A stretch of DNA of 64,000 bases from a virus, in the IMG/VR virus record IMGVR_UViG_3300044729_002678, positions 1 through 64,000 of that record; one strand, 5' to 3'. Below, one piece after another: positions 1 to 64,000 of the stretch. The notes under the pieces are model-generated. The model saw only the letters and a program-made list of their open reading frames with translations. It had not been told where the DNA came from and ran no database searches. Position numbers and translations under genes: made by a program. Within the stretch, counting starts at the first letter, position 1. Each line of letters begins with the position of its first letter.

Positions 1-761
1 TCTATTATGTCATATTCTAAACACCTATTAAAATTATCAATAATCGCATCTTCTTTTGATAAATAAAGTTCTGGTGTTAAATTATTTGGATCGAAGTTTT
101 CTTCTAGAAAAATAATACCATCTGTATTAAAATATTTTCCTATATTCGTATCTCCATAATATATTGGAATTGTTCCACAAGCAAAACAATCTAATATTTT
201 TTCACTCCAATACCCATCATATGAAGCATTTTCCATTGTTACAGAAAACATATAGTCTTGTAATGCATCTTCTTTATTTAAGAAATCTCTTATACCTCTT
301 CCATAAAGATCCAATTTATCTTTCAATTTTTTAGCCCATTCTAATCTATATAAATGTCCTTGACATTGAGTCTTATTTGATACTATCATAGAACACAGTT
401 TATCCTTTGGATAACAAGCGGGATTTTGTATCCAATATCCTGATGGGGGTAAGTAATAAAAGTTATCTTCTAAAGATACTATTGATCTATCATGACTTAT
501 TAAAAACTCAAAACATTTAGATATTTCTTTATGATACTTTTTTACATCATTAATTAACTCGGGTATTATACCAGATGATTCAACTATCCAGGCTATTTTT
601 TTCGATTCTTTATTTGATAAACCATCAATTATCGCTTCATCTACATAACATGTAATTTCTTTAGTTTGATTCTTTGCCCACGTAAAATAACTTGGTTTTT
701 TCCAAAACGTTGATGAATATGCGTGTTGAAATCCTCCCCCTATTAATCCTATTTCTAACAT
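1..761 (-). CDS. GT10-type fucosyltransferase, partial (3' end outside window)
   Basis: The frame opens with ATG at 759-761 and stays open to the window edge, giving at least 253 residues with no stop. The readable C-terminal half carries the signature of family GT10 alpha-1,3/4-fucosyltransferases: MIVSNK near residue 126, then DLYGRG, YMFSVTMENASYDGYWSEKI and IPIYYGDTNIGKYFN. These correspond to the donor-binding FxFxxEN..GYxTEK block and the following PVYxG segment of the family. The expected role is transfer of fucose, or a related 6-deoxy sugar, from GDP-sugar to a glycan. It starts one base after the stop of the methyltransferase gene upstream (TAA-T-ATG), so it belongs to the same operon. 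No signal peptide or membrane segment is seen in the visible part, so a cytoplasmic acceptor is likely. Family call fairly sure; acceptor unknown. Confidence 0.8.
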   Translation of the reverse strand, partial: MLEIGLIGGGFQHAYSSTFWKKPSYFTWAKNQTKEITCYVDEAIIDGLSNKESKKIAWIVESSGIIPELINDVKKYHKEISKCFEFLISHDRSIVSLEDNFYYLPPSGYWIQNPACYPKDKLCSMIVSNKTQCQGHLYRLEWAKKLKDKLDLYGRGIRDFLNKEDALQDYMFSVTMENASYDGYWSEKILDCFACGTIPIYYGDTNIGKYFNTDGIIFLEENFDPNNLTPELYLSKEDAIIDNFNRCLEYDII

Positions 762-762
762 A

Positions 763-1272
763 TTAATCAAGTTTGCAAACCAATATATCATCTACGATGT
801 GTCCATCCATAGTATAAAATGAATAATTCTGATTAATGGTTTTTATATAGTTAATGACGCTTTTATAATTAAGTGTTTCACTATAATTTTTCCAACATCT
901 GATATCATCTATTAATAATATGTGAGTATTTAATTGATGCGATTTTATATGTTCTAACTCCTCTAATATAGGAAACTCACTTATTCCAAATCCCGTACCT
1001 TCTCCTGAAAAATGTCCATCTAACCAAAAAGTTATTGGTTGATTTATATTTTTTATCACATCTCCTAATACTAAAGCAGAATCTCCTTTTATAATTTCAA
1101 CAGAATTATTGTCATAAAATCTTTGTTTACAAATATTGTAAAATTTATCGTATAACTCTATACTATAAACCTTATCATATCCTGCATTTAACGCCAATTG
1201 AATCCCATCTCCAACTAATGCGCCTGTTTCTACAAATATATTTGAATATTTAACTATTGTTTTTATTGGCAT
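763..1272 (-). CDS. Class I SAM-dependent methyltransferase-like protein
   Basis: A 169-residue protein with the N-terminal half of a Rossmann methyltransferase. FVETGALVGDGIQLAL (about residues 13-28) is the glycine-rich SAM loop after a first strand, YSIELY (36-41) is the second strand ending in an acidic residue, and IIKGDSALVL (60-69) is the third. FWLDGHFSGEGTG (82-94) and LLIDDIRCW (119-127) supply acidic residues usually near the active site. Short proteins of this type occur in phages and giant viruses beside glycosyltransferases; the substrate is usually unknown. In this cassette it could O-methylate a sugar. It lies between the trifunctional glycosyltransferase gene and the GT10 gene with tight spacing. 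No Shine-Dalgarno is visible; the start follows an A/T-only leader. Confidence 0.65.
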   Translation of the reverse strand: MPIKTIVKYSNIFVETGALVGDGIQLALNAGYDKVYSIELYDKFYNICKQRFYDNNSVEIIKGDSALVLGDVIKNINQPITFWLDGHFSGEGTGFGISEFPILEELEHIKSHQLNTHILLIDDIRCWKNYSETLNYKSVINYIKTINQNYSFYTMDGHIVDDILVCKLD

Positions 1273-1287
1273 AATTATTTTTTTATA

Positions 1288-3453
1288 TTATATACATATC
1301 CAATTTTCTGGAATTAAATCTTTTATGTTATTTTCTTTTAGAGATTCTCCAAACCATTTTTTTGGAGCTATAACTTTTTTATTCGTATTGTTGTTTAACC
1401 AAGCTCCCCACCAACTAAAGCTACTATTTGCTATTATATTACTTTTACACATAGTCATTAAATATAAATCAATATAATCTTTTTCATTTTCAATTATAGT
1501 ATATTTATTTTCAGTAAATGTTTTTTTTGCATAATTGATATCATCGCTAAAAACTAAAAAAATTACATCGTTATCGAAATTATCAATTGCGTTTTGATAA
1601 TATTGTATATCACAAATAGGATGATGATCTTTACTTAACAAGTAATCTCCTCTTCTTATATGTAAACTTACAGTATTTTCTTTTAACAATTCTGCATATT
1701 TTGCATCTATATATTCTTTGTCTTTTTTGTTTATTTTAAATAATTCTAATATGCTATCTCTGTTATGAGAAAAATATTTTTCACTTTGAAAATGACCTTC
1801 TAAATATAAATTTTTTTCAAATTTGTATGATATTGGATAATATTCAAATCCCGGTTGTTTCCAAATATCAAAATTGGTTGGATTTTCTATAAAATCTATT
1901 TTAGAGTATATACCATTGACATATTGTAATGGATCGGATATTTTCCCATCTAAAGATTGATAAACTCCATTTTTAGTACTTACTTTTAAAGAACACCCAT
2001 TATCTATTGCAAAAGAATATGCGGCCGCTATTTGAAACATTTGATTGCCTAATCTTCCTAACATTCTTGGACTAACGTACTTTTGTTTATTGTCACTTAT
2101 AACTGAATATGGTTTTATTGATCGTATGTAATTCTCCGATTCTCTATTTTCATTATAATCCTTTGCCGTTCTTATCGAATTCTCTTCTGACTCATTATAA
2201 ACATAACACAAATAATCTACTATACCTATTTTCTCTCTCGGTGATTGTTCCATAGCAGAACACATTAACGCCACATCATCTCCAAATCTAATCCATTCAT
2301 CTTTATAAATGAAATCTTTTTCATTAATATTTTTAAATAAAAAACCTTTCATTGTTTTTAAATGACTTGCTGTAAATGGGTATTGTCTGTATGTATTATA
2401 TCTGTGTACAATATCAGGATGATCAAGTCCGTGAGCTGGGGATTGTTTTAAACTAGGATAGCACAACATTTTTGAATAAGTTACCCAAACTTTATTTTGT
2501 ATGTAATATTTAACAACATTTTCAAATACATTACTATAAGAAATCCAATCATCCCCATCAATAAAAATTACAATATCTTCATAATCTACAAAATTTTTTG
2601 CATGATTCATAAAAGAGTATGCTTTACTCATATTCTTCTGATTTTTAATTAATGTAAAATTTGTATTATCTCCTATGAGATATTTTGCTATATCGTATGT
2701 ATCGTCTGAAGAATGATCATCTATATATAGTACTTCATAATTCTTAAATTTCTGCTCTAATATGCTTTCTATATTTGTTTGAGTCCATTTTTCGTTATTG
2801 TATGTCGTAACTATCACTTTTATTTTTGGAGCTCTTATATATAAAGCATCACCCCAGTTTGCATGAGTCCAAATCGTTTCTAATCGTATAAAACCCCGAT
2901 TATATAGAAAATTATCAATATCATCAATGATGTCGCAATCTTCATATAATTCCTCTTTATTAACTTCTGTATATATGTAATCTATATTTTGTAAATAGTC
3001 ACCCAAACTCTTTATAGCTCTTAATTCTACGCCTTGCAAATCTAAATTAAGGAAATTGTATTTACTAATGCTTAACTTATTATTATCTATAATAGTGTCT
3101 ATTCTCTTTGTTATCACTTCAATTTTTTGCACAACATCTATCTGCGGATAAAAGTTTTTGTGATTTTTTAATTTTAATATAGATGAACTTTCGCCATTAT
3201 TAGTTATATTGAATTCCACTTTTTTTCCATCGGTATCACTAATGGCTTCATTGATGATAATATTATTTTTCTCGTCTACTAAGTACTTTTTACAAAATTC
3301 ACTTTTTTCTGGATTCGCCTCTATCCAAACAATATTATCAATACCTATTTTTTTATATAACGAAGATTCTTCTGCCTCATGTGCCCCACAATGTATGATT
3401 CCTTTAATATTTAAATCATACTTCTTTATTAACTCATTAAGATTTATTAGCAT
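1288..3453 (-). CDS. Three-domain FkbM methyltransferase / GT2 / GT11 fucosyltransferase fusion
   Basis: A single 721-residue frame with three catalytic domains in order. Residues ~1-205: FkbM-type SAM methyltransferase, with GIIHCGAHEAEE (17-28), VWIEANP and LDLQGVELRAIKS (~136). Residues ~208-440: GT-A fold GT2 glycosyltransferase, with VIVTTYNNEKW (~213), YIDDHSSDDT and the metal-binding FIDGDDW (~296). Residues ~455-721: GT11 alpha-1,2-fucosyltransferase, with MLGRLGNQMFQIAAAY (~462), donor-binding HIRRGDY (~601) and SSFSWWGAWL (~681). All signature residues look intact. The protein would add a sugar, fucosylate it on O2 and methylate an O-group, probably as successive steps on one glycan. 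No membrane anchor is seen. It begins 6 bp after the upstream SDR gene. Domain calls are strong; the order of reactions and the acceptor are inference. Confidence 0.88.
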   Translation of the reverse strand: MLINLNELIKKYDLNIKGIIHCGAHEAEESSLYKKIGIDNIVWIEANPEKSEFCKKYLVDEKNNIIINEAISDTDGKKVEFNITNNGESSSILKLKNHKNFYPQIDVVQKIEVITKRIDTIIDNNKLSISKYNFLNLDLQGVELRAIKSLGDYLQNIDYIYTEVNKEELYEDCDIIDDIDNFLYNRGFIRLETIWTHANWGDALYIRAPKIKVIVTTYNNEKWTQTNIESILEQKFKNYEVLYIDDHSSDDTYDIAKYLIGDNTNFTLIKNQKNMSKAYSFMNHAKNFVDYEDIVIFIDGDDWISYSNVFENVVKYYIQNKVWVTYSKMLCYPSLKQSPAHGLDHPDIVHRYNTYRQYPFTASHLKTMKGFLFKNINEKDFIYKDEWIRFGDDVALMCSAMEQSPREKIGIVDYLCYVYNESEENSIRTAKDYNENRESENYIRSIKPYSVISDNKQKYVSPRMLGRLGNQMFQIAAAYSFAIDNGCSLKVSTKNGVYQSLDGKISDPLQYVNGIYSKIDFIENPTNFDIWKQPGFEYYPISYKFEKNLYLEGHFQSEKYFSHNRDSILELFKINKKDKEYIDAKYAELLKENTVSLHIRRGDYLLSKDHHPICDIQYYQNAIDNFDNDVIFLVFSDDINYAKKTFTENKYTIIENEKDYIDLYLMTMCKSNIIANSSFSWWGAWLNNNTNKKVIAPKKWFGESLKENNIKDLIPENWICI

Positions 3454-3459
3454 TTATTT

Positions 3460-4305
3460 TTATTTTTTATAATGATTAATTAATTTTTTAACAATTTTAT
3501 CAATATCGTATTTACAACTGTATCCATAATTTTTTAATTTAGTTGTATCCAAATATGAATTTTTAACTTGTACTATATTATGAAAGTGAGTAGGTTTTAT
3601 TTCTACGATATTGGATTTTGAATTAGATATATCTATAGCCTTTTTTATTATATTTAGAAACAAATATGGTTTACCGCTACCTACATTAATAATTTCATTA
3701 ACTGGTGCTTTATTTATACAATGGTGAATAGCTTCACATACATCATCTACATAAATATAATCTCTCAATACATTACCACCATAATAAAGTTCCACATCAT
3801 TATTTTCTACTATTTCTTTTATTAAAAACTGTAAAGCATTTTTCTTTTTTGAAATTTTATTATCGCCTTCTCCCAATACATTTGCCAATCTAAATATTCT
3901 ATACTTTATATCGAATGTGTTGCAAAAACTTATTATTAATTGTTCAGCGCATCTTTTTGTTATAGAATAAAAACCGGTTGGGTTACATGCTAAATCATCT
4001 TCTTTAAACGGAATTTTTGTATTTTGCCCATACACGAACCATGAACTAACAAAATTAAAAATAGTGTCTGAATTATTTTTTGTATGATCTAATACATTCA
4101 TTAGTACTTTTAAATTTGTATCTATATCTATGTGCAAATTATTGTGAATATTATAATTATCTATTGTACTTATTAAGTATAATATATTATTAGACTTTGG
4201 TTGATAATCATATTTTTCGTTTTTTAATATCGAATCTTTATACATTTCGCAAAATCTTTGGCCTATAAAGCCATTTCCTCCAAAAACATTTATTTTATTT
4301 ATCAT
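3460..4305 (-). CDS. NAD-dependent sugar epimerase/dehydratase (SDR family)
   Basis: A 281-residue extended-type short-chain dehydrogenase. The N-terminus INVFGGNGFIGQRF holds the GxxGxxG dinucleotide-binding loop at about residues 8-15. A Ser-rich stretch (NFVSSWFVYG, ~105) precedes the catalytic YSITK (Tyr-x-x-x-Lys, ~133-137). RLANVLGEGD (~158) and the YIYVDDVCEAIHHCI segment (~203) are typical of nucleotide-sugar epimerases/reductases such as GalE, RmlD and GDP-fucose synthase. It probably epimerises or reduces a nucleotide-linked hexose for the transferases around it. Given two fucosyltransferase domains nearby, a GDP-deoxyhexose is an attractive substrate, but the sequence does not decide this. 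It is slightly shorter than the ~310-330 residues common in the family. Confidence 0.8.
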   Translation of the reverse strand: MINKINVFGGNGFIGQRFCEMYKDSILKNEKYDYQPKSNNILYLISTIDNYNIHNNLHIDIDTNLKVLMNVLDHTKNNSDTIFNFVSSWFVYGQNTKIPFKEDDLACNPTGFYSITKRCAEQLIISFCNTFDIKYRIFRLANVLGEGDNKISKKKNALQFLIKEIVENNDVELYYGGNVLRDYIYVDDVCEAIHHCINKAPVNEIINVGSGKPYLFLNIIKKAIDISNSKSNIVEIKPTHFHNIVQVKNSYLDTTKLKNYGYSCKYDIDKIVKKLINHYKK

Positions 4306-4309
4306 TGTT

Positions 4310-4963
4310 TTATATTTTATAATTTTCTAAAATAGAAATTTTATCAATAGCTTGCTGAGTTAATTTTCCATGAAAACCAAAAGTTTTATTGAGATCATAT
4401 TCACAATCAGATATTTGATGTTCGAGAGAGAATTTACACGCTACTTCTACGGGTGCATATTTTATACCTTTTGAAGTAAATAAATCATAATAATAATTAG
4501 TTACTAAAACATCATTATGTATTCCTTCAATATATGGGTTTTGTTTTTCTAAATTTAAGAATTTTTTACTTTTTAAAACGAATCCCCCATTACCAACTCT
4601 ATTTTTTATACACCAATCTAAGTTGTTAGGCCATGGTGCGCCTATATAATCATAATTAAAAAATTGATTATTCCACAAAAATGGATTAATTATGAAACCA
4701 TCATCTTGTATAGACAACATATAATCTGTTTGTATAATATCTGGCAATTCTTCCATTGCGAATCTATTTATAGTCCCATGCGTATGTTTTATTGTATTCT
4801 CATATCTAATATGATTAGGTAATTGTTCTGGTTTATAATGTGATATTAATAATATCTCTCCAAAATTTATATACCTAGAACTATACTGCAATGCTTTAAT
4901 AGATTTTTCTGGACTTACGCAGTCTATTGCTAATAGTGTGATATTTTTTAAATCTATTTTCAA
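4310..4963 (-). CDS. DUF5672-like glycosyltransferase
   Basis: A 217-residue protein resembling the DUF5672 family, which is found in polysaccharide and virus glycan clusters and is thought to be GT-A-like. Visible landmarks are TDYMLSIQDDGFIINP (about residues 79-94; the QDDG is a DxD-like metal site), NYDYIGAPWP (~103), RVGNGGFVLKSKKFL (~121) and FGFHGK near the C-terminus. It starts with ATG overlapping the TGA/TAG end of the upstream oxygenase gene by four bases, so the two are translationally coupled. It probably transfers a sugar in the cassette's pathway; donor and acceptor are unknown. No transmembrane segment is evident. Confidence 0.65.
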   Translation of the reverse strand: MKIDLKNITLLAIDCVSPEKSIKALQYSSRYINFGEILLISHYKPEQLPNHIRYENTIKHTHGTINRFAMEELPDIIQTDYMLSIQDDGFIINPFLWNNQFFNYDYIGAPWPNNLDWCIKNRVGNGGFVLKSKKFLNLEKQNPYIEGIHNDVLVTNYYYDLFTSKGIKYAPVEVACKFSLEHQISDCEYDLNKTFGFHGKLTQQAIDKISILENYKI

Positions 4964-5727
4964 CTTACATAAATTAATTTTGCCGTATCGTAATTAGATC
5001 TCTTTCTTATTAATTCTAATACACTTTCATCATTTTTTTGACTATCTGTTGGTGCAAATAACGCCCTACTTCTTTTATCAATGTCTTTCGGAGTATCACA
5101 AAGATAATAAATAGCTAAACTTTTTCTATACTTATTATCAGAACAATTTACCTCTCTACTCATTCCGTGCCAAGAATTTTGAGTTGTATCAAATAATATT
5201 GCTTTATTAAAGCCTACTTCTATTTCTTTTTCTAATTTAGAAGCATCCTTATTCCAAAGACCAAAATGACCACCATATTCATCTTTCCAATCCTCACACA
5301 AGTATATTATTAAATTTAATTTTCTTTGTAGCTTTAAATGAGGGTGTATAGAATAATCTAAATGGGGATTTAATTTTCCCCCATTAGAATGTATGTGCCA
5401 ACCTCCGCCGTGCAAGCCGTAATCTGGATATAAACGAATGTTAAATATGTTAGATAATAATTCTAAGATTATGGGAGAATTTAAAAAAGTAAAAATTTCA
5501 TAGGTATTCGTTGGAAATTTTCTCCAATCACTTAACAATTTTTTATCTTCTATTTTATTCTTATAATTAAACCAAACGTCATCATTAAAATCTGGAAATT
5601 CTTTTGATAATTCATTAGCGAAATTTTCATCTAAAAAATTATCTATTACAGCATGATTATATGGACTAGATTGTATATTACAATTTAATATTGAAGATAT
5701 AATTTGTTTTTTGGTTTGCGAATTCAT
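4960..5727 (-). CDS. 2-oxoglutarate/Fe(II)-dependent oxygenase
   Basis: A 255-residue protein of the prolyl-4-hydroxylase-like 2OG-Fe(II) oxygenase superfamily. The double-stranded beta-helix landmarks are present. LNPHLDYS (~116-123) gives the first metal ligands His-x-Asp, NSWHGMSRE (~187) gives the distal His, and YRKSLAIYYL (~200) gives the Arg that binds the 2-oxoglutarate C5 carboxylate. GGGWHIHSNGG just before the HxD strand and YGGHFGLW are usual in the family. It hydroxylates a small molecule, sugar or protein side chain. Its place between sugar transferases suggests glycan or sugar-precursor hydroxylation, or hydroxylation of an amino acid to create a glycosylation site; this is inference. 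It overlaps the DUF5672-like gene downstream by 4 bp. Confidence 0.78.
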   Translation of the reverse strand: MNSQTKKQIISSILNCNIQSSPYNHAVIDNFLDENFANELSKEFPDFNDDVWFNYKNKIEDKKLLSDWRKFPTNTYEIFTFLNSPIILELLSNIFNIRLYPDYGLHGGGWHIHSNGGKLNPHLDYSIHPHLKLQRKLNLIIYLCEDWKDEYGGHFGLWNKDASKLEKEIEVGFNKAILFDTTQNSWHGMSREVNCSDNKYRKSLAIYYLCDTPKDIDKRSRALFAPTDSQKNDESVLELIRKRSNYDTAKLIYVS

Positions 5728-5739
5728 AATTATCTATTT

Positions 5740-6732
5740 TTATTTATTAAAATACGGTTTACACAAATTATTAATATATTCTTGCTCAATATCTTTTTGA
5801 CCTTCTGTACAACCGTAAGCCATATGTATTCCGCAAGAATTTCTAACATACACAGGATGCATGTTTTTTATTTTTGAATACACATTCATTTGACCTTCAT
5901 CCCAACCGTCTTTAAAAGTAGATTGACTTTCTTTCCAAAATTCAGTTTTAATAAATGTTAAATTGTTGCAAAAATAAACTGTATTGTAATGCATAAGACT
6001 ATACTGTCTTTTATTGAAAATTAAATCTTGATTTTGAATAAAAGTTTTCGCTATTTCCATATTATATCTATGAGAAAATCTTGCTGGGTGGAAACCTTTT
6101 GCGAGTTGCATATACGCCGGAAGATTTATATTCTCTATAGGATTAAATCCATCCATAAATTTCCAATAATCCTCATAATCCCATTTTGTTTGATTTTCTA
6201 TATATTGTTGAACTTTGTTATAATTACAACCCCAAATTCCTAAATTATTTTTTACTCCCTCAGTTAAAAATATTTTTCTAAAATAATTTTTTTGCTCTTC
6301 GTTAAGGAAATCATCTATGAAAAAATCAACAGTCGGTATTCCATTTTGAATTATGGGTATTAGTACTGATACATCACTTTGATCTAAGATATTTACATTT
6401 TCTATTATGTAATCCCAAACATGAGAATTTATAAATGTATCATCATCCCATTTACATGAATATTCAAATTCCGATTTATGAGCTAATTCAACTTTATGTA
6501 TATATTCATCATCATTCATACATTGAATTACAATATCTATGTTTTCATATTTATCATTAGTTAATTCTTCAACCCATTTTTGTTCTTCTAACGCGTTTAT
6601 ATAGACATGTAAATTTACTTTTTCTAAATTATTTTTTTTAATTTTAGAAAATTGATCTAAACACATTTTAGTAAACCAAAATCTATCTTTGTAATGATTC
6701 CCATACGCCGTAAATAAATTTATTTGTATCAT
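5740..6732 (-). CDS. Putative GT-A glycosyltransferase
   Basis: A 330-residue protein not firmly assigned to a family. The N-terminus (INLFTAYGNHYKDRFW) followed by alternating strand/helix segments, and CKWDDDTFINSHVW (about residues 93-106) with a DDD motif where GT-A enzymes bind the divalent metal and nucleotide sugar, suggest a GT-A transferase similar to GT2. The C-terminal third has many aromatics (RYNMEIAKTF, KEFWKESQ-like stretches) and a conserved-looking CGIHMAYGCTEGQ. The context is nine other sugar genes. It could instead be a non-catalytic member. The leader before the ATG is A/T only, without a Shine-Dalgarno. Confidence 0.55.
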   Translation of the reverse strand: MIQINLFTAYGNHYKDRFWFTKMCLDQFSKIKKNNLEKVNLHVYINALEEQKWVEELTNDKYENIDIVIQCMNDDEYIHKVELAHKSEFEYSCKWDDDTFINSHVWDYIIENVNILDQSDVSVLIPIIQNGIPTVDFFIDDFLNEEQKNYFRKIFLTEGVKNNLGIWGCNYNKVQQYIENQTKWDYEDYWKFMDGFNPIENINLPAYMQLAKGFHPARFSHRYNMEIAKTFIQNQDLIFNKRQYSLMHYNTVYFCNNLTFIKTEFWKESQSTFKDGWDEGQMNVYSKIKNMHPVYVRNSCGIHMAYGCTEGQKDIEQEYINNLCKPYFNK

Positions 6733-6754
6733 TTTGTTTCTATTATTTTTAATT

Positions 6755-7732
6755 TTAAATTAATACTTTATTCATATATTTTAACCATATTTGTTTATGG
6801 TAAAAAGATTTATAACTCTCTTTAGCGGTTCTACTACAACAATTATAAAAATCTTTATCTTCTTTTAATTTCTTTGCTAATTTTTTTGCACTTTCTACAT
6901 CATGTACATCAACTGATAATTCGGTATGGCAAATTCTTTGAGTGTCCACATTTTTATTTCCTATACATGGTATCCCAAAGTAAGCACAATTCAAACTAAA
7001 TGTTCCTGCTGCAACTGTAGGCATTAAATGTACAGCATATTTAAATGAACTTAATTGTTTCATCCAATCTGTCCAAAGTACTCTTGGTAAATGATTAAAT
7101 AGTTGTTCTTCTCCCTCACGCATAGCATGGGATGTTTGTCCCCAAATTGGTAAATCAAACTCTCTAGCAACCATATAACTTTCAAACCCACCATACCATC
7201 TTGCAAAATTACCACCTATAATCACCTTATCTTCGGTTATTGGTTTAATATCTTTAATGGTTTCCTCAATCATTAAGGTAGGAATTACATCTATACTTTT
7301 GTTTGGAAATAATCCCCTATAGTATTTAGTATCTTCAACATTATGTGCAAATATACCATCAAATTCTGATAGCATATTATAAAAATTAATTTGGTCGCCC
7401 AATTCATAATCATTAAACCACCAATGCGGTCCTTCTTGAATATAATAAACTTTTTTGTTTTTTTGTTTTAATTCCCCAATAAAATTAGATTCTAACAATT
7501 TAGAAATGGGGTTTTCTCCATTTACTATTTTACTACCAGCTGCGTTTAAAAATACCATTCCTTTTGGGAATATAACAAAAACAACATCATAATCAATCAC
7601 ATCATATATATTGTGTATATTATAATGGTCTGCACCCAACGCACACATCCATGCGAATTCAGTTCGCATATTAGGATGATTGGATGGAACTTTACCAATG
7701 AATCCCATTTCGGTTAGGAAAGCTATTTTCAT
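6755..7732 (-). CDS. Putative GT-B glycosyltransferase
   Basis: A 325-residue protein with a GT-B-like layout. The N-terminal Rossmann half starts MKIAFLTEMGFIG, and a middle linker contains YYIQEGPHWWFND. The C-terminal half has VIIGGNFARWYGG (~167), LPIWGQTSHAM and a helix/strand unit, VHLMPTVAAGTFSLNCAYFG followed by IPCIGNKN (~233-260), which resembles the nucleotide-sugar site of GT4/GT-B enzymes where an E or S/T cluster precedes G-x-P. I do not see the usual EPFG glutamate. It overlaps the PLP enzyme gene upstream by 4 bp (ATGA-type), so the two are co-translated. Function beyond sugar transfer is unassigned. Confidence 0.55.
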   Translation of the reverse strand: MKIAFLTEMGFIGKVPSNHPNMRTEFAWMCALGADHYNIHNIYDVIDYDVVFVIFPKGMVFLNAAGSKIVNGENPISKLLESNFIGELKQKNKKVYYIQEGPHWWFNDYELGDQINFYNMLSEFDGIFAHNVEDTKYYRGLFPNKSIDVIPTLMIEETIKDIKPITEDKVIIGGNFARWYGGFESYMVAREFDLPIWGQTSHAMREGEEQLFNHLPRVLWTDWMKQLSSFKYAVHLMPTVAAGTFSLNCAYFGIPCIGNKNVDTQRICHTELSVDVHDVESAKKLAKKLKEDKDFYNCCSRTAKESYKSFYHKQIWLKYMNKVLI

Positions 7733-8874
7733 TTACTAAAAAATTCTTTAATTTTATCACAAACATAATCCACATCTTCAATTGTCATTCCGTGGTGTGC
7801 CCCTAATAGGAAACCATTCTTCATAATAGTATCGGAATTTTGAAATGGTTGTAAGTATTCTCTATAAATTGGATGCCTGGTTACATTTCCTGCAAAGGTT
7901 ACTCGGGTTTGAATATTATTTTCCTCTAAAAAATGCAATAATTCATATCTTTTTTCAGTTTGAAGTGGAATTGCTAACCAATTAGGTTTAATGCTATCAT
8001 CAGGTAATAATATTTCTTCTACATCTTTTAAATTTTCTAAATACCTTTCAATATTATTCCTTCTAATCTTTTCAAACTCACCAAATCTCTCCAATTGAAC
8101 TAAACCAAACGCGGCATTCATTTCTGATGACTTCATATTGTATCCTAAAACACCATATAAAAACTTATAATCATATGGTATCCCATCTACGCTATGATTG
8201 AATCTATCCGACATTGCTTCTGAATTATCTCCTATTCTTCCCCAATCTCTAAATTGTAAACAGGTATTACGATATTGTTCATTATTAAACATTACCATTC
8301 CACCCGAACCACCTGCGGTAATTACATGTGATGCATAGAAGCTTGTAGTGGCAATATCGGTTTCAGTAGTGTAGGTAACAGTATCGGCTGAATCTTCAAT
8401 CAGTATAATATCTTCTCTACCCATTTTAATTAGACCCTCTTTGATTTTTTTCCAATCAGGCTTATTTCCAATTAAATTAGGTAGCATAAGAACCTTAACA
8501 TCATCGGTAACAACGCTTAATACCTCATCTACATTAGCAACATATGTGTTTAAATCAACATCTACAAATATAGGAACTAATCCTAATTGAATAATAGGGG
8601 CTAATGTAGTAGAAAATGTACAAGCAGGCGTAATTACTTTAGTTCCTTTTGGTAATAGTAAACTTGCTAACGCAAGTAAACACGCCGAAGAGCCTGAATT
8701 TACAAATACTCCGTATTTTTTACCGAAGTATTTTGCAATTTTTTCTTCAAATTCAATTGACTTAGGACCAAAGCCGGCCAACCAACCTGATCGTAAGCAA
8801 TCAACAACTGCTTGAATTTCTTGTTCCCCATAAGATTCAAATTTATTAGGGGCGTACCATACTTTTTTCTTCAT
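7729..8874 (-). CDS. PLP-dependent sugar 3-dehydratase, DegT/RfbH-ColD type
   Basis: A 381-residue DegT/DnrJ/EryC1/StrS fold enzyme. NSGSSACLLALASL (~58-71) binds the PLP phosphate, FSTTLAPIIQLGLVPIFVDV (~88-107) is the next conserved block, and LIEDSADTV (~158) supplies the Asp that contacts the pyridine N. The block SFYASHVITAGGSGG (~178-192) aligns with SFxxxKxxTxGEGG of the aminotransferases. The Schiff-base Lys is replaced by His, as in CDP-4-keto-6-deoxyglucose 3-dehydrase (E1/RfbH) and GDP-4-keto-6-deoxymannose 3-dehydratase (ColD). This points to 3-deoxygenation of a 4-keto-6-deoxy sugar rather than transamination. The four-Cys 2Fe-2S cluster of RfbH is not obvious, so the ColD type fits better. 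It overlaps both neighbours by 4 bp. Confidence 0.8.
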   Translation of the reverse strand: MKKKVWYAPNKFESYGEQEIQAVVDCLRSGWLAGFGPKSIEFEEKIAKYFGKKYGVFVNSGSSACLLALASLLLPKGTKVITPACTFSTTLAPIIQLGLVPIFVDVDLNTYVANVDEVLSVVTDDVKVLMLPNLIGNKPDWKKIKEGLIKMGREDIILIEDSADTVTYTTETDIATTSFYASHVITAGGSGGMVMFNNEQYRNTCLQFRDWGRIGDNSEAMSDRFNHSVDGIPYDYKFLYGVLGYNMKSSEMNAAFGLVQLERFGEFEKIRRNNIERYLENLKDVEEILLPDDSIKPNWLAIPLQTEKRYELLHFLEENNIQTRVTFAGNVTRHPIYREYLQPFQNSDTIMKNGFLLGAHHGMTIEDVDYVCDKIKEFFSK

Positions 8875-9503
8875 AGTGTATTATAATAATTATTTTGTCT
8901 TTCTTGTCTTTCAATTGTTTTGGGGTGAATTAAATAACACCCTTCAAATTGACCCTCCAAAGGTATTGCTGCATATGTAGTAAAACCATCCAATTTTTCA
9001 TGAACCTTATTTATCCATTTAATAGTTGGTATGTTTTTATATATTCTCCATTGGTAATCCGGCCAGTTTACCCATCCTTTAGTATTTAAATTCCACCCCC
9101 ACCGTTGAATATGCTCTTCTGTCAGACCTTCAACCGTGTTTACTCTTGGAACTAAATAAACTTCATTATTTGGATTACTTTCTAACAATTCAGGTAGAAT
9201 TCCAATTAAGGTTTCTGATGGTAATTCATCTGCATCAATTTGGAAAATATAATCGCCGGTACATAAAGCGGTAAAATAGTTTTTATGGTCAGCAAAATCA
9301 TCGTTAAAATCTCGCTCATACCACCCATACCAACCCAATAGTGAGTAACTACTAAGTATTTCTCTGACTTTGGATGTACCATTTTTACTATCAAAAAGAA
9401 TTACGATTTCATCTTCTTTTCTCTTTTTTTCAAGTAAAAAACCAAGTAGTTTTTGAATTTCTACTTCTTCATCTTTGACTGTTATTGCGTAACTTATCTT
9501 CAT
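8871..9503 (-). CDS. GT2-type glycosyltransferase
   Basis: A 210-residue compact GT-A enzyme. The start ISYAITVKDEEVEIQKLLGF is the GT2 opening strand and helix, EIVILFDSKNGTSK follows, and GDYIFQIDADELP (about residues 83-95) is the canonical DxD metal/nucleotide-sugar motif. RIYKNIPTIKWINKVHEKL (~150-168) resembles the segment after the acceptor site in LPS-core type GT2 proteins (WaaE/KdtX-like). It is short, but the core domain looks complete. Its first 35 bp overlap the 3' end of the upstream unknown gene, and it overlaps the dehydratase gene by 4 bp, so it is embedded in the operon. Confidence 0.75.
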   Translation of the reverse strand: MKISYAITVKDEEVEIQKLLGFLLEKKRKEDEIVILFDSKNGTSKVREILSSYSLLGWYGWYERDFNDDFADHKNYFTALCTGDYIFQIDADELPSETLIGILPELLESNPNNEVYLVPRVNTVEGLTEEHIQRWGWNLNTKGWVNWPDYQWRIYKNIPTIKWINKVHEKLDGFTTYAAIPLEGQFEGCYLIHPKTIERQERQNNYYNTL

Positions 9504-9987
9504 TTATTTTTAATTCTTGCGTTTTTTGGGTTGCGTCTCTTACATCCTTTGGTTCTACCATATCAACGGGTTTATACTTATAATTGAAAACCGTTACCGA
9601 GCGGATGTTTTTCCATAGAAATGTCCTATATCCTTCTTGTAATAATTTGTTTTTAATTTTTGCGGTATAAACTCCTCGTGAATTTTCGTTAAATTGTAAC
9701 TTCGCTAATTCTAATCTTTTAATCTTTTTGTTTTCTGATATTACCTCCGGAAAATCTTTTGATAATCTTTCAAATATTTGTGGTCTTATATGATTTAAAT
9801 CCAAACAATGAAAATACAACTTAAAATTTGGTTCTAAAACTAATACCCAATAATAATTCAACTCACCATTAACCTTTTCATATTGAACCTTCGCAACCAT
9901 TCCCCTCTGCAAATATGATTTTGCAAGAGGAGTAGCATCGCTCAATCTTTGAAGATGTTGGTTTATGAATATTTTATCCGTTGGCAT
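9469..9987 (-). CDS. Conserved-looking hypothetical protein in the glycan cassette
   Basis: A 172-residue protein that I do not recognise. It looks soluble and mixed alpha/beta. It contains a central strand-rich part (NYYWVLVLEPNFKLYFHCLD, about residues 44-63) and a later YRTFLWKNIRSVTVFNYKY segment. The last ~25 residues are charged and Gln/Asn-rich, suggesting a flexible tail. Its 3' end overlaps the GT2 gene by 35 bp and its 5' end overlaps the GT4 gene upstream by 14 bp. It is therefore surrounded by glycosyltransferases and translated with them. It could be an accessory or adaptor protein; no catalytic motif is visible. Confidence 0.6.
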   Translation of the reverse strand: MPTDKIFINQHLQRLSDATPLAKSYLQRGMVAKVQYEKVNGELNYYWVLVLEPNFKLYFHCLDLNHIRPQIFERLSKDFPEVISENKKIKRLELAKLQFNENSRGVYTAKIKNKLLQEGYRTFLWKNIRSVTVFNYKYKPVDMVEPKDVRDATQKTQELKINEDKLRNNSQR

Positions 9988-11281
9988 CTACTTTTTTCAG
10001 TTTTGGTAATTCAATCTTTTTAAGTTTAGGTAATTGTAACTGAAGTTGTTGTGGAGCAGAGTCAGCTCCCCACTTATCCAAACATTCTAATAATTTTTTG
10101 GTCATCATATCAAATGTAAAATTATCTTTTGCATATTTACGATTTTTTCTTGATAATTCCAAATATTTGTTATAGTTTTCATAAACAGCTTTCATATAAG
10201 CACCACCCTCACTATGATTTATATTAAACCATTGAGAACCTTTTATCAACCAATCATTTGCAGCGGAATGGTGTATTTCTCCCAACTCACCACCAACCAA
10301 TTGATTAAAACCATTATCCAAAAAGTCCATATGACCACTCCACTTTGATGCAATAATTGGTTTACCACTAATCATTGCTTCCAATAACGGCCTACCAAAT
10401 CCTTCACCTTTTGTAAATGAAACATGGGCTTTAACTTTTGGATGATTATACAATGAATTCATTTCTATATCTGATAAGTCTCCGCTCAAGATATAAATAT
10501 TGGGTAATTTTGTTTCACCTACATTATTCCGTATTATATCAATCCTCTTTTTTAATTCATGCGTATCTACATACGATGGCGCCATCATACTTGTTTTCAA
10601 TATAAGTGCTGGTGGATTTTTCTTTCCCTTAAATGTTTGTAAAAATGTATGAACTAATCCTGCTACATTTTTTCTATCCTGCCCAAACTCACCTGGCAAC
10701 CAATGCCCTACAAAGAGAAAACAAAACTCTTCGGGTATATTACCCAATTCATCTTTTATTGATTGCTCCATTGGTAATTTATTATCATAAACATCCGTAT
10801 CAAACCCTTCAAAAAGAACCTCCATAGGTTTTTCAAGTTTTAACTCACCAACTTTTTGTCCTGTCTTTTCATTCTGCATATCATACTTTACTTGAAAAGT
10901 TGATTTGGCGTGTTCGGATGATACCAATGTCAAATTCATTCTATTACATCCCTCAATAAATTGTGGAGATGACTGATTCGTTTCAATCCCCGCAGTAACA
11001 CCTATGTTATAATTACCAACAGGCTGAAATTCATTGGGTATTGTTATTTGTATCCAAATATCAGGCTTTTGCTGCATTTGCCCTACTATCAACCTAGTAA
11101 CTAAATCATCATCGGTTGGAGAGATTAAAGCATTTTGAGGTGTATTACCCCACCTTTGTGGTAATATCTTCACATCCCACTCAGGCTTTGCTTTAATCAA
11201 ACTCCTTACAAAATCTCTACTACGAGCACCATAACCACTTCGTGTTGCTATGGGGCAACTGACTACACATAACTTTTTCAT
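9974..11281 (-). CDS. GT4 family glycosyltransferase
   Basis: A 435-residue GT-B enzyme. The C-terminal catalytic half carries FTKGEGFGRPLLEAMISGKP (about residues 290-309), the EGFGxxxLEAM nucleotide-sugar motif of GT4, followed by IIASKWSGHMDFL. LFVGHWLPGEFGQDRKNV (~190) marks the start of the second Rossmann domain. The N-terminus LCVVSCPIATRSGYGARSRD is the acceptor-side GT4 glycine loop. The last 25 residues are a short repeat, QLPKLKKI followed by ELPKLKKV, and a closely similar LPTLRKI sits at the N-terminus of the neighbouring GT4 protein. The start overlaps the stop of that neighbour by 4 bp (ATGA). The donor sugar is unknown. Confidence 0.85.
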   Translation of the reverse strand: MKKLCVVSCPIATRSGYGARSRDFVRSLIKAKPEWDVKILPQRWGNTPQNALISPTDDDLVTRLIVGQMQQKPDIWIQITIPNEFQPVGNYNIGVTAGIETNQSSPQFIEGCNRMNLTLVSSEHAKSTFQVKYDMQNEKTGQKVGELKLEKPMEVLFEGFDTDVYDNKLPMEQSIKDELGNIPEEFCFLFVGHWLPGEFGQDRKNVAGLVHTFLQTFKGKKNPPALILKTSMMAPSYVDTHELKKRIDIIRNNVGETKLPNIYILSGDLSDIEMNSLYNHPKVKAHVSFTKGEGFGRPLLEAMISGKPIIASKWSGHMDFLDNGFNQLVGGELGEIHHSAANDWLIKGSQWFNINHSEGGAYMKAVYENYNKYLELSRKNRKYAKDNFTFDMMTKKLLECLDKWGADSAPQQLQLQLPKLKKIELPKLKKVDANG

Positions 11282-12699
11282 GCTTTTACTATTTCAAATT
11301 TTTTACGAGGTTTCCAATTTTGGAATACCACTTCCATACATTCTATAAATGTTTCACCCATTTTTTCGGCTGTCATATTACCATCACCCAATACAAATTG
11401 GCGAGCCGCCATACCTGCTTCAGCTCTTTCATCTGAAGGTGTTTCGTACCACTCTTTAATAGCGTTTCCAAAATCTTCATAATCACACCTATCATCAAAT
11501 ATGTAAGGTGTCATTGGTGAACCCTGCAGAGAACGATTAGAAGGCCATACAGGTTTTACCCACTTACCCCATTCTAACCCACTTATGTATTCTTCCTTAA
11601 CATTATGTAAAGAACCCAATTCCAAGTAATCGTTTTCATCTAAAACCTTATCATTAAATTTGAACCCACATTGGTCTTGCAATCCACCAGTAACATTTAC
11701 TACAATAGGTAATCCAGCTCGCATTCCCTCACAAGTTGCAAGTCCAAATCCTTCATTGGAAGTTAAATTTACAATTAAATCGCCTGAATTATAATATAAG
11801 TTTAATTCTTCGGTAGACATATTTGGTTGAGTAAATACATAATTACCCCCATTAGAGCAATTTTTAATTACTTCAGGTATATCAGTTCCATTTTCATCCA
11901 CAGGATTTGTATGTAAAAATAAACATACCTTATCACGCTTTTCTTTTGGTAATTGTTGAACAAAATGATTAAAAGCAAGGATTAAATCTCCTGGTTGCTT
12001 TCTACGAATATTTCTATTGTTCCATAAGACCACAAATTCCATTTTATCCAAACCATACTTTTTCTTAAATTCCACCAAATTCGGTTCATCTTTTGGTAGT
12101 GGTTTAAAATGCTCAGATACACCATGTGGAACATACCTAAATGTCCAATCAGGTAAATCCAAACCATACTTTTTTAGACATCTTTTGTTGATACCATATG
12201 TTTGTTTTGATATTGCCATCAACAAATCACAGCTGGCGTAAAATGGTGCATTCCACATTGGGTCTGGTAAATCATCCCAAATATTGTAATAAAAAATAGG
12301 AATAACTTGCCTAATTTCATGCTCCATTTGATACAACCAAACCCAATATCTTGGGTCAGTAAAGTGTAGAATAGCATCAGGTCTTTCAATATTAATTAAT
12401 TGACGAACAATATCAGGATTTCCATACCCATTTGTGCAATAAATTTTAAGTGATGCGTCCTCTACCCCAGTTTCTTTTTGAGCATCCTGTGATATATCCA
12501 AAATCTTTCCATTATCAGGATGATTTAGGGCTGCTCCTAATTGAACCCAATCGTATTTATGAAGTGTTTTTAAAACGAATTCTTTGGATTGTGTTGCTAT
12601 ACCACTATGTAATCTTAAATCATCTGAAAGAAGTAATATCTTCTTTTTCTTTGGTTTGTTAGGGTCTATTTTCCTAAGCGTTGGTAATTTTAATTCCAT
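11278..12699 (-). CDS. GT4 family glycosyltransferase
   Basis: A second GT-B enzyme, 473 residues from the ATG at 12699. The frame also opens at a TTG at 12747 (16 residues earlier), but that start lies inside the upstream gene, so the ATG opening MELKLPTLRKIDPN is preferred. The catalytic motif is SNEGFGLATCEGMRAGLP (about residues 330-347 from the ATG), with VVNVTGGLQDQCGF after it. KILLLSDDLRLHSGIATQS near the N-terminus is the GT4 N-domain loop. LPTLRKI at residues 5-11 resembles the LPKLKKI repeat at the C-terminus of the next GT4. The pair probably acts sequentially on one glycan. No membrane helix is visible. Confidence 0.85.
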   Translation of the reverse strand: MELKLPTLRKIDPNKPKKKKILLLSDDLRLHSGIATQSKEFVLKTLHKYDWVQLGAALNHPDNGKILDISQDAQKETGVEDASLKIYCTNGYGNPDIVRQLINIERPDAILHFTDPRYWVWLYQMEHEIRQVIPIFYYNIWDDLPDPMWNAPFYASCDLLMAISKQTYGINKRCLKKYGLDLPDWTFRYVPHGVSEHFKPLPKDEPNLVEFKKKYGLDKMEFVVLWNNRNIRRKQPGDLILAFNHFVQQLPKEKRDKVCLFLHTNPVDENGTDIPEVIKNCSNGGNYVFTQPNMSTEELNLYYNSGDLIVNLTSNEGFGLATCEGMRAGLPIVVNVTGGLQDQCGFKFNDKVLDENDYLELGSLHNVKEEYISGLEWGKWVKPVWPSNRSLQGSPMTPYIFDDRCDYEDFGNAIKEWYETPSDERAEAGMAARQFVLGDGNMTAEKMGETFIECMEVVFQNWKPRKKFEIVKA

Positions 12700-12736
12700 A
12701 TTTTTTTCGTAACTAACTTTATAATAAATACAATTT

Positions 12737-13135
12737 CTACCCAACAAAAGTTGCTTTTGAGCCGGATATTTTCAACATTTTTTTAAAATGGTTTAATTCC
12801 ATATGGGAAATTTCACCAAAGTAAATTATCTTATCACTATTCTTCGCAATCAATTCATATTGGTGTAATTTTTGGGTTGGATGATAGGGTTTATCATAAT
12901 AAGATTCGTTCATCCCACTATAGAGGTTCATTGGAGTGGATGCGGAATTATATTCAATATACTTAACACCCATCTCCAATGCCCACTTTTTAACCCACTT
13001 TTCAACGCCATTTTGATTACCCCTCGTAATCAATATTAAATCATCACCATATGTATTTTTCAACTTAAAAACCAAATCTTTTATTTCCATTCGGTTTTCA
13101 TACCTATCGCTACCTACCAATGAAATCCTGACCAT
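12737..13135 (-). CDS. SLOG/DUF2493-like nucleotide-binding protein
   Basis: A 132-residue protein from the ATG at 13135. The frame is open further upstream to 13189, but those residues lie inside the nuclease gene, and AAGAGAAAAGAT before 13135 is a plausible ribosome site. ISLVGSDRYENRMEIKDLV (residues 3-21) and LILITRGNQNGVEKWVKKWA (~34-53) have the strand-G-S/T-R and TRGxxxGV pattern of SLOG or YspA/DUF2493-type Rossmann proteins, which are thought to bind nucleotides or related ligands. KIIYFGEISHMELNHF near the end would be the last strand. It sits between a Cas4-like nuclease and the glycan cassette. The role is unknown; a nucleotide-derived signal or nucleotide hydrolysis are possibilities. 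Confidence 0.6.
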   Translation of the reverse strand: MVRISLVGSDRYENRMEIKDLVFKLKNTYGDDLILITRGNQNGVEKWVKKWALEMGVKYIEYNSASTPMNLYSGMNESYYDKPYHPTQKLHQYELIAKNSDKIIYFGEISHMELNHFKKMLKISGSKATFVG

Positions 13136-14153
13136 ATCTTTTCTCTTGTAAAATCTTGGTTTTTGAACCATGTTTTTTCTCATATACATCTAATAAAAAA
13201 TCAGTTTTAATTCTTTCTTTTTTAGAACACAAATCGTTTCTATCCTTAAAAGGACAAAACTTACATTGTTTACTATTATAACCTGCGGTTGCTGGAAACT
13301 CACCATCCTGTTTAAAACTACCATCGGTATTAAAAACTTCTTTTACAAAGTTTTCAAAAACACCTACTGTCTTTTTAAGGGTTCTACCACCATTTGCTGG
13401 TGAAAAGTTTTGTAACCTACTAACACCATACATTATTGCCTCATTCAACTTTCTTTTTAATATCAAATACTTTACATCAATCTTTTTTTGGTCAATCTCA
13501 AATTGCTTCGAAAAGTAATGCTTGTATAGGATAAGTTGTGCAATTTTAGTATCATCTGCTTTTTGATAACTGTTCCAACCATTGGTGGAAGTTTTAATAT
13601 CCAATATTAAAATATCACCAGTGTTAATATCCTCAAAAACGAGGTCTAAATAACCTACAATTTTTAGGTTTTCATAACCTTCTAATATAGGTTGGTATAT
13701 TTTAGTTTCAATACCAAATAGCTTCCACTTCCTGGTAGAAAAAAGTTCAACTCTATTCTTTTTTAATTCATTTAATATTTCAACCCCATCTAAATAAAAC
13801 TCATTCATTTGGGATTTTGTAATCCATTCCTTTAAATCATCCCGCTTTTCTGATAAAGATTTATACTCCTTTGCCATAGTATCCCTAAGTAAAGTAGATA
13901 AATCCATTTCATCGGATTCTAATGGTGATTTTGTAAAAAGAGTTTTTAACCATTCTTGAATAGTTTCATGCATACTTGTCCCAAAAAGGAGGTGTATGGA
14001 TGGTTCATCTTCTTTATGACCATCCATATATGTAAGTTTCCATTTCTTTGGGCAATTTGCCCACATAGTAAATTGAGAATATGAAACCTTTACATCACCC
14101 GCACTTTCAGGCAAAGTAGTGAAATCAAGTATGCTATTAAACTCCTTTTTCAT
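13110..14153 (-). CDS. Cas4/RecB-like PD-(D/E)XK nuclease
   Basis: A 347-residue PDDEXK_1-type nuclease. VSYSQFTMWANCPKKWKL (about residues 23-40) is the usual N-terminal helix with the first Cys, and LFGTSMHETIQEWL (~56-69) carries the conserved G-x-x-x-H. The active site is GYLDLVFED (~175) followed by DILILDIKTSTNGW (~188; the D-x-K strand). QLILYKHYF (~213) is the motif-IV QxxxY helix. Near the C-terminus QCKFCPFKDRNDLC (~315-328) gives three Cys that, with the N-terminal Cys, could bind a 4Fe-4S cluster as in Cas4 and AddB. It probably processes DNA ends during recombination or host DNA degradation. No helicase domain is attached. The 3' end overlaps the SLOG-like gene by 26 bp. Confidence 0.85.
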   Translation of the reverse strand: MKKEFNSILDFTTLPESAGDVKVSYSQFTMWANCPKKWKLTYMDGHKEDEPSIHLLFGTSMHETIQEWLKTLFTKSPLESDEMDLSTLLRDTMAKEYKSLSEKRDDLKEWITKSQMNEFYLDGVEILNELKKNRVELFSTRKWKLFGIETKIYQPILEGYENLKIVGYLDLVFEDINTGDILILDIKTSTNGWNSYQKADDTKIAQLILYKHYFSKQFEIDQKKIDVKYLILKRKLNEAIMYGVSRLQNFSPANGGRTLKKTVGVFENFVKEVFNTDGSFKQDGEFPATAGYNSKQCKFCPFKDRNDLCSKKERIKTDFLLDVYEKKHGSKTKILQEKRYGQDFIGR

Positions 14154-14403
14154 AATCCATTAAAAATGCTGGGAATGATTCTTTTCCATTCAAGCCCATA
14201 ATGTTAAACTCAAAGTAATCATATGCCTCATCAAAAGTCATTCCACTTTCCCTAAGTTTTGATAAAATACACGTGATAGAGTATAGTATTTTTGGTTCGG
14301 CTTCGGCTTGAATAACTTTACCTAATATACATTCATCAAACCCATCCAGCATTACCATACCTTCATATATATCATCCAATATACTATTTACCCCATTTTC
14401 CAT
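14137..14403 (-). CDS. Small conserved-type phage protein, unknown function
   Basis: An 88-residue acidic protein. GFDECILGKV (about residues 21-30), then a helix, then ESGMTFDEAYDYFEFNIMGL (52-71) and SFPAFLMDYE near the end. Small phage proteins with the GMTxxEAxEYFxFN pattern are widespread, but I know of no function for them. It overlaps the Cas4-like gene downstream by 17 bp and the Nmad1-like gene upstream by 20 bp, so it is co-translated in the replication operon. No membrane helix is seen. Confidence 0.65.
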   Translation of the reverse strand: MENGVNSILDDIYEGMVMLDGFDECILGKVIQAEAEPKILYSITCILSKLRESGMTFDEAYDYFEFNIMGLNGKESFPAFLMDYEKGV

Positions 14404-14734
14404 TTTGTACCATTTGAGCGATTATACCATATACTGAAAGGTCTTGGAATGTATCTTGCACAGATTCACCAACTTCATCGGGATGACCCAATACTACTAA
14501 TTGTTTTAAACGATTAATCTTATCGTTCATCCTAAACCATAATCCGGTGAGTGATAATTTTATATCATCCGGCGTTTGAAGTTGAGTTCCAACCGAAATA
14601 TTTCCTGGCCCATAATTCCTCTGCTTTTTACAGAAGGTTTCATATTGTTCCCACATAATTCGTTTGTATTCATCCATCATTTCAGGATAAACTCTTTCAC
14701 AATACTCTGTTGCTGTTTCTTGGTTATTTTTCAT
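14384..14734 (-). CDS. DUF1599/Nmad1-like protein
   Basis: A 116-residue protein that resembles the DUF1599 family (nucleotide modification associated domain 1). Visible features are YETFCKKQRNYGPGNI (about residues 31-46), RMNDKINRLKQLVV (~68-81) and ESVQDTFQDLSVYGIIAQM (~90-108). These helices with scattered Glu/Asp and RMxDKxxR are the family's hallmark. The family was named for its association with genes for modified bases and may act on nucleotides, but its biochemistry is not settled. Here it lies in the same operon as a DruA-like gene and the clamp loader, about 10 kb from Mom-like genes. The start overlaps the gp62-like gene by 11 bp. Confidence 0.65.
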   Translation of the reverse strand: MKNNQETATEYCERVYPEMMDEYKRIMWEQYETFCKKQRNYGPGNISVGTQLQTPDDIKLSLTGLWFRMNDKINRLKQLVVLGHPDEVGESVQDTFQDLSVYGIIAQMVQNGKWGK

Positions 14735-15197
14735 CTTTATACATTTTATCTATTTCGGAATCTTTTACTCCATATTTTTTTATAATTGTTCTAATCTCCG
14801 CCTCTGTCAGCATCTCACAATACTCTTCGGCTTCTCTCGTTGATATCTCATAGTATTTACAAATATACGAAATAATTTCATCAGAAACAAAGTTTTTTCC
14901 GGTTTTTTTAATATATTTGTCAAAAGTTTTTTTCTTTGGTAAAAAATCAAAATACACCTTATAAACACTTCGGGCATCTAAATAACCATTAGTATATTGT
15001 TGAACTTCATTGATTAACTCAACAAATTCCATATTCATACTCAACCAACGATTAGCCAAATAGATATTAAATGATTTTTTATCAGCCTCTGAAAGAGTTT
15101 CCCATTTTGTTTTGTTCTCCTTCAAACCCGATAAATGTTCAAAAAGGGTTTTGGTTTTTATTACCCCACCCGAATCATTGCTTTTTTTCTTCGGCAT
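14724..15197 (-). CDS. 62: Sliding-clamp loader small subunit, gp62-like
   Basis: A 157-residue protein from the ATG at 15197 (MPKKKSND). The frame continues to 15248, but that part lies inside the zinc-ribbon gene. The pattern LFEHLSGLKENKTKWETLSE, then NIYLANRWLSMNMEFVELIN and FDFLPKKKTFDKYIKK, fits T4-like gp62, where the residues NxYxxNRxLSMxxxxV and LPKxxxxxKYIK are most conserved. In T4 this subunit joins four gp44 ATPases to load the gp45 clamp on primer junctions. Here gp44 is two genes upstream and the clamp three, consistent with that role. The C-terminal ~60 residues are an extra helical extension (EISTREAEEYCEML) not in T4 gp62, so the subunit may have a lineage-specific role. Confidence 0.72.
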   Translation of the reverse strand: MPKKKSNDSGGVIKTKTLFEHLSGLKENKTKWETLSEADKKSFNIYLANRWLSMNMEFVELINEVQQYTNGYLDARSVYKVYFDFLPKKKTFDKYIKKTGKNFVSDEIISYICKYYEISTREAEEYCEMLTEAEIRTIIKKYGVKDSEIDKMYKDEK

Positions 15198-15459
15198 CGT
15201 TAAATAAACCTTTTGGTACAAACTTTGGATGAACAGTCCCACACTCACTACAAATAACCACAGGTATTGGAATCATAGATGCCTGTCCCGTTGGAGATTG
15301 AATCGCTGGTAGTTCTTTGAACATCATTCTCTCCTCAAAAAATATACCATTACAATTTGGACAACTAACTGTTTGTAGTTTTGTTGGGTCTACATTAAAC
15401 CCAATTTGTTCGTTCTTTTGTTTAGGGTTACTTCCCTTAAAATCTACTATTTTTGCCAT
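15175..15459 (-). CDS. Zinc-ribbon protein between clamp-loader genes
   Basis: A 94-residue protein with two Cys pairs: SCPNCNGIFFEE (about residues 32-43) and ICSECGTVHP (~69-78). The spacing CxxC-N33-CxxC is that of a zinc ribbon. The N-terminus is polar (KIVDFKGSNPKQKNEQ) and the C-terminus is charged. Many large phages keep a small zinc-ribbon protein of unknown function between gp44 and gp62-like genes. The context suggests it may bind the replisome or DNA, but nothing further can be read. It is separated by 6 bp from the gp44-like gene and overlaps the gp62-like frame by 23 bp. Confidence 0.65.
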   Translation of the reverse strand: MAKIVDFKGSNPKQKNEQIGFNVDPTKLQTVSCPNCNGIFFEERMMFKELPAIQSPTGQASMIPIPVVICSECGTVHPKFVPKGLFNDAEEKKQ

Positions 15460-15465
15460 TTTTTT

Positions 15466-16377
15466 TTACATTAAAATATTTACAAACATTGCCATTACAT
15501 TTATTTCTTTATCCACAACCAAAGAATCTTTGTATTGTGCTTCCGCAATATTAACTATGGTCACACCAACTTTATTTCCAGCATACTCATCAACCCTTTC
15601 ATACAACATAGAATATAATTTAGTGTAATCCCTTATTCGAGAATCAGCCAATATTTGACGGATTGCATTGAATTTCGTTTTAGTATCAGAACCACTTTTT
15701 AGTATATCTATAATTTTTTCAGCATAGGTCAATTCAATAGTAGATTGTTTATCAATAACTAATTTACCATTTATGATTTGCCTTTGTGCTGAATTTATTA
15801 CCCTGCGAATATCGGGATAACCACTATTAACAATTGGCGCCAAATCCTGCATTTCGAATTGGATACCCTCATTTACTAAAATATCATTCAACCTTTTAGC
15901 AACTTCTTTTTTAGATGGTGGTATAATTTCAAATAATTGACACCTACTTTGAATTGGTGGTAAAATTTTTTCAGGATGATTACAAGTCAATATAAATCTC
16001 GTACTCTTACTGAATGTTTCCATAAGATTACGAAGTGCTGCCTGAGTAAATGATGTTAAGTAATCAGCCTCATCTAATATTACTATTTTCCAAGTTTTAA
16101 ACCCAACCGATGCAGCAAATCCTCTGATTTTATCTCTCAATGTATCAATACCCCTTTCATCGGAAGCATTGATATACATATAATCACAATCAATACCATG
16201 CACTATAATTTTAGCAAGTGTTGTCTTACCTGTTCCAGCAGCACCATGCAATAGTAAGTGCGGAACATCATTATTTTCAATGTATATTTTTATTTTTTCT
16301 AAAATATATTCATTTCCAATATATCCTTCAAGACTCCCCGGTCTAAATTTCTCCACCCACAAACTATTTTCGTTCAT
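15466..16377 (-). CDS. 44: Sliding-clamp loader large subunit, gp44-like AAA+ ATPase
   Basis: A 303-residue RFC/gp44-type AAA+ ATPase. ENSLWVEKFRPGSLEGYIGN at the N-terminus is the RFC-type opening box. LLLHGAAGTGKTTLAKII (~41-58) is Walker A, KIVILDEADYLT (~97-108) is Walker B with the DEAD-like acid pair, TCNHPEKI (~129) is sensor 1, and QSRCQLFEI (~143) is the SRC arginine-finger motif acting in trans. PDIRRVINSAQRQI (~189) is sensor 2. It hydrolyses ATP to open the gp45 clamp and place it on DNA. The length is close to T4 gp44 (319). The start overlaps the 405-residue gene upstream by 4 bp, so subunit synthesis is coupled. Confidence 0.93.
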   Translation of the reverse strand: MNENSLWVEKFRPGSLEGYIGNEYILEKIKIYIENNDVPHLLLHGAAGTGKTTLAKIIVHGIDCDYMYINASDERGIDTLRDKIRGFAASVGFKTWKIVILDEADYLTSFTQAALRNLMETFSKSTRFILTCNHPEKILPPIQSRCQLFEIIPPSKKEVAKRLNDILVNEGIQFEMQDLAPIVNSGYPDIRRVINSAQRQIINGKLVIDKQSTIELTYAEKIIDILKSGSDTKTKFNAIRQILADSRIRDYTKLYSMLYERVDEYAGNKVGVTIVNIAEAQYKDSLVVDKEINVMAMFVNILM

Positions 16378-17591
16378 CTTCCTACTTCTTTTAAATATTT
16401 TTCTTTCGATTGTTCCCAGCTCATTCCTATAATATCAACATAAAATAAACTTTCAGGTTTAATTCTCCCTTCATCAAACAAGGTGGTGTATCTACGAATT
16501 GCTTTGGGTTTCCACCAATTTATCGTATATTCATCACCCTTAACAAACTTATCTTTCATAACCAATTCTTCTTCACTTATCTTTCCCTGAAGAAATTCGT
16601 TACCATTCTCATAGAATGGCGCAAGATACACCCCTCGTTTGAATCCGTGATCGTAAGTATCGGATTTAATACCAAGCTCTTTGTAAATTTGGTGTATGAT
16701 TTTTTGTTTTATCCCACTAACAGGCCCGTTTCTTTCGTAACCCATATTCGCACCATTTCTCTCCCTCTCTTCCGTTATTTCCCTCTTATACCAATCTGAA
16801 TGGTTTTCTTTTAACCATTGATGCCACGGGTCATACACACTATCATCAGGCTTAATACTAATCTTACCCTTACTTTCCCCCAAAGTTTTAAAATGAGGTA
16901 TTCCATTATATTGAGAGTGAATTCCATACAATGAAGTCGTTCCTAATGCTATCAATACATTATCATACTTCTTTTTCCAATAATTTCTAACAATTGGCGA
17001 TGTAGCAAGTGCGGCAATTAATTTACCACCTAAAAAGTTATAACCAAATGGTTGTGTAGAAACAATCGTAGTTGCGATACTCGTATTGTTTAACTTCCCT
17101 TCTTTAAACTTATTATCCTTACTCCACCCAATGTAGGCATCTCTTACACCCAAAGATGTAATATCAGAACCTAATGAAATTTGCCCTAAAATCTTTCCAC
17201 TAACCTTATCCTTTACATAAATCTTTACATTTCGACCAGGATTAGCAACAAACTCCATCGTATGGATTAGTTTTCGGATTTCTGTCCAACGAGTGGATTC
17301 CTTCGCATTATCATCAACAATTTCTACATAAGGTTCTAATGCCCCTATCTCCGAAATGGTCAATTCTTTATTGTAAATATCCGTAGGAAACCACAGTGAT
17401 TCATAGTGAAGAGCGATATTTGCTTTTTTGGGCATGGTGTTTTTTAGGTCACCATTCCATTCTTGCCACTTTTTGTAAAGTGTCTGCTCTTCTACTGACA
17501 TTGATGATAGATAGTTCAAATTATCAATGAACTTCTTTTTTTCAACATCATAGTTGAATTCAGGTTTCGTTGGTTCAGTATCCCAAAACAT
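16374..17591 (-). CDS. DUF4338/DruA-like protein between clamp and clamp loader
   Basis: A 405-residue protein tentatively placed near DUF4338, the domain of the Druantia component DruA. WTEIRKLIHTMEFVANPGRN (about residues 102-121) is followed by VKIYVKDK and LGQISLGSDITSLGVRDAYI (~133-152), then GW, LNNTSIATTIVSTQPFGYNF (~165-184), and YNGIPHFKTLGESKG (~226-240). This order (helix, GxIxxGS, RDxxIGW, NNTxF, later GxS/TxG) matches DUF4338 in outline. The first ~95 and last ~150 residues are extra, and the latter contains INWWKPKAIRRYTTLFDE. It starts one base after the clamp stop and overlaps gp44 by 4 bp, so it is made with the replisome. It may be a replication-linked or anti-defence/DNA-modifying factor; this is inference. 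Confidence 0.5.
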   Translation of the reverse strand: MFWDTEPTKPEFNYDVEKKKFIDNLNYLSSMSVEEQTLYKKWQEWNGDLKNTMPKKANIALHYESLWFPTDIYNKELTISEIGALEPYVEIVDDNAKESTRWTEIRKLIHTMEFVANPGRNVKIYVKDKVSGKILGQISLGSDITSLGVRDAYIGWSKDNKFKEGKLNNTSIATTIVSTQPFGYNFLGGKLIAALATSPIVRNYWKKKYDNVLIALGTTSLYGIHSQYNGIPHFKTLGESKGKISIKPDDSVYDPWHQWLKENHSDWYKREITEERERNGANMGYERNGPVSGIKQKIIHQIYKELGIKSDTYDHGFKRGVYLAPFYENGNEFLQGKISEEELVMKDKFVKGDEYTINWWKPKAIRRYTTLFDEGRIKPESLFYVDIIGMSWEQSKEKYLKEVGR

Positions 17592-17592
17592 A

Positions 17593-18291
17593 TTACTTCA
17601 CTTCAACTAAATAGTATTCAGATTTATAACCCTCACTCTCAAAAGAACATTGCGCCAAACCAGCAGTTGCAATTTTCATAATTGCTGATTTTGGTGATTT
17701 GTTTGCATTCAAAATTTCTTTCAAATACTTTGCTGAAAATGAAATTGGTTGAATTGAATCCTTACTACACTTACAATCAACTTTAATAGAAATTCTATTT
17801 GAGTTAATTTTAGCATATCCCAAAATGATTTCACCTTTACCACCTTTACATTGGAATGTAAAAGTATCAGATTCGTTCAACGCACTTTTTGATTTAATGA
17901 ACCTATTAATAAATTCATCACTCAAAACAATTTCAGATTCAAACTCAGGAATTTGTTTGATATCAGGCACCGCAGGAATAACCGAAACATCAGCCATCAT
18001 ATAATTCACAGTTGTTGAATTATCGGAAAACTCCAATGCAGCACTTCCAGCAGTTACATTGATGTTAGCATCCAACACACCCAATAGATTTTTTAATTGA
18101 GATGTTGTATATACTCCGAATTCACCATTAGCGAACTCACCATCTTCAGATGTAACTGTCCCAAGTAGGGTTTTATCATCTGAAATGAATTTTACACTCA
18201 TACCATCATCGGTTGATACAAGTTTTACAGATTCAATTTCACCACCAAGATTATAGCGGCTAATGAATCCTTCCAAAGAGATTTTTTTCAT
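17593..18291 (-). CDS. 45: DNA polymerase sliding clamp, gp45-like
   Basis: A 232-residue protein of the PCNA/gp45 clamp type (T4 gp45 is 228). Two similar halves are visible. The first has ISLEGFISRYNLGGEIESVK and strands ending in VYTTSQLKNLLGVLDANINV (~61-80). The second starts near EFESEIVLSDEFINRFIKSK (~118-137) and ends in FSAKYLKEILNANKS and SEYYLVEVK. No enzymatic motif is expected. The clamp trimer would tether gp43 to DNA and, in T4, also activates late transcription. It is the first gene after promoter 18315-18346 and heads the operon with the loader. The start ATG follows an A/T-only leader without a Shine-Dalgarno. Confidence 0.88.
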   Translation of the reverse strand: MKKISLEGFISRYNLGGEIESVKLVSTDDGMSVKFISDDKTLLGTVTSEDGEFANGEFGVYTTSQLKNLLGVLDANINVTAGSAALEFSDNSTTVNYMMADVSVIPAVPDIKQIPEFESEIVLSDEFINRFIKSKSALNESDTFTFQCKGGKGEIILGYAKINSNRISIKVDCKCSKDSIQPISFSAKYLKEILNANKSPKSAIMKIATAGLAQCSFESEGYKSEYYLVEVK

Positions 18292-18314
18292 AGTTTTTTA
18301 TTTTTTATTTTTAT

Positions 18315-18346
18315 ACAATATACGAATAATTTTCTTAAAATCCAAA
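18315..18346 (-). promoter_or_regulatory. Bacteroidota-type promoter for the clamp operon
   Basis: On the minus strand TTTG (43-46 of 183xx) is followed after exactly 20 bases by TATATTGT (18315-18322). This matches the conserved element seen at eight other sites in the window. The -33 box lies inside the last codons of the polymerase gene. The likely transcription start is about 17 bp before the clamp ATG. Confidence 0.72.
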
Positions 18347-20833
18347 AAATTGTGATGCTTTTTGTAAGTTTTCATTGGGTAAATCCCACTTCATAGCGTT
18401 GTAAAAATCATCTATTTTGTTTTGAAGCGAACCCTCCCAAATAGCATCTAAGTCTGCATGGTCGTTGATAATCTTCTCAATCTCCGGCGGGTCATTCCAT
18501 CCCGTGAAACCAATAGAGTCTAACCCCCATTGATTTTGCTTTAAGTAAACCCATTTAATTTTATCACCGTCTTTCATAGGTTCATATTTGTAAGGGCACT
18601 TAAAGTATTTCAATAGTTGATTATATATAATAGCCGATTTAACATGCGCAGGTGTTCCTTTAGGTGATTTACCCAACGATAATTTACCATTATCGTATTT
18701 ACTCAACTCTTTTACGGCTGAATTCTTTGCTACATCTTTTTTGGGTTGCGTTTCCATATCCCTCTTAAAATCCAATATCTTTTTATCAATATCCGATTTA
18801 TTTACCCCCTTCAATATATCCGAAAGTACCTGTTCCATTACACCCTTAAAATATGTTGGAAAATCAGAGCGTTTAACATCTAACCCCTTCGCATCTATTT
18901 TATCACAGGGGACGGTATTATCATTAATAATCCATTGAGCGTATCTCTTTTTAGCAACCCAAAAACCTGCTTTCGCAATAGTTTCTTGTTTAATATCAAA
19001 TCGGTGTTTATCAATATTAAACAATCTCTTCGCCATTACATCATAGGTTTTATTGATATGTTCTTGTACCTCTTTTGCAACGGATAAAATTGCGGGCACC
19101 ATTTCTTCATCCGATTCTACATTTATGTTTGGATTTCGGTGTTTGACAAGTGGCAAGGCTGAAAAATAGACAGAATCAGTATCAGTATAAATGTTGTAAT
19201 CACCACTACTTCCTATTTGGGATATGTAATATTGATTGGCAATTTTTTCAGTAGTTTTAATTACCGTCTGCCCAGTAATTGTAACCGCTTCTGCGTTTTG
19301 AACATCATAAAATCTGAACGATGGTAAACCCAATACACCATAGAGTGAATTCAACATAATCTTTTGAACAAGTTGGCGTTGGGAATAAAACTTATACAAT
19401 TCTTTGTTTCCCTCCTTACCATACTTTTTCATCAAATCTTTGTATTCAACCCTCTTATCAAACCACACATTAAGAATTTCAGGTATTACACCAACAGATT
19501 CATTTGAGTATATAATTCCATTGGATGAAATAGAATACCCATTTGTTTGTATTAGTTTGTTTAGCTCATCTCTATTCATTTCCGGCAAAGCCTGCCCATC
19601 CTCACAAACAATTTTATATGATTTAATATCATCTTTGATATACGCCTCACTAGTAAATCCGGTTATTGAACCAACCTTTGTTTCTGGGCTGATATTTAAA
19701 CTCATAATAATGGACGGGTATAGGGATGTTAAATCCAAATCATACAACCATTGATACAATCCAGGCATCGGTTCTTTCACATACGCACCCTCAAACTTGC
19801 CCTCGCTCTCTCCACCCTCTCTTTTAGGTCTATTTGGTGCTACCCTACCACTCCTTCTTAAAAAGGTTAATATAGCCCCTTCTAACCACTTAGATGAAAA
19901 AAGAAAATCCTCATAAGGAACATGCCCAGAATGGCATATCGCCCTTGCCAAATCAATGAATTGTAGTTTTGAATCTAAATCTACAACCAATTTAACATCC
20001 TCAATATTGTATTCAATAAATCGTTCTAAATCATCTCGCATCAATTGGTCCAAATTACCACTATAAGTAACTTTACCCCTACCCAACTCTAATTTAGAAA
20101 TAGTATCCAATCTATAATTTGGAAACTCCTGATAAGTGTAGGTTTTATATAACGCTAAATAATCTAAACAGGAAACACCTGCAATTACATATCTTTCTCT
20201 ATTCTTTAAGTAATCAACTTTACCAATAGGTGATATTGAATTTGCAATCTTTTGACCCAATACCTTTTTTGCCCTATTGTAAAAATAAGGTATATCAAAG
20301 AAATCAATATTCCAACCCGTTACAATTGTTGGGTTTATTTCCTGCCATTTTTGGATAAATGCCCACAACAAATCCCTTTCATTGTTAAAGATGTTTACCT
20401 CTGCGCCAGATATGGTTTTAGATGAACTACTCCCACCCAATACATACACAAAGTAATCACCCGTAGCAAAATCATGCGCTGCGATAGATGTTATAGTATT
20501 ATCCGCCATTTGAACATTCGGCAGGCCGGTGTTCATTTCAACCTCAATATCAAAAGTTAATACTACATTGCCCTCTGAAACATCATCGGATGAACCATAC
20601 TCATCAATTAAAATTCGGGTATAATCGTTTACATCGGATTCATATAACTCTAATTTAGTATCTTTTTCCCAATAAGTAATCTTCTTTAATCGTTGGCCAT
20701 GTATAGAAAAATAAGAGCCATTTCCATCAGGTGTGTAGGCGTATCTACTATGCTTTTTAACATAATGCCCCTTAACATCATCCCAAAAGTGAACAACATT
20801 TTCTTCTTTATCATAGTATATGTTTTTATACAT
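18335..20833 (-). CDS. 43: Family B DNA polymerase, gp43-like
   Basis: An 832-residue replicative polymerase (T4 gp43: 898). The 3'-5' exonuclease motifs are FDIEVEMN (Exo I, ~94), GWNIDFFDIPYFYNRA (Exo II, ~171) and YNIEDVKLVVDL (Exo III, ~270). Polymerase motifs are DLTSLYPSIIMSLN (A, ~369), KIMLNSLYGVLG (B, ~494) and YTDTDSVYF (C, ~551), all with intact acidic residues. The C-terminus ends LQKASQFFGF, resembling the clamp-binding tail of T4 gp43. Its ATG overlaps the stop of the glycosyltransferase gene upstream (TAATG), so translation is coupled. A full exonuclease and polymerase are present with no inteins or splits. Confidence 0.96.
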   Translation of the reverse strand: MYKNIYYDKEENVVHFWDDVKGHYVKKHSRYAYTPDGNGSYFSIHGQRLKKITYWEKDTKLELYESDVNDYTRILIDEYGSSDDVSEGNVVLTFDIEVEMNTGLPNVQMADNTITSIAAHDFATGDYFVYVLGGSSSSKTISGAEVNIFNNERDLLWAFIQKWQEINPTIVTGWNIDFFDIPYFYNRAKKVLGQKIANSISPIGKVDYLKNRERYVIAGVSCLDYLALYKTYTYQEFPNYRLDTISKLELGRGKVTYSGNLDQLMRDDLERFIEYNIEDVKLVVDLDSKLQFIDLARAICHSGHVPYEDFLFSSKWLEGAILTFLRRSGRVAPNRPKREGGESEGKFEGAYVKEPMPGLYQWLYDLDLTSLYPSIIMSLNISPETKVGSITGFTSEAYIKDDIKSYKIVCEDGQALPEMNRDELNKLIQTNGYSISSNGIIYSNESVGVIPEILNVWFDKRVEYKDLMKKYGKEGNKELYKFYSQRQLVQKIMLNSLYGVLGLPSFRFYDVQNAEAVTITGQTVIKTTEKIANQYYISQIGSSGDYNIYTDTDSVYFSALPLVKHRNPNINVESDEEMVPAILSVAKEVQEHINKTYDVMAKRLFNIDKHRFDIKQETIAKAGFWVAKKRYAQWIINDNTVPCDKIDAKGLDVKRSDFPTYFKGVMEQVLSDILKGVNKSDIDKKILDFKRDMETQPKKDVAKNSAVKELSKYDNGKLSLGKSPKGTPAHVKSAIIYNQLLKYFKCPYKYEPMKDGDKIKWVYLKQNQWGLDSIGFTGWNDPPEIEKIINDHADLDAIWEGSLQNKIDDFYNAMKWDLPNENLQKASQFFGF

Positions 20834-21951
20834 TATTTAAAATCCTTTCTAGCAATATTAACAAAGTTTTTTTCAATATCCCAACTTTTAAGTTGATGTT
20901 CCCAAAGTAATGATTGTGCTATTGTAGTAACATCAGTTCTAACTATATTATCATCCAATAAATTTATAATCATTTGTATAAACTCATCCTTTGTATTATA
21001 TAATAATGGGTATTGTGTTCCAACCATTTCAGGATAACAAAAATTATTTGGTAGTAAATATGGAACACCACGAGATAAACCATCAGTAACCGACATACTC
21101 CAAGCGGAATATTGTTGAAAAGTTCCCACACCAAAGTGGGCTTTTGATAATTGATTCATGTAAACATCTCTATCAGCATGCCCAATGTATTTGGTATATG
21201 GTTTATCCATTTCTTTTAAAGTAGTCCATACTTCAAAATCTTTTCTACTTTCCCACAATTTATCCATTATCTCAAAAAACCACTCCGAACCTGTATATAC
21301 ACCCCATCTATGATTATATAAAATAGTTTTTGGTACATATCCCCCCGATGGAGTTGCTGAATCACAACCTAAATACCAAGGTTGAATTATATCTTTTAGT
21401 TTTTCTATAATATGGGGTTGAAATGTTTCTGATGCTCGTTTTATAACCAAATCTTTTACCCATTGTGAGTTTACACCACAAACTTTCATTTGAAGCATAC
21501 CCCGTATATTTCTCCAAAATGAATTAACATCCCTTGCACCATTATCATCTATTTCCCACCAATGACAATAACCAATGATGGGTTGAAGTTTATTGTAAAT
21601 ACGGGTTATCATATATTCATTTGTCCATTCAGGCAAATGCGACCATATTAAATTAAACTCACCATCATATTTATCAATTAATTTATTAAAAAATTTATGT
21701 GGATAATCTACCCTCATTTTTGGTGGAAAGCAATCCAATCCATCCATTTTAACCAACTGAACATTCGGGTATTCAAATCCATTTATAATGCCTGGATGAT
21801 TATTTAGGTCGGGATATGGTAGAATCCATTCCCACTCTTTTCCAATTTGGGTATTATCTAAAAATGACTTAAACACCAATAGGAACGAATCCCTATTGAT
21901 GTCTTTTGCCATCCCAAAGTTTGTATAGTTTGGTATTACTAATACTCTCAT
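20833..21951 (-). CDS. Putative GT-B glycosyltransferase coupled to DNA polymerase
   Basis: A 372-residue protein. It opens with a Rossmann strand (MRVLVIPNYTNFGMAKD). A mid-segment has YNHRWGVYTGSEWFFEIMDK (about residues 212-231). Then FGVGTFQQYSAWSMSVTDGL (~272-291) and SRGVPYLLPNNFCYPEM follow, matching the shape of the GT4 C-domain, where a helix after a short loop binds the sugar nucleotide; a Glu is replaced by Ser/Thr here. GYCHWWEIDDNG (~126) is an acceptor-side loop. It ends TAATG on the gp43 start. Placement upstream of the polymerase suggests action on DNA or nucleotides, as with T4 glucosyltransferases, but no homology to those is visible; this is inference. Confidence 0.6.
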   Translation of the reverse strand: MRVLVIPNYTNFGMAKDINRDSFLLVFKSFLDNTQIGKEWEWILPYPDLNNHPGIINGFEYPNVQLVKMDGLDCFPPKMRVDYPHKFFNKLIDKYDGEFNLIWSHLPEWTNEYMITRIYNKLQPIIGYCHWWEIDDNGARDVNSFWRNIRGMLQMKVCGVNSQWVKDLVIKRASETFQPHIIEKLKDIIQPWYLGCDSATPSGGYVPKTILYNHRWGVYTGSEWFFEIMDKLWESRKDFEVWTTLKEMDKPYTKYIGHADRDVYMNQLSKAHFGVGTFQQYSAWSMSVTDGLSRGVPYLLPNNFCYPEMVGTQYPLLYNTKDEFIQMIINLLDDNIVRTDVTTIAQSLLWEHQLKSWDIEKNFVNIARKDFK

Positions 21952-21952
21952 A

Positions 21953-23785
21953 TCAATTATTACTATTAAAAATATTCTTCAATGATTCTGCATCCGCCAA
22001 AACACGATACTTGTTATTTCTAACAAAATAGCCCTCATTATTCATCACCAACTTATGGTTATTTTCAGAAAACCACTTCCAATATTCTAAATTGGAAACA
22101 TTGTGATTAACATTATTTTTAGAGCGGTTATGGTATTTTTCCTGAATAATACAATTTTCAATAGTATAACCAATCGTTTGTATTTTCTGTCCCAAATCCA
22201 AACCAGCACTATCTCTATCAGTTGCCCCAAAATCAATGGTAACAATTTGGGGTTCGTTGTAAGATTCGGTTGTAAATTTTATTACTTCGAATTGGGTTTG
22301 TCCTTTTAATAAAGGTTCAATTTCCTGAAGTAAAGTTTTGTAAATACTTTCTTTTGTATCCTTCTTTGGAGAGTTTGATGCGTATGAATCTTTAAGTTTG
22401 TTATAAGTTGGTAGAATCAACTTTTGGAATCGGTTATCCATACTAGCCCCATCATTGAAAAGACTTTCATTTTCAACCACCTCTTTCATTTGTTCAATCA
22501 AAACTTTCACAAAATCAGTAACCAATGTATTGATTTGAGTTTCTGATGTTCTATCACCTATAAGTGGTAAAGATTCTCTCAACTCCATTACAGCATCCAC
22601 ACACGCCATACCAAAATCTTCCTTACGCAATGAAGCATCTTCTAAGTTTTTAGTATCTAATGCGTCGGATTGTAAATTCAATAGTTCTTTTCGTTTGTTT
22701 TCATATGAATCCCAAGCCACATTATCAGCGATTTGGTTCATAATTGTCAACTCCAATTTAGCATCTGCTTCAGTAACATCTTTAGTGTGTAAAGCCATCA
22801 ATTGATTTTTAATATCACACTCAACCGATGAGTAGTAGTATGACCCTCTGTTATCAAAGGTAGTCAACTTTCGTAATCCTAAAAACCTCATAGGTATAAT
22901 TTCACTATATTCAGATACCTTTCGTTTGTAAATAGAGATTGCTGATGAGAAGATAACAATTTTAGAATTACCCACAAATGTGTTCAGAGTATCAATGTGG
23001 TTTCGGATTGCTTCAATATTAAGAGTATTTCTAAAGTAGGAATCTGAATCATCTTTTTGCATCACCATGCCAACAAATGAAAGGAACGCTTTTTGATATT
23101 CAATCCATTTGTTGGAAGTATTATTAAGTCCTAAAATCTCCCGCATATGAGCATATATACTCTCTTTACGAACCTCAATACTTACTTCAAAATCATTAAG
23201 TGTTTTACCAAATGATGGAACATTCTCACAAATCATCTGAATGGAAAGTGTTCGTTCTGATTTTTTAGTACTAGCGCTATTTTGTTGTTCGTTTAATTTT
23301 TCAATGTATTTTTGAACATCAGTTAAAATAGAAACAGTATGTGAAATTGAATAGTCTGCCATCCAATTATTAATTGATTTACATTCTCTAATTAGTTTAT
23401 CAATAACTTGTTTAAAAGTTGTAATTGAAAACTTTGTTGTATAGTGCGAACACACCAAAGTAGTGATGTGTCCCCTATCTTTCATTAGAAAATTTTCTAA
23501 TTTAAAACTTTCATTCACAATCCAAGAAATTGGAAGTTGGTTATACGAAGAAATACCACTACCAATTCGAATTGCGTATTCCAATTTATCTTTTAATACA
23601 GAAGAGATATCAAAGTTGGGGAGACGATTCCAAACAGAGTTAAAGATGTAATATTTAATCTTATCTACTGTTGATAAATCCTCTTTTGGTTTGAAGATTC
23701 CTCTTATTTCAGATATAGTTGTGATAATGACTGTGGATTTTTTATCACTTTCTACAAATCCACGTAACTTGTCAATTAATTTCAT
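21953..23785 (-). CDS. Large hypothetical protein, mostly helical
   Basis: A 610-residue protein with no motif I recognise. It is charged and mostly helical, without transmembrane segments. The N-terminal ~150 residues include WNRLPNFDISSVLKDKLEYA, and the middle has long amphipathic helices. The C-terminal part has strands around VIKFTTESYNEPQIVTIDFG (about residues 499-518) and ends ENNHKLVMNNEGYFVRNNKY. It is the first gene after promoter 23808-23839 and is followed after one base by the glycosyltransferase that is coupled to gp43. It is therefore probably an early or replication-time protein; function unknown. Confidence 0.75.
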   Translation of the reverse strand: MKLIDKLRGFVESDKKSTVIITTISEIRGIFKPKEDLSTVDKIKYYIFNSVWNRLPNFDISSVLKDKLEYAIRIGSGISSYNQLPISWIVNESFKLENFLMKDRGHITTLVCSHYTTKFSITTFKQVIDKLIRECKSINNWMADYSISHTVSILTDVQKYIEKLNEQQNSASTKKSERTLSIQMICENVPSFGKTLNDFEVSIEVRKESIYAHMREILGLNNTSNKWIEYQKAFLSFVGMVMQKDDSDSYFRNTLNIEAIRNHIDTLNTFVGNSKIVIFSSAISIYKRKVSEYSEIIPMRFLGLRKLTTFDNRGSYYYSSVECDIKNQLMALHTKDVTEADAKLELTIMNQIADNVAWDSYENKRKELLNLQSDALDTKNLEDASLRKEDFGMACVDAVMELRESLPLIGDRTSETQINTLVTDFVKVLIEQMKEVVENESLFNDGASMDNRFQKLILPTYNKLKDSYASNSPKKDTKESIYKTLLQEIEPLLKGQTQFEVIKFTTESYNEPQIVTIDFGATDRDSAGLDLGQKIQTIGYTIENCIIQEKYHNRSKNNVNHNVSNLEYWKWFSENNHKLVMNNEGYFVRNNKYRVLADAESLKNIFNSNN

Positions 23786-23807
23786 ATTTTTTTAATTTTT
23801 ATTTACA

Positions 23808-23839
23808 CTAATATACAAAAGAATTTTTGATTTTCCAAA
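23808..23839 (-). promoter_or_regulatory. Bacteroidota-type promoter for the 610-residue gene / gp43 operon
   Basis: Minus-strand TTTG (23836-23839), then 20 bases, then TATATTAG (23808-23815). A/T-rich leader of about 15-20 bases to the ATG at 23785, without a clear Shine-Dalgarno. Same spacing and boxes as the other promoters listed. Confidence 0.75.
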
Positions 23840-23877
23840 TCTCAATAGAAAAAATTTACTACTCATATTTGAGGACG

Positions 23878-24129
23878 TTATAACCAATAATAACTTTTAC
23901 CTGTTTTTCCAATCTTCCAGTTTGAATACCAGTCCGATGTATCAGAGTTATTACATAATACCATATATTCATCAAATTGTTGTTGTGTTATCTCGTTTTC
24001 TGGTGTTTCTTTATCAATGTAAAAAACTAATTTCGCTTCTTTACCTTCTTCATATTTAGTCACAACAATTAACTTACTACCATTTCTTAATAACTCTTCA
24101 ATATCTTTGTTAGTTTTTGAATTTTTCAT
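23878..24129 (-). CDS. Small hypothetical protein
   Basis: An 83-residue protein. The N-terminus is helical and charged (NSKTNKDIEELLRNGSK), followed by a strand pair (LIVVTKYEEGKEAKLVFYID) and an aromatic C-terminus (WYSNWKIGKTGKSYYWL). Nothing identifies a function. It has its own promoter (24149-24180) with a perfect TATATTTG -7 box, so it may be expressed at a particular time or amount. It is the last gene before the promoter of the 610-residue gene. Confidence 0.6.
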   Translation of the reverse strand: MKNSKTNKDIEELLRNGSKLIVVTKYEEGKEAKLVFYIDKETPENEITQQQFDEYMVLCNNSDTSDWYSNWKIGKTGKSYYWL

Positions 24130-24148
24130 AAAAAACGTTTTATAACAG

Positions 24149-24180
24149 CAAATATAAGAAATAAATTTTGAATTTCCAAA
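24149..24180 (-). promoter_or_regulatory. Bacteroidota-type promoter with perfect TAnnTTTG box
   Basis: TTTG (24177-24180), 20 bases, TATATTTG (24149-24156) on the minus strand. This is the best match to the canonical Bacteroidota -33/-7 pair in the window. The -33 box abuts the stop codon of the upstream gene. It drives the 83-residue gene starting at 24129. Confidence 0.8.
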
Positions 24181-24612
24181 TTATACCATTGGAAATCCAC
24201 TCACAGTATTATTTGTGGTTGAACGGGTTGATACCGAAACTGCTAAAGCATCCATTGATGAACCCATAGGTGCTTTTATTGTTGGCGCCCATCCTTTTGA
24301 ACGATTGCTGTACACAGGTCGGAACGAACCACGAGAAGCGACTGCGGGCGATGGTTGCCCAATAGTATCCCAACCACTTTCCCACTTTTTAAGTTGAGTC
24401 CCTTCCTTAAAAGTAATCGTATCTTCGGTAAATCCGGCCAACATCTTCATCGGAGCCTGGCGAAAGATGTTCTTTCGTTCCTCACGATTTACCTCAATAA
24501 AAAGGACTGAACGGGCCTTTACCCTACAAACCTTTAGGTTCATAGTGTAATCTTTACCATTGACGGGGATTGTCACTGCCACAACCTTACCCTGCAAATT
24601 TTGTAGTTCCAT
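24181..24612 (-). CDS. Hypothetical protein behind regulatory module B
   Basis: A 143-residue protein. The N-terminal ~50 residues form strands (GKVVAVTIPVNGKDYTMNLK) and a basic stretch (KARSVLFIEVNREERKNIF). The C-terminal ~60 residues are low-complexity, rich in Ser, Pro and Thr (ASRGSFRPVYSNRSKGWAP, then SVSTRSTTNNTV). It looks more GC-rich than its neighbours. It stands alone between two promoters, with module B (inverted repeat, DnaA-box-like nonamer, promoter 24635-24666) directly upstream. Function unknown; DNA binding is possible from its basic character but not shown. Confidence 0.6.
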   Translation of the reverse strand: MELQNLQGKVVAVTIPVNGKDYTMNLKVCRVKARSVLFIEVNREERKNIFRQAPMKMLAGFTEDTITFKEGTQLKKWESGWDTIGQPSPAVASRGSFRPVYSNRSKGWAPTIKAPMGSSMDALAVSVSTRSTTNNTVSGFPMV

Positions 24613-24634
24613 ATTGTTTTTTTAACTTACATAG

Positions 24635-24733
24635 TAAAGATAAGGATAAAACTTCAAATATCCAAGCTTTTTATGTTAAATTATCGTTAAATTTATCCAC
24701 ATTTTGGGTTAAAACTGTCCAATTTATTGGACA
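24635..24733 (-). promoter_or_regulatory. Regulatory module B: inverted repeat, DnaA-box-like nonamer, promoter
   Basis: Reading on the minus strand: an inverted repeat TGTCCA-N6-TGGACA (24716-24733) directly after the stop of the Mom-like gene, then TTTTAACC, then TGTGGATAA (complement of TTATCCACA, 24693-24701), then CTTG-N20-TATCTTTA (24635-24666) and the conserved leader CTATGTAAG. The same order and sequence recur in module A at 39142-39229. The nonamer equals the bacterial DnaA-box consensus. The inverted repeat could be an operator or, less likely given its short stem, a terminator. Confidence 0.6.
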
Positions 24734-24734
24734 C

Positions 24735-25529
24735 TTACCAAAAAGTGGCCCCAGTTGGTTCATATGCGGTTTCGTGTCGTTCTATTTGGGGTATAAACTC
24801 CTCAGCATTCTTTGGATAATCCCTTATTTGATGCTTTAATTTTGAGTGTAACTCTCTTTTTTCTTTTTTGTTTCCCAAAATTTGAACATACCTATGTTTA
24901 TCGGGTTCTTTCCTCCTCCAAAACTCCGTATAACCCTCCTTACCAATCTCCCTCTTTAAATGGTCTAAGTTATTACTACCCCACTTACTAAACACCGTTC
25001 TACTATGTATCCATGTATATGGGTCTTTTGTTAGGGATATTCCGTAGTTGGGCATTAAAGCAATTTCCGATGATACACCTTGGTAAATCCAATTTGTCGC
25101 CTGATATATCTTACCCAAATGCTCTTGCCCACTATCTGCGTATGATATTAGTAGTTTTATTTCCGTATCATTTTCCTTAAACCATTTAAAAGTCTGTCCC
25201 AATGCATAACTTTCAATATTTGAACCATACCCATCATGCACAAACAATCGGGTCAATTCTAATGCATTATCTTTTGATAATCCCTCACAAATTGAAGTTG
25301 CTGCTTTTGCTCCAACAGGAAATCCGTAAATAGCACAACCAATCAGTTTTTCATTATTACCAAAAACATCCCGTTCATCGCCCATATAAAATATACCAAA
25401 AGCGTATCTGCACATTGTCCACGCGTGGGTGTAATGGTAGGTTACTATCATATCCTTTGCTATTGATTTTGCAATAGGTGCCACTCTAACCCTGGTTACA
25501 TCGCAATATTCTTTACCTTCAATTTTCAT
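24735..25529 (-). CDS. Mom-like DNA-modification acyltransferase, paralogue 1
   Basis: A 264-residue protein resembling phage Mu Mom, a GNAT-fold enzyme that converts adenine in DNA to a carbamoylmethyl form. Landmarks: YHYTHAW (about residues 31-37), FGIFYMGD, LIGCAIYGFPVG (~62-73), LELTRLFVHDGYGSNIESYA (~89-108), LLISYADSGQEHLGKIYQAT (~125-144) and NWIYQG. The ELTRL and SYAD..H.G..YQA.NW segments are the family core. Compared with Mom (~231) it has a longer C-terminal end with RRKEPDKHRY. It is the last gene of the operon from promoter 27500, overlaps its paralogue by 11 bp and is followed at once by module B. Adenine modification in phage DNA to escape restriction is the likely role. Confidence 0.72.
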   Translation of the reverse strand: MKIEGKEYCDVTRVRVAPIAKSIAKDMIVTYHYTHAWTMCRYAFGIFYMGDERDVFGNNEKLIGCAIYGFPVGAKAATSICEGLSKDNALELTRLFVHDGYGSNIESYALGQTFKWFKENDTEIKLLISYADSGQEHLGKIYQATNWIYQGVSSEIALMPNYGISLTKDPYTWIHSRTVFSKWGSNNLDHLKREIGKEGYTEFWRRKEPDKHRYVQILGNKKEKRELHSKLKHQIRDYPKNAEEFIPQIERHETAYEPTGATFW

Positions 25530-26274
25530 TTGGTTCTAATTTGTGTATTTCTTCCAATATAACCTCCCCCACTTTTGGATATGGTTGTAGGGGATGTTTT
25601 ATACTATTCAGTATCTTTTTTCTATTCTTTTTATCCAATATATAAAAATACCTGTGCTTTTTAGGTTCTCTTCGTATCCAAAATGGTTTTGTTATTACTT
25701 TTTGTATTTGTTTTGGGTCATTTGTTCCAAATCGGACAAAAGATGTTCTACTATGAAACCAATCACCATCCTCATCCCACCTAAAACTCCAACTATCAGT
25801 CCACCTTAAATTATTACCTTGATACAACCAATTGGTAGATTGATACACTGTACCTAAATGCCCTTCTTTCGGGTCTGAATACGATATTAAAGCACGAATA
25901 TGTGGTGCGTTTTTTCTCAACCAATCAAATGTTTGTGATACAAACCAACTTTCAATATTACACCCATACCCATCTTCAATCCACAAGCGGGTTAATTCCA
26001 ACACCTCCGTTCTTTGCAAAAGCTCGGATATGGAAGTGCCGGAATTTCTACCCACTGGGTCACCATAACAGGCAACACCCACCAACTTTTCATTAACCCC
26101 ACCGAAAAATTGATGTTCCCCCTCATCTAAATAAAATAATCCAATTGAATAACTAACTTTAGTCCACAAATGACTATAATGGTTTTTTATAATCATCTCC
26201 TTTGCTACGGACTTACTAATCGCCCTTACACAAAATTTGGATGTGTCTGAATAATTTTTACCTTCAATTTTCAT
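25519..26274 (-). CDS. Mom-like DNA-modification acyltransferase, paralogue 2
   Basis: A 251-residue paralogue of the next gene; the two share the opening MKIEGK and nearly all core motifs. Here: NHYSHLW (~31-37), LVGVACYGDPVG (~64), LELTRLWIEDGYGCNIESWF (~92-111), ALISYSDPKEGHLGTVYQST (~128-147), NWLYQG and RREPKKHRYFYIL near the C-terminus. The two copies have diverged widely at the DNA level, so the duplication is not recent. They may modify different sequences or act as a pair. The 4-bp overlap with the gene upstream and 11-bp overlap downstream show tight coupling. Confidence 0.72.
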   Translation of the reverse strand: MKIEGKNYSDTSKFCVRAISKSVAKEMIIKNHYSHLWTKVSYSIGLFYLDEGEHQFFGGVNEKLVGVACYGDPVGRNSGTSISELLQRTEVLELTRLWIEDGYGCNIESWFVSQTFDWLRKNAPHIRALISYSDPKEGHLGTVYQSTNWLYQGNNLRWTDSWSFRWDEDGDWFHSRTSFVRFGTNDPKQIQKVITKPFWIRREPKKHRYFYILDKKNRKKILNSIKHPLQPYPKVGEVILEEIHKLEPNEN

Positions 26275-26849
26275 TTTCTAAGAGATTTATAAAAAATAAT
26301 TTTACGATTTTCACCAGTTGGTTTTACAAACTTTTGAGATAATTCATCTGAATTGTGCCATTTCATTGAAGATGATTTATGGTCAGGTAATCCTGCTGTC
26401 ATACCAACAACCTCCCAATTATCAGCTCTATAAACTGCTCCATTATTACCACCTGCTACAAATGTAATTATATGATTTAATTCATCACCATATTTTTCTT
26501 TCCAAGCCAATGGGGCAATCTTTCTTAATTCTTTTAGTATTTTAGTTCCAGCGTTTTTTATAGATTTAACCATACAAAATCTCCAATTGTTACATACACT
26601 ATTGAAAATATCTTTGTATTCGGATTTACTCAAACCCATTCTATTTAATAAATCTTTTGGTGGTGGATAAACAGACGAACCAATACCTATCATACCAATT
26701 GGTTGAGCTGGAAAACTATCATCCTCATAAATTAACCAATCAATTCTTCTACCAACCGATGCGTTTGATGGGACATATGAATGGTATTTTTCAATTATAT
26801 TTTTTACAATATCCTTTTGAGATTGTGTTTTTACTTCCACCAAAAGCAT
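26271..26849 (-). CDS. Third acyltransferase-like protein (Mom/DUF4338-type fold)
   Basis: A 192-residue protein with the same order of segments as the two Mom-like paralogues but only distant sequence likeness. YHSYVPSNASVGRRIDWLIY (about residues 22-41) is followed by PIGMIGIGSSVYPPPKDLL (~50-68), NWRFCMVKSIKNAGTKILKE (~88-107), KYGDELNHIITFVAGGNNGA (~118-137) and VYRADNWEVVGMTAGLP (~138-154). The YRADNW...G segment parallels YQATNW/YQSTNW in Mom. DUF4338-type proteins share this shape too. A role in DNA-base modification or in counteracting defence is inferred from context. The start has a 5-bp gap to the HTH gene. Confidence 0.55.
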   Translation of the reverse strand: MLLVEVKTQSQKDIVKNIIEKYHSYVPSNASVGRRIDWLIYEDDSFPAQPIGMIGIGSSVYPPPKDLLNRMGLSKSEYKDIFNSVCNNWRFCMVKSIKNAGTKILKELRKIAPLAWKEKYGDELNHIITFVAGGNNGAVYRADNWEVVGMTAGLPDHKSSSMKWHNSDELSQKFVKPTGENRKIIFYKSLRK

Positions 26850-26854
26850 GATTC

Positions 26855-27055
26855 CTATTTAGCATCATCATAAGGCCAAGTCAGTATATGTTTCCAAGTA
26901 TAACCCCTCACAATTTTACGAATGTTAGCAGTAGAAACACCATTGTTCCTTGCAAGGACTTTGATGTTTCTATGCCCAACACTCCACAACTCACGAATGG
27001 TTTTAACCTGCTCTTCTGTAAGTTTGTGTTTGGGGTGATTTTCGCCTCGTAACAT
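26855..27055 (-). CDS. Stand-alone helix-turn-helix protein, HNH-endonuclease-tail type
   Basis: A 66-residue protein from the ATG at 27053-27055, one base after the stop of the MazG-like gene (TAA-T-ATG). The frame is open 23 residues further upstream, but those codons overlap the MazG-like gene. GENHPKHKLTEEQVKTIREL (residues 4-23), ARNNGVSTANIRKIVRGYTW (~35-54) is the DNA-binding domain commonly attached to phage HNH homing endonucleases. No HNH catalytic motif is present. It is either a remnant of a homing endonuclease or a small regulator. Its place directly before the acyltransferase genes hints at a link, but this is weak. Confidence 0.65.
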   Translation of the reverse strand: MLRGENHPKHKLTEEQVKTIRELWSVGHRNIKVLARNNGVSTANIRKIVRGYTWKHILTWPYDDAK

Positions 27056-27056
27056 A

Positions 27057-27494
27057 TTAAACTTCCGCATCCCCAAAAGGAATTTCCCGTTGTACCCTTT
27101 CCGCTTCCCAATAAGAATGGACAATCTTACCTATATCAGGCTTTTTGTAATTTGGCCCTTTTAAGATTTTACCATCCTCTCTATAAATTGGATTTCCATT
27201 CTCATCCAACTTTGACATATTGGAGCGATGAACTTCATCAAATACATCTTCGATAATATCCGCCATTCCATGTGCAAGAATTGTTCCTAATAAGATATAA
27301 AGTTGGTCTGCAAGTGCATCAGCAATACCCACTGGGTCATCCCCGTCATTTGCTTCTTTATACTCATTTAATTCCTCCAACCCAAGTTTGTATCTTAAAT
27401 TACAAATCTCATCTGTCTGAGCAGTTGGTGATGTTTGATATTTCTGACGATATACATCATGAAATTGTTTTACTTGTTCTATTTGCTTTCTCAT
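27057..27494 (-). CDS. MazG/PRA-PH-like nucleotide pyrophosphohydrolase
   Basis: A 145-residue all-helical protein. LGLEELNEYKEAND (about residues 33-46) contains the E-E-x-x-E metal site, and VGIADALADQLYILLGTILA (~55-74) contains the D-x-x-x-D that completes it. The FDEVHRSNMSKLDENGNPIY segment (~88-107) is typical of phage PRA-PH-like members. The reaction is expected to be NTP or dNTP to NMP plus diphosphate, possibly to remove modified or unwanted nucleotides. It is the first gene of the operon that holds the HTH and Mom-like genes. Its promoter 27500-27531 begins inside the thioredoxin stop region, and the start ATG lies 5 bases after the -7 box. Confidence 0.8.
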   Translation of the reverse strand: MRKQIEQVKQFHDVYRQKYQTSPTAQTDEICNLRYKLGLEELNEYKEANDGDDPVGIADALADQLYILLGTILAHGMADIIEDVFDEVHRSNMSKLDENGNPIYREDGKILKGPNYKKPDIGKIVHSYWEAERVQREIPFGDAEV

Positions 27495-27499
27495 AACTT

Positions 27500-27531
27500 A
27501 CAATATACGAAATAATTTTTAAAGTGTCAAG
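27500..27531 (-). promoter_or_regulatory. Bacteroidota-type promoter for the MazG/Mom operon
   Basis: CTTG (27528-27531; TTGAC overall), 20 bases, TATATTGT (27500-27507) on the minus strand. The ATG at 27494 lies only 5 bases past the box, so the transcript would be leaderless or nearly so. Confidence 0.72.
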
Positions 27532-27755
27532 TATTCTCCTGCGGGTTTTACCCCAATAATTCTTCTTATCTCTACACCATCTTTTAAAGCAAGAACAGTT
27601 GGGACACTTTTTATACCCCATTGAGATGCTAATTGTGGGTTTTCATCAATATCAATCTTTTTTACAGGTATCGTTTTTGATACCTCTAACATTGTTGGTG
27701 CTAACACCCTACATGGTGCACACCATTTTGCGCTGAAATATAAATATTCTAACAT
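27519..27755 (-). CDS. Thioredoxin
   Basis: A 78-residue thioredoxin from the ATG at 27753-27755, which is preceded by AAAGGAGAT at good spacing; the six upstream residues of the frame begin at a TTG and are probably untranslated. YFSAKWCAPCRVLAP (about residues 5-19) carries the WCxPC redox site, the canonical WCGPC with Ala for Gly. DIDENPQLASQWGIKSVPTV (~32-51) contains the cis-Pro after SV. It is shorter than E. coli Trx (109) because the first strand is missing. It likely reduces the NrdA C-terminal CxxC, whose gene lies two genes upstream. Confidence 0.92.
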   Translation of the reverse strand: MLEYLYFSAKWCAPCRVLAPTMLEVSKTIPVKKIDIDENPQLASQWGIKSVPTVLALKDGVEIRRIIGVKPAGEYLTL

Positions 27756-27756
27756 T

Positions 27757-27930
27757 TTAATCTCCTTTTTCAAGCATTATCCATAATATAAAATATATTA
27801 AACCAAATCCACCGAAAATCGCAATGATTCTCCATATGATTGGGTCTATTCCTGTATGATTCCCCAAACCATGGCACACACCACCGATGTATCCACTTTT
27901 TGGAAATCTATATAATTTGTTTGTTTTCAT
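27757..27930 (-). CDS. Mini PspC-domain membrane protein
   Basis: A 57-residue ORF from ATG 27928-27930 to TAA 27757-27759. The sequence LYRFPKSGYIGGVCHGLGNH followed by GIDPIIWRII (residues 6-35) matches the PspC domain pattern LxRxxxxxxIxGVxGGLAxxxGIDPxxxR. After it, a hydrophobic stretch AIFGGFGLIYFILWIML (37-53) is a single membrane helix. In the Psp system PspC senses membrane stress. Here it may affect the host envelope; this is inference. Its last bases contain the GGAG used by the thioredoxin gene, whose ATG begins one base after the stop. Confidence 0.78.
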   Translation of the reverse strand: MKTNKLYRFPKSGYIGGVCHGLGNHTGIDPIIWRIIAIFGGFGLIYFILWIMLEKGD

Positions 27931-27940
27931 AATTTATTTT

Positions 27941-29734
27941 TTAACCGTCGCACGAAATACAATCTGGGTCTGTTGCCCTTGCTGCAATATCTCCTCGTAA
28001 AACACTTTCTGTCCTCATATAATAAAGCGTTTTTATTCCTTCTTTCCAAGCCTCAAAGTGAACTTGGTTTATCCATTTTGGTGTTGCTTGTGATGGAAAT
28101 GCCAAATTTAAAGAAACTGACTGGTCAATGTATTGTTGTCTAATACCTGCCTGCTTTATCAATTCCAATTGGTTAATTTCCTTAAATGTTTTATAAACAT
28201 CTTTTACCCAATCAACTTGTTTATTTTGAATAGTATCTTCGGGCATTTCCTGTATGTGCATAAGTTTACCACCCAAAAATCCCCACTTTTCTAATTCATC
28301 AATACCCTGCACCGAACCACCATCTTCCAATATCTTATCCCAAGTTTCTTTATTGTTTATACCAATTTTACGCAAAACTTTTTCTAATTCAGGATTTTTA
28401 CGAATAAATGTTCCCTTTGCAGTTTGCTCCGTAAATACATTCGCTGCCCAAGGTTCAATACCTGCTGAAATATTACCACTCAACTTTGAATTTGATACCG
28501 TTGGTGCAATTGCCCTTAAATGGGTGTTTCTCATTTCAGTTCCAACACACCAAAGTGGTTCACCATATTCGTTTGCTAAATCCCTACTTGCCCTTTCACT
28601 CTCTATCTTTATTTGCGAAAATATCTTTCTTGTCTCAAATTGAGCAGGTAATCCCTCAAAAGAAATACCCCTTTGTTGTAAATAAGTATGCCATCCCAAT
28701 ACACCCAATCCCAATGCTCTACCTTTTTCAGCAGAACGAACTGAATTTTCAAAACCTCTCATATTTTTTGCTTTTTGAATAAACTCTTCCAATACCCCAT
28801 CCAAAAACCAAGTAGCAGTGTATATCAAATCAGTATCTTTCCACTCATCGTATTTAGCAAGATTTAGGGATGAAAGACAACACACAAAAGAGTGAGATTC
28901 ATCCGTATGAAGTGCAATTTCACTACAAATATTCGTCATAAACACTTTTAACCCATTCTTTTTATATGCGTCTGGGTTTTGTTTATTTACATTCCCCTTA
29001 TACATTATATAAGGTTCTCCTGTTGCTTTTCTTTTTTGTAATAATTTAGACCATTTTCTTCTTGCTTCCTCATTCCCATCTTCTAATTTACGCATAAACT
29101 TATCACCAACAATTACACATTGGTGTAGGTTTAACGATTGGCGATTTACATCACCCTTTGGTTCTCTAATTTCCAACCAATCTTCAAAGTCTTTATGTTC
29201 AATGTTCAAATTGACGGATGCTGCCCCCCTACGAACTGCTCCCTGATTTGTTGCAAGGATTGTAGAATCAAATATTTTACAAAAAGGAACTACCCCATCA
29301 GATGTCCCATTTTGGCTTATTTTAGACCCAGCAGGCCTAATCATATTTACACCAATACCGACACCACCACCATGCTTCGCTAAAAGCATCATTTCAAGAT
29401 TTTTTTGACCAATCTCTTGGATTGAATCACCAACATCTATACCAAAACAGGAAATAGGTAATCCCCTATCTGTCCCTGTATTTGATAAGACGGGTGTTGC
29501 AAGGTTTAGCCAACCCCTCCAAATATAATCAAAAAACTTTGATGCAAGTTGTGGTTTATTTAACCTCCGTGCAACGGCTGTACACACTCGCCAATAAGCA
29601 TCTTTGGGTTTTTCTCCTGGTAAAACATATCCCTTTGATATTGTTTTAAGATATACTTCGGTATGTCCCCACGATGGATAATCAACCTCTTTTTGCCATC
29701 CTAATTCTTCTGCTATTTTATCTGCTACATTCAT
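27941..29734 (-). CDS. nrdA: Class I ribonucleotide reductase large subunit (NrdA)
   Basis: A 597-residue NrdA from the ATG at 29734; the frame extends 15 residues further into nrdB. The key residues are present: PVLSNTGTDRGLPISCFG (first redox Cys, ~81-98), NICSEIAL (the N-x-C-x-E catalytic set, ~267), FVCCLSSLNL (second redox Cys, ~283), and the C-terminal CISCDG pair that relays electrons. The N-terminal ATP-cone activity domain is absent, since the catalytic part starts about residue 30. So dATP inhibition of overall activity by that domain is not expected. It reduces ribonucleotides for phage DNA synthesis with NrdB, supplied by thioredoxin. The start overlaps the nrdB end only if the longer start is used. 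Confidence 0.95.
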   Translation of the reverse strand: MNVADKIAEELGWQKEVDYPSWGHTEVYLKTISKGYVLPGEKPKDAYWRVCTAVARRLNKPQLASKFFDYIWRGWLNLATPVLSNTGTDRGLPISCFGIDVGDSIQEIGQKNLEMMLLAKHGGGVGIGVNMIRPAGSKISQNGTSDGVVPFCKIFDSTILATNQGAVRRGAASVNLNIEHKDFEDWLEIREPKGDVNRQSLNLHQCVIVGDKFMRKLEDGNEEARRKWSKLLQKRKATGEPYIMYKGNVNKQNPDAYKKNGLKVFMTNICSEIALHTDESHSFVCCLSSLNLAKYDEWKDTDLIYTATWFLDGVLEEFIQKAKNMRGFENSVRSAEKGRALGLGVLGWHTYLQQRGISFEGLPAQFETRKIFSQIKIESERASRDLANEYGEPLWCVGTEMRNTHLRAIAPTVSNSKLSGNISAGIEPWAANVFTEQTAKGTFIRKNPELEKVLRKIGINNKETWDKILEDGGSVQGIDELEKWGFLGGKLMHIQEMPEDTIQNKQVDWVKDVYKTFKEINQLELIKQAGIRQQYIDQSVSLNLAFPSQATPKWINQVHFEAWKEGIKTLYYMRTESVLRGDIAARATDPDCISCDG

Positions 29735-29747
29735 ATTGTTTCTATAA

Positions 29748-30758
29748 TTAAAATATATCACCCCAATCTTCACCTTCACCAGCCTTACTATAATCGGTAG
29801 GCCTCATCGCAAAAAAGTCGGTATGTGTATGACCCCCGGTAAGATGATAAAACCACTCCAACTTTGATGAACTTTCTTTATCAACTTCAAAATAAAAGTC
29901 CCCTCCGGGCATTGGGTTGTATCCAAGTTCTGCTAGCTTTTCGTTGGCCCTTTGTTTTATAAACTCTTTCAAATCTACTGCATTTAGATTTTCCAAATTA
30001 CCCATCTCAAACATTTTATCAATGAACTTTAATTCCATCTCTACCATTAATTTGGCAGCGGTTTGGATTTCATCCCTAACACTTTCTAACAAAGTTGGGT
30101 ATTCTTCGCACATATGTCTAAAAAGTGTACAACCCATTTTAGAATGAAGAGATTCATCCCTTACACTCCATTTCATTTGTTGTCCAATCCCTTTTAGAAG
30201 ATTTCTCATTTGGAATGAATAAAGAACTGCGAATGATGAATATAAAGAAACACCTTCTGCAAAGGCTGAAAAGATTGCAAGGCTTCTACCCACCTCTTCT
30301 CTTGCTTTTGGGTTTTCTTTTAATTGTTCGGGTGTCCAGTCCGCAGATACCTTTGTTAAATATTCAAACTTTTCTTTGATTTCCGGCTCATGCATAAAAG
30401 CCTCAAAATCTTCCAACCCAAGTGTTTCATTCAAATAAGAATATGCGGTTGCGTGAATAGTTTCCTGCGAACCAAAACATATTGCCATTTGTTTAATTTC
30501 ATGTTTTGGAAACCATTTTGTAACCATCCCAGTCCAATAATCAGAAACAGCGCATTCGGTTTGAGCAAAACCTAAAAGAATATTTCCTACAAGATTTTTT
30601 TCATGCGGTTTTAAATTTTCTTTCCAATCTTTTACATCTCCCTGCATTGGTATTTCAGTATGTAACCAAAATGCCTGCATTTGTGGCATCCACCCATCAT
30701 TAAAATAAGCCGGATATTCAAATGGCTTATAAGGTATTCGTTCATCAAACAATCCCAT
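29748..30758 (-). CDS. nrdB: Class I ribonucleotide reductase small subunit (NrdB)
   Basis: A 336-residue ferritin-like di-iron protein. Metal ligands sit in FAQTECAVSDYW (about residues 64-75), FGSQETIHATAYSYL (~95-109; the E..H pair, with a Tyr three residues on at the radical position), AEGVSLYSSFAVLY (~168) and RDESLHSKMGC (~201; the last E..H pair). It generates the radical used by NrdA. The ATG is preceded by AGGGAGATATT, a strong Shine-Dalgarno, and a TATTTATA element lies at 30788-30795. It lies 40 bp after the helicase gene and heads the nrd operon (nrdB, nrdA, pspC-like, trx). Confidence 0.95.
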   Translation of the reverse strand: MGLFDERIPYKPFEYPAYFNDGWMPQMQAFWLHTEIPMQGDVKDWKENLKPHEKNLVGNILLGFAQTECAVSDYWTGMVTKWFPKHEIKQMAICFGSQETIHATAYSYLNETLGLEDFEAFMHEPEIKEKFEYLTKVSADWTPEQLKENPKAREEVGRSLAIFSAFAEGVSLYSSFAVLYSFQMRNLLKGIGQQMKWSVRDESLHSKMGCTLFRHMCEEYPTLLESVRDEIQTAAKLMVEMELKFIDKMFEMGNLENLNAVDLKEFIKQRANEKLAELGYNPMPGGDFYFEVDKESSSKLEWFYHLTGGHTHTDFFAMRPTDYSKAGEGEDWGDIF

Positions 30759-30787
30759 AATATCTCCCTAAAATTTTTGTGTGTAAA

Positions 30788-30795
30788 TATAAATA
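30788..30795 (-). promoter_or_regulatory. Candidate late-type element TATTTATA before nrdB
   Basis: Minus-strand TATTTATA (TATAAATA on the plus strand), about 30 bases before the nrdB ATG and followed by the GGGAG ribosome site. The same octamer precedes several structural genes. Promoter activity is inferred from recurrence. Confidence 0.35.
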
Positions 30796-30799
30796 CAAA

Positions 30800-32158
30800 T
30801 TAAAACCCAATATCACCCTTCATATCTTTGTATTTTTGCAATAAATTTTTTCGTACCAAAGTTCCACCCTCTTTCATATCTTTTTGCGTATTTTGACCAT
30901 CTATTGAATTATCATTGTAGATTTCAATTTGCCCATTTGAGAAATTTGCACGAGATGGAAATGTTATACCATCAGGCCCAAATCGGTTTTTAATAACATG
31001 CCACCTACCAGTTCCTGCTAACTTATCATCAATTTTCCTACTCAACGAAACTACAAAATCTGCAGTCATTAATTTAGAAAACGAACCTGCAATTGATGTT
31101 CCCGTAATTATATCTTGATCTGCACCCGACCTGTTAATCTGCGATGCAGTATATAATGGAACACCATACTCACCTGCCATACCCCTTAAATCTATTACCA
31201 ACTCTTCCAAAACCTCATATCTTTTTTCTTTTACAGAACCCCGCAACAAATCAGCATAGTCAACCACAATAATATCAGGTTTTTTACCCTGCAATACCAG
31301 TCTATCAATATGGGCTTTCAAAGCGTTTATTCCCGCAGTTCCAGATGGAAAATCCTTAATTACCAAATCACCTTTCAATGAAGAAATGGTTTTTTCAACC
31401 TCTTCTCTATTGTATTTTAAATTAGGTATAGGTATTCCCGTAAAAACTGCATCAAACCTTTGACCTATCATCGCTTCTGAAAGTTCTAATGTGTAATAAA
31501 CTACCGTCTTTCCCATCTTAACGGCTGCTGCAGCAACATTTACCAATGACCAGGATTTACCAATGCCAGGCGGTGCAGCAAATATTACCAACTCACCAAC
31601 ACCAAAACCACCCTGCGTAATTTCATCTATTACATCCCAACCAGTTGGAACAGGGTTTCTTGCTAAATCTTCATATCTCTCATTTATCATCAATTTGTAT
31701 TCATGCCCAATATCAGTTGGTTGCCCAGCCTTCATAGCAGAATCAATTGTTGATTTTATCTTATCATACTTACCCTGCTCTAAAAGCGGGATTGAATCTA
31801 AAATAGCCTGTTTAAGGGATTGATTGACACAAAAGTTTAAACTCTCTTCTTTTACATAATCTAAGTCATCGGATTCTAACCCCTGCCAAGCACCCTTTAA
31901 TGTATCTATAACCGAACTCTTTAGAATATCTCTCTCAATGCCGTTTATCTTCGTTTTAAGAACATCTAATGTTGGTTTGGATTCGTAGGTATCTATGTAA
32001 TCTAAAATGGTTTTACACAACCACTCAGAGGCTTCTGAGTCAAAGTAGGTGGGTTTTAATATATCAAATATCTGCCTGCTAAATAGCATATCTGATAATA
32101 GAGCAGATAATATTTTTGTTTGAAATCCGGTTCCGAATTTTGTTCCAAATTTTTCCAT
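30800..32158 (-). CDS. Replicative DNA helicase, DnaB/gp41-type
   Basis: A 452-residue RecA-fold hexameric helicase. The N-terminal ~150 residues are helical, as in DnaB. LVIFAAPPGIGKSWSLVNVA (about residues 195-214) is Walker A, VVYYTLELSEAMIGQRF (~228) is H1a with the catalytic Glu, and PDIIVVDYADLLRG (~292) is Walker B. LYTASQINRSGAD (~335) is H3, and TADFVVSLSRK with RFGPDG follow as H4. It moves 5'-3' on the lagging strand. The ATG lies 6 bases after the TATATTAG box of promoter 32165-32195, which suggests a leaderless start. No primase gene is visible in the window, so a separate one is expected outside or is supplied by the host. Confidence 0.93.
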   Translation of the reverse strand: MEKFGTKFGTGFQTKILSALLSDMLFSRQIFDILKPTYFDSEASEWLCKTILDYIDTYESKPTLDVLKTKINGIERDILKSSVIDTLKGAWQGLESDDLDYVKEESLNFCVNQSLKQAILDSIPLLEQGKYDKIKSTIDSAMKAGQPTDIGHEYKLMINERYEDLARNPVPTGWDVIDEITQGGFGVGELVIFAAPPGIGKSWSLVNVAAAAVKMGKTVVYYTLELSEAMIGQRFDAVFTGIPIPNLKYNREEVEKTISSLKGDLVIKDFPSGTAGINALKAHIDRLVLQGKKPDIIVVDYADLLRGSVKEKRYEVLEELVIDLRGMAGEYGVPLYTASQINRSGADQDIITGTSIAGSFSKLMTADFVVSLSRKIDDKLAGTGRWHVIKNRFGPDGITFPSRANFSNGQIEIYNDNSIDGQNTQKDMKEGGTLVRKNLLQKYKDMKGDIGF

Positions 32159-32164
32159 ATGATA

Positions 32165-32195
32165 CTAATATACAACTTTATTTGGTTTTTTCAAA
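32165..32195 (-). promoter_or_regulatory. Bacteroidota-type promoter for the helicase gene
   Basis: TTTG (32192-32195), 19 bases, TATATTAG (32165-32172) on the minus strand. The helicase ATG at 32158 is 6 bases beyond, giving little or no 5' leader. The -33 box lies within the end of the 5' nuclease gene. Confidence 0.72.
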
Positions 32196-33227
32196 GTAAT
32201 TTTTTAGGATATTATCCAATCCCATAAAACTATTCCGTAACCACGAATCTACATTCGCAAAAGCAGTATATAACTTATCATACATAAACATTTTTTTAAA
32301 TTCCAGCAAATTCAATTTAGGCTGGTGATTATCCAATATATTTCTAATATTTGATGTTATAGATGTTGATATATCAGGTGATTTCAATTGCATTAAATCA
32401 TAATTCAATTCTATTGTTTGAATAGAATCTAATAATTTTTTTGATAATTTTTCATCACAATTTTCCTTTATCCCCGCAACAAATCCATTATAATCTAATT
32501 CCACCTCATTCAAAAAATCCATTTTACCTAAAATGGTTTTTGTGCCAATACCATTAACACCTTTAATATTATCAGATGTATCCCCCATTATTACACGATA
32601 CCAAATTAAGTTTTGTGGTATTACACCCCACTCTTCCTTGACAAGGGGTTCATCATACATTACTTTTTTAACGGGCGAATAAACCTTAATTCGTTCATTT
32701 ACCAATTGTAAAAAATCTTTATCGGATGATAATAGTACTACCTCTTTCTTAAAATAATGATTGGCCATCCAAGCCATCAAATCATCTGCTTCCACATAAT
32801 CAACTTGTAGAAGCGTTATGGGTAAGTTTTGTAAATATTCATACAAGCGAACAAACTGCTTTTTCATAGATTGCTGTTGGTCCTCTATATCCTCATATCC
32901 ACTTAATCTATTCAATCGGGTTAATCCCGTTCTACCCCCTTTGTAATCCGCATACACCTTTTTTCTACGATGCGAACCACCCTTACCATCAAACACTATA
33001 ACTACCCTTGATGGATTTAAATTACGAATAGTGGCTGCGGTGGATAACAGGAAACCCGTTATACCACCACAATGCTCACCATCATCATTAAGAGCTGGGA
33101 CTGCTCCAAACACTCTGATAAACATATTAAGTCCATCAATTATCAATACCTTATCATTTAGGTTTTGATTTGTTGTTTGCTGATTTCCCAGCTTACTCAA
33201 TAATTCTTTGTAATTCTTAGTCATCAA
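32178..33227 (-). CDS. 5'-3' exonuclease / RNase H of the FEN family
   Basis: A 349-residue FEN/T4 RNase H-type nuclease. Acidic metal-binding residues sit in VLIIDGLNMFIRVFGA (about residues 27-42), RVVIVFDGKGGSHRRK (~74-89) and VDYVEADDLMAWMANH (~143-158). VLLSSDKDFLQLVNER (~163-178) and MGDTSDNIKGVNGIGTKT (~216-233; the helix-hairpin-helix DNA-binding loop with its Asp pair) complete the set. It removes RNA primers from Okazaki fragments. The start overlaps the UvsX gene by 11 bp. The C-terminus MGLDNILKNYFEKTK may be a clamp or ssDNA-binding-protein contact; that is a guess. Confidence 0.92.
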   Translation of the reverse strand: MMTKNYKELLSKLGNQQTTNQNLNDKVLIIDGLNMFIRVFGAVPALNDDGEHCGGITGFLLSTAATIRNLNPSRVVIVFDGKGGSHRRKKVYADYKGGRTGLTRLNRLSGYEDIEDQQQSMKKQFVRLYEYLQNLPITLLQVDYVEADDLMAWMANHYFKKEVVLLSSDKDFLQLVNERIKVYSPVKKVMYDEPLVKEEWGVIPQNLIWYRVIMGDTSDNIKGVNGIGTKTILGKMDFLNEVELDYNGFVAGIKENCDEKLSKKLLDSIQTIELNYDLMQLKSPDISTSITSNIRNILDNHQPKLNLLEFKKMFMYDKLYTAFANVDSWLRNSFMGLDNILKNYFEKTK

Positions 33228-34350
33228 AATCAGATAATTCTATGTTGTCAGTATTCGCTTCATCAGATGCTTCCTTATAAGAAAGGATATAAGAATCACA
33301 AATTTCGTTGTAGATTTTTTCCTTTATATCAGCACGAGTTTGGAGTAGTTCTGGGAAATTCTTAGCTTGAAACTTTATTTCTTCCCCAGTTTCTTTATCC
33401 GCCCAAGTATACCAAGCACCACTTTGATTTGCAAGTTTATACGCCTTCATCATCTCCAACCACGAACCCAAATTATCAATACCACTATCAAAGAAAATAT
33501 CATAATCTATTGAACGAAGTGGTGGCCCCATTCGGTTTTTAATAACTTGCGCCCGCGTTTTAATACCAACCACCTGGTCAATACCACCAACCTTTGCTTT
33601 CAACTGCCCCATCTGCTTCAAACGAATTCTACAACTTGAATGGAATGCGATTGCTTTACCACCGGATGTGGTCCATGGATCTCCAAAACTTACTCCCATT
33701 CTCGTTCTTAATTGGTTTGTAAAAATAAGAGTAATTCGCTCTCTACCAATTAAGTTGGTAATTTTACGCATTGCCTTTGAAATGATGATTGCTTTTTGAG
33801 TTGCAAATCCGGCCTGGTCATAATCCGCTGATATTTCAACCTTTGTTGATGCACCTGCGACCGAATCCACTACAATAGTAACCAATTTCTTTTTATCGGA
33901 TTTTCTTACCGAATCAATAATTGAATCAATTGCTTCAAAAATATCTTCCACCGTTTCCAATGGAACATACAACATCTTTTTTAGGTCAACACCAATTGCA
34001 TCTAAAAACTCCTGATTAAGTGCGTTTTCAGTATCAATATACACACCTAACCCACCCCTCTTTTGCGTATCCGCAATCGAATGGGCCGCTACCAATGATT
34101 TACCACTACCTTCCAATCCCGTAATCTCCGTAATTCTACCAACAGGCAAACCACCATTTGGGCGATTTGATATAGCCAAATCTAACATTTCAGAGCCAGT
34201 AGACACCCACTCGTCTAAATCGGTGGGTGTCTGCTCTGAGCCGTCTAAATAATAAGCTACTTTGTGTTGTGATTTGAACTTCTTATTAAGATTATCTGCG
34301 AGTATGGTAGATAGTTCATCACGAACTATATCTACTTTTGGTTTACTCAT
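33217..34350 (-). CDS. uvsX: RecA-like recombinase, UvsX-type
   Basis: A 377-residue RecA/UvsX ATPase. ITEITGLEGSGKSLVAAHSI (about residues 68-87) is Walker A. YIDTENALNQEFLDAIGVD (~98) has the conserved Glu, and VTIVVDSVAGAST (~147) is Walker B. LIFTNQLRTRMGVSFGDPWTTSGGKA (cut here: TNQLRTRMG, ~208, then TSGGKAIAFHSS) gives loops L1/L2. The C-terminal ~30 residues are acidic (EASDEANTDNIELSDFDD). It catalyses strand exchange for recombination-dependent replication. It lies 5 bp after the gp32-like gene, which in T4 works with UvsX. Confidence 0.93.
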   Translation of the reverse strand: MSKPKVDIVRDELSTILADNLNKKFKSQHKVAYYLDGSEQTPTDLDEWVSTGSEMLDLAISNRPNGGLPVGRITEITGLEGSGKSLVAAHSIADTQKRGGLGVYIDTENALNQEFLDAIGVDLKKMLYVPLETVEDIFEAIDSIIDSVRKSDKKKLVTIVVDSVAGASTKVEISADYDQAGFATQKAIIISKAMRKITNLIGRERITLIFTNQLRTRMGVSFGDPWTTSGGKAIAFHSSCRIRLKQMGQLKAKVGGIDQVVGIKTRAQVIKNRMGPPLRSIDYDIFFDSGIDNLGSWLEMMKAYKLANQSGAWYTWADKETGEEIKFQAKNFPELLQTRADIKEKIYNEICDSYILSYKEASDEANTDNIELSDFDD

Positions 34351-34355
34351 ATAGA

Positions 34356-35117
34356 TTAATCGTTAAAAAGGTCGTCAAATGCTTCTTTTACTGAACCGGC
34401 TTTGCTTGTGGTTGGTGTAGCTTCTACAACTGCAGGTTGTTCTGATTTTGTTTCTTCTTTCACTTCACCAGTTTCCAACCAAACCTCCAACATTCCCTTC
34501 AACTCATCATAAGTGTATCGCTTGAAGATTGTGCTTAAATCGGCTTGATTTTTTACCAACTGAACAATATTCTTATCCTCAGTCATTGGTGTTGTGTTTG
34601 GTTTTACCCTAATAAATGTTTCAGGATAAGATTTACCCACCTCTGCTGCTGATTTGAACTCTACGGTAATATCTCTACCACTCATAGGGTCAGTCAAATC
34701 ACCATAGTCTGGGTCTGCGAAGAACGCGAGGATTTCTTGGTAAACCTGCTTACCAAATCCCCAAAATTTAACACCCTCCGATTCTTCACCCCTTACCAAA
34801 ATAGGAACATAAGTTCTCATTTTTGGGGTTAGTTTTTTAGAGAGGTTGTAATCTTCCCTATCCTTCGTTGCTTTCAATTGCTCTGAAAATTCTACGATAG
34901 GGTCTTTCTCACCAAATGATACAGGTGATAGAATAGTTTTTCCACCAAAATCAAAGTGAAAATACAATTCAATGAAAGGGTTTTCTTTGTTGTGCACATA
35001 AGGCACTAATCTGATTTGCTGCTTACCTGGATTTGGTTTCCATAAGGTATCAGTCTTTTGAACTTTTGTTTGAAGTGTATTCAAACGATTTCGGATTGCG
35101 TTTAGGTCAATTCCCAT
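34356..35117 (-). CDS. 32: ssDNA-binding protein, gp32-like
   Basis: A 253-residue ssDNA-binding protein. The N-terminus LNAIRNRLNTLQTKVQKTDT is the basic self-association region before the OB fold. WKPNPGKQQIRLVPYVHNKE (about residues 27-46) with FHFDFGGKTILSP starts the core, and GVKFWGFGKQVYQEIL (~117) is a typical gp32 core segment. The tail is an acidic peptide, KEAFDDLFND, for partner contacts. The zinc-binding Cys/His set of T4 gp32 is missing, since I see no Cys in the core. Expression should be high: promoter 35159-35190, a ~40-base leader, then ATGGAGTAATT before the ATG. Confidence 0.88.
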   Translation of the reverse strand: MGIDLNAIRNRLNTLQTKVQKTDTLWKPNPGKQQIRLVPYVHNKENPFIELYFHFDFGGKTILSPVSFGEKDPIVEFSEQLKATKDREDYNLSKKLTPKMRTYVPILVRGEESEGVKFWGFGKQVYQEILAFFADPDYGDLTDPMSGRDITVEFKSAAEVGKSYPETFIRVKPNTTPMTEDKNIVQLVKNQADLSTIFKRYTYDELKGMLEVWLETGEVKEETKSEQPAVVEATPTTSKAGSVKEAFDDLFND

Positions 35118-35158
35118 AATTACTCCATTTTTTAATAGTTAAACAAAAATTATAGTCA

Positions 35159-35190
35159 CTAATATACAACATTTGGTTGACAATTCCAAA
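35159..35190 (-). promoter_or_regulatory. Bacteroidota-type promoter for gp32/uvsX operon
   Basis: TTTG (35187-35190), 20 bases, TATATTAG (35159-35166) on the minus strand. A ~40-base leader with GGAG (spacing ~5) precedes the gp32 ATG. The interval 35118-35215 holds only this element. Confidence 0.78.
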
Positions 35191-35215
35191 TATTTTTCCA
35201 ATATTTATTATTTTT

Positions 35216-35605
35216 TTATTCCGCAGTTACTACTTTATAAATAGTTGTTTTTAAAAATTTAAAACCTGTATCGTTTGTTAATAAAACTCCATTTTTATAA
35301 TCTTCCCAATTTAATTGGTAATTTTTATCCAAAACACCACCATTTAACTTTTGAATAAGTCTATTTAAGGCGTTTATAGTATATAATGTATTTGTTTCTC
35401 TTTTTCTATGAACCATTATTGTATTTGGTAAAAATTTTGAGGTATGTGTGGGTATGATATTGTAACTAATAACCAATTCATCTGAGTTTTCTAATGTCAA
35501 TACAAATATTTTTTTACTAAATAGTGTGAATCCGGTTTTTATAGCCGACACATCACTATCACATAAATCATCCTTTGTAAAGGTTATTAATAACTGTGTT
35601 TTCAC
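35216..35605 (-). CDS. Hypothetical protein with GTG start
   Basis: A 129-residue protein with a GTG start at 35603-35605, supported by GGAG seven bases upstream; no ATG fits the frame. Mostly strands (QLLITFTKDDL, KKIFVLTLENSDELVISYNI), a helix (TINALNRLIQKLNGGV, about residues 77-92) and a strand-rich end. No recognised family. It lies between the 636-residue gene and the gp32 promoter, at the end of that transcription unit. Function unknown. Confidence 0.65.
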   Translation of the reverse strand: MKTQLLITFTKDDLCDSDVSAIKTGFTLFSKKIFVLTLENSDELVISYNIIPTHTSKFLPNTIMVHRKRETNTLYTINALNRLIQKLNGGVLDKNYQLNWEDYKNGVLLTNDTGFKFLKTTIYKVVTAE

Positions 35606-35619
35606 TCATATCTCCATAA

Positions 35620-37530
35620 TTATTTTGAATATACATCTTTATTAGCAGCTTCAAGTATTTTAGCAAACCTTTTATCCAACTGCATTTCAAATTTTATTAC
35701 ACCACCATAACCAACACCATCTTCACGAATTGCAATTGTAGCCAATGGAATAATTTTACCATCAATATCAGCCTTATACCCCAAATAAGGAGGATTACCA
35801 TCTTGGGCCACTAATTTTTCTTTGATTTGTTTAAAATCAGATGTTCCAAATATTTTTTCCATTATTGTTTTATCCAAAGAGTTTGGGCCAATAGCCATTG
35901 TTTCTTCACCATCAGAAATAGATTTTAGAGGAAACTCATTTTTAATTTCCGCCAACATACCGGCTTTCAGTTTTGGATTTGTAACAATTGCTTTAATAGC
36001 GGCAGATTGATATTTACGATGGGTTTCATCAACATTTTTCATGTATTGTTTTGCCTCTTCATTTCCAGAATCGGCAAGAGCCTTTATACCTTCTAATACA
36101 ACTTTAGCTTTACCACGATTTCCACCACCCTTTTTTAAATCATTTAAAGCATCATCAAATGATATTTTTTTAGATTTTATAGTATCTATTAATGATTTTG
36201 CGGCAGGGTCATTTGAATCAATTAATTTTTTAATATCATTTGAAAATTTCGAACCAAAATTGCTTAGAGCTTTTCTTTGATTTGATGAATACACTTTTTG
36301 ATTAATTTCATCTGGCAAATCAGCATCCCATTCAGTAAATTTACCTGTGCCTGAATTCAAAAAATTAACTAAAGTTGATTTTTTCAACGAAACCTCGTCC
36401 AAAATTTCACTACCATCTTGTAGTCTAATTTTGGCGTACATATCGCTTGAAAATCCTTTATTTTTATTGTAGTTTTTAAGACCAAGTGCTTCCACTTCAT
36501 TTTTAGTATCCCAAGATGTAACCACAATTTCAGCACCAGGATATTGTAAATTAATCCGATTTAGTATTGCCTGTCTATTGTTTTTAGCAGCCTCTATCCA
36601 ACTCTTTGTAACAATTCTACTATTTTCAGCTTTTAAAGTAGGGTTGTTTTTAATCAATGCGGATTCGTGTGCCAAAAGAGATTCGGTTAATTTTGTAAAT
36701 TCTTCGTTTGACATGGATACACCCATCATCGTCATCAATTCTCCGGCTTGAGCAGATATTTGACCAGCTCCTCCAGAAATATCGCTAAAGTGAGACCATT
36801 TTGTAGCATCACCACTAGGACGGGTATTCATCATTCGTTCTAATGCTTTCAAATATCGTTTTGGGAATTTTGGATTAGAGATGAAATCAGTTGGAATCTT
36901 AAAAGCCTCGGGTGGAATTGGGTTTGCTAATTTTACATTTTTCTTTTCAAATTCGGCATCATCAGGAATCATTTCTTGAGTAAAAGCTTTGGATTCTAAT
37001 GAATTTGTTTTTATTAAAGTTTTATCTTTACCCGCTATAATACGCTCTTCGGAGGCAGGTTCACCTTTAGGTTCATCCAAATCATCCGATTGTTTTGATT
37101 TTTGTTTTTCCTTTTCAACATCATCTTCGCTCGCAATATCTTGCGTTTCAGGATTGTGTTTTTTAACGGTATATACTGAACCTGATTTTTTATTCTTAAC
37201 CCAAGTATCTTCCTCCAACCCCATCTTTTTCTTTTTCAGGTATTCTTCTTTTTCAGCAGCGGTCATCATACCAAACTCAATTGCCTCTATATCCTTTTCG
37301 GGATTATCTTCCTCACCATCGGGTTGAGCAGGTAGGGTTGTTGGTGGTTTTGGTGGTGTTCCTTGCTCTGATAATAGAGTATGTAAATACTTACCCACCT
37401 CTTTCCCATATAAATCAGATGCAATCTCAGAAATGTGCCTTATAACTCTTGGCTCATTTATGTTGATAAGGTCAGTTCCTATTTCAACCCATGCTCTATA
37501 TAAAATTTCTTCAATAAAACTATTCTTCAT
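35620..37530 (-). CDS. Large protein with a possible PD-(D/E)XK nuclease-like core
   Basis: A 636-residue protein. Residues ~1-60 are a small helical N-domain. Residues ~55-190 are low-complexity and highly charged, with many Glu, Lys, Pro and Asp, probably disordered. Residues ~200-500 are folded. Inside this, SSDMYAKIRLQDGSEILDEV followed by SLKKST (about residues 359-384) has a strand-turn-strand with D and E-x-x-x-K, suggesting a restriction-endonuclease-like active site. Similar long structural or virion-associated proteins are seen in T4-like phages, but I do not know this one. The ATG lies 3 bases after a TATTTATA element, so no leader is expected if that is its promoter. Confidence 0.6.
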   Translation of the reverse strand: MKNSFIEEILYRAWVEIGTDLININEPRVIRHISEIASDLYGKEVGKYLHTLLSEQGTPPKPPTTLPAQPDGEEDNPEKDIEAIEFGMMTAAEKEEYLKKKKMGLEEDTWVKNKKSGSVYTVKKHNPETQDIASEDDVEKEKQKSKQSDDLDEPKGEPASEERIIAGKDKTLIKTNSLESKAFTQEMIPDDAEFEKKNVKLANPIPPEAFKIPTDFISNPKFPKRYLKALERMMNTRPSGDATKWSHFSDISGGAGQISAQAGELMTMMGVSMSNEEFTKLTESLLAHESALIKNNPTLKAENSRIVTKSWIEAAKNNRQAILNRINLQYPGAEIVVTSWDTKNEVEALGLKNYNKNKGFSSDMYAKIRLQDGSEILDEVSLKKSTLVNFLNSGTGKFTEWDADLPDEINQKVYSSNQRKALSNFGSKFSNDIKKLIDSNDPAAKSLIDTIKSKKISFDDALNDLKKGGGNRGKAKVVLEGIKALADSGNEEAKQYMKNVDETHRKYQSAAIKAIVTNPKLKAGMLAEIKNEFPLKSISDGEETMAIGPNSLDKTIMEKIFGTSDFKQIKEKLVAQDGNPPYLGYKADIDGKIIPLATIAIREDGVGYGGVIKFEMQLDKRFAKILEAANKDVYSK

Positions 37531-37533
37531 AAG

Positions 37534-37541
37534 TATAAATA
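37534..37541 (-). promoter_or_regulatory. Candidate late-type element TATTTATA
   Basis: Minus-strand TATTTATA three bases before the ATG at 37530. This is too close for a normal leader, so either the transcript is leaderless or the element is fortuitous here. It is reported because the same octamer precedes other genes. Confidence 0.3.
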
Positions 37542-37547
37542 TCTTTA

Positions 37548-38756
37548 TTATATACTAAACATATTTTTATAATCATCCCCAACCTCAACCTTTACAGGAT
37601 AACCACCAAACTCCATAATCTCTTTTACCTTTTTGGGGAATGTATCTATTTCATCATCCGATACATCAAATAAGATTGAGTCATAAGTATAAAGTACAGG
37701 TATTGATTTGTATTCTCCCAATTGTTTTGAGAGTTTATCTATAATAAGTATGTTTCTTTCCGTTTCTAATGATTGTAATAAGTAATTAAATAGTTTATTT
37801 TTGTTCATTTCATCGGATTTTCGGATAATTCTCTTAAATATAGGGGTCTTAATCCCAAAATTAAAAGAAAACTCATCCCATAACCTATCAATCATCGCAG
37901 AAACCGAACTATAAAATGGTATATGTTTATACTCATCCTGCACCCCACCATACAACTGCCTAAAAGTTATAGGTTTTGCTTGCTCCATAGGCACTCCATA
38001 TTGTTGACCTAACCAATTGTGAGCGGATATATCAGTTGGTATGGGTTCTCCTATCAACCCGGCAATTAAACGAATGTGGTAGCCATCATAATCAAAACTG
38101 AACAACTTACCATTATCAAATCGAGATACAAATCTACTTCGGGTATCATCACCCTTTTTAAGTGCCGCATAGTTAATGCCATTGAACGCATTAGAAGGAC
38201 GGGATGTGGATGTAAGAAAGTTATACTTCGTATATTCAATACCACTTTTAGTATTTATACCCCACTTTTCTATGTTGTATAAAGAATGCGGATACAATTT
38301 TGAAAATTTATGTGGTGGGTTGTTCCTAATACTATTAAATAATTTTTTCCAATCACCAAACCCCTCATAATGTTTTAATATGGGTATTAAATCACCACTC
38401 TTTGGCACACCCCTCCGTCTGAATATAGGATATATCCCTAATTCATCTACCTCCCAATTCATCCCAAGATGAAACAATTGAGCCTGTAAATCGTATAGGT
38501 TTTTGTGGGTATTGTAGTGATATAAAAATGATTTTAAATCCACCACAAACACCTCATTAAATCTATTCAGGTCTAACTCACCCCCAAATATATCAGCATC
38601 TAAATTTCGGAAATTTATACACACATCCACCTCCCCATCCGAAATAAAAAGGGATGATAATTCCGTTTGAGCAGAGTGTTTGCTCAAAGAACTATATACT
38701 GGATACACCAAAACCCTATCCGAAGATAGGGTACGGGGAATTTCGTTAAAAATCAT
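37548..38756 (-). CDS. Small family-A-like DNA polymerase
   Basis: A 402-residue protein with a degenerate PolA-type palm. TSTSRPSNAFNGINYAALKK (about residues 182-201) parallels the TGRLSS...PNLQN region. LFSFDYDGYHIRLIAGLIGE (~217-236) matches motif A (DYSQIELRVLA). AKPITFRQLYGGVQ (~259-272) matches motif B, retaining Lys, Phe and YG but lacking the leading Arg. VLYTYDSILFDV (~363) replaces the HDE of motif C with YDS. The first ~170 residues are not recognised and may be a worn exonuclease domain. It exists beside the full gp43 replicase and so probably does repair, primer processing or recombination synthesis. The ATG is 4 bases after its promoter box. Confidence 0.68.
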   Translation of the reverse strand: MIFNEIPRTLSSDRVLVYPVYSSLSKHSAQTELSSLFISDGEVDVCINFRNLDADIFGGELDLNRFNEVFVVDLKSFLYHYNTHKNLYDLQAQLFHLGMNWEVDELGIYPIFRRRGVPKSGDLIPILKHYEGFGDWKKLFNSIRNNPPHKFSKLYPHSLYNIEKWGINTKSGIEYTKYNFLTSTSRPSNAFNGINYAALKKGDDTRSRFVSRFDNGKLFSFDYDGYHIRLIAGLIGEPIPTDISAHNWLGQQYGVPMEQAKPITFRQLYGGVQDEYKHIPFYSSVSAMIDRLWDEFSFNFGIKTPIFKRIIRKSDEMNKNKLFNYLLQSLETERNILIIDKLSKQLGEYKSIPVLYTYDSILFDVSDDEIDTFPKKVKEIMEFGGYPVKVEVGDDYKNMFSI

Positions 38757-38760
38757 TTAA

Positions 38761-38792
38761 CTAATATACGAAAGAATAATTAAAATTACAAA
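38761..38792 (-). promoter_or_regulatory. Bacteroidota-type promoter for the PolA-like gene
   Basis: TTTG (38789-38792), 20 bases, TATATTAG (38761-38768) on the minus strand. The ATG at 38756 follows only TTAA, so the mRNA must be leaderless or nearly so. The box overlaps the end of the small gene 38786-38947. Confidence 0.75.
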
Positions 38793-38947
38793 TAAAGTAC
38801 ATCAATTGTATAACCCGATACACGATAAACTGAATTGAACAACCCACCCTCTACTTTTGTAACTTTGTAGCCAAGAGCAGCCATTCGTCGGGCGAAAAGA
38901 AATTCACTGTAAAAAGGAACTTTAAATTTTTTCCAATACTTTTTCAT
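38786..38947 (-). CDS. Small basic hypothetical protein
   Basis: A 53-residue ORF from ATG 38945-38947 to TAA 38786-38788. The N-terminus is basic (MKKYWKKFKVPFYSEF), followed by a helix (LFARRMAALGYKVTKVE) and two strands ending GYTIDVLYL. The start lies 5 bases after the stop of the next gene upstream, and the frame is clean, so I accept it as a gene. Its 3' end overlaps the PolA-like promoter. Function unknown. Confidence 0.6.
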   Translation of the reverse strand: MKKYWKKFKVPFYSEFLFARRMAALGYKVTKVEGGLFNSVYRVSGYTIDVLYL

Positions 38948-38952
38948 AGGGT

Positions 38953-39129
38953 TTAGAATTTATAAGTTAATTTTTTTCCAAGCTTTCGTTTGTTCACAAT
39001 CTTAGCATCCGCTTCCATTCTGGCCTTTTCTTCGGATGCCCCATATTTTAAGTGAAAATCGTAGGTCGCTTTCCAAAGAACTTTTTCAGGACCTGTTAAA
39101 TTTGTTGGTTCGGTTTTCATATCTCTCAT
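38953..39129 (-). CDS. Small hypothetical protein behind regulatory module A
   Basis: A 58-residue protein from the ATG at 39127-39129 (MRDMKTEPTN); an ATG at 39120 is also possible. The frame extends to 39198, but that part is the promoter region. It is helical and charged (LTGPEKVLWKATYDFHLKYG, then SEEKARMEADAKIVNKRKLG). Module A lies directly upstream, so it is the counterpart of the 143-residue gene that follows module B, though the proteins are unrelated. Function unknown. Confidence 0.6.
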   Translation of the reverse strand: MRDMKTEPTNLTGPEKVLWKATYDFHLKYGASEEKARMEADAKIVNKRKLGKKLTYKF

Positions 39130-39141
39130 TGTCTTACATAG

Positions 39142-39229
39142 TAAAGATACTACAAAAATCCCAAACTTCCAAGCTTTTTCCCCAAAAGTTATCCACATTT
39201 TAGGTTAAAACTGTCCAATTTAGTGGACA
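39142..39229 (-). promoter_or_regulatory. Regulatory module A: inverted repeat, DnaA-box-like nonamer, promoter
   Basis: Minus strand: TGTCCA-N6-TGGACA (39212-39229) immediately after the TAG of the upstream gene, TTTTAACC, TGTGGATAA (complement of TTATCCACA, 39189-39197), then CTTG-N20-TATCTTTA (39142-39173) and the leader CTATGTAAG. Sequence, order and the 20-base spacing equal those in module B (24635-24733); module A is about 11 bp shorter in the middle. The interval 39130-39229 holds nothing else. Confidence 0.62.
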
Positions 39230-39790
39230 CTATACTGAAAATTGCTTTAAATTAGTTAAAAACCTGTCTATATTTGATATGTCATTTTTTAAAAGGTTTA
39301 TTACTTTTTGGTTTGTATCTATAATGTCTTTTTGGGGTGTATATTCCAATCTACCAATTTTCCACTTAAATTCTTTCTTAATATACAAAAATTCATCCAA
39401 TTCTTCAAAATTTTTTTTAGAAACTTCATATAAATTTGAATTATTAAATTGGGATACAATATATCTATCTAAATAACCACGATTATAATCGGATTGTGTT
39501 GGTGTGGGTGTGAATGGTATTGGTGATTTATATTTGTTTTTAAACTTATCGTTTGTCAATTTATCATACTCAACGATAGTTTTTTCAGTCTGATTATTTA
39601 AGTTTTTATATGGAATAAGTGGTTTAGATATACCTTCCAAATATTCACTCCCAGTATATACTTCCCCCGTACTTTTATATCTATGGTATGCGCCAATATA
39701 TTCCTCACCTGTTTCCAACATCCACTCAGATGATTTTGAAATTCCGGAAACTTTATCGCCCGGCATATAATATAATTTTTTTCGTGCCAT
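39230..39790 (-). CDS. Structural-region hypothetical protein
   Basis: A 186-residue protein from the ATG at 39788-39790, one base after the stop of the hub gene (TAG-T-ATG); eight further codons upstream are inside that gene. Opening KKLYYMPGDKVSG, then TGEEYIGAYHRYKSTGEVYT (about residues 27-46), a segment common near tail-hub genes. The last ~80 residues are helical. It follows the baseplate genes in the same transcript and so is probably a minor baseplate or tail-assembly protein. It ends at module A. Confidence 0.55.
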   Translation of the reverse strand: MARKKLYYMPGDKVSGISKSSEWMLETGEEYIGAYHRYKSTGEVYTGSEYLEGISKPLIPYKNLNNQTEKTIVEYDKLTNDKFKNKYKSPIPFTPTPTQSDYNRGYLDRYIVSQFNNSNLYEVSKKNFEELDEFLYIKKEFKWKIGRLEYTPQKDIIDTNQKVINLLKNDISNIDRFLTNLKQFSV

Positions 39791-39791
39791 A

Positions 39792-41612
39792 CTAAAATCC
39801 AATATCACCCTCATTTATTTCATTAATTTGGGCCGCTGATAAATTTCTTGTTACGGGTGGTGTTGGTGATACACCTGCAATTGGATCAAATGCTTTGGGA
39901 ATTGTTGCACCATCGCTTATATCAAACATCATTTGACCTTCTAAATCCATTGTCCAATCACCATTATCAAATTTGTGAGATTGTTTCAAAATAATAAAAT
40001 AAACATTGGAAGCACGAAGCATTGAAGGTAATCCTGCAACTTTAAATGCTTTTCCAAATAAATGCTGCCCATACCCATCCACAGTTACAGTTAAAGTTAC
40101 ACCATATTTATATCCAATTTGTTGTGGTAATTGAACATTACATATTTTTTTTAATGTTTGAATACATTCATTTAGAATGGTTTCATCCAATTCTTTAAAT
40201 GACTCATACATATTTACTAATTCTTGTTTATGCTGTACCACATCAGGTAAAGTAGGTGTACACCCAAAAACACCTCTAATAGTTCCCTGTCCCTTACCAC
40301 TTTGAGCGGAAGATAGTGCAATTGCTGCAATTTCAGAGTCAATTGTAGATTGTATATTTATATTTCTTATTTTTGCGGTTTTATTTAATGGGTTTACAAT
40401 TGTTAAATCTTTAAGGTTTTGAATAAGAGTTTTTCTATCCGTTATTTCATATCCATGTTCAATGCCCTCTCCAGACTGACCATATGGTATTAATTCTAAT
40501 TTTATAGAATCACCCAAACAATTATTTATTTCATCTAAAACTTTTCGTATAAACTGAATAAGTGTATTTTTAGTTGCGTGCGGATTGTCAGATTTATCAC
40601 CAGGAAAATCATACTCAATTTTTTCTAAAAAATCAAATGATACAAAATACATAACACCACCACCATCCCATCCAAAGTTTGCACCTACGGTATAGTTAGC
40701 AGCCTCACCACCATTACCTTGATTTAATACATTTAATGGATTTGCAGATTTAATCTTTGGCGTTACTTGTGTAGCCGATACAACATCATAATTTATACCT
40801 TTAAAATTACCATCTTTTGGTAATGGTAAATTATTATTAATTGTTTCAATTAATTTTGATAAAGAAACATAATAAACAACTTTTTCTTTGTTCCAAAATA
40901 ACCAATTTGTTTCGCTTAATTTAATTTTTGCAATACCATAACTATTATCTCCCTTAGCTAAACCCAACCCAACATCAGGTTCAGAACCTTTTAAATTTTT
41001 TATTGCCTGTGCTTTTAAAAAACCAACAATTGTTTGTGGGCTGAAATTTCCTATTTTATGTTTTGTATTTTCATTTTTTAGATTTAATCCAAACGCTGCA
41101 GCAGATTCAAGCGCAGCTCCAGCAAAAGTAACCGAGCATTCATATTGTAATTTTTCGTTTATTGTAAATTGAAAATCTACAATCGTACCAGTAATCGTTA
41201 TTGATCCTCCATAGTTTATCCACCCAAGAGTTAATTTCACTTCATTGAAATGTTGAAAAAATGCTCTATCAAAACTATTAAATTGTCCCGGACTATAACA
41301 CACAAAATTAACAGTTGCTTTCCAAAGATATGCATCTATAATATCATTTGCACCATCATTTGACCAATCTACCGATGTTAGGGATGGTGGTGGAACTAAT
41401 CTTGGACCTGAAAGTATATCAGTATATGCAGCAGATGATACATTAGCAGATTCAATCGTTGCAGGCTCAGCACCACACAAACCTTTTCCAGTAGAAATAA
41501 ATCTAGCGTATGCTCTTCTTTCAGCTACAATTTTTGATGCGGATTTACCCAATTCATCATCATAAAAAACTCCGGATGGTACTGAATCTTTACCAAAATT
41601 TAATTTACTCAT
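39792..41612 (-). CDS. Large baseplate hub-like protein
   Basis: A 606-residue protein that looks like a tail hub (gp27/gpD-like) expanded by insertions. ITITGTIVDFQFTINEKLQY (about residues 137-156) and CSVTFAGAALESA follow the hub beta-strand pattern. FLKAQAIKNL (~196) and LIQFIRKVLDEINNCLGD (~351) are helices common after it. The final ~100 residues include YFIILKQSHKFDNGDWTMDL (~552-571), typical of the end of hub proteins that sit on the tail tube tip. No lysozyme domain is seen. It overlaps the LysM-like gene by 4 bp. It is called from context and pattern, not a firm family match. Confidence 0.6.
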   Translation of the reverse strand: MSKLNFGKDSVPSGVFYDDELGKSASKIVAERRAYARFISTGKGLCGAEPATIESANVSSAAYTDILSGPRLVPPPSLTSVDWSNDGANDIIDAYLWKATVNFVCYSPGQFNSFDRAFFQHFNEVKLTLGWINYGGSITITGTIVDFQFTINEKLQYECSVTFAGAALESAAAFGLNLKNENTKHKIGNFSPQTIVGFLKAQAIKNLKGSEPDVGLGLAKGDNSYGIAKIKLSETNWLFWNKEKVVYYVSLSKLIETINNNLPLPKDGNFKGINYDVVSATQVTPKIKSANPLNVLNQGNGGEAANYTVGANFGWDGGGVMYFVSFDFLEKIEYDFPGDKSDNPHATKNTLIQFIRKVLDEINNCLGDSIKLELIPYGQSGEGIEHGYEITDRKTLIQNLKDLTIVNPLNKTAKIRNINIQSTIDSEIAAIALSSAQSGKGQGTIRGVFGCTPTLPDVVQHKQELVNMYESFKELDETILNECIQTLKKICNVQLPQQIGYKYGVTLTVTVDGYGQHLFGKAFKVAGLPSMLRASNVYFIILKQSHKFDNGDWTMDLEGQMMFDISDGATIPKAFDPIAGVSPTPPVTRNLSAAQINEINEGDIGF

Positions 41613-41914
41613 TGTTGTAGATTATTTAATACTGTGTATTCCTGCAAAATATTCGTTATTTCAGTTGGTATTCTTATTTGTTTCCCAACGGGGACTAATA
41701 AACTACCTTTACCAATACTATTTGCTTCCGCGATAATCCACCATAATGTGGGGTCTTTATAATACTGCCATGCTAAATTATCTAACCTATCGGAAAAAGA
41801 ACCAATAATGTAAATATCCGATAATTTTTCCTCTATAACAGGATATTTTACAGTTGGATAATACTTTCTACCCGTAGTAGAAGATAATCTATTTGATGTG
41901 TTATATCTTTTCAT
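41609..41914 (-). CDS. LysM-like baseplate protein (gp53/gpX-like)
   Basis: A 101-residue protein. SFSDRLDNLAWQYYKDPTLW (about residues 39-58) followed by WIIAEANSIG and VGKQIRIP is the LysM-like fold found in tail protein X and in T4 baseplate wedge protein gp53. The first ~30 residues are basic (MKRYNTSNRLSSTTGRKYYP) and probably flexible. It likely ties tail tube to baseplate. It lies between the tube-initiator-like protein and the hub, which fits. Confidence 0.78.
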   Translation of the reverse strand: MKRYNTSNRLSSTTGRKYYPTVKYPVIEEKLSDIYIIGSFSDRLDNLAWQYYKDPTLWWIIAEANSIGKGSLLVPVGKQIRIPTEITNILQEYTVLNNLQQ

Positions 41915-41919
41915 AGTTA

Positions 41920-44667
41920 TTATTTATAATCATATATTTTAGTACTTTTGCTAGAATGTAATTCGCTTCCTAACAATTTTAAGGTTATTGAAATATCAAC
42001 GCCCATTGGAAGTTGGTTCTCGTTAGAATCCTTATTCAACCCAATTTCCCAAGTAAAATCATCAGGAACCGTATATGTTAAATTTGTAATTAAAGCCGGA
42101 AACTTTTCATACATTGTTCCAAGAGTAAAGTTTGTTATATTACCACGATATCCATTACCCGCATTACCCATAAGATAGGTTGGCATAGTCATTCTACCTA
42201 ATTGGTCTAATTTTTTCCACATTGGTAATAATTCTTTAACTGAATAGGCGAATACTCTAAAACCAAAAGTCAATTCTCTACTAAATGTATCATAAATATA
42301 TGCGTTTTCTGCTCTACCACTATATTTTATTTCCGTCCAATTTGGAGTGAAAGTTTCACTTATACTATTAACAGTTCCTCTAAATTGAATGGTTGTACCT
42401 GATGTGGTAAAAGAAAGTTTTATTAAGTCTAAATTACCATCACCAGTAGTAGATATTCCTATCGTTCTATCTGATTTTCCTAACCCCATTTTGTTTTCTA
42501 TGTTTTTGTCGGTGTAATAATTATCATTGTAATTAGTAATTTTAGCCTTTAAGTTTTCCTTATATGTATTTGATTTTTTTGTTCTAAAATCGTTGAATGA
42601 AGTTTTATAGTCGGTTTTTGCATTTGCGAAATTTCTAATATCATCATAGTTTAATACCTCATCGCTAGCAACTACTCTTGTCTTTAATTTTTTACTTTTA
42701 GGTTTACCATTTTCAAATAATTTTTCATATCCCGTTGGTGGGGTTTTTCCCTCATCATATTGTTTATTGGCAAGAGGTCCAAACGATTCATCTTTGGTTG
42801 TCGGTGAAAGGTCTATAAATGATTTTTCGTATGTATTTTTAAAGTCTTCGTTTGGATTTCGTGGTGTTTTTAAAGGTACAGAAGCTAGCTCAACGCTGTT
42901 TGGTAATGGTAATTCGATTGTTTTTGTTTCAAAAATTGGATTAAATTTTTGATTGTAGTTTGCTTTCTTATTTCCATAATCTTGTCCAGGATTACTGAAT
43001 GTATTTGTGGATGTATTTGTGGTTGAAATACCAATCCCATAAACACTTTCAGGTCCACCATTTTGTGACCGTAATGGAACTTTGTTAAGGTTATTACCTA
43101 ATCTCTTTAAAACATCAGAATCCTTTCTAAAACTTTCTAATTTAGTTTTATATCCTCCAGTTAATATGTTTTGATATGTATCGGTGTCTAATGATGTTTC
43201 AATTGGTAATAACCCATGTCTTTGTGGTTTAAAACCAATGTGTTGCCCGCCAACTGCAGCCAATAAATTTATAGGTGTCCATAATTTATTATAGGTATTT
43301 GTTCGTTGCATGCCAAATTGTAATACCGACCAAACCAATCCTTTGGGGGATAATATAAATCTACCAATTCTATATACATCTATTAATGCTCTTTCGGTAG
43401 ATGATACAACACCACCCCGTATTAAATCAATACCACCGGTTACAAGAGATTCAGGAACACCAAATCCCCATTTTTGTGGTTCTTTTTTTCCTTTTCTTTG
43501 TATTCCCCTCAATACAAATGGTTGATTAAAAAGTGGCGGAAGTGGGTTAAAAGAATCATCTTGCAAATTATATTGTGAGTAAATTTTGTCTATATATGAT
43601 GGTGAATTTTCTCTTAATAATAAATCACCAATACTTACATACCCCTCTTCATATTTTTTACCATATACCCATTTTTGATTTCCGTTTTGATAGTTTGCTA
43701 ACGAAGAACCTTCTAATTTTATTTTATTTCCAGGACTAAAACTTAACCCATAATCACCATTAAAATTTACTTTGGGTGATGTAAATTTATCACCATTAAT
43801 ACCTGTAAATTTAGTTTCGTTTTTATCCACAAAGTTTTTTGTAAAGCCGGTCGCATCATCGTTTGGAAAAAAGTTTACTTCACCCAATTTTGAGTTAGGT
43901 ATTCGTTGTGTAAAAATCCCATTATTTATATCAACAAATTGAGTATTCTTAATTTTTGGTGTAAAGCCTTTAGCATCCGTATTAGGAAAATAATCAGTTA
44001 TTGATATTGTTGGCGTTGTAAATTGTGGTGTGAAATTAAAAATTTGTGGAGTTGTAGCGGGTTTATTAGGTGTAGCACCTAATGGATTAGGAGTTGTAGC
44101 AGGTTTATCAGGTGTATCACCCAATAAAGTAGGGGTTATGGCCGGTTTATCGGGTGTATCACCCAATAAAGTAGGGGTTATGGCCGGTTTATCAGGTGTA
44201 TCGCCCAATTGATTAGGGGTTGTTTCTCCTAAAAACTTTCCTTCTAAACTTAATCTATTTGGGTCAGTTTCTCCCAAAAATTTTGCTTCTAATGTTAGAG
44301 GTTTTGGGGATGTTAAACCTGATAAATTAAAACGGGTTTCTCTCATCTTAGTAGTAAACCCATCCGCAGATGTGTTTGGAAAAAAATCAACACTACTTAA
44401 TTGTGGTGTTGTAAATTGAGGTGAAAAATCAAAATTATTTGGTGTTGTTTCACCTACAAACTTTTCTTCACGTTTATATGTTGGAGTTATACCTACTTTT
44501 TCAGTAGTTTTTTCTATTTTAGATGGAGAAGATAATCCAGTTAACAACCCAGAAAGTGGAGTCTTATCATTATCATAATTTATTTTTGTAGATTGAGTTT
44601 CTACAATAGGTTTTTGTATTGGCCTTCTAAATTTTGATAAATCTGATTTTAATTCTGTCAGAGCCAT
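41920..44667 (-). CDS. Large baseplate / tail-tube-initiator-like protein with repeats
   Basis: A 915-residue protein in three parts. Residues ~1-350 are low-complexity with Thr, Pro, Asn and Lys. They include four tandem 14-residue units (LGDTPDKPAITPTL type, residues 154-209) and three looser repeats around FFPNTSADGF, YFPNTDAKGF and FFPNDDATGF. Residues ~350-740 are mixed with further disordered segments. Residues ~750-915 form a domain with RELTFGFRVFAYSVKELLPM, MPTYLMGNAGNGYRGNITNF, MYEKFPALITNLTYTVPDDF and QLPMGVDISITLKLLG, the tail-tube-like fold of gp48/gp54-type initiators. The long N-terminal part may wrap the baseplate. The start is preceded by GGGGAAATAAACT. Confidence 0.68.
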   Translation of the reverse strand: MALTELKSDLSKFRRPIQKPIVETQSTKINYDNDKTPLSGLLTGLSSPSKIEKTTEKVGITPTYKREEKFVGETTPNNFDFSPQFTTPQLSSVDFFPNTSADGFTTKMRETRFNLSGLTSPKPLTLEAKFLGETDPNRLSLEGKFLGETTPNQLGDTPDKPAITPTLLGDTPDKPAITPTLLGDTPDKPATTPNPLGATPNKPATTPQIFNFTPQFTTPTISITDYFPNTDAKGFTPKIKNTQFVDINNGIFTQRIPNSKLGEVNFFPNDDATGFTKNFVDKNETKFTGINGDKFTSPKVNFNGDYGLSFSPGNKIKLEGSSLANYQNGNQKWVYGKKYEEGYVSIGDLLLRENSPSYIDKIYSQYNLQDDSFNPLPPLFNQPFVLRGIQRKGKKEPQKWGFGVPESLVTGGIDLIRGGVVSSTERALIDVYRIGRFILSPKGLVWSVLQFGMQRTNTYNKLWTPINLLAAVGGQHIGFKPQRHGLLPIETSLDTDTYQNILTGGYKTKLESFRKDSDVLKRLGNNLNKVPLRSQNGGPESVYGIGISTTNTSTNTFSNPGQDYGNKKANYNQKFNPIFETKTIELPLPNSVELASVPLKTPRNPNEDFKNTYEKSFIDLSPTTKDESFGPLANKQYDEGKTPPTGYEKLFENGKPKSKKLKTRVVASDEVLNYDDIRNFANAKTDYKTSFNDFRTKKSNTYKENLKAKITNYNDNYYTDKNIENKMGLGKSDRTIGISTTGDGNLDLIKLSFTTSGTTIQFRGTVNSISETFTPNWTEIKYSGRAENAYIYDTFSRELTFGFRVFAYSVKELLPMWKKLDQLGRMTMPTYLMGNAGNGYRGNITNFTLGTMYEKFPALITNLTYTVPDDFTWEIGLNKDSNENQLPMGVDISITLKLLGSELHSSKSTKIYDYK
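44041..44208 (-). repeat. Four tandem 42-bp units inside the baseplate gene
   Basis: Four consecutive 42-bp units encode LGDTPDKPAITPTL and variants. The first two are almost identical in DNA and protein; the last has drifted to LGATPNKPATTPQI. The repeat keeps the reading frame, so copy number may vary by recombination without a frameshift. Confidence 0.9.
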
Positions 44668-44681
44668 AGTTTATTTCCCCA

Positions 44682-46802
44682 TTATTTATTTACATAACTA
44701 TTAATTGCACGAGAACTACGATTTATCTCACCAACAATTTTATTGTTTAATACCACATTTATTGGTTGATTTTTAATATCTGCCCTTAATCCCCTAATTT
44801 CTTCTAATAACGGGTCTGATTGTTTTCTATCATCCGATGTTTCGGTTATTGAACCGCCCCCACCACCATTTAATGCGTTTGCTATTAAAGCTATACCAGC
44901 CCCCAAAGCAACTAAGGCAACCAATGTAGGTATTACGGGAGTCATCGCAGCTAAACCAACAGCCAAAGGTATAAAAGCTAATCCAAGAGCGGCAAACGCA
45001 GGAGCTAAACTTAACAATCCGTTGGCTGTTTCTGGTGTTGCTATTTTTACAATAAAATCTCCAATTGAACCTATAACTTCCCCAATGGCTTTTCCTATCG
45101 CTATTATTCCTGGTGCTGCTAATTTAAGTGCAAATCCCAAACCTATAATACCAGCAGTAACTACACCAACACCAAGCGCAACCTGAGGAGATGCGAATGA
45201 TTTAAATCCTACGGCTATACCTTGCATAGCACTACCAACACCTCTTCCTGTACTACCAATTGATTTATCAATACTACCTACTTTTCCACCATCTACATTG
45301 GTATCTCCGACACCAGGAACTATATCAGATACACCTCCCCCACCCCTTTTGAATAAATTTAATGGATTAAGGTTTTTGAGACCAGAACTACCTGTCATTA
45401 CTTTGTTGAAAATTATAGCCTGAGCAACCATTTTTACTAATTCCAATGTCATAGCACCAAAGCCGGCTCCTGCGGATGTTGCTCCTGCCGTTATAGCACC
45501 CATAAAAGCACTTCCTTGTTCCAATAATTCTGTGTTAAGGTCAAACGCTTGATTTGCTTTTTCCATCGCCAAAAGCCGTTCATGATCCATACCTAACATA
45601 TTTTGTACTATTTCTTGTTGTTCATAACTCATTTCTGAATAATTTTCTTGGTCACCCATTTGTTCTTTTATTACATTTAAAAGATTTTTTTCCGCTTCTA
45701 ATTTATTTTCTGTACCCCTAGCGGTTCGTAGTTGTACAGCAGCGCCTGTTAAAGCTTGGACATCAAGTTGTTTTCCTGTCATTAATCGAAATTTATTTGC
45801 TTGTTGAATATTATTTTCAATATCCATTAAAGATTTTGAAGAACTTTTTATTGATTCTCTTGTAACACCTTGCTTTACCAATTCTGCGGTTAATCGTGCA
45901 TTAAGAGCCAATTCTTCTTTTGTTGCATTTACAATTAAGTCCTGATTTTCTGCCATTTCCTTTGCAACTTTATTTGCATTCACACCCACACTACCTGCAA
46001 TTTCTTCTATATTATGTACAACATCACTCGCAGCAATTCCAGCATTTTCATACGCTAAAGCCAAATCAACGGCAGATGCCGCATCTCCCGTTAGAGCAGA
46101 TAATTGAGTAACACCTTTTATCATATCTGATGTTGCCATACCAGCATTTCCGTATTGGTCTGCTAATGCATGTGCTGCTTCTGCAGTTGCTTCAGAACCA
46201 TATAATAATCCGGTCATACTGAAATTTGCTTTTCCAATCTCACCACCAATTATCGCCGCATCTCCAGCACTTATACCAAGCTGATGGGTCATATGAAACG
46301 CAGTTCCAACTATATTACTAAATTGTTCCCCCATTTTTTCAAATCCACTAATTGCTGCTTTTGCACCAAGTGCGAAAATACCTCCGGTTTTAAATATTTC
46401 AGCTATATCTTCACTTCCACCCAAAACTCCAGCTAATTCTCCTTTTAATTCTTTATAAAGTTCTTTTTGTTTTTCTAAATTATCTTCTTGTTCTTTTGTT
46501 TTTTTTAATAGCGCAATTTGCGTATCAAGCATATCCAATGCTATTTTACTAATCTTTCTACCAAGCTTTACTTCATTTTCAATAAAAGCATCTCTTTTTT
46601 CAATTAAAGCTGATATTTGACTTTCTAAATCGTTGTGCTCTTTTACAACAGAAACAATTTCTTTCATCTTTTCTTTAGTTGAATCACTCAAATTATTTGC
46701 GATTTGAAAGTTTTTTGCAAATATGTTACTCATATCACGAGCATTTTCAAGAGCTTTTAAAGTATCTCTTCCCAAATTCGGCGAATCAGTATCCATTGCC
46801 AT
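44682..46802 (-). CDS. Tape measure protein
   Basis: A 706-residue protein, helical through most of its length with long coiled-coil stretches (residues ~45-125 rich in Lys/Glu heptads, such as LDTQIALLKKTKEQEDNLEK). Ala/Gly-rich segments follow, including GAKAAISGF, TAFHMTHQLG and a repeated pattern of short helices. The C-terminal third has hydrophobic runs (GVVTAGIIGLGFALKLAAPG, ~545, and FIPLAVGLAAMTPVIPTLVA, ~613) that could cross the host membrane during DNA entry. It lies between the hub-assembly proteins and baseplate genes, where tape measures sit in T4-like maps. From length alone, a tail of roughly 100 nm is expected, as T4 gp29 (590 residues) spans about that. Confidence 0.82.
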   Translation of the reverse strand: MAMDTDSPNLGRDTLKALENARDMSNIFAKNFQIANNLSDSTKEKMKEIVSVVKEHNDLESQISALIEKRDAFIENEVKLGRKISKIALDMLDTQIALLKKTKEQEDNLEKQKELYKELKGELAGVLGGSEDIAEIFKTGGIFALGAKAAISGFEKMGEQFSNIVGTAFHMTHQLGISAGDAAIIGGEIGKANFSMTGLLYGSEATAEAAHALADQYGNAGMATSDMIKGVTQLSALTGDAASAVDLALAYENAGIAASDVVHNIEEIAGSVGVNANKVAKEMAENQDLIVNATKEELALNARLTAELVKQGVTRESIKSSSKSLMDIENNIQQANKFRLMTGKQLDVQALTGAAVQLRTARGTENKLEAEKNLLNVIKEQMGDQENYSEMSYEQQEIVQNMLGMDHERLLAMEKANQAFDLNTELLEQGSAFMGAITAGATSAGAGFGAMTLELVKMVAQAIIFNKVMTGSSGLKNLNPLNLFKRGGGGVSDIVPGVGDTNVDGGKVGSIDKSIGSTGRGVGSAMQGIAVGFKSFASPQVALGVGVVTAGIIGLGFALKLAAPGIIAIGKAIGEVIGSIGDFIVKIATPETANGLLSLAPAFAALGLAFIPLAVGLAAMTPVIPTLVALVALGAGIALIANALNGGGGGSITETSDDRKQSDPLLEEIRGLRADIKNQPINVVLNNKIVGEINRSSRAINSYVNK

Positions 46803-46816
46803 ATAACTATGTCCCC

Positions 46817-47086
46817 TTAATCCAACTTATATTTTTCAGGTCTAACAAAATTACCCTGTCTATCAAGATTAACTAATTTTAATTGTGTATCTGGTACATT
46901 TTCCCAAGAACCCCACATTTTTATAAGTAATTTTTTTATATCATCATTTATAACATCAAGTTCTTTATCTAATTTTTCTATTTGGTTTTTTATTCGTTTT
47001 TTTCTATTAAAAAAAATATCAAAAATTCCTTCATTGATATTATGCTTTTTTAATACCTTTTTTACTTCTGATAATTTTACTTTCAT
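46817..47086 (-). CDS. Small charged helical protein before tape measure
   Basis: An 89-residue protein, highly charged. LSEVKKVLKKHNINEGIFDI (about residues 4-23) then RKKRIKNQIEKLDKELDVIN (~29-48), a coiled coil. It is small and basic and sits just upstream of the tape measure, so a tail-assembly or chaperone role is possible, but there is no family match. It follows a hairpin (47120-47143) and a TATTTATA element (47107-47114) and has AAGGG before the ATG. Confidence 0.6.
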   Translation of the reverse strand: MKVKLSEVKKVLKKHNINEGIFDIFFNRKKRIKNQIEKLDKELDVINDDIKKLLIKMWGSWENVPDTQLKLVNLDRQGNFVRPEKYKLD

Positions 47087-47106
47087 ATTACCCTTAATTT
47101 ATATAA

Positions 47107-47114
47107 TATAAATA
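47107..47114 (-). promoter_or_regulatory. Candidate late-type element TATTTATA after a terminator hairpin
   Basis: Minus-strand TATTTATA located between the hairpin at 47120-47143 and the ATG at 47086, with AAGGG about 6 bases before the start. The arrangement terminator, octamer, ribosome site, gene supports a promoter. Confidence 0.45.
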
Positions 47115-47119
47115 TAGAA

Positions 47120-47143
47120 ATACCCAATATTTCTATTGGGTAT
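47120..47143 (-). terminator. Hairpin with 10-bp stem and GAAA loop
   Basis: A perfect 10-bp inverted repeat (ATACCCAATA/TATTGGGTAT) with a 4-base GAAA loop on the minus strand, two bases after the stop codon of the upstream gene, followed by TTCTATATTT. It is likely an intrinsic terminator or mRNA-processing hairpin. The T-tract is only moderate. Confidence 0.65.
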
Positions 47144-47145
47144 CC

Positions 47146-47373
47146 TTATCTTCTTTTTGATTGTGATTTTATTCTCGCTGCTTCTTTATCGTGTGCTGCT
47201 TTTTCTTCTTTTTTAAACTCAATAATTTTGGTTATATAAAACTGGCGCATCCAAATGGGCATGTTATACACATCTGACCAATTAAACCCACCATTACCAT
47301 GAAATATTAAATCAAAAATTTGTGAGTGTAATAATTTTCTATACTCAGGTTGATGGCCAAAAAAAGGAAACAT
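47146..47373 (-). CDS. Small tail-assembly protein, possible frameshift partner
   Basis: A 75-residue protein. LHSQIFDLIFHGNGGFNWSD (about residues 15-34) then VYNMPIWMRQFYITKIIEFK (35-54) and a basic end. The MPxxxRxxxxxxI pattern resembles short hub-assembly or tail-chaperone proteins in T4-like phages (gp51 or gpT-like position). It overlaps the 3' end of the gene upstream by 29 bp in a +1 frame, and a run of seven T lies in the overlap. It may thus be made by frameshift as an extension of the upstream protein as well as from its own ATG. Confidence 0.55.
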   Translation of the reverse strand: MFPFFGHQPEYRKLLHSQIFDLIFHGNGGFNWSDVYNMPIWMRQFYITKIIEFKKEEKAAHDKEAARIKSQSKRR

Positions 47374-48214
47374 CCATAGGTAGGCTTATTTCCCTCCTTT
47401 CCCCAGTTTCATCTGAAATAAATTCATATGTTAAATCTACATCAGGTGTAACTTCATTTATATACTTTCGTAATTCTCGTGAATCTAATGCAAATAATTC
47501 GTTATCTACAAAATGATTTATTTTTTGTTGGTTATATTCCCCATCAACCGATAGAATAACAGTTTTTAAACGGGTTGTCAATTCTTTAGAAACATCATCT
47601 TTTAACTTTTTATTAACCTTTTTCAATTCCTCCAAATCATGTTTTATTTTTCGGTCTTTAGATTCCGTCAAAGCCATAAAGGTAATTTTTCGCTTGGAAT
47701 GAGGTAATAAGAACTCAAACTCATTTTTGTTTAATTCTATTTGAGCAGAACCATCATACTCTTTATTTTGGAATTGTGTTAAATCAATTGATTCTTTTTG
47801 TTTTTTTCCACTAAATGGGTCGGTAATCTCAACTTCATAATCTTTACCATATCCCAAAATACGGCTTGAAATCATTATTGCGTTTTTATCACCAACTGTT
47901 AAATCGGTGTATTTAATGGGTTGTCCTTCCCCGTTGGAAATAATAAGTGATTGAAATAATTTATCCAAAACCGAACCATCTCTAATATAAGATTGTGTTG
48001 TTAAAATATCTTCTTCCTTTGCAGTCATATATTTCAATTCAATTTTACCCGAAGATAGTGGATTATCTTTTGGATAAATCAACCCACGAGATGGTAATTC
48101 TATAATCTCCGTTGGAAAGTTGTATTCTTTTAATTTTTGTGTTTCGTAGGCCTGCTTTATACTTTCTACTACTTCTTTATTACTCTGATATTCATCAGTA
48201 AGATTTTGGCTCAT
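47345..48214 (-). CDS. Baseplate hub/assembly protein, gp26-like (T4_baseplate family)
   Basis: A 289-residue protein. IIELPSRGLIYPKDNPLSSG (about residues 38-57), IELKYMTAKEEDILTTQSYI (~58-77), LDKLFQSLII and KNAIMISSRILGYGKDYEVE (~110-129) match the order of the T4_baseplate family (gp26/gp51-related): LPSxGxxY, MTxxEE, then a RxxxYG segment. It probably helps assemble the baseplate hub or chaperones the tape measure. It is the first gene after the strong terminator 48272-48292; TATTTATA (48233-48240) and AAAGGAG precede its ATG. Confidence 0.68.
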   Translation of the reverse strand: MSQNLTDEYQSNKEVVESIKQAYETQKLKEYNFPTEIIELPSRGLIYPKDNPLSSGKIELKYMTAKEEDILTTQSYIRDGSVLDKLFQSLIISNGEGQPIKYTDLTVGDKNAIMISSRILGYGKDYEVEITDPFSGKKQKESIDLTQFQNKEYDGSAQIELNKNEFEFLLPHSKRKITFMALTESKDRKIKHDLEELKKVNKKLKDDVSKELTTRLKTVILSVDGEYNQQKINHFVDNELFALDSRELRKYINEVTPDVDLTYEFISDETGERREISLPMDVSFFWPST

Positions 48215-48232
48215 AACATTTTCTCCTTTATA

Positions 48233-48240
48233 TATAAATA
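48233..48240 (-). promoter_or_regulatory. Candidate late-type element TATTTATA after the gp19 terminator
   Basis: Minus-strand TATTTATA between terminator 48272-48292 and the ATG at 48214, with AAAGGAG at a suitable distance. Because the gene follows a terminator, a promoter is needed here; this octamer is the best candidate. Confidence 0.5.
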
Positions 48241-48271
48241 CAAAATTAAGATATTTTTAATACAAAAAGAA

Positions 48272-48292
48272 AAACCCCCAAAAAGGGGGTTT
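48272..48292 (-). terminator. Strong intrinsic terminator after the tail tube gene
   Basis: On the minus strand AAACCCCC-TTTTT-GGGGGTTT forms an 8-bp stem with five G-C pairs and a 5-base loop, directly followed by TTCTTTTTG. It sits about 40 bp after the gp19 stop. It would end most transcripts coming from the sheath and tube genes. Confidence 0.88.
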
Positions 48293-48333
48293 AGCATTTT
48301 TCAATTTATATTTTTTACAATCCGAAAAATAAA

Positions 48334-48825
48334 TCAATACTGTAACACGGCGTAATCATAGGATAATCCAAGTTCAACATTTGCTAATTCAGAGTCTGAA
48401 GTATAATCCATATCGGAGAATTTGGCACGAGTGATAAAAGCCCCCTTCAATGTCCATTCTTCAACTTTATCACCAACAGGTCCTAATGCATGGAATGTAA
48501 TTTCTTTTTTATAAAAGTCGGAATAACCATCTCTACCTGTTACAGATTCGTGATGTAAACGAACCCATTCCATTACTGCTTGCGCACCAGATGGAACAAT
48601 CGGGTCATAAAGTGTAATTGTTAATTCTTGCCATTCAGACCTACCTTTTACATATCTTTTAACATTGACATGGTCAATAGTTACTCTATTTTGTTGTAAT
48701 TCAGGTCTATTTGCTGCTTTAATTAAATATGCTGGTACACCCTCAATATACATAATAAATCGGTTAGCAACTTTTGGTTCAAAGTTGGTAAACATTATTT
48801 CTTGTGGTGTTAATAATTGTGCCAT
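48334..48825 (-). CDS. 19: Tail tube protein, gp19-like
   Basis: A 163-residue protein exactly the length of T4 gp19 (163). FTNFEPKVANRFIMYIEGVP (about residues 12-31), AYLIKAANRP, TIDHVNVKRYVKGRSEWQEL (~49-68) and ITLYDPIVPSGAQAVMEWVR (~70-89) follow the tail-tube fold, including the DPIxPSG turn. WTLKGAFITRAKFSDMDY (~123) and LGLSYDYAV close it. Many copies form the inner tube. It lies next to the sheath gene and has a strong AAGGAG ribosome site before its ATG, which fits its high copy number. Confidence 0.92.
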   Translation of the reverse strand: MAQLLTPQEIMFTNFEPKVANRFIMYIEGVPAYLIKAANRPELQQNRVTIDHVNVKRYVKGRSEWQELTITLYDPIVPSGAQAVMEWVRLHHESVTGRDGYSDFYKKEITFHALGPVGDKVEEWTLKGAFITRAKFSDMDYTSDSELANVELGLSYDYAVLQY

Positions 48826-48843
48826 TTATTTCTCCTTATTTCC

Positions 48844-48851
48844 TATAAATA
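48844..48851 (-). promoter_or_regulatory. Candidate late-type element TATTTATA before gp19
   Basis: Minus-strand TATTTATA 18 bases before the ATG at 48825, followed by AAGGAG. It may allow extra expression of the tube gene within the sheath-tube unit. Confidence 0.45.
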
Positions 48852-48865
48852 TATCTTTTCCTAAA

Positions 48866-51262
48866 TTATCCTTCTGGGAATGCTGCACCAGTTGGTAATA
48901 CAGTAAAGTCTAACACGATGAATTCAGCGGTTTTTGCTGGTTGTAAGAAAATATCACCTTTTAAGATATTTCTATCAATTACATCAGGAGTGTTGTTTGT
49001 ATCATCCATTACAACTCTAAATGCGTACAAACCATTTCTTTGTTGAATTGATTCCAAATAAGGATTAACAATGGATAAGAAACGATTTCGGGTTGCTGCT
49101 GTGTTATTCTCAAACACCAAATATCTTGAAGAAGATGCGATAAACTTCTTAACTGCAATCAACAACCTTCTTACATTAATTCTATCCAAAGCAGATGGTT
49201 TAGCTTGTAGGGTTTTCTGTCCGAATACCGTTGCACCCTGCCCTGGGAATGTTGCGATTGGATTTACTCTACCAACATACAACTCATCTCTTTCATCATG
49301 CGTTAATCTTGTCTTAACTTCAATTACATTTGATAAACCACCCCTATTTAATCCAGCAGGTGCGTACCATTCAGCTGCGACTTGGTCGTTGAATGCTATA
49401 ACACCAGGTAAAACTACCGAAGGTGGGACCCAGACAGGTTTATTTTTATCAGTATCCAATATTTTAACCCACGGATGATAAGTTGCTACATAATTAGAAT
49501 CGAATGATGCCAAATCATTAACAACCGTCGAAATACTATCACTATAAGCCCCTGCATCCATTATATAGAATGTATCACCTCTATCTTCGCAAAGGTCTTT
49601 TGCGTAAGTGGTTACTGAAGAATGTAATCTATTGATAATACCTGGAAGAACCAACATATTCATATCAAATTCATCAGGATTTGATACCGCATTAATTGCT
49701 TTTCTCAATGCAGTAGTTCCTGCTGCCGTTGCGGATGAACAATCCAATCCCTGTGTATTTCCTGCTGAAATGCTACTACCAACCTCTATTTTTCTATTTG
49801 GTGCAAATCCATCAAAGCCACCTTGGAATGGGACCATAAATCTTCTTGCATCCAATGCTGCGGTTGATGCTCCAACGCTTAATGTTATAGGAGTACCATT
49901 TGATTCACAAGTAGCCAAATCAAAATCAGAGCCGGCTGTAGTTAAACCGGTTTTAGGAAGAGGATTTAAGAAATTTAAGTTATCAGTAGTTACAAAATCA
50001 TAAGAATAACCTAAAAATACTCTTTTGTTATACGAACCATCCAAAGATTGACTTACCACATAAGTTGGTGATGGAACGGTGTATGTATTTGGAATTGGTG
50101 AATTTAATGCCCCAAATCCAAATGGAACTAATGATACATCATTTGCAAGCGCATCCACATCGGTATCTACCTCAACTCTAACATAAACTGAATTGTTTGC
50201 GTAATCACCATTTGTGGATAGTTTTCCATTATCGTCTACAGTAATATATTTATCCCCAATAACCCGTTTGATATAATTTGGTGAGTTAGGGTCAAGATTT
50301 AAGTTTGAGAATTGTTCAACAATATTTGGACGAGAATCCGTATCTTGTACACCCTGCCCAAAAATTGAATAAGGGATTTTAGATGTATCTACCCTTCTAA
50401 TTACAACATCAAATGAACCATAATCCGTACCAGGAACATCACCCGATGCTTTAATGTTGGTAATACCAACCTTTAATTCATAGTTTGTTGAATTACCATG
50501 TGATAATGTATGAAACTTAAATAAGTTTTTGGCAACACCACCAATCTTTTGAGATTTAATCCAAGGGGTGGATGCTACTGAATATTGATTCGTAAAATCA
50601 AATAGTGTAAATGAACCTGTCTGAACCGTTACAGTCTGACCTGTTGTTGCAAATGATTCTGATTGGAATGTATTAAAGTTTAAGTAAGTATATGCTGTCT
50701 TTGAACTTTTTGGTAAATAACCATAAGTTTTTGTAAAATAATTGGCGTTACTTGGATTCATTGAAGCAGTAACACTTGTCGAAGAAACACTACTACCAGA
50801 TAAAGTTAATACAAACGATGATGCGGTTATACCACCAGTCGCACCATTTGTATTGGTAACTCTTGAAGAATCAAATATATCCGATGGAGTTGAAGTATTT
50901 GAAAGTGAGCCTGAAATAGTAGGATACAATACTGCTGCTACCCTATTCCCAGCCGAAGATGAAATTGTTAAAACCAACGGGTCGCCAAATGAATACCCTT
51001 CTGTTCCCAATACCCTAACAATAGTTGCGTTTGGGGCGTCTTGTAAATAAGCTTGAGCAGTATAAGGAAGATAAGAATCTTCAGTTAAACCGCCAAACTT
51101 TTGTTGGAATTCATTAAATGATTGTACTTGCGTTGGGACAAATGCAGGTCCTTTGATGGTTTGTCCAATAAGGACACCACCTATTTCTGCTACACCTTGT
51201 GGTAAAAATGATAAGTCACGCTCTCGGGTGAAAACGCCAGGACTAACAATTCTTTCAGCCAT
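48866..51262 (-). CDS. 18: Tail sheath protein, gp18-like
   Basis: A 798-residue protein (T4 gp18: 659). RIVSPGVFTRERDLSFLPQG (about residues 4-23) is the classic sheath N-terminus (SPGVxxxExD), and GGVLIGQTIKGPAFVPTQVQ with FNEFQQKFGG follow. The middle ~400 residues are Ser/Thr/Asn-rich and would form outer insertion domains, larger than in T4. The C-terminal part has VLPGVIAFNDQVAAEWYAPA (~618-637), NRGGLSNVIEV, INVRRLLIAVKKFIASSSRY (~690-709) and RVVMDDTNNTPDVIDRN, typical of the contractile core. An SD TTAGGAG lies before the ATG. Confidence 0.94.
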   Translation of the reverse strand: MAERIVSPGVFTRERDLSFLPQGVAEIGGVLIGQTIKGPAFVPTQVQSFNEFQQKFGGLTEDSYLPYTAQAYLQDAPNATIVRVLGTEGYSFGDPLVLTISSSAGNRVAAVLYPTISGSLSNTSTPSDIFDSSRVTNTNGATGGITASSFVLTLSGSSVSSTSVTASMNPSNANYFTKTYGYLPKSSKTAYTYLNFNTFQSESFATTGQTVTVQTGSFTLFDFTNQYSVASTPWIKSQKIGGVAKNLFKFHTLSHGNSTNYELKVGITNIKASGDVPGTDYGSFDVVIRRVDTSKIPYSIFGQGVQDTDSRPNIVEQFSNLNLDPNSPNYIKRVIGDKYITVDDNGKLSTNGDYANNSVYVRVEVDTDVDALANDVSLVPFGFGALNSPIPNTYTVPSPTYVVSQSLDGSYNKRVFLGYSYDFVTTDNLNFLNPLPKTGLTTAGSDFDLATCESNGTPITLSVGASTAALDARRFMVPFQGGFDGFAPNRKIEVGSSISAGNTQGLDCSSATAAGTTALRKAINAVSNPDEFDMNMLVLPGIINRLHSSVTTYAKDLCEDRGDTFYIMDAGAYSDSISTVVNDLASFDSNYVATYHPWVKILDTDKNKPVWVPPSVVLPGVIAFNDQVAAEWYAPAGLNRGGLSNVIEVKTRLTHDERDELYVGRVNPIATFPGQGATVFGQKTLQAKPSALDRINVRRLLIAVKKFIASSSRYLVFENNTAATRNRFLSIVNPYLESIQQRNGLYAFRVVMDDTNNTPDVIDRNILKGDIFLQPAKTAEFIVLDFTVLPTGAAFPEG

Positions 51263-51325
51263 TATATTCTCCTAATAGTTTTTGTTTCTATATAATAAAT
51301 ACAAAAAAATTAGGGAAACCTATAT
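51263..51325 (-). promoter_or_regulatory. Sheath gene leader with weak hairpin and late-type element
   Basis: Minus strand: TAGG-TTTC-CCTA small hairpin then ATTTTTTTG (possible weak terminator), TATTTATT (51294-51301; one base off the TATTTATA octamer), then TTAGGAG before the ATG at 51262. Nothing else is seen in this 62-bp gap. Confidence 0.4.
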
Positions 51326-51607
51326 TTATTGAGCCGATGTAAAGGTATTTGTATCAATATCGTATGAACCCACTCCATATTTTTGAGTAAGTTCTTTTCC
51401 AAACTCATTTTGGGTTTGAGCGAGTTCTTTATAATTTTTAATTAATTCTTCCTTTTCGGCTCGCAAACTTGCGAAAATTTCCTCTAATTCTTTGGATTGT
51501 ATTTCTATTTCTCCAAGTCTTGCCGTAACTGCCAAGTTTTTTTGACGAAATTCTAAAAGTCGTTCTCTTTCAGTATCTTCAAATTGCTTTACTACTTTTT
51601 CTTCCAT
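51326..51607 (-). CDS. Small coiled-coil protein
   Basis: A 93-residue protein. Residues ~1-70 form a single long coiled coil (FEDTERERLLEFRQKNLAVT, then LGEIEIQSKELEEIFASLRA). The end KYGVGSYDIDTNTFTSAQ may be a short strand. No family is recognised. It lies between the gp15-like and sheath genes, where tail-completion or assembly factors are common. Confidence 0.6.
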   Translation of the reverse strand: MEEKVVKQFEDTERERLLEFRQKNLAVTARLGEIEIQSKELEEIFASLRAEKEELIKNYKELAQTQNEFGKELTQKYGVGSYDIDTNTFTSAQ

Positions 51608-51651
51608 AGATTTTGTTTTTTATATTGTTTATTAATAAATATTGAAAAAAG

Positions 51652-52488
51652 TTATTTAAAATCAGTTTCTTCGTTTAATCCACCACTTAATTTTGGACTT
51701 TCATTAAAAATTATTTTTCCAACTGAATATATTTTTTTATTGTTTGGTATCATCCCCGCATATTCGGGTATAATATAGGCTTTTGTAACCAAAGTAATAC
51801 TTGCTCTTACAATTCTATCATCATTTATATCTTGTATCGTTTCAAAGTTATAACTATCACCTTTTACCTGAAACTTAAACCTATCACCAAAAGACCTTCC
51901 TTGAAAGAAAATAATTTGTTCAACTACTTTGTTTAATTGTTCCATATAATCACACCAAACCGTCATTTCATACGAAACATCTAAATAATCAGGTCTTTCT
52001 ACTGCTATATATTCTTTTACAGGTTTTTGCCCCGTCAATAATGAAAATTGGTCATATCTATTAGCTTTTGTATATTTCCGTTCAAATGCTTGATGCGCAT
52101 CTTCGGAGTTTAATACTTTTAACTTTGCTGCATTTTGATTTGTGGATAACCCCGTTCTTTTAAATACAATAATTGGTGTTTGTATTTTACCATTTGTATC
52201 CCGTATAAAAGAATCTTTTTGAGCCGATGACCATTTTTCAGGATTTGCATAAATAACAGGCACACTAATTATTTGCCCATCATCTTCTATAAAAGGTTTT
52301 ACATTATTGACTAAAAAATCCCTAAAAGCAAGGTCAATATCATAAATACCTACTGATATATTTTTTGTTTTATCATCATCCCTCCGAACCTGTTTTGCTT
52401 TGTTCAACTTCGGGTTTTCCGATGTTGATGACATAGTCTGCTTTAAATCAGGCTTTTCTGAGTTTATATTTCTATATGTGTTAGGCAT
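51652..52488 (-). CDS. 15: Tail completion / sheath stabiliser, gp15-like
   Basis: A 278-residue protein with the pattern of T4 gp15 (272). LAFRDFLVNNVKPFIEDDGQ (about residues 54-73), IISVPVIYANPEKWSSAQKD (~74-93), TPIIVFKRTGLS (~103), DVSYEMTVWCDYMEQLNKVV (~170-189) and EQIIFFQGRSFGDRF are in the same order as in gp15. ASITLVTKAYIIPEY (~225) closes the core. It caps the contracted tail at the neck. The first ~45 residues are extra and polar. The gene has the neck genes on one side and the sheath on the other, as in T4. Confidence 0.78.
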   Translation of the reverse strand: MPNTYRNINSEKPDLKQTMSSTSENPKLNKAKQVRRDDDKTKNISVGIYDIDLAFRDFLVNNVKPFIEDDGQIISVPVIYANPEKWSSAQKDSFIRDTNGKIQTPIIVFKRTGLSTNQNAAKLKVLNSEDAHQAFERKYTKANRYDQFSLLTGQKPVKEYIAVERPDYLDVSYEMTVWCDYMEQLNKVVEQIIFFQGRSFGDRFKFQVKGDSYNFETIQDINDDRIVRASITLVTKAYIIPEYAGMIPNNKKIYSVGKIIFNESPKLSGGLNEETDFK

Positions 52489-52491
52489 TTA

Positions 52492-53022
52492 TTATATTCC
52501 TATTGGTAAATAGTTATCATTTTTGTTAGAATTCCCAAAGCGAACATCAACCAACTTAATAGATGATTGTTTTGTTACATGCGCAAGACATGAAATAGAA
52601 AGTGATGTTCCATGTCCATCTCCACCATCCCAAGTTTCGGGATTTTTACCTACAAATAATCGGTTTTCATTTATATTATCAACTAAATAATATTCATTAT
52701 CCCAATATATTATATCACCTACATCCGGCTTTACATCTTTATCATCTTTTAAAGTATCTCTTAAAAAGTTAAATGTTGCTGTATGCACATAAGATTGTCC
52801 AAAATCATCTGAAACTGCTTCTGTATCTTGTCTATCAATTAAGCAAGGGATTTTGACTGGATTATAAAAATATTTATCTTTACTTTCCCCATAAAGATTA
52901 ACCAATGATTCATCCAATACAGGTTTGTAATAATAGACTTCCGTATCAATTATTTCATTGATAAGTTCTTTGTTTAATCTTCTAATTAAACTAACATCTC
53001 TTGCCGAACCAAATAGTGCCAT
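52492..53022 (-). CDS. 14: Neck protein, gp14-like
   Basis: A 176-residue protein. LIRRLNKELINEIIDTEVYY (about residues 12-31), FNFLRDTLKDDKDVKPDVGD (~84-103) and IIYWDNEYYLVDNINENRLF (~104-123) match the beta-rich part of neck protein gp14, where a GDxIYxxxxxxLxEI turn is most conserved. It is shorter than T4 gp14 (256) and lacks its C-terminal part. It lies between gp13-like and gp15-like genes, as expected. The ATG has AGGGTAATATTT before it. Confidence 0.7.
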   Translation of the reverse strand: MALFGSARDVSLIRRLNKELINEIIDTEVYYYKPVLDESLVNLYGESKDKYFYNPVKIPCLIDRQDTEAVSDDFGQSYVHTATFNFLRDTLKDDKDVKPDVGDIIYWDNEYYLVDNINENRLFVGKNPETWDGGDGHGTSLSISCLAHVTKQSSIKLVDVRFGNSNKNDNYLPIGI

Positions 53023-53027
53023 AAATA

Positions 53028-54191
53028 TTACCCTATGTAAATTGGCATTGGAACACGATTGAGGGTTGATTCTAAAAATTCGGTTTCATCCTTCTTTGCT
53101 TCCAAAAGCGCCCTTTTACTTGTTGCTTCCAACATCTCTTTTAATTGTGTTACTAATTGCTCTCTTTCAGTTGCAGATTGATTCCTTAAATCAGAACCAT
53201 CCAAAGTAACTTCTGCGCCAGGTATTGGAATTGAACTAAATTTAGACCTGACCATACCCAATGAATCTTTTACCAAAGCCAATGTGTATTTAAAAATCCA
53301 TTGTCTACCATGCGCACTTATATCACAATAATCCAATCTACCAAATGGGCTATTTGAAAAATCAGATACTACACCCGATTTTGCTATTGGATTATTTCTT
53401 TCAGAATCAAGTGTGTATTCAAAATGAACTTTTGTTCTATGATAAGTATCGCTTGGGAATGGAAATACACGAATCCGTTTTCCATACATCTTAAATCCAA
53501 ATTGGGATTTTCTAATCATATCATTAAACTCAATTGCCTGCAATCTAAGTAGGTCATCATACATAGGCTGCATTAAAAATGAAACACCAGGTGAGTAATT
53601 TCCCCAACCAAAAGTTTCTAACATTTGTTGCGAACCAAGACCCGTTCCAATAAATGGGTCAAAATACCTAACAATGGCAGGTGGATTTTCATGATACAAT
53701 TTACGAATTGTAATTGAATCGGTTGATAAATTACCTGCCTCTAAACTTACAATAGTACTATCTGATAAATCATAAATTTGCTTTCCACTAACTAACTCAA
53801 AAGAACCAGTGTAATGGGTCAATGTTCCGCCGGATTTTGCTTCAGTTCCATAATCTGCGGCAATGTTTATTATTCCACTAAAATTATTATTTATTAATTT
53901 CCCATTTAAATTATTGGTCAATAAAGAACCCTGTAAACTTAATAGGTTTTCCTTTGTCCTATATTGATTTAATTGTGATGAAAATTCATCTGTTGCTTCC
54001 TCAAAGCAGGCGTAAAAATCTATATCTTGTAGTTCTATATCTACAACAGGATAACCCAATCTACGAGCGCACCATGTTATTACCGAATCAGCATCTGTCT
54101 GAAAATCGTAATCATTATCGAACCACCCAAATGGTGTTTTGCCGGGAAAGAATGATGATGAACCAGGATATATTGCGATATTTACTGCCAT
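53028..54191 (-). CDS. 13: Neck protein, gp13-like
   Basis: A 387-residue protein. VITWCARRLGYPVVDIELQD (about residues 38-57) and IDFYACFEEATDEFSSQLNQ (~58-77) contain the helices of the gp13/head-tail connector type (a LGxPxxxxEL turn followed by a helix with conserved Asp and Glu). A Gly/Ser-rich insert (~90-140), LLRLQAIEFNDMIRKSQFGF (~215-234) and YCDISAHGRQWIFKYTLALV (~283-302) follow; the last is the conserved C-terminal helix with W. It is longer than T4 gp13 (309) because of the insert. It probably joins portal and tail. Confidence 0.75.
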   Translation of the reverse strand: MAVNIAIYPGSSSFFPGKTPFGWFDNDYDFQTDADSVITWCARRLGYPVVDIELQDIDFYACFEEATDEFSSQLNQYRTKENLLSLQGSLLTNNLNGKLINNNFSGIINIAADYGTEAKSGGTLTHYTGSFELVSGKQIYDLSDSTIVSLEAGNLSTDSITIRKLYHENPPAIVRYFDPFIGTGLGSQQMLETFGWGNYSPGVSFLMQPMYDDLLRLQAIEFNDMIRKSQFGFKMYGKRIRVFPFPSDTYHRTKVHFEYTLDSERNNPIAKSGVVSDFSNSPFGRLDYCDISAHGRQWIFKYTLALVKDSLGMVRSKFSSIPIPGAEVTLDGSDLRNQSATEREQLVTQLKEMLEATSKRALLEAKKDETEFLESTLNRVPMPIYIG

Positions 54192-54208
54192 TTTGTGTTA
54201 CCTATGTT

Positions 54209-54601
54209 TTATTCACCAAGTATATCGGTTGGTGTGGTTTCTTCACTATTATCTTCTTCAACAATAGTTTCTTCGGTTTCAGTTGTTACTTCTTCAACAA
54301 CAGGCTTAACATAATGTTCAAATGTTGAAAACTCATTTACTTCATTTGCAGATTTTAAATGGTTTATAACATAATTCTCCAAAGCATTCAATAATTGGTC
54401 ATGCCCATTTGTTATAGAATTATCATAAACAAGTTCCGATTTATCAATAGATTGATACGCAACAGTTCCATTATTATCAATATGAACATCGAGCGCAATT
54501 CCGCCTGGATATACCAAATGTGGAACAAGTGTTAAAATTGGTGATTGGTGAATTAAACCAGTTGTTGGGTTTTGAAAAAATCCTGTTACTTTAATTGCCA
54601 T
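54209..54601 (-). CDS. Small structural-region protein with acidic tail
   Basis: A 130-residue protein. Strands VTGFFQNPTTGLIHQSPILT (about residues 4-23) and PGGIALDVHIDNNGTVAYQS (~32-51), a helix (QLLNALENYVINHLKSANEV), then a Glu/Thr-rich tail (EEVTTETEETIVEEDNSEET). No family is recognised. TATTTATA (54622-54629) and ATAGGAG precede the ATG. It lies between neck and fibre genes; a decoration or fibre-attachment protein is plausible. Confidence 0.6.
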   Translation of the reverse strand: MAIKVTGFFQNPTTGLIHQSPILTLVPHLVYPGGIALDVHIDNNGTVAYQSIDKSELVYDNSITNGHDQLLNALENYVINHLKSANEVNEFSTFEHYVKPVVEEVTTETEETIVEEDNSEETTPTDILGE

Positions 54602-54621
54602 ATATACTTTCTCCTATTTTA

Positions 54622-54629
54622 TATAAATA
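54622..54629 (-). promoter_or_regulatory. Candidate late-type element TATTTATA
   Basis: Minus-strand TATTTATA about 20 bases before the ATG at 54601, with ATAGGAG between them. Same arrangement as before the gp19 and gp26-like genes. Confidence 0.45.
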
Positions 54630-54633
54630 GTTT

Positions 54634-54804
54634 TTATTTTTGTTTATTACCCCGCTTTTCCAATTTCTCCATCACTTCTGTATGTGTTAATAGTTTACCA
54701 CTTTGAGATGCCATTTGTTGAAATTCTTCCATAGTAATTTGAATAATGGGTTTACCACTATCTTTGATATGTTGGAGGAGTTGAGGTGTTGGTTTAAGGA
54801 ACAT
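54634..54804 (-). CDS. Small hypothetical protein
   Basis: A 56-residue ORF from ATG 54802-54804 (TAA-T-ATG after the fibre gene) to TAA 54634-54636. MFLKPTPQLLQHIKDSGKPI then ITMEEFQQMASQSGKLLTHT, a helical, Gln-rich protein with a basic end. Tight spacing to the fibre gene and a clean frame make it likely real. Function unknown; small fibre-assembly proteins (compare T4 gp57A in size only) are one possibility. Confidence 0.62.
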   Translation of the reverse strand: MFLKPTPQLLQHIKDSGKPIIQITMEEFQQMASQSGKLLTHTEVMEKLEKRGNKQK

Positions 54805-54805
54805 A

Positions 54806-57800
54806 TTAGACTCCCTTAATATAACAGGGAATTAAAACAATATCCCCACCTGCAGCTCCTAATTTTATTTCTATCCAATAATCCGGTTCTGTAAGATATT
54901 TACTTGTATTACCCGATTGTCCTATCGCAGTATCTGGCGTTCCGTTTTGTTCTGTTGGGGAGGCTGAAAATTGAGTAGCATCAATTCTAATATATTTACT
55001 ACTTGCTGGGTCGGATGATAAATGTATCCATTCTGATGCAGTTCCTGTTTGAATTCCAACATTATCCCCTGCTACTATTTTAGTATTACTACTTCTAACA
55101 ATTTCAAATAATTGAGAAGGAGTGTTTGTTCCAATACCCACTCTACCACTACCCGTAACAAATAGGGTATTTGCTAAGGTAGGTGAACCCACATGAAGTA
55201 ATCCATCTACTGCTGCTCCACTAACATATAATCGGGCTGATGGATTAGTTAGGCCTATACCCACATTTCCACTTGAACTAATGTGCATTCTAACTGTACC
55301 ATTTGTCTCAAATTGTAGGTTTTGATTATCATTTGTACCTAAAAGAGCAGTTGCACCAAATGAATTACCATTTTGGAGGAAAGCACCGTTTAAGAATGAA
55401 GCCGTTAGTGCATTTGTTGCCCAACTTGATGTTATATTATAAGTACCTGTTGGTAAGAATGATGCGGTTTGAGCGTTTTGGGCCCAAGAGGATGTTCCAA
55501 ATAAAGAGCCTGTAAATGAAGTTGCGGTTACACCACCTGCTACTTCTAAACGATTTGTAGGGGAACTTGTTCCAATACCAACATTACCACTACCACTTGC
55601 TAACACCATTATGTCAGTCCAAGTAATATTATTACCAGTAGTTCCTGCTCCAGCATATCTAAATCTCATTTGGTTATTACCACCCATATCTATTGCCCAG
55701 GCAGTATCATTACCTGCATATCTCCAAGCTGCTGATTGAGATGGAATTGCATTATACATTATTTGGGGATATGCGGTTGCTGAAGCACCAACATAAATTC
55801 TTCCAGGTAAAATAGCATGAACACCATTAAAGCTACTTCCGGCTGCATCTAATGAAGAACTTCCGTTGCTTACTGTCGATATCTGTAATTTTGCTGTTGG
55901 GGTTGTTGTACCTATACCCACATTACCACTTGAACTAACATAAAGATGTGATGTATTGAATGCTGATGTGCCATCATTTAATATGGTTAAAGATGCTGAT
56001 GCGTTACTGTTTTCTACCCTTAATGCGGTTGTTGCAGAAGTTGCCCCACTGCCTTTTATTTCTAGTTTTGCAGATGGTGAGCTTTCTCCGATTCCTACAA
56101 AGCCAGTAGAACCTACAATTCTCATTATTTCGGGTTGTGTTATTGCTCCGGCATAAAATGATAAATCATTTGTTCCAAAAACACCACCAGCATCTGATAA
56201 CATATACGCTGAGGTGTGTCCAAAACTTGAGCTTGGAACTCCTGCTCCCGTATTGCTGTATCGTATGAAGGGACTAAAACTACCTAAATTATTACCGCCA
56301 ATTGCAAATCCTGAATTGATATTTACATTACCGCCCGCAACAGTTAGGGTTGATAATGGGGTTGTTGTTCCTAACCCCAGTCTACTATTGCTTTCATCTA
56401 AATAAACAAGCGAAGATGTAACAGGCTGTCCATTACTCCTTCCTACCATTACTCTACCAATTTCCCAATTGGGTAAATCATTAAACCAATTCGGTCCTTG
56501 AATTACAGTAGAACCATTTGATGCGTTTACTTTTTCTACATTTCCTATTTTTTGAATAAAAGCAGAACCAGTTGGTTTTATATTTGTATAACCCCCACCA
56601 ACAGCAATATAAACATTATCACCGGAATTAAAAGCTGATGTATCTAAGTTACTTATATACCCAGATAAGTAAATATTTCCTTCACTTCCTGCTGTTATTT
56701 GTTCTCCCGCAACACCACCAGCTGGCATCCTATTGGGATTTGAAGCATCTGCGGGTAAAATACCTACTATGTTACCCGATGTGCCTGAACTTGTAAAGTA
56801 TAAGGGTGTTCCTTTTTGGATTGTAGAAACTCCGACATTTTTACCAGTTATAATAACATTTTCTGCAAAATTATCTCTCCACTCCACACCCGTAGATGTT
56901 GTGAATAAAATTTGGTCAGCTGTCCCCGCAGTTCCTAAATTATCGTATAACGGCCCTTTTAGTGAAAGAGAACCTGTTGTATTGATACTACCCGTAAATG
57001 TATGGGTATCATCTAAGCTATTACCAAATTGAGTTGAGCCTGATTGATATATAATACTTGCCGAAACAAATTCGGTATGAAACTCTTCCGCGGTTATTCT
57101 TCCCGTTACTATTACATTTCCATCAACATATAATTTTTCGGTTGGGTTTGATGTACCTATTCCTACATTCCCTGTGCTTGTGATGCGCATGCGTTCAGTA
57201 ACTGTTGAACTAGGATAGTTGTAAAATATAAAATCACTTGTTGCGTATAAAATAGTCGAGCCCCCTTGAAATACTGAACCAATTTGGGCGTTGTTAGATG
57301 TGTCAAATTTTAATAAAGCTAAACTTGAACCCCCTGTATTTTTGCTAAGGAAACTTCTGTTATTTTCGATTAATATATCACCGTCAATAACATGCAACTT
57401 AGCACTTGGTGAAGTTGTTCCTATACCTACATTACCACTTGCACTTATAAAGAAATATTCAGCACCTGTAGTACTTTGTACTCTCATTAGATTGTCGGTA
57501 GCAACAGTTCCACTTATGTGTAATGATGCGGTTGGAAACCTCGTTCCAATTCCCATTCTTGCAGAACCTACCGTTGTTCCTACTGAGTCAATTGTTACAA
57601 CGGCATCTGTAAGTGCGGTTGCTGATGTAGAACTATTATTATTTAATAAAAAGTGTATTTTACCACTTGCGTTTGTGCCCCCACCGTGGGTTTCCGTGCG
57701 CTCAAAAACAAGTGCGGATTTTCTATATGAAGTATTGGCTTGTTCTACATAACCAAATGATATTCCTGAAAAACTATTATTGGAAAATTGGGCTCCAAAA

Positions 57801-58237
57801 CTTGCTGCTATACCACTTACTCCCCCATTATACACGTCAAATAATCTTTGTGGAGTTTCCGTTCCTACACCAACTCTACCACTTGAACTAATTACCAATT
57901 GTCCTTGAGTTCCGTTTGCACCAAGTCGTAATCTATTTCCAGAAGTAGCATATATTGATGCAAAGCCGGTATCCCAAGTTAATACACCATACGATGTTTG
58001 AGAAGAACCAACACCCCAATTAGAAACACCACTACCATCAGTCCAAAATCCATTATTCCTAAAACTACCATTTACATCCAATTTAAAACCAGGTGTTCCT
58101 GTTCCAATTCCTACATTTCCACTACCACTTACAAATAGAATATTGGTGTTAGATGGCGAACTAACTCTAAGCAGATTAGCATTCGATGAACCTGTTATAG
58201 TAACATCATCTTTTATTGTGGGAGAAAATATATCCAT
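54806..58237 (-). CDS. Large tail fibre or virion fibre protein with GNVGIGT repeats
   Basis: A 1143-residue protein built of repeats. The motif (S/T)GNVGIGTxxPxxxLxV occurs about ten times (for example near residues 37-60, 270-280, 355-368, 665-680 and 770-790). Each is followed by SG or SxG strands, as in trimeric beta-helical fibres. Other strand-rich blocks with VTIDSVGTTVGSARMGIGT and AVVTIDSVG-type turns alternate with them. The C-terminal ~80 residues are distinct (IRIDATQFSASP, then TEPDYWIEIKLGAAGGDIVL), probably a receptor or knob domain. No intramolecular chaperone motif is visible. It lies after a similar fibre gene at 61785, and the two share a GVTATSFTGSLFGTSSWA stretch. Confidence 0.78.
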   Translation of the reverse strand: MDIFSPTIKDDVTITGSSNANLLRVSSPSNTNILFVSGSGNVGIGTGTPGFKLDVNGSFRNNGFWTDGSGVSNWGVGSSQTSYGVLTWDTGFASIYATSGNRLRLGANGTQGQLVISSSGRVGVGTETPQRLFDVYNGGVSGIAASFGAQFSNNSFSGISFGYVEQANTSYRKSALVFERTETHGGGTNASGKIHFLLNNNSSTSATALTDAVVTIDSVGTTVGSARMGIGTRFPTASLHISGTVATDNLMRVQSTTGAEYFFISASGNVGIGTTSPSAKLHVIDGDILIENNRSFLSKNTGGSSLALLKFDTSNNAQIGSVFQGGSTILYATSDFIFYNYPSSTVTERMRITSTGNVGIGTSNPTEKLYVDGNVIVTGRITAEEFHTEFVSASIIYQSGSTQFGNSLDDTHTFTGSINTTGSLSLKGPLYDNLGTAGTADQILFTTSTGVEWRDNFAENVIITGKNVGVSTIQKGTPLYFTSSGTSGNIVGILPADASNPNRMPAGGVAGEQITAGSEGNIYLSGYISNLDTSAFNSGDNVYIAVGGGYTNIKPTGSAFIQKIGNVEKVNASNGSTVIQGPNWFNDLPNWEIGRVMVGRSNGQPVTSSLVYLDESNSRLGLGTTTPLSTLTVAGGNVNINSGFAIGGNNLGSFSPFIRYSNTGAGVPSSSFGHTSAYMLSDAGGVFGTNDLSFYAGAITQPEIMRIVGSTGFVGIGESSPSAKLEIKGSGATSATTALRVENSNASASLTILNDGTSAFNTSHLYVSSSGNVGIGTTTPTAKLQISTVSNGSSSLDAAGSSFNGVHAILPGRIYVGASATAYPQIMYNAIPSQSAAWRYAGNDTAWAIDMGGNNQMRFRYAGAGTTGNNITWTDIMVLASGSGNVGIGTSSPTNRLEVAGGVTATSFTGSLFGTSSWAQNAQTASFLPTGTYNITSSWATNALTASFLNGAFLQNGNSFGATALLGTNDNQNLQFETNGTVRMHISSSGNVGIGLTNPSARLYVSGAAVDGLLHVGSPTLANTLFVTGSGRVGIGTNTPSQLFEIVRSSNTKIVAGDNVGIQTGTASEWIHLSSDPASSKYIRIDATQFSASPTEQNGTPDTAIGQSGNTSKYLTEPDYWIEIKLGAAGGDIVLIPCYIKGV

Positions 58238-58240
58238 CTA

Positions 58241-61051
58241 TTAATAAAATATTAAACTTCTAAAGAAAGGTGTATCATTACTTCTCATATAATATAGGTA
58301 ATTCAACCCACCATCCTCACTTTGCTTAATAACCATTCTTTGACATTGTCTTGCAGTTGAGTTACCTGCTGGTAATGTTGAAGCACCATTTTCCATAATG
58401 TCCCTATCAGTATCTATGTAAATAAATTGAGCTGATATGTTGGGTTGAATATAAATTCTATTAGCACCATCGTAACTGATAGTAGTACCATCGGTTAAGT
58501 TAAAGTTGGTTGAGTGATGCCAAGGTGGTATAAATGGATACTCATACATCATCGTTGCTATATTATACTTAACAAATCTTAATGTTGAGTTGGCTTCAAA
58601 ACAATAAATGTATTTACCTAATGAGTTGGATGGTGTTAAGTTACTACCACTTTCTCTACCATAAATCCATTTCATATCAGCGCCGCCAGCACCTGATGTG
58701 GTTGATGTAGTATTTCTTCTACCTGTTGGTAATATCGAATACACAGTTGTTGTATCAGGAGTTGCAGTAGTACCATTGGCGGTATTGGTTGTTCCAAATG
58801 TTATAGTATTGTTTGTGTTGGATGAAATTGTTGCTTCTTGCCCTACACCTGTTCCTGCTATAAATCTAACCTGCGAACCCACCCAAAAATTAGTAGGCCA
58901 GTTTTTAGTTGTATCTACTAATGTTGAAGTAGTACCACCTGTCGCTGAACCAAATCCCCGAGATGATGATAATTCAACTGATAAAGTTACATTTCCAGCA
59001 GTTGCTGTTGCATTAGCCGAAATTGAAGCTGTTATGAATAATCCGTTTGAACTTGTTTCATAAGAACGTAAAAATGTTCCTGCTGCTATTCCACTACCCG
59101 TAATAGGAGCACCGACTGGAATTGCTTGAATTGTCGCTAATTGAGATGATGCGGTTAAAAATATTAAATTTGAAGCGTTTACGGTACTTGCTACTGGGTA
59201 AAAACTTGCTGTTCCTGTGGTGATACTGGTATCTAAACCATAACTTGCTCCAAAAGCTTGAGGACTTAATATATTGTATCCCCAAACCGCGGTATTACCT
59301 GTTAAAGTAGTAGCAGAAGCCATAGCTGTTGCTAAGGTTAATGACTGTGAAGTATTTGCTGTAATTCTTGAATAGTTTGTAGTAGGACCTGTTGGCGAGC
59401 TACTCCATACTTGAAGAACACTACCTACCCATTGATTAGCAACCCAGTTTTTAGATGTATCAAATAATAATGTAGTAGTATGGGTGTTAAATCCAGCGTT
59501 TGCGGCTGGAGTACTTGCCATACCATAAGTAAACTGAGTAGGCTGTGTAGCACCTGTTAAAGTCGCTGATAACGGATATGAAGATGTTGCTATAAATGTT
59601 CCGTTATAAATTGAAGCATCTGAACCCGTTGCTCCCGTAATTGTAATTCTATCACCGGTCTCAAACGGATGCCCAGTAATAGTTGTTACAGTTGCTATAT
59701 TACCCGTTCTTGTAATTGCTGAAATTGGTATTTGGAAACTAAAAGATGACGAATACCTAACCGATGCTACACTAGCTACCCCATCTTCTAATCTTTGTGA
59801 AGGATAAAATGAATTATTTAAGTTCGAGAATTGTCCCATAGTAGCAAAATTACCACCACTTAAATATGATTTATCATCATCTGCTATTACTTCGTATTGG
59901 TCACTAGCGGCCGGTGTTATATCTAATGGAGCTGCAAATTCAAGAGTATTTGTAGTATTTGAGGTAATCATCCTCTCTAATCCCGTTGTTTTATTTTTAA
60001 ATCTATAATTCCTCCATTGATTTATACTCCAGTTTTGCGAAGTATCAACTGATGAAGTTGGTGAACCACTTGTTACGCTACCAGTAGTAAATATCGGAGT
60101 TAAATCGGCTGAAATTGGTTCATATTGTAGTTGAGTTGCAGCTAAATAGTTTGGCATTACGCCTGTTTGTGTGTGTAATGGAAACCAGGTAGCATATAAA
60201 GGATCATATCTATATGCTAAAAAGAAAGCGTTTGTTGAAATATTTTGAACACTTACTAATGAACCACAATTGATTTCAAATCTCGAACTTTTATCTAAAT
60301 TAGTTGTCCAAGGTGAATTAACTGTAATTGTACTTCTTTGAATCACGCATCGAGTAGCAGTACCTACAGCGATAGGATTTGAATCATATACATGATTATA
60401 TGCTTGATTTGGGTCAGTCACATGCCATTCTGCGTTAGCAAAAAATAATGTATCGTTGTTATTGTATAATACTCTTCTTACAAAATATTGTTGCGAAGTA
60501 CCTAAATATGCTCTAACCTGATATCCTCTCCATTGATTTACCACCCATTTTTTAGTTGTATCGGTTATAGAAGTTACACCAGTAGATGTGTTTGTATATG
60601 TTGCGGTTGGAGTTAAATATTCTATATTTTCAGGTTGAGTACATCCAGTAATTGTTCTTTCTTGTCCTCTACCTAAACCCGCTATTACTTTAATTTTAAG
60701 TCCTATTACCGCACTTTCGTTGATAAATCCGCCTTGAGCGGTTGAACTACCGCTTGTGCCAACTATAAAATTACCATAATGTCCTTGACTTAAATCCCAA
60801 CCACCACCAATTGTTGAAGCTGGGGAGTTTGGTAGTAAAGCTCCAAGTGTACTCCATGAATCACCAAAAGTATCGTATTGATACATTGTTGTAGCACTAG
60901 TGCTAAAAATATATCTATTCCATCTGCTTGAAGTAGCTGCGGTTGGAAAATTGTAAAGTGTTGTGCCTATTGTAGATGTGAAGGGTGAATATCTCATCCA
61001 TTCCCATACAGGTTGGTCTACTAATTTAACTAATCGTTTTGTAAGTGCCAT
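58241..61051 (-). CDS. Large virion surface protein with DTTKNW repeats
   Basis: A 936-residue protein, strand-rich, with Ser/Thr/Asn/Gly. A module DTTK(K/N)WxxNQWxGxQVR recurs at about residues 168, 337, 533 and 717: DTTKKWVVNQWRGYQVR, DTSQNWSINQWRNYRFK, DTSKNWVANQWVGSVLQ and DTTKNWPTNFWVGSQVR. Each is followed by TSNTxNTLxF-like strands (for example RMITSNTTNTLEFA, TISSNTNNTITFG). The N-terminus VDQPVWEWMRYSPFTSTIGT is likely the virion attachment part. No family match. It is sandwiched between fibre genes, so it probably forms part of the fibre or a surface decoration. Confidence 0.6.
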   Translation of the reverse strand: MALTKRLVKLVDQPVWEWMRYSPFTSTIGTTLYNFPTAATSSRWNRYIFSTSATTMYQYDTFGDSWSTLGALLPNSPASTIGGGWDLSQGHYGNFIVGTSGSSTAQGGFINESAVIGLKIKVIAGLGRGQERTITGCTQPENIEYLTPTATYTNTSTGVTSITDTTKKWVVNQWRGYQVRAYLGTSQQYFVRRVLYNNNDTLFFANAEWHVTDPNQAYNHVYDSNPIAVGTATRCVIQRSTITVNSPWTTNLDKSSRFEINCGSLVSVQNISTNAFFLAYRYDPLYATWFPLHTQTGVMPNYLAATQLQYEPISADLTPIFTTGSVTSGSPTSSVDTSQNWSINQWRNYRFKNKTTGLERMITSNTTNTLEFAAPLDITPAASDQYEVIADDDKSYLSGGNFATMGQFSNLNNSFYPSQRLEDGVASVASVRYSSSFSFQIPISAITRTGNIATVTTITGHPFETGDRITITGATGSDASIYNGTFIATSSYPLSATLTGATQPTQFTYGMASTPAANAGFNTHTTTLLFDTSKNWVANQWVGSVLQVWSSSPTGPTTNYSRITANTSQSLTLATAMASATTLTGNTAVWGYNILSPQAFGASYGLDTSITTGTASFYPVASTVNASNLIFLTASSQLATIQAIPVGAPITGSGIAAGTFLRSYETSSNGLFITASISANATATAGNVTLSVELSSSRGFGSATGGTTSTLVDTTKNWPTNFWVGSQVRFIAGTGVGQEATISSNTNNTITFGTTNTANGTTATPDTTTVYSILPTGRRNTTSTTSGAGGADMKWIYGRESGSNLTPSNSLGKYIYCFEANSTLRFVKYNIATMMYEYPFIPPWHHSTNFNLTDGTTISYDGANRIYIQPNISAQFIYIDTDRDIMENGASTLPAGNSTARQCQRMVIKQSEDGGLNYLYYMRSNDTPFFRSLIFY

Positions 61052-61062
61052 AATTTTTTATT

Positions 61063-61581
61063 TTAATTAAATTCCATTGAGTTTCTAAGTGCTGAGTATG
61101 CGATTCTTGATTGGAGGTTGAAAACAGATTCTGCTGCAACTATTGTTGTACTCCCAGCCGGCCCATTTAGATATGTATCAATTCGTGTAATCATAGTTCC
61201 CGAACTTGCTGCCATATCAATTTGTTGCCTACCAGCTGAATCCTGTCTTGATATAGGCTCTAATAACTTAACCATTCTACCTAACAATGCGGTTTGGTCT
61301 TGTAGGTATTGCAGGGATTCTTCTGATGCAGGTGTTAATTGATTTTCTATAAAAATTTGTAATCTATCAGTATTACTCATAGATGTTGTATTGTAATTCA
61401 ATGTCAATACATTATTGGTAATAGTTCCGCCCAAATTAGGGTCTGCAAAATTATAAATAATTAAATTATCAGTAACATTAGTTATTATAAGTAATCGTTC
61501 TAATGTTATAGTTTCGGTAGTATTAAACGTAATTTGCTGTGTTGCAGCGTTGAATGTATAATCCTCAAATAATATTTTCAT
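61063..61581 (-). CDS. Virion structural-region protein, unknown
   Basis: A 172-residue protein. The N-terminal ~75 residues are strand-rich (MKILFEDYTFNAATQQITFN, then TITLERLLIITNVTDNLIIY), like a small attachment domain. The rest is helical (EESLQYLQDQTALLGRMVKL, SRQDSAGRQQIDMAA). It lies between the 936-residue protein and the fibre gene, with a 4-bp overlap to the 62-residue gene upstream. It is likely a fibre accessory or small attachment protein. Confidence 0.6.
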   Translation of the reverse strand: MKILFEDYTFNAATQQITFNTTETITLERLLIITNVTDNLIIYNFADPNLGGTITNNVLTLNYNTTSMSNTDRLQIFIENQLTPASEESLQYLQDQTALLGRMVKLLEPISRQDSAGRQQIDMAASSGTMITRIDTYLNGPAGSTTIVAAESVFNLQSRIAYSALRNSMEFN

Positions 61582-61766
61582 GTTTTTTCTATTTTTATAA
61601 CCCTACATAATTTTGGATAATATTCGTTATTAAATTTTTCAATACAATTATTTGCTTCCTCTTCGGTATTGTATTGAAAAACGGGGATATTACTTTCATC
61701 TACAACAGATGCCCATAAATTACTTCCTTCGTAATGTTGTATTTGTATTTCGTATTTAGTGTTCAT
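61578..61766 (-). CDS. Small hypothetical protein
   Basis: A 62-residue protein. MNTKYEIQIQHYEGSNLWAS then VVDESNIPVFQYNTEEEANN, with a short helix (NCIEKFNNEYYPKL). No family. The ATG lies 3 bases after TATTTATA (61770-61777). It overlaps the next gene by 4 bp, so it probably works with or is translated with it. Confidence 0.55.
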   Translation of the reverse strand: MNTKYEIQIQHYEGSNLWASVVDESNIPVFQYNTEEEANNCIEKFNNEYYPKLCRVIKIEKT

Positions 61767-61769
61767 ATG

Positions 61770-61777
61770 TATAAATA
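61770..61777 (-). promoter_or_regulatory. Candidate late-type element TATTTATA
   Basis: Minus-strand TATTTATA three bases before the ATG at 61766, after the fibre gene. Similar in placement to the element before 37530, with no room for a leader. Confidence 0.3.
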
Positions 61778-61784
61778 TATATTT

Positions 61785-64000
61785 TTATAAAACAACGGCA
61801 TATGCAAGCATTAAAGCAGTAGTGTTGGTTGGAAGAATACTTCCTACGGTTGCTGTTGCATAACCCGATTGCGATGTTGAAAATGTAATTACGGATTGAT
61901 TATCGGAAGTTCCTGTTATAGAATCAGGTATCACTACCTCATAACTGCTGTTATATATAGTAATAACTGGGGTTCTAAAACTTAAATTGTGATTGAATGT
62001 CCAAGTAGTAGATGCTATGGATTGTGTAAATGTAGCAAAATTTTGGCCTAAAAAATAAGATGCGGTTTGGGCGGTTATTGCGTTTGAAGAACTAACTGCC
62101 CAAGATGATGTTCCAAAAAGTGAACCCGTAAATGATGTTGCAGTTACACCACCTACTACTTGTAATGTGTTTGTTGGTGTTCCTGTCCCAATACCTACAT
62201 TTCCACTACCGCTAACATAAATTATATTATTTACCGCAGGTGAGTCTATTTCAAGTAAGCCACTATTGGATGCTCCGCTGATATGAAGTGAAGCAGATGG
62301 TGAGGTGGTTTTAATACCTAAGTTACCCGCGAAATAATTTTTATCTGTTCCTGCTTGATAGATTCCGTAAGCAGCGTTACTTTGAGTTCCGGCTGTTAAA
62401 GAATCAATGTAAAGACCATATGTATTTGTAATCGTTCCTACACTATTAATAAGTGGTTGAACTTTAACCCCATACATATTAGTTATTGTTTTATTGCTGG
62501 TTTGTGAATATATTTCTATTTCAAGTCCTATTGCGTTAGTAACATTACCACTACCTTCAATATTGACCCCACCTAAAAATCCAGCAACTGTATTTGCAGC
62601 ACCGCTATTACCTGTTCTTCCTGAAGCATAAAATGCTCTTAATATATTTGATGTGCTTGTATTCCTATTTGTAGTAATAACATTTATGGCTCTGTGGTTA
62701 ATAAAGGGCTGTGTTCCGGTTAGATACAATTCACCACTAAGAAATCCATTTGTTTGTCCAACACTCGTTGTATTGTTAGTAAATGTTACTAATCCATCAG
62801 CAGATGCCTCTAATAAATAATATCTTTGTGAACTTGTAAAAGTATAATCTTCTCCTACAAATGTTCTAGCATCATCCCCAACTATTAATCCAGCAATTCC
62901 AGATGAATTTTCTACTCTCAATGTGTTTGTTGCGGATGTTGCACCTGTTCCTCTAATATTCATTTTAGCAGTACCACCGGTCATTCCGATATTCCAATAT
63001 CTATTGGATGTTTCAATACGACCAGCCTCTCCACCATATGATGTAAATCCTAAATTAGCATATGAAGGTTCAAATAAACCTGCTATTGTACTGTTTGTTG
63101 CAAATGTCGGGTCTGCTGCCGTTCCACCAGCCGCAATAACTCTATTAGATGTATATATAGTACCATTTGTACCACCTGATGCCGATACATGTAATTGGTA
63201 TGTTGGGTTACTTGTCCCAATACCTACATTTCCACTACCACTTACATAGATTATGTTATTTACCATAGGAGAGTCTATTTCAAATAGAACACTATTTGAT
63301 GCTCCGCTGATATGTAATTGAGCGGATGGGGATGTTGTACCTATACCTACATTACCTGATGCGGATATAAATACCCTCGTTGTTCCTCCTGTTTCTAATT
63401 GTAAGTTATTAGTATCGTTTGTACCAATGGTCATTACTCCACCCAATGTATTTCCACCATTGAGTATTATTGCATTTGAACCATAGAATAGTCTATTAGA
63501 GTCATTTGTCCATAAATGAGTTGAACTTGGGGCGGATGTTAGGTTAGAATTGTTAAAATCTATACCTTTATAGTTTAATAATGTTCTTCCACGTAATTGA
63601 CCTAAACTTGTATATGTTTCTGCTATATATGAAGCACTACCGTGTGTAATTCCGCCATAATCATCATCTATTGTAATAATCCCCGCGCTCTGTGTAACTA
63701 CCCCATGAAATATACTTCTTCCATAGACATTAAACCCATCTATAGTAGTTGTAATAGCGGGAGTAGCCGCAGTATCTATTTTAACACCTCTAAAAGATGC
63801 CCCCATTCCACCATAAACTTCTATTATATTTCTACGATTTGCAGTTAAAGGGCCTGTTCCATCACCAACTACAAATAAATTATTTATATCCGTTTTTGTT
63901 TCATTGTAATGACCAACTACCAATTGACCTGAAGATGATGCAACAGTACCAATACCCATTACAACTGTTGCTGTTCCTCTTGCCCAAGAACCTGACCCTG
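61785..64000 (-). CDS. Tail fibre protein, partial (5' end outside window)
   Basis: At least 738 residues; the frame is open to the edge (reading GSGSWARGTATVVMGIGT), so the ATG at 63959 need not be the start. The N-terminal visible part SSSGQLVVGHYNETKTDINN with VVGDGTGPLTANRRNIIEVY resembles the YadA-like head or phage-fibre beta-roll pattern. Repeats of GNVGIGT-SPSAxLHISG occur near residues 202, 246 and 582 of the visible protein. The C-terminus has WTFNHNLSFRTPVITIYNSS followed by VVIPDSI, a beta-sandwich end common in tail fibre tips. It probably contacts the host. The gene shares several blocks with the fibre at 54806. Confidence 0.72.
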   Translation of the reverse strand, partial: GSGSWARGTATVVMGIGTVASSSGQLVVGHYNETKTDINNLFVVGDGTGPLTANRRNIIEVYGGMGASFRGVKIDTAATPAITTTIDGFNVYGRSIFHGVVTQSAGIITIDDDYGGITHGSASYIAETYTSLGQLRGRTLLNYKGIDFNNSNLTSAPSSTHLWTNDSNRLFYGSNAIILNGGNTLGGVMTIGTNDTNNLQLETGGTTRVFISASGNVGIGTTSPSAQLHISGASNSVLFEIDSPMVNNIIYVSGSGNVGIGTSNPTYQLHVSASGGTNGTIYTSNRVIAAGGTAADPTFATNSTIAGLFEPSYANLGFTSYGGEAGRIETSNRYWNIGMTGGTAKMNIRGTGATSATNTLRVENSSGIAGLIVGDDARTFVGEDYTFTSSQRYYLLEASADGLVTFTNNTTSVGQTNGFLSGELYLTGTQPFINHRAINVITTNRNTSTSNILRAFYASGRTGNSGAANTVAGFLGGVNIEGSGNVTNAIGLEIEIYSQTSNKTITNMYGVKVQPLINSVGTITNTYGLYIDSLTAGTQSNAAYGIYQAGTDKNYFAGNLGIKTTSPSASLHISGASNSGLLEIDSPAVNNIIYVSGSGNVGIGTGTPTNTLQVVGGVTATSFTGSLFGTSSWAVSSSNAITAQTASYFLGQNFATFTQSIASTTWTFNHNLSFRTPVITIYNSSYEVVIPDSITGTSDNQSVITFSTSQSGYATATVGSILPTNTTALMLAYAVVL

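Follow-up and report, generated by a model that had tools for sequence, protein, structure and literature searches.

The window analysed here is the whole stretch of 64,000 nucleotides at positions 1 to 64,000 of IMG/VR record IMGVR_UViG_3300044729_002678, a virus record of 161,618 bases (161.6 kb). On its minus strand an open reading frame occupies exactly 37548–38756, starts with ATG, encodes 402 amino acids and is intact in relatives. The product is a divPolA1, a member of a family already published in 2024. The features of the gene and its upstream edge are as follows, with Pol I equivalents given for the active-site residues:

38761–38792, minus strand: Bacteroidota-type promoter, TTTG-N20-TATATTAG, with the −33 TTTG at 38789–38792 and the −7 TATATTAG at 38761–38768
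37548–38756, minus strand: divPolA1 gene, thumbless family-A DNA polymerase of 402 aa (reading frame, PHROG_17, AlphaFold, Foldseek, dN/dS)
38713–38732, minus strand: perfect 8-bp hairpin over codons 9–15 with a variable loop; weak, one event
38457–38756, minus strand: exonuclease-like N-terminal domain lacking the catalytic acids, approximately residues 1–100
38199–38261, minus strand: thumb-loss site, residues 166–186
38190–38207, minus strand: TSRPSN, the TGRLSS equivalent; R186 = R668
38070–38093, minus strand: motif A, DYDGYHIR; D222 = D705, H227 = E710
37947–37988, minus strand: motif B, MEQAKPITFRQLYG; K261 = K758, F265 = F762, Y269 = Y766, M257 at the R754 position
37665–37694, minus strand: motif C, LYTYDSILFD; D359 = D882, Y358 = H881, S360 = E883

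The original prediction of a 402-residue PolA-like polymerase held up. The protein matches the PHROG_17 'DNA polymerase' family at 4e-10, and scores 0.006 (16 bits) against Pfam DNA_pol_A (PF00476), below the curated cut-off of 34.3. An AlphaFold model built from an alignment of 60 relatives has a mean pLDDT of 92.6 and a pTM of 0.91. Its top Foldseek matches are Klenow, Bst, Taq and Pol theta, with E values down to 3e-15 and TM scores up to 0.74 (query length), and in the viral library it matches phage PolAs. Since the model is confident and the E values this low, the match is not due to chance.

Several other identities for the reading frame were rejected. A chance frame or pseudogene is ruled out by purifying selection (dN/dS 0.10–0.20 between close relatives) and by 99 related reading frames. 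A frameshifted piece of a larger PolA is ruled out by the lack of a second PF00476 match in the record and by full-length relatives of equal size; no match to any other family-A polymerase was found in the whole 161,618-base record. A defence function was set aside because PADLOC gave no match. A host-encoded copy was likewise rejected: only seven matches were found in 84,980 genomes, every one on a contig of a metagenome-assembled genome, and three of these carry Bacteroidota names (Flavobacteriales, Winogradskyella, Flammeovirgaceae). A plasmid search with the C-terminal fragment gave no match.

The paper 'DNA polymerase swapping in Caudoviricetes bacteriophages' (PMC11348598) described the family from 14 phages, the Flavobacterium immuto phages among them. 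It presents divPolA1 as a second PolA with a truncated thumb, an inactivated exonuclease and the main catalytic residues kept, having replication genes downstream and invariably accompanied by a regular polymerase, which may belong to family A, B or C; neither a steric gate nor an experiment on divPolA1 appears in the available parts (PMC11348598). The window protein has every testable feature of the description given there. Two scans of IMG/VR yielded at least 588 and at least 584 confirmed divPolA1 stretches (redundant), so the family extends far beyond the 14 phages of the paper. Outside IMG/VR, divPolA1 was found in the 484-kb phage LR756508, in Microcystis phage Mel-JY01 (408 aa, annotated 'hypothetical') and in the immuto phages. 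The family forms a clade apart from ordinary PolAs with a support of 1.000.

The closest known counterpart is gp001 of Flavobacterium phage vB_FspM_immuto, which is homologous to the window protein (tblastn 2e-31 over 57% of the query) and is recovered with it by one family HMM, although the two share only about 27% identity over the full length. They are of the same size, and both have a truncated thumb and a dead exonuclease, are additional to a regular polymerase and are followed by genes for SSB, UvsX, exonuclease and helicase. The regular partner differs, being PolB in the window phage and a full PolA in immuto. This immuto PolA, gp199 (L020:7899–10232), is full-length at 778 aa and reads HDQ instead of HDE in motif C. 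The divPolA2 of barbaviruses is also a divergent PolA that lacks a standard thumb and is additional to PolB, but it is described with an unrelated N-terminal globular domain, a variable neighborhood and several paralogues (PMC11348598).

The model retains a confident palm and fingers, with motifs A, B and C in family-A order and both metal-binding aspartates, placing the protein within the family-A polymerase superfamily; the palm fold on which the original prediction depended is thus present. The thumb is not. Measured between a conserved IExxG helix and the TSR/TGR element, the segment that should hold it spans 20 residues in the window protein and 20–38 in 63 relatives, against 117–234 in 42 ordinary PolAs. 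A TM score of 0.74 is more than the palm and fingers, which make up about 258 of the 402 residues, could give by themselves, and we infer from the model that the N-terminal part resembles an exonuclease domain, in agreement with its beta-rich start and with the published description (PMC11348598). The earlier impression that there was no clear exonuclease domain needs correcting, since an exonuclease-like domain appears to be present, but no conserved acidic residue was found at the positions of exo motifs I and II, these being assigned by sequence order, and the 3′–5′ exonuclease is by this measure inactivated. Three relatives (L076, L086 and L095, 332–335 aa) lack the exonuclease-like domain even when any frame upstream is examined, and have a TATATT-like element directly before the start; these are natural forms, so the domain is dispensable.

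Active-site residues were compared over a main set of 63 non-redundant divPolA1 members (<90% identity) and a contrast set of 42 non-redundant ordinary PolAs from viral contigs, E. coli, T7 and other references. The main set had been found with patterns that themselves hold letters of motifs A and C; a second search on the QxxET motif only gave 42 non-redundant new sequences, in partial overlap with the main set. The equivalents of D705, D882, K758, F762, Y766, R668 and Q849 (D222, D359, K261, F265, Y269, R186 and Q328) are invariant in 63/63, and in the QxxET-only set both metal-binding aspartates and the same Lys, Phe, Tyr, Arg and Gln residues are again found in 42/42. The aspartate pair, whose loss in relatives would have spoken against a polymerase, is thus kept throughout. 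From the invariance of these residues divPolA1 is probably an active nucleotidyltransferase.

The nucleotide pocket around this core is rebuilt. In E. coli Pol I the steric gate against rNTPs is E710, matched by E480 in the T7 enzyme (PMC13228545), and the Taq gate residue is E615 (PMC9738464). At the E710 position, equated with H227 by ungapped motif alignment (D+5) and not by superposed coordinates, all 63 divPolA1 members have His. The R754 position is Tyr in 51 of the 63 and otherwise mainly hydrophobic (M257 here), with Arg never among the residues listed; the H881 position is Tyr in 63/63, and that of E883 is Ser or Ala. In the QxxET-only set H227 and YD(S/A) recur in 42/42. Ordinary PolAs have E710, R754 and H881 each in 42/42 and Glu at 883 in 34/42; in 5/42, all thumbed phage PolAs, the last is Ser. 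The window protein accordingly lacks the Glu gate, motif B Arg, HD(E) motif C and full thumb of a canonical PolA. The motifs had been quoted correctly and in family-A order by the original prediction, which had also noticed the altered first Arg of motif B and the altered His and Glu of motif C; it had missed the change of the motif A Glu to His and the absence of the thumb. What these alignments add is that the nucleotide pocket has been rebuilt in the same way across the family.

Compared with Pol I (Klenow, Bst, Taq), divPolA1 therefore shares the palm and fingers fold, the motif order, both aspartates and K758, F762, Y766, R668 and Q849, and differs in the absence of a thumb, an active 3′–5′ exonuclease and a fused 5′ nuclease, and in E710H, loss of R754, H881Y and E883S. 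T7-type single-subunit RNA polymerase has a related palm, a Ser in motif C (HDS, against YDS in divPolA1) and a gate that is not Glu. However, its gate is Gly where divPolA1 has His, its R627 is kept, and it is an 883-aa protein (divPolA1 has 402) with a large promoter-binding N-terminal domain. Neither the Gly gate nor that domain is found in divPolA1.

Neighbors were counted at 30 loci with at least 7.5 kb downstream of divPolA1. Five genes follow in a fixed order; they are given here together with the regular replication genes of the window:

35216–35605, minus strand: conserved neighbor of 129 aa (30/30 loci; model pLDDT 93.7)
34356–35117, minus strand: single-strand DNA binding protein (SSB), gp32-like (PHROG_1192, 6e-16; 30/30 loci)
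33217–34350, minus strand: UvsX-like recombinase (PHROG_97, 7.7e-69; 29/30 loci)
32178–33227, minus strand: 5′–3′ exonuclease of the Pol I N-terminal type (PF02739, 3e-32; PF01367, 4e-10; 28/30 loci)
30800–32158, minus strand: DnaB-like replicative helicase (PHROG_19, 1e-77; 23/30 loci)
18335–20833, minus strand: family-B replicative DNA polymerase (PolB), gp43-like, 832 aa (PHROG_262, 7e-188)
17593–18291: clamp
15466–16377: clamp loader

Replication genes are thus conserved downstream of divPolA1, with tail genes upstream. Pairwise distances among divPolA1 proteins track those of SSB, UvsX, exonuclease and helicase (Spearman 0.60–0.80; values as high in 0/500 permutations). The model of the 129-aa protein has no structural match, and searches of PDB, Pfam, NCBIfam and PADLOC gave none; lying beside SSB, it could be a helicase loader or a polymerase partner. 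A further minus-strand gene lies between those of divPolA1 and the 129-aa protein (35620–37530); its relatives range from 554 to 989 aa, it was not found in many loci, and its product weakly resembles a family of tail proteins (PHROG_7085, 1.6e-4).

As had been claimed, the phage already has a gp43, with clamp and clamp loader nearby, and divPolA1 is additional to it. PolB was found in 20 of 25 divPolA1-bearing records. The other five are immuto with its full PolA, three fragments of less than 51 kb, and G016 (L088), and PolC was not found as a partner in any of these. In G016, a record of 176,192 bases, no PolA, PolB or PolC was detected, while divPolA1 and a DnaG primase are present; the record may be a fragment, may have an unusual polymerase, or may rely on divPolA1 or the host. 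Besides the window phage, six other large records encode a DnaG-type primase, so priming is provided elsewhere. Two adjacent Mom-family proteins are encoded at 24735–25529 and 25519–26274 on the minus strand (PF25680, 7e-44 and 7e-48), suggesting that the phage DNA may carry adenine hypermodification; immuto encodes a 7-deazaguanine pathway.

The suggestion that the gene has its own promoter also found support. The predicted element, whose last base lies 4 nt before the divPolA1 ATG, fits the −33/−7 consensus of housekeeping promoters in Bacteroidota. Allowing up to one mismatch, it occurs within 80 nt in 27 of 61 non-redundant relatives, against 1.9% of shuffles, and exactly in 8 of the 61, against 0.1%. 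A plain sigma-70 scan gave 11 sites against 9.6 in shuffles, and only the Bacteroidota-type consensus was informative. A message starting here would be almost leaderless. Several minus-strand genes (38761–38768, 35117, 32158, 24129 and 23785) have a TTTG-N19-21-TANNTTTG-like promoter 5–42 nt from their start, in some cases almost at the start codon, which would likewise give near-leaderless messages. The hairpin in codons 9–15 shows one compensatory synonymous change (A-U to G-C), confined to a close clade, and is a possible translational operator; Rfam gave no match in the window.

We tentatively favor, at somewhat under an even chance, divPolA1 as an accessory, distributive polymerase that fills gaps or extends primers alongside the downstream module while PolB replicates the genome. 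With palm, fingers and both aspartates kept, the enzyme should remain able to extend a 3′ end; with the thumb for holding duplex DNA and a working proofreading activity missing, it should act distributively, so that a short gap or a newly made 3′ end would gain a few nucleotides. The divPolA1 gene stands first in a block with SSB, UvsX, 5′–3′ exonuclease and DnaB helicase, and its most likely job would be short-patch synthesis at sites covered by SSB and UvsX. It might fill in once the 5′–3′ exonuclease has removed primers, the tasks of Pol I then being divided among separate proteins, or it might give primers or recombination 3′ ends their first extension and then hand over to clamp-bound PolB. 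Here we infer the activity, distributivity, substrate and partners of divPolA1 alike. Two points count against gap filling: plain gap filling does not call for the replacement of four substrate-pocket residues, which is seen in every member or almost every one, and in T4 RNase H and gp43 suffice for primer removal. Moreover, the presence of divPolA1 in G016, with no other detected polymerase, means that an accessory role may not be universal. The original proposal of a repair, gap-filling or primer polymerase, or else a decayed enzyme, is supported in its first part by the retained palm and aspartates. Decay was its weakest part, since dN/dS of 0.10–0.20 and the family-wide invariance of the altered residues speak for a retooled, conserved enzyme.

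The pocket itself raises the question of a different substrate. With the rNTP gate gone, divPolA1 could use ribonucleotides or tolerate other sugars, and so extend or make RNA or mixed primers; a His at E710 in every member examined, where all 42 ordinary PolAs have Glu, points this way, as does the Ser at E883 that makes a YDS resembling the HDS of T7 RNA polymerase. We nevertheless find this unlikely, because a bulky His may gate by itself where the T7 RNA polymerase has Gly, the F762 equivalent is retained, R754 is lost though T7 RNA polymerase keeps it, Ser at E883 also occurs in thumbed ordinary phage PolAs, and the phages have a DnaG-type primase. It is similarly doubtful that E710 to His, R754 to Tyr, H881 to Tyr and E883 to Ser or Ala, fixed together across the family and combined with thumb loss, let the enzyme polymerise ribonucleotides, modified nucleotides or mixed primers. 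Bypass enzymes typically lack proofreading and have a remodelled pocket, as divPolA1 does, and an open site might tolerate a damaged or hypermodified template, such as the Mom-family pair of the window phage and the 7-deazaguanine pathway of immuto could supply. Lesion bypass or copying of modified bases is nonetheless more improbable than a changed substrate, the neighborhood being one of replication and recombination and not of repair.

A catalytically inert scaffold, or a sensor of nucleotides or DNA, would account for the loss of thumb, exonuclease and the R754, H881 and E710 equivalents, but would not need both aspartates, K758, Y766, R668 and Q849, which stay unchanged across more than 60 divergent members; we rate it improbable, just ahead of bypass. 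Least probable of all is that divPolA1 starts or performs genome replication, leaving the regular polymerase secondary. Its own neighborhood is the conserved replication neighborhood, the regular polymerase is the one that changes family, between A, B and C (PMC11348598), and G016 has no other detected polymerase; yet loss of thumb and proofreading poorly suits the copying of 160 kb, and the clamp and clamp loader genes adjoin the window PolB.

The rebuilt nucleotide pocket makes a clear bench question, and a cultured pair, immuto on Flavobacterium sp. LMO8, makes deletion and biochemistry feasible. If it is active, few family-A enzymes would be smaller than this thumbless polymerase of 330–450 residues, and it could serve as a useful tool. 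The steric gate has been lost uniformly while the rest of the catalytic core is conserved, a natural experiment on sugar choice and DNA holding. Should the substrate indeed be changed, divPolA1 would show a second way in which nature has solved sugar gating in family A, and as a primer-extending enzyme of phages it would resemble no polymerase characterised so far. Two polymerases, one of them reduced to palm and fingers, are kept by many large phages of Bacteroidota type and by a cyanophage.
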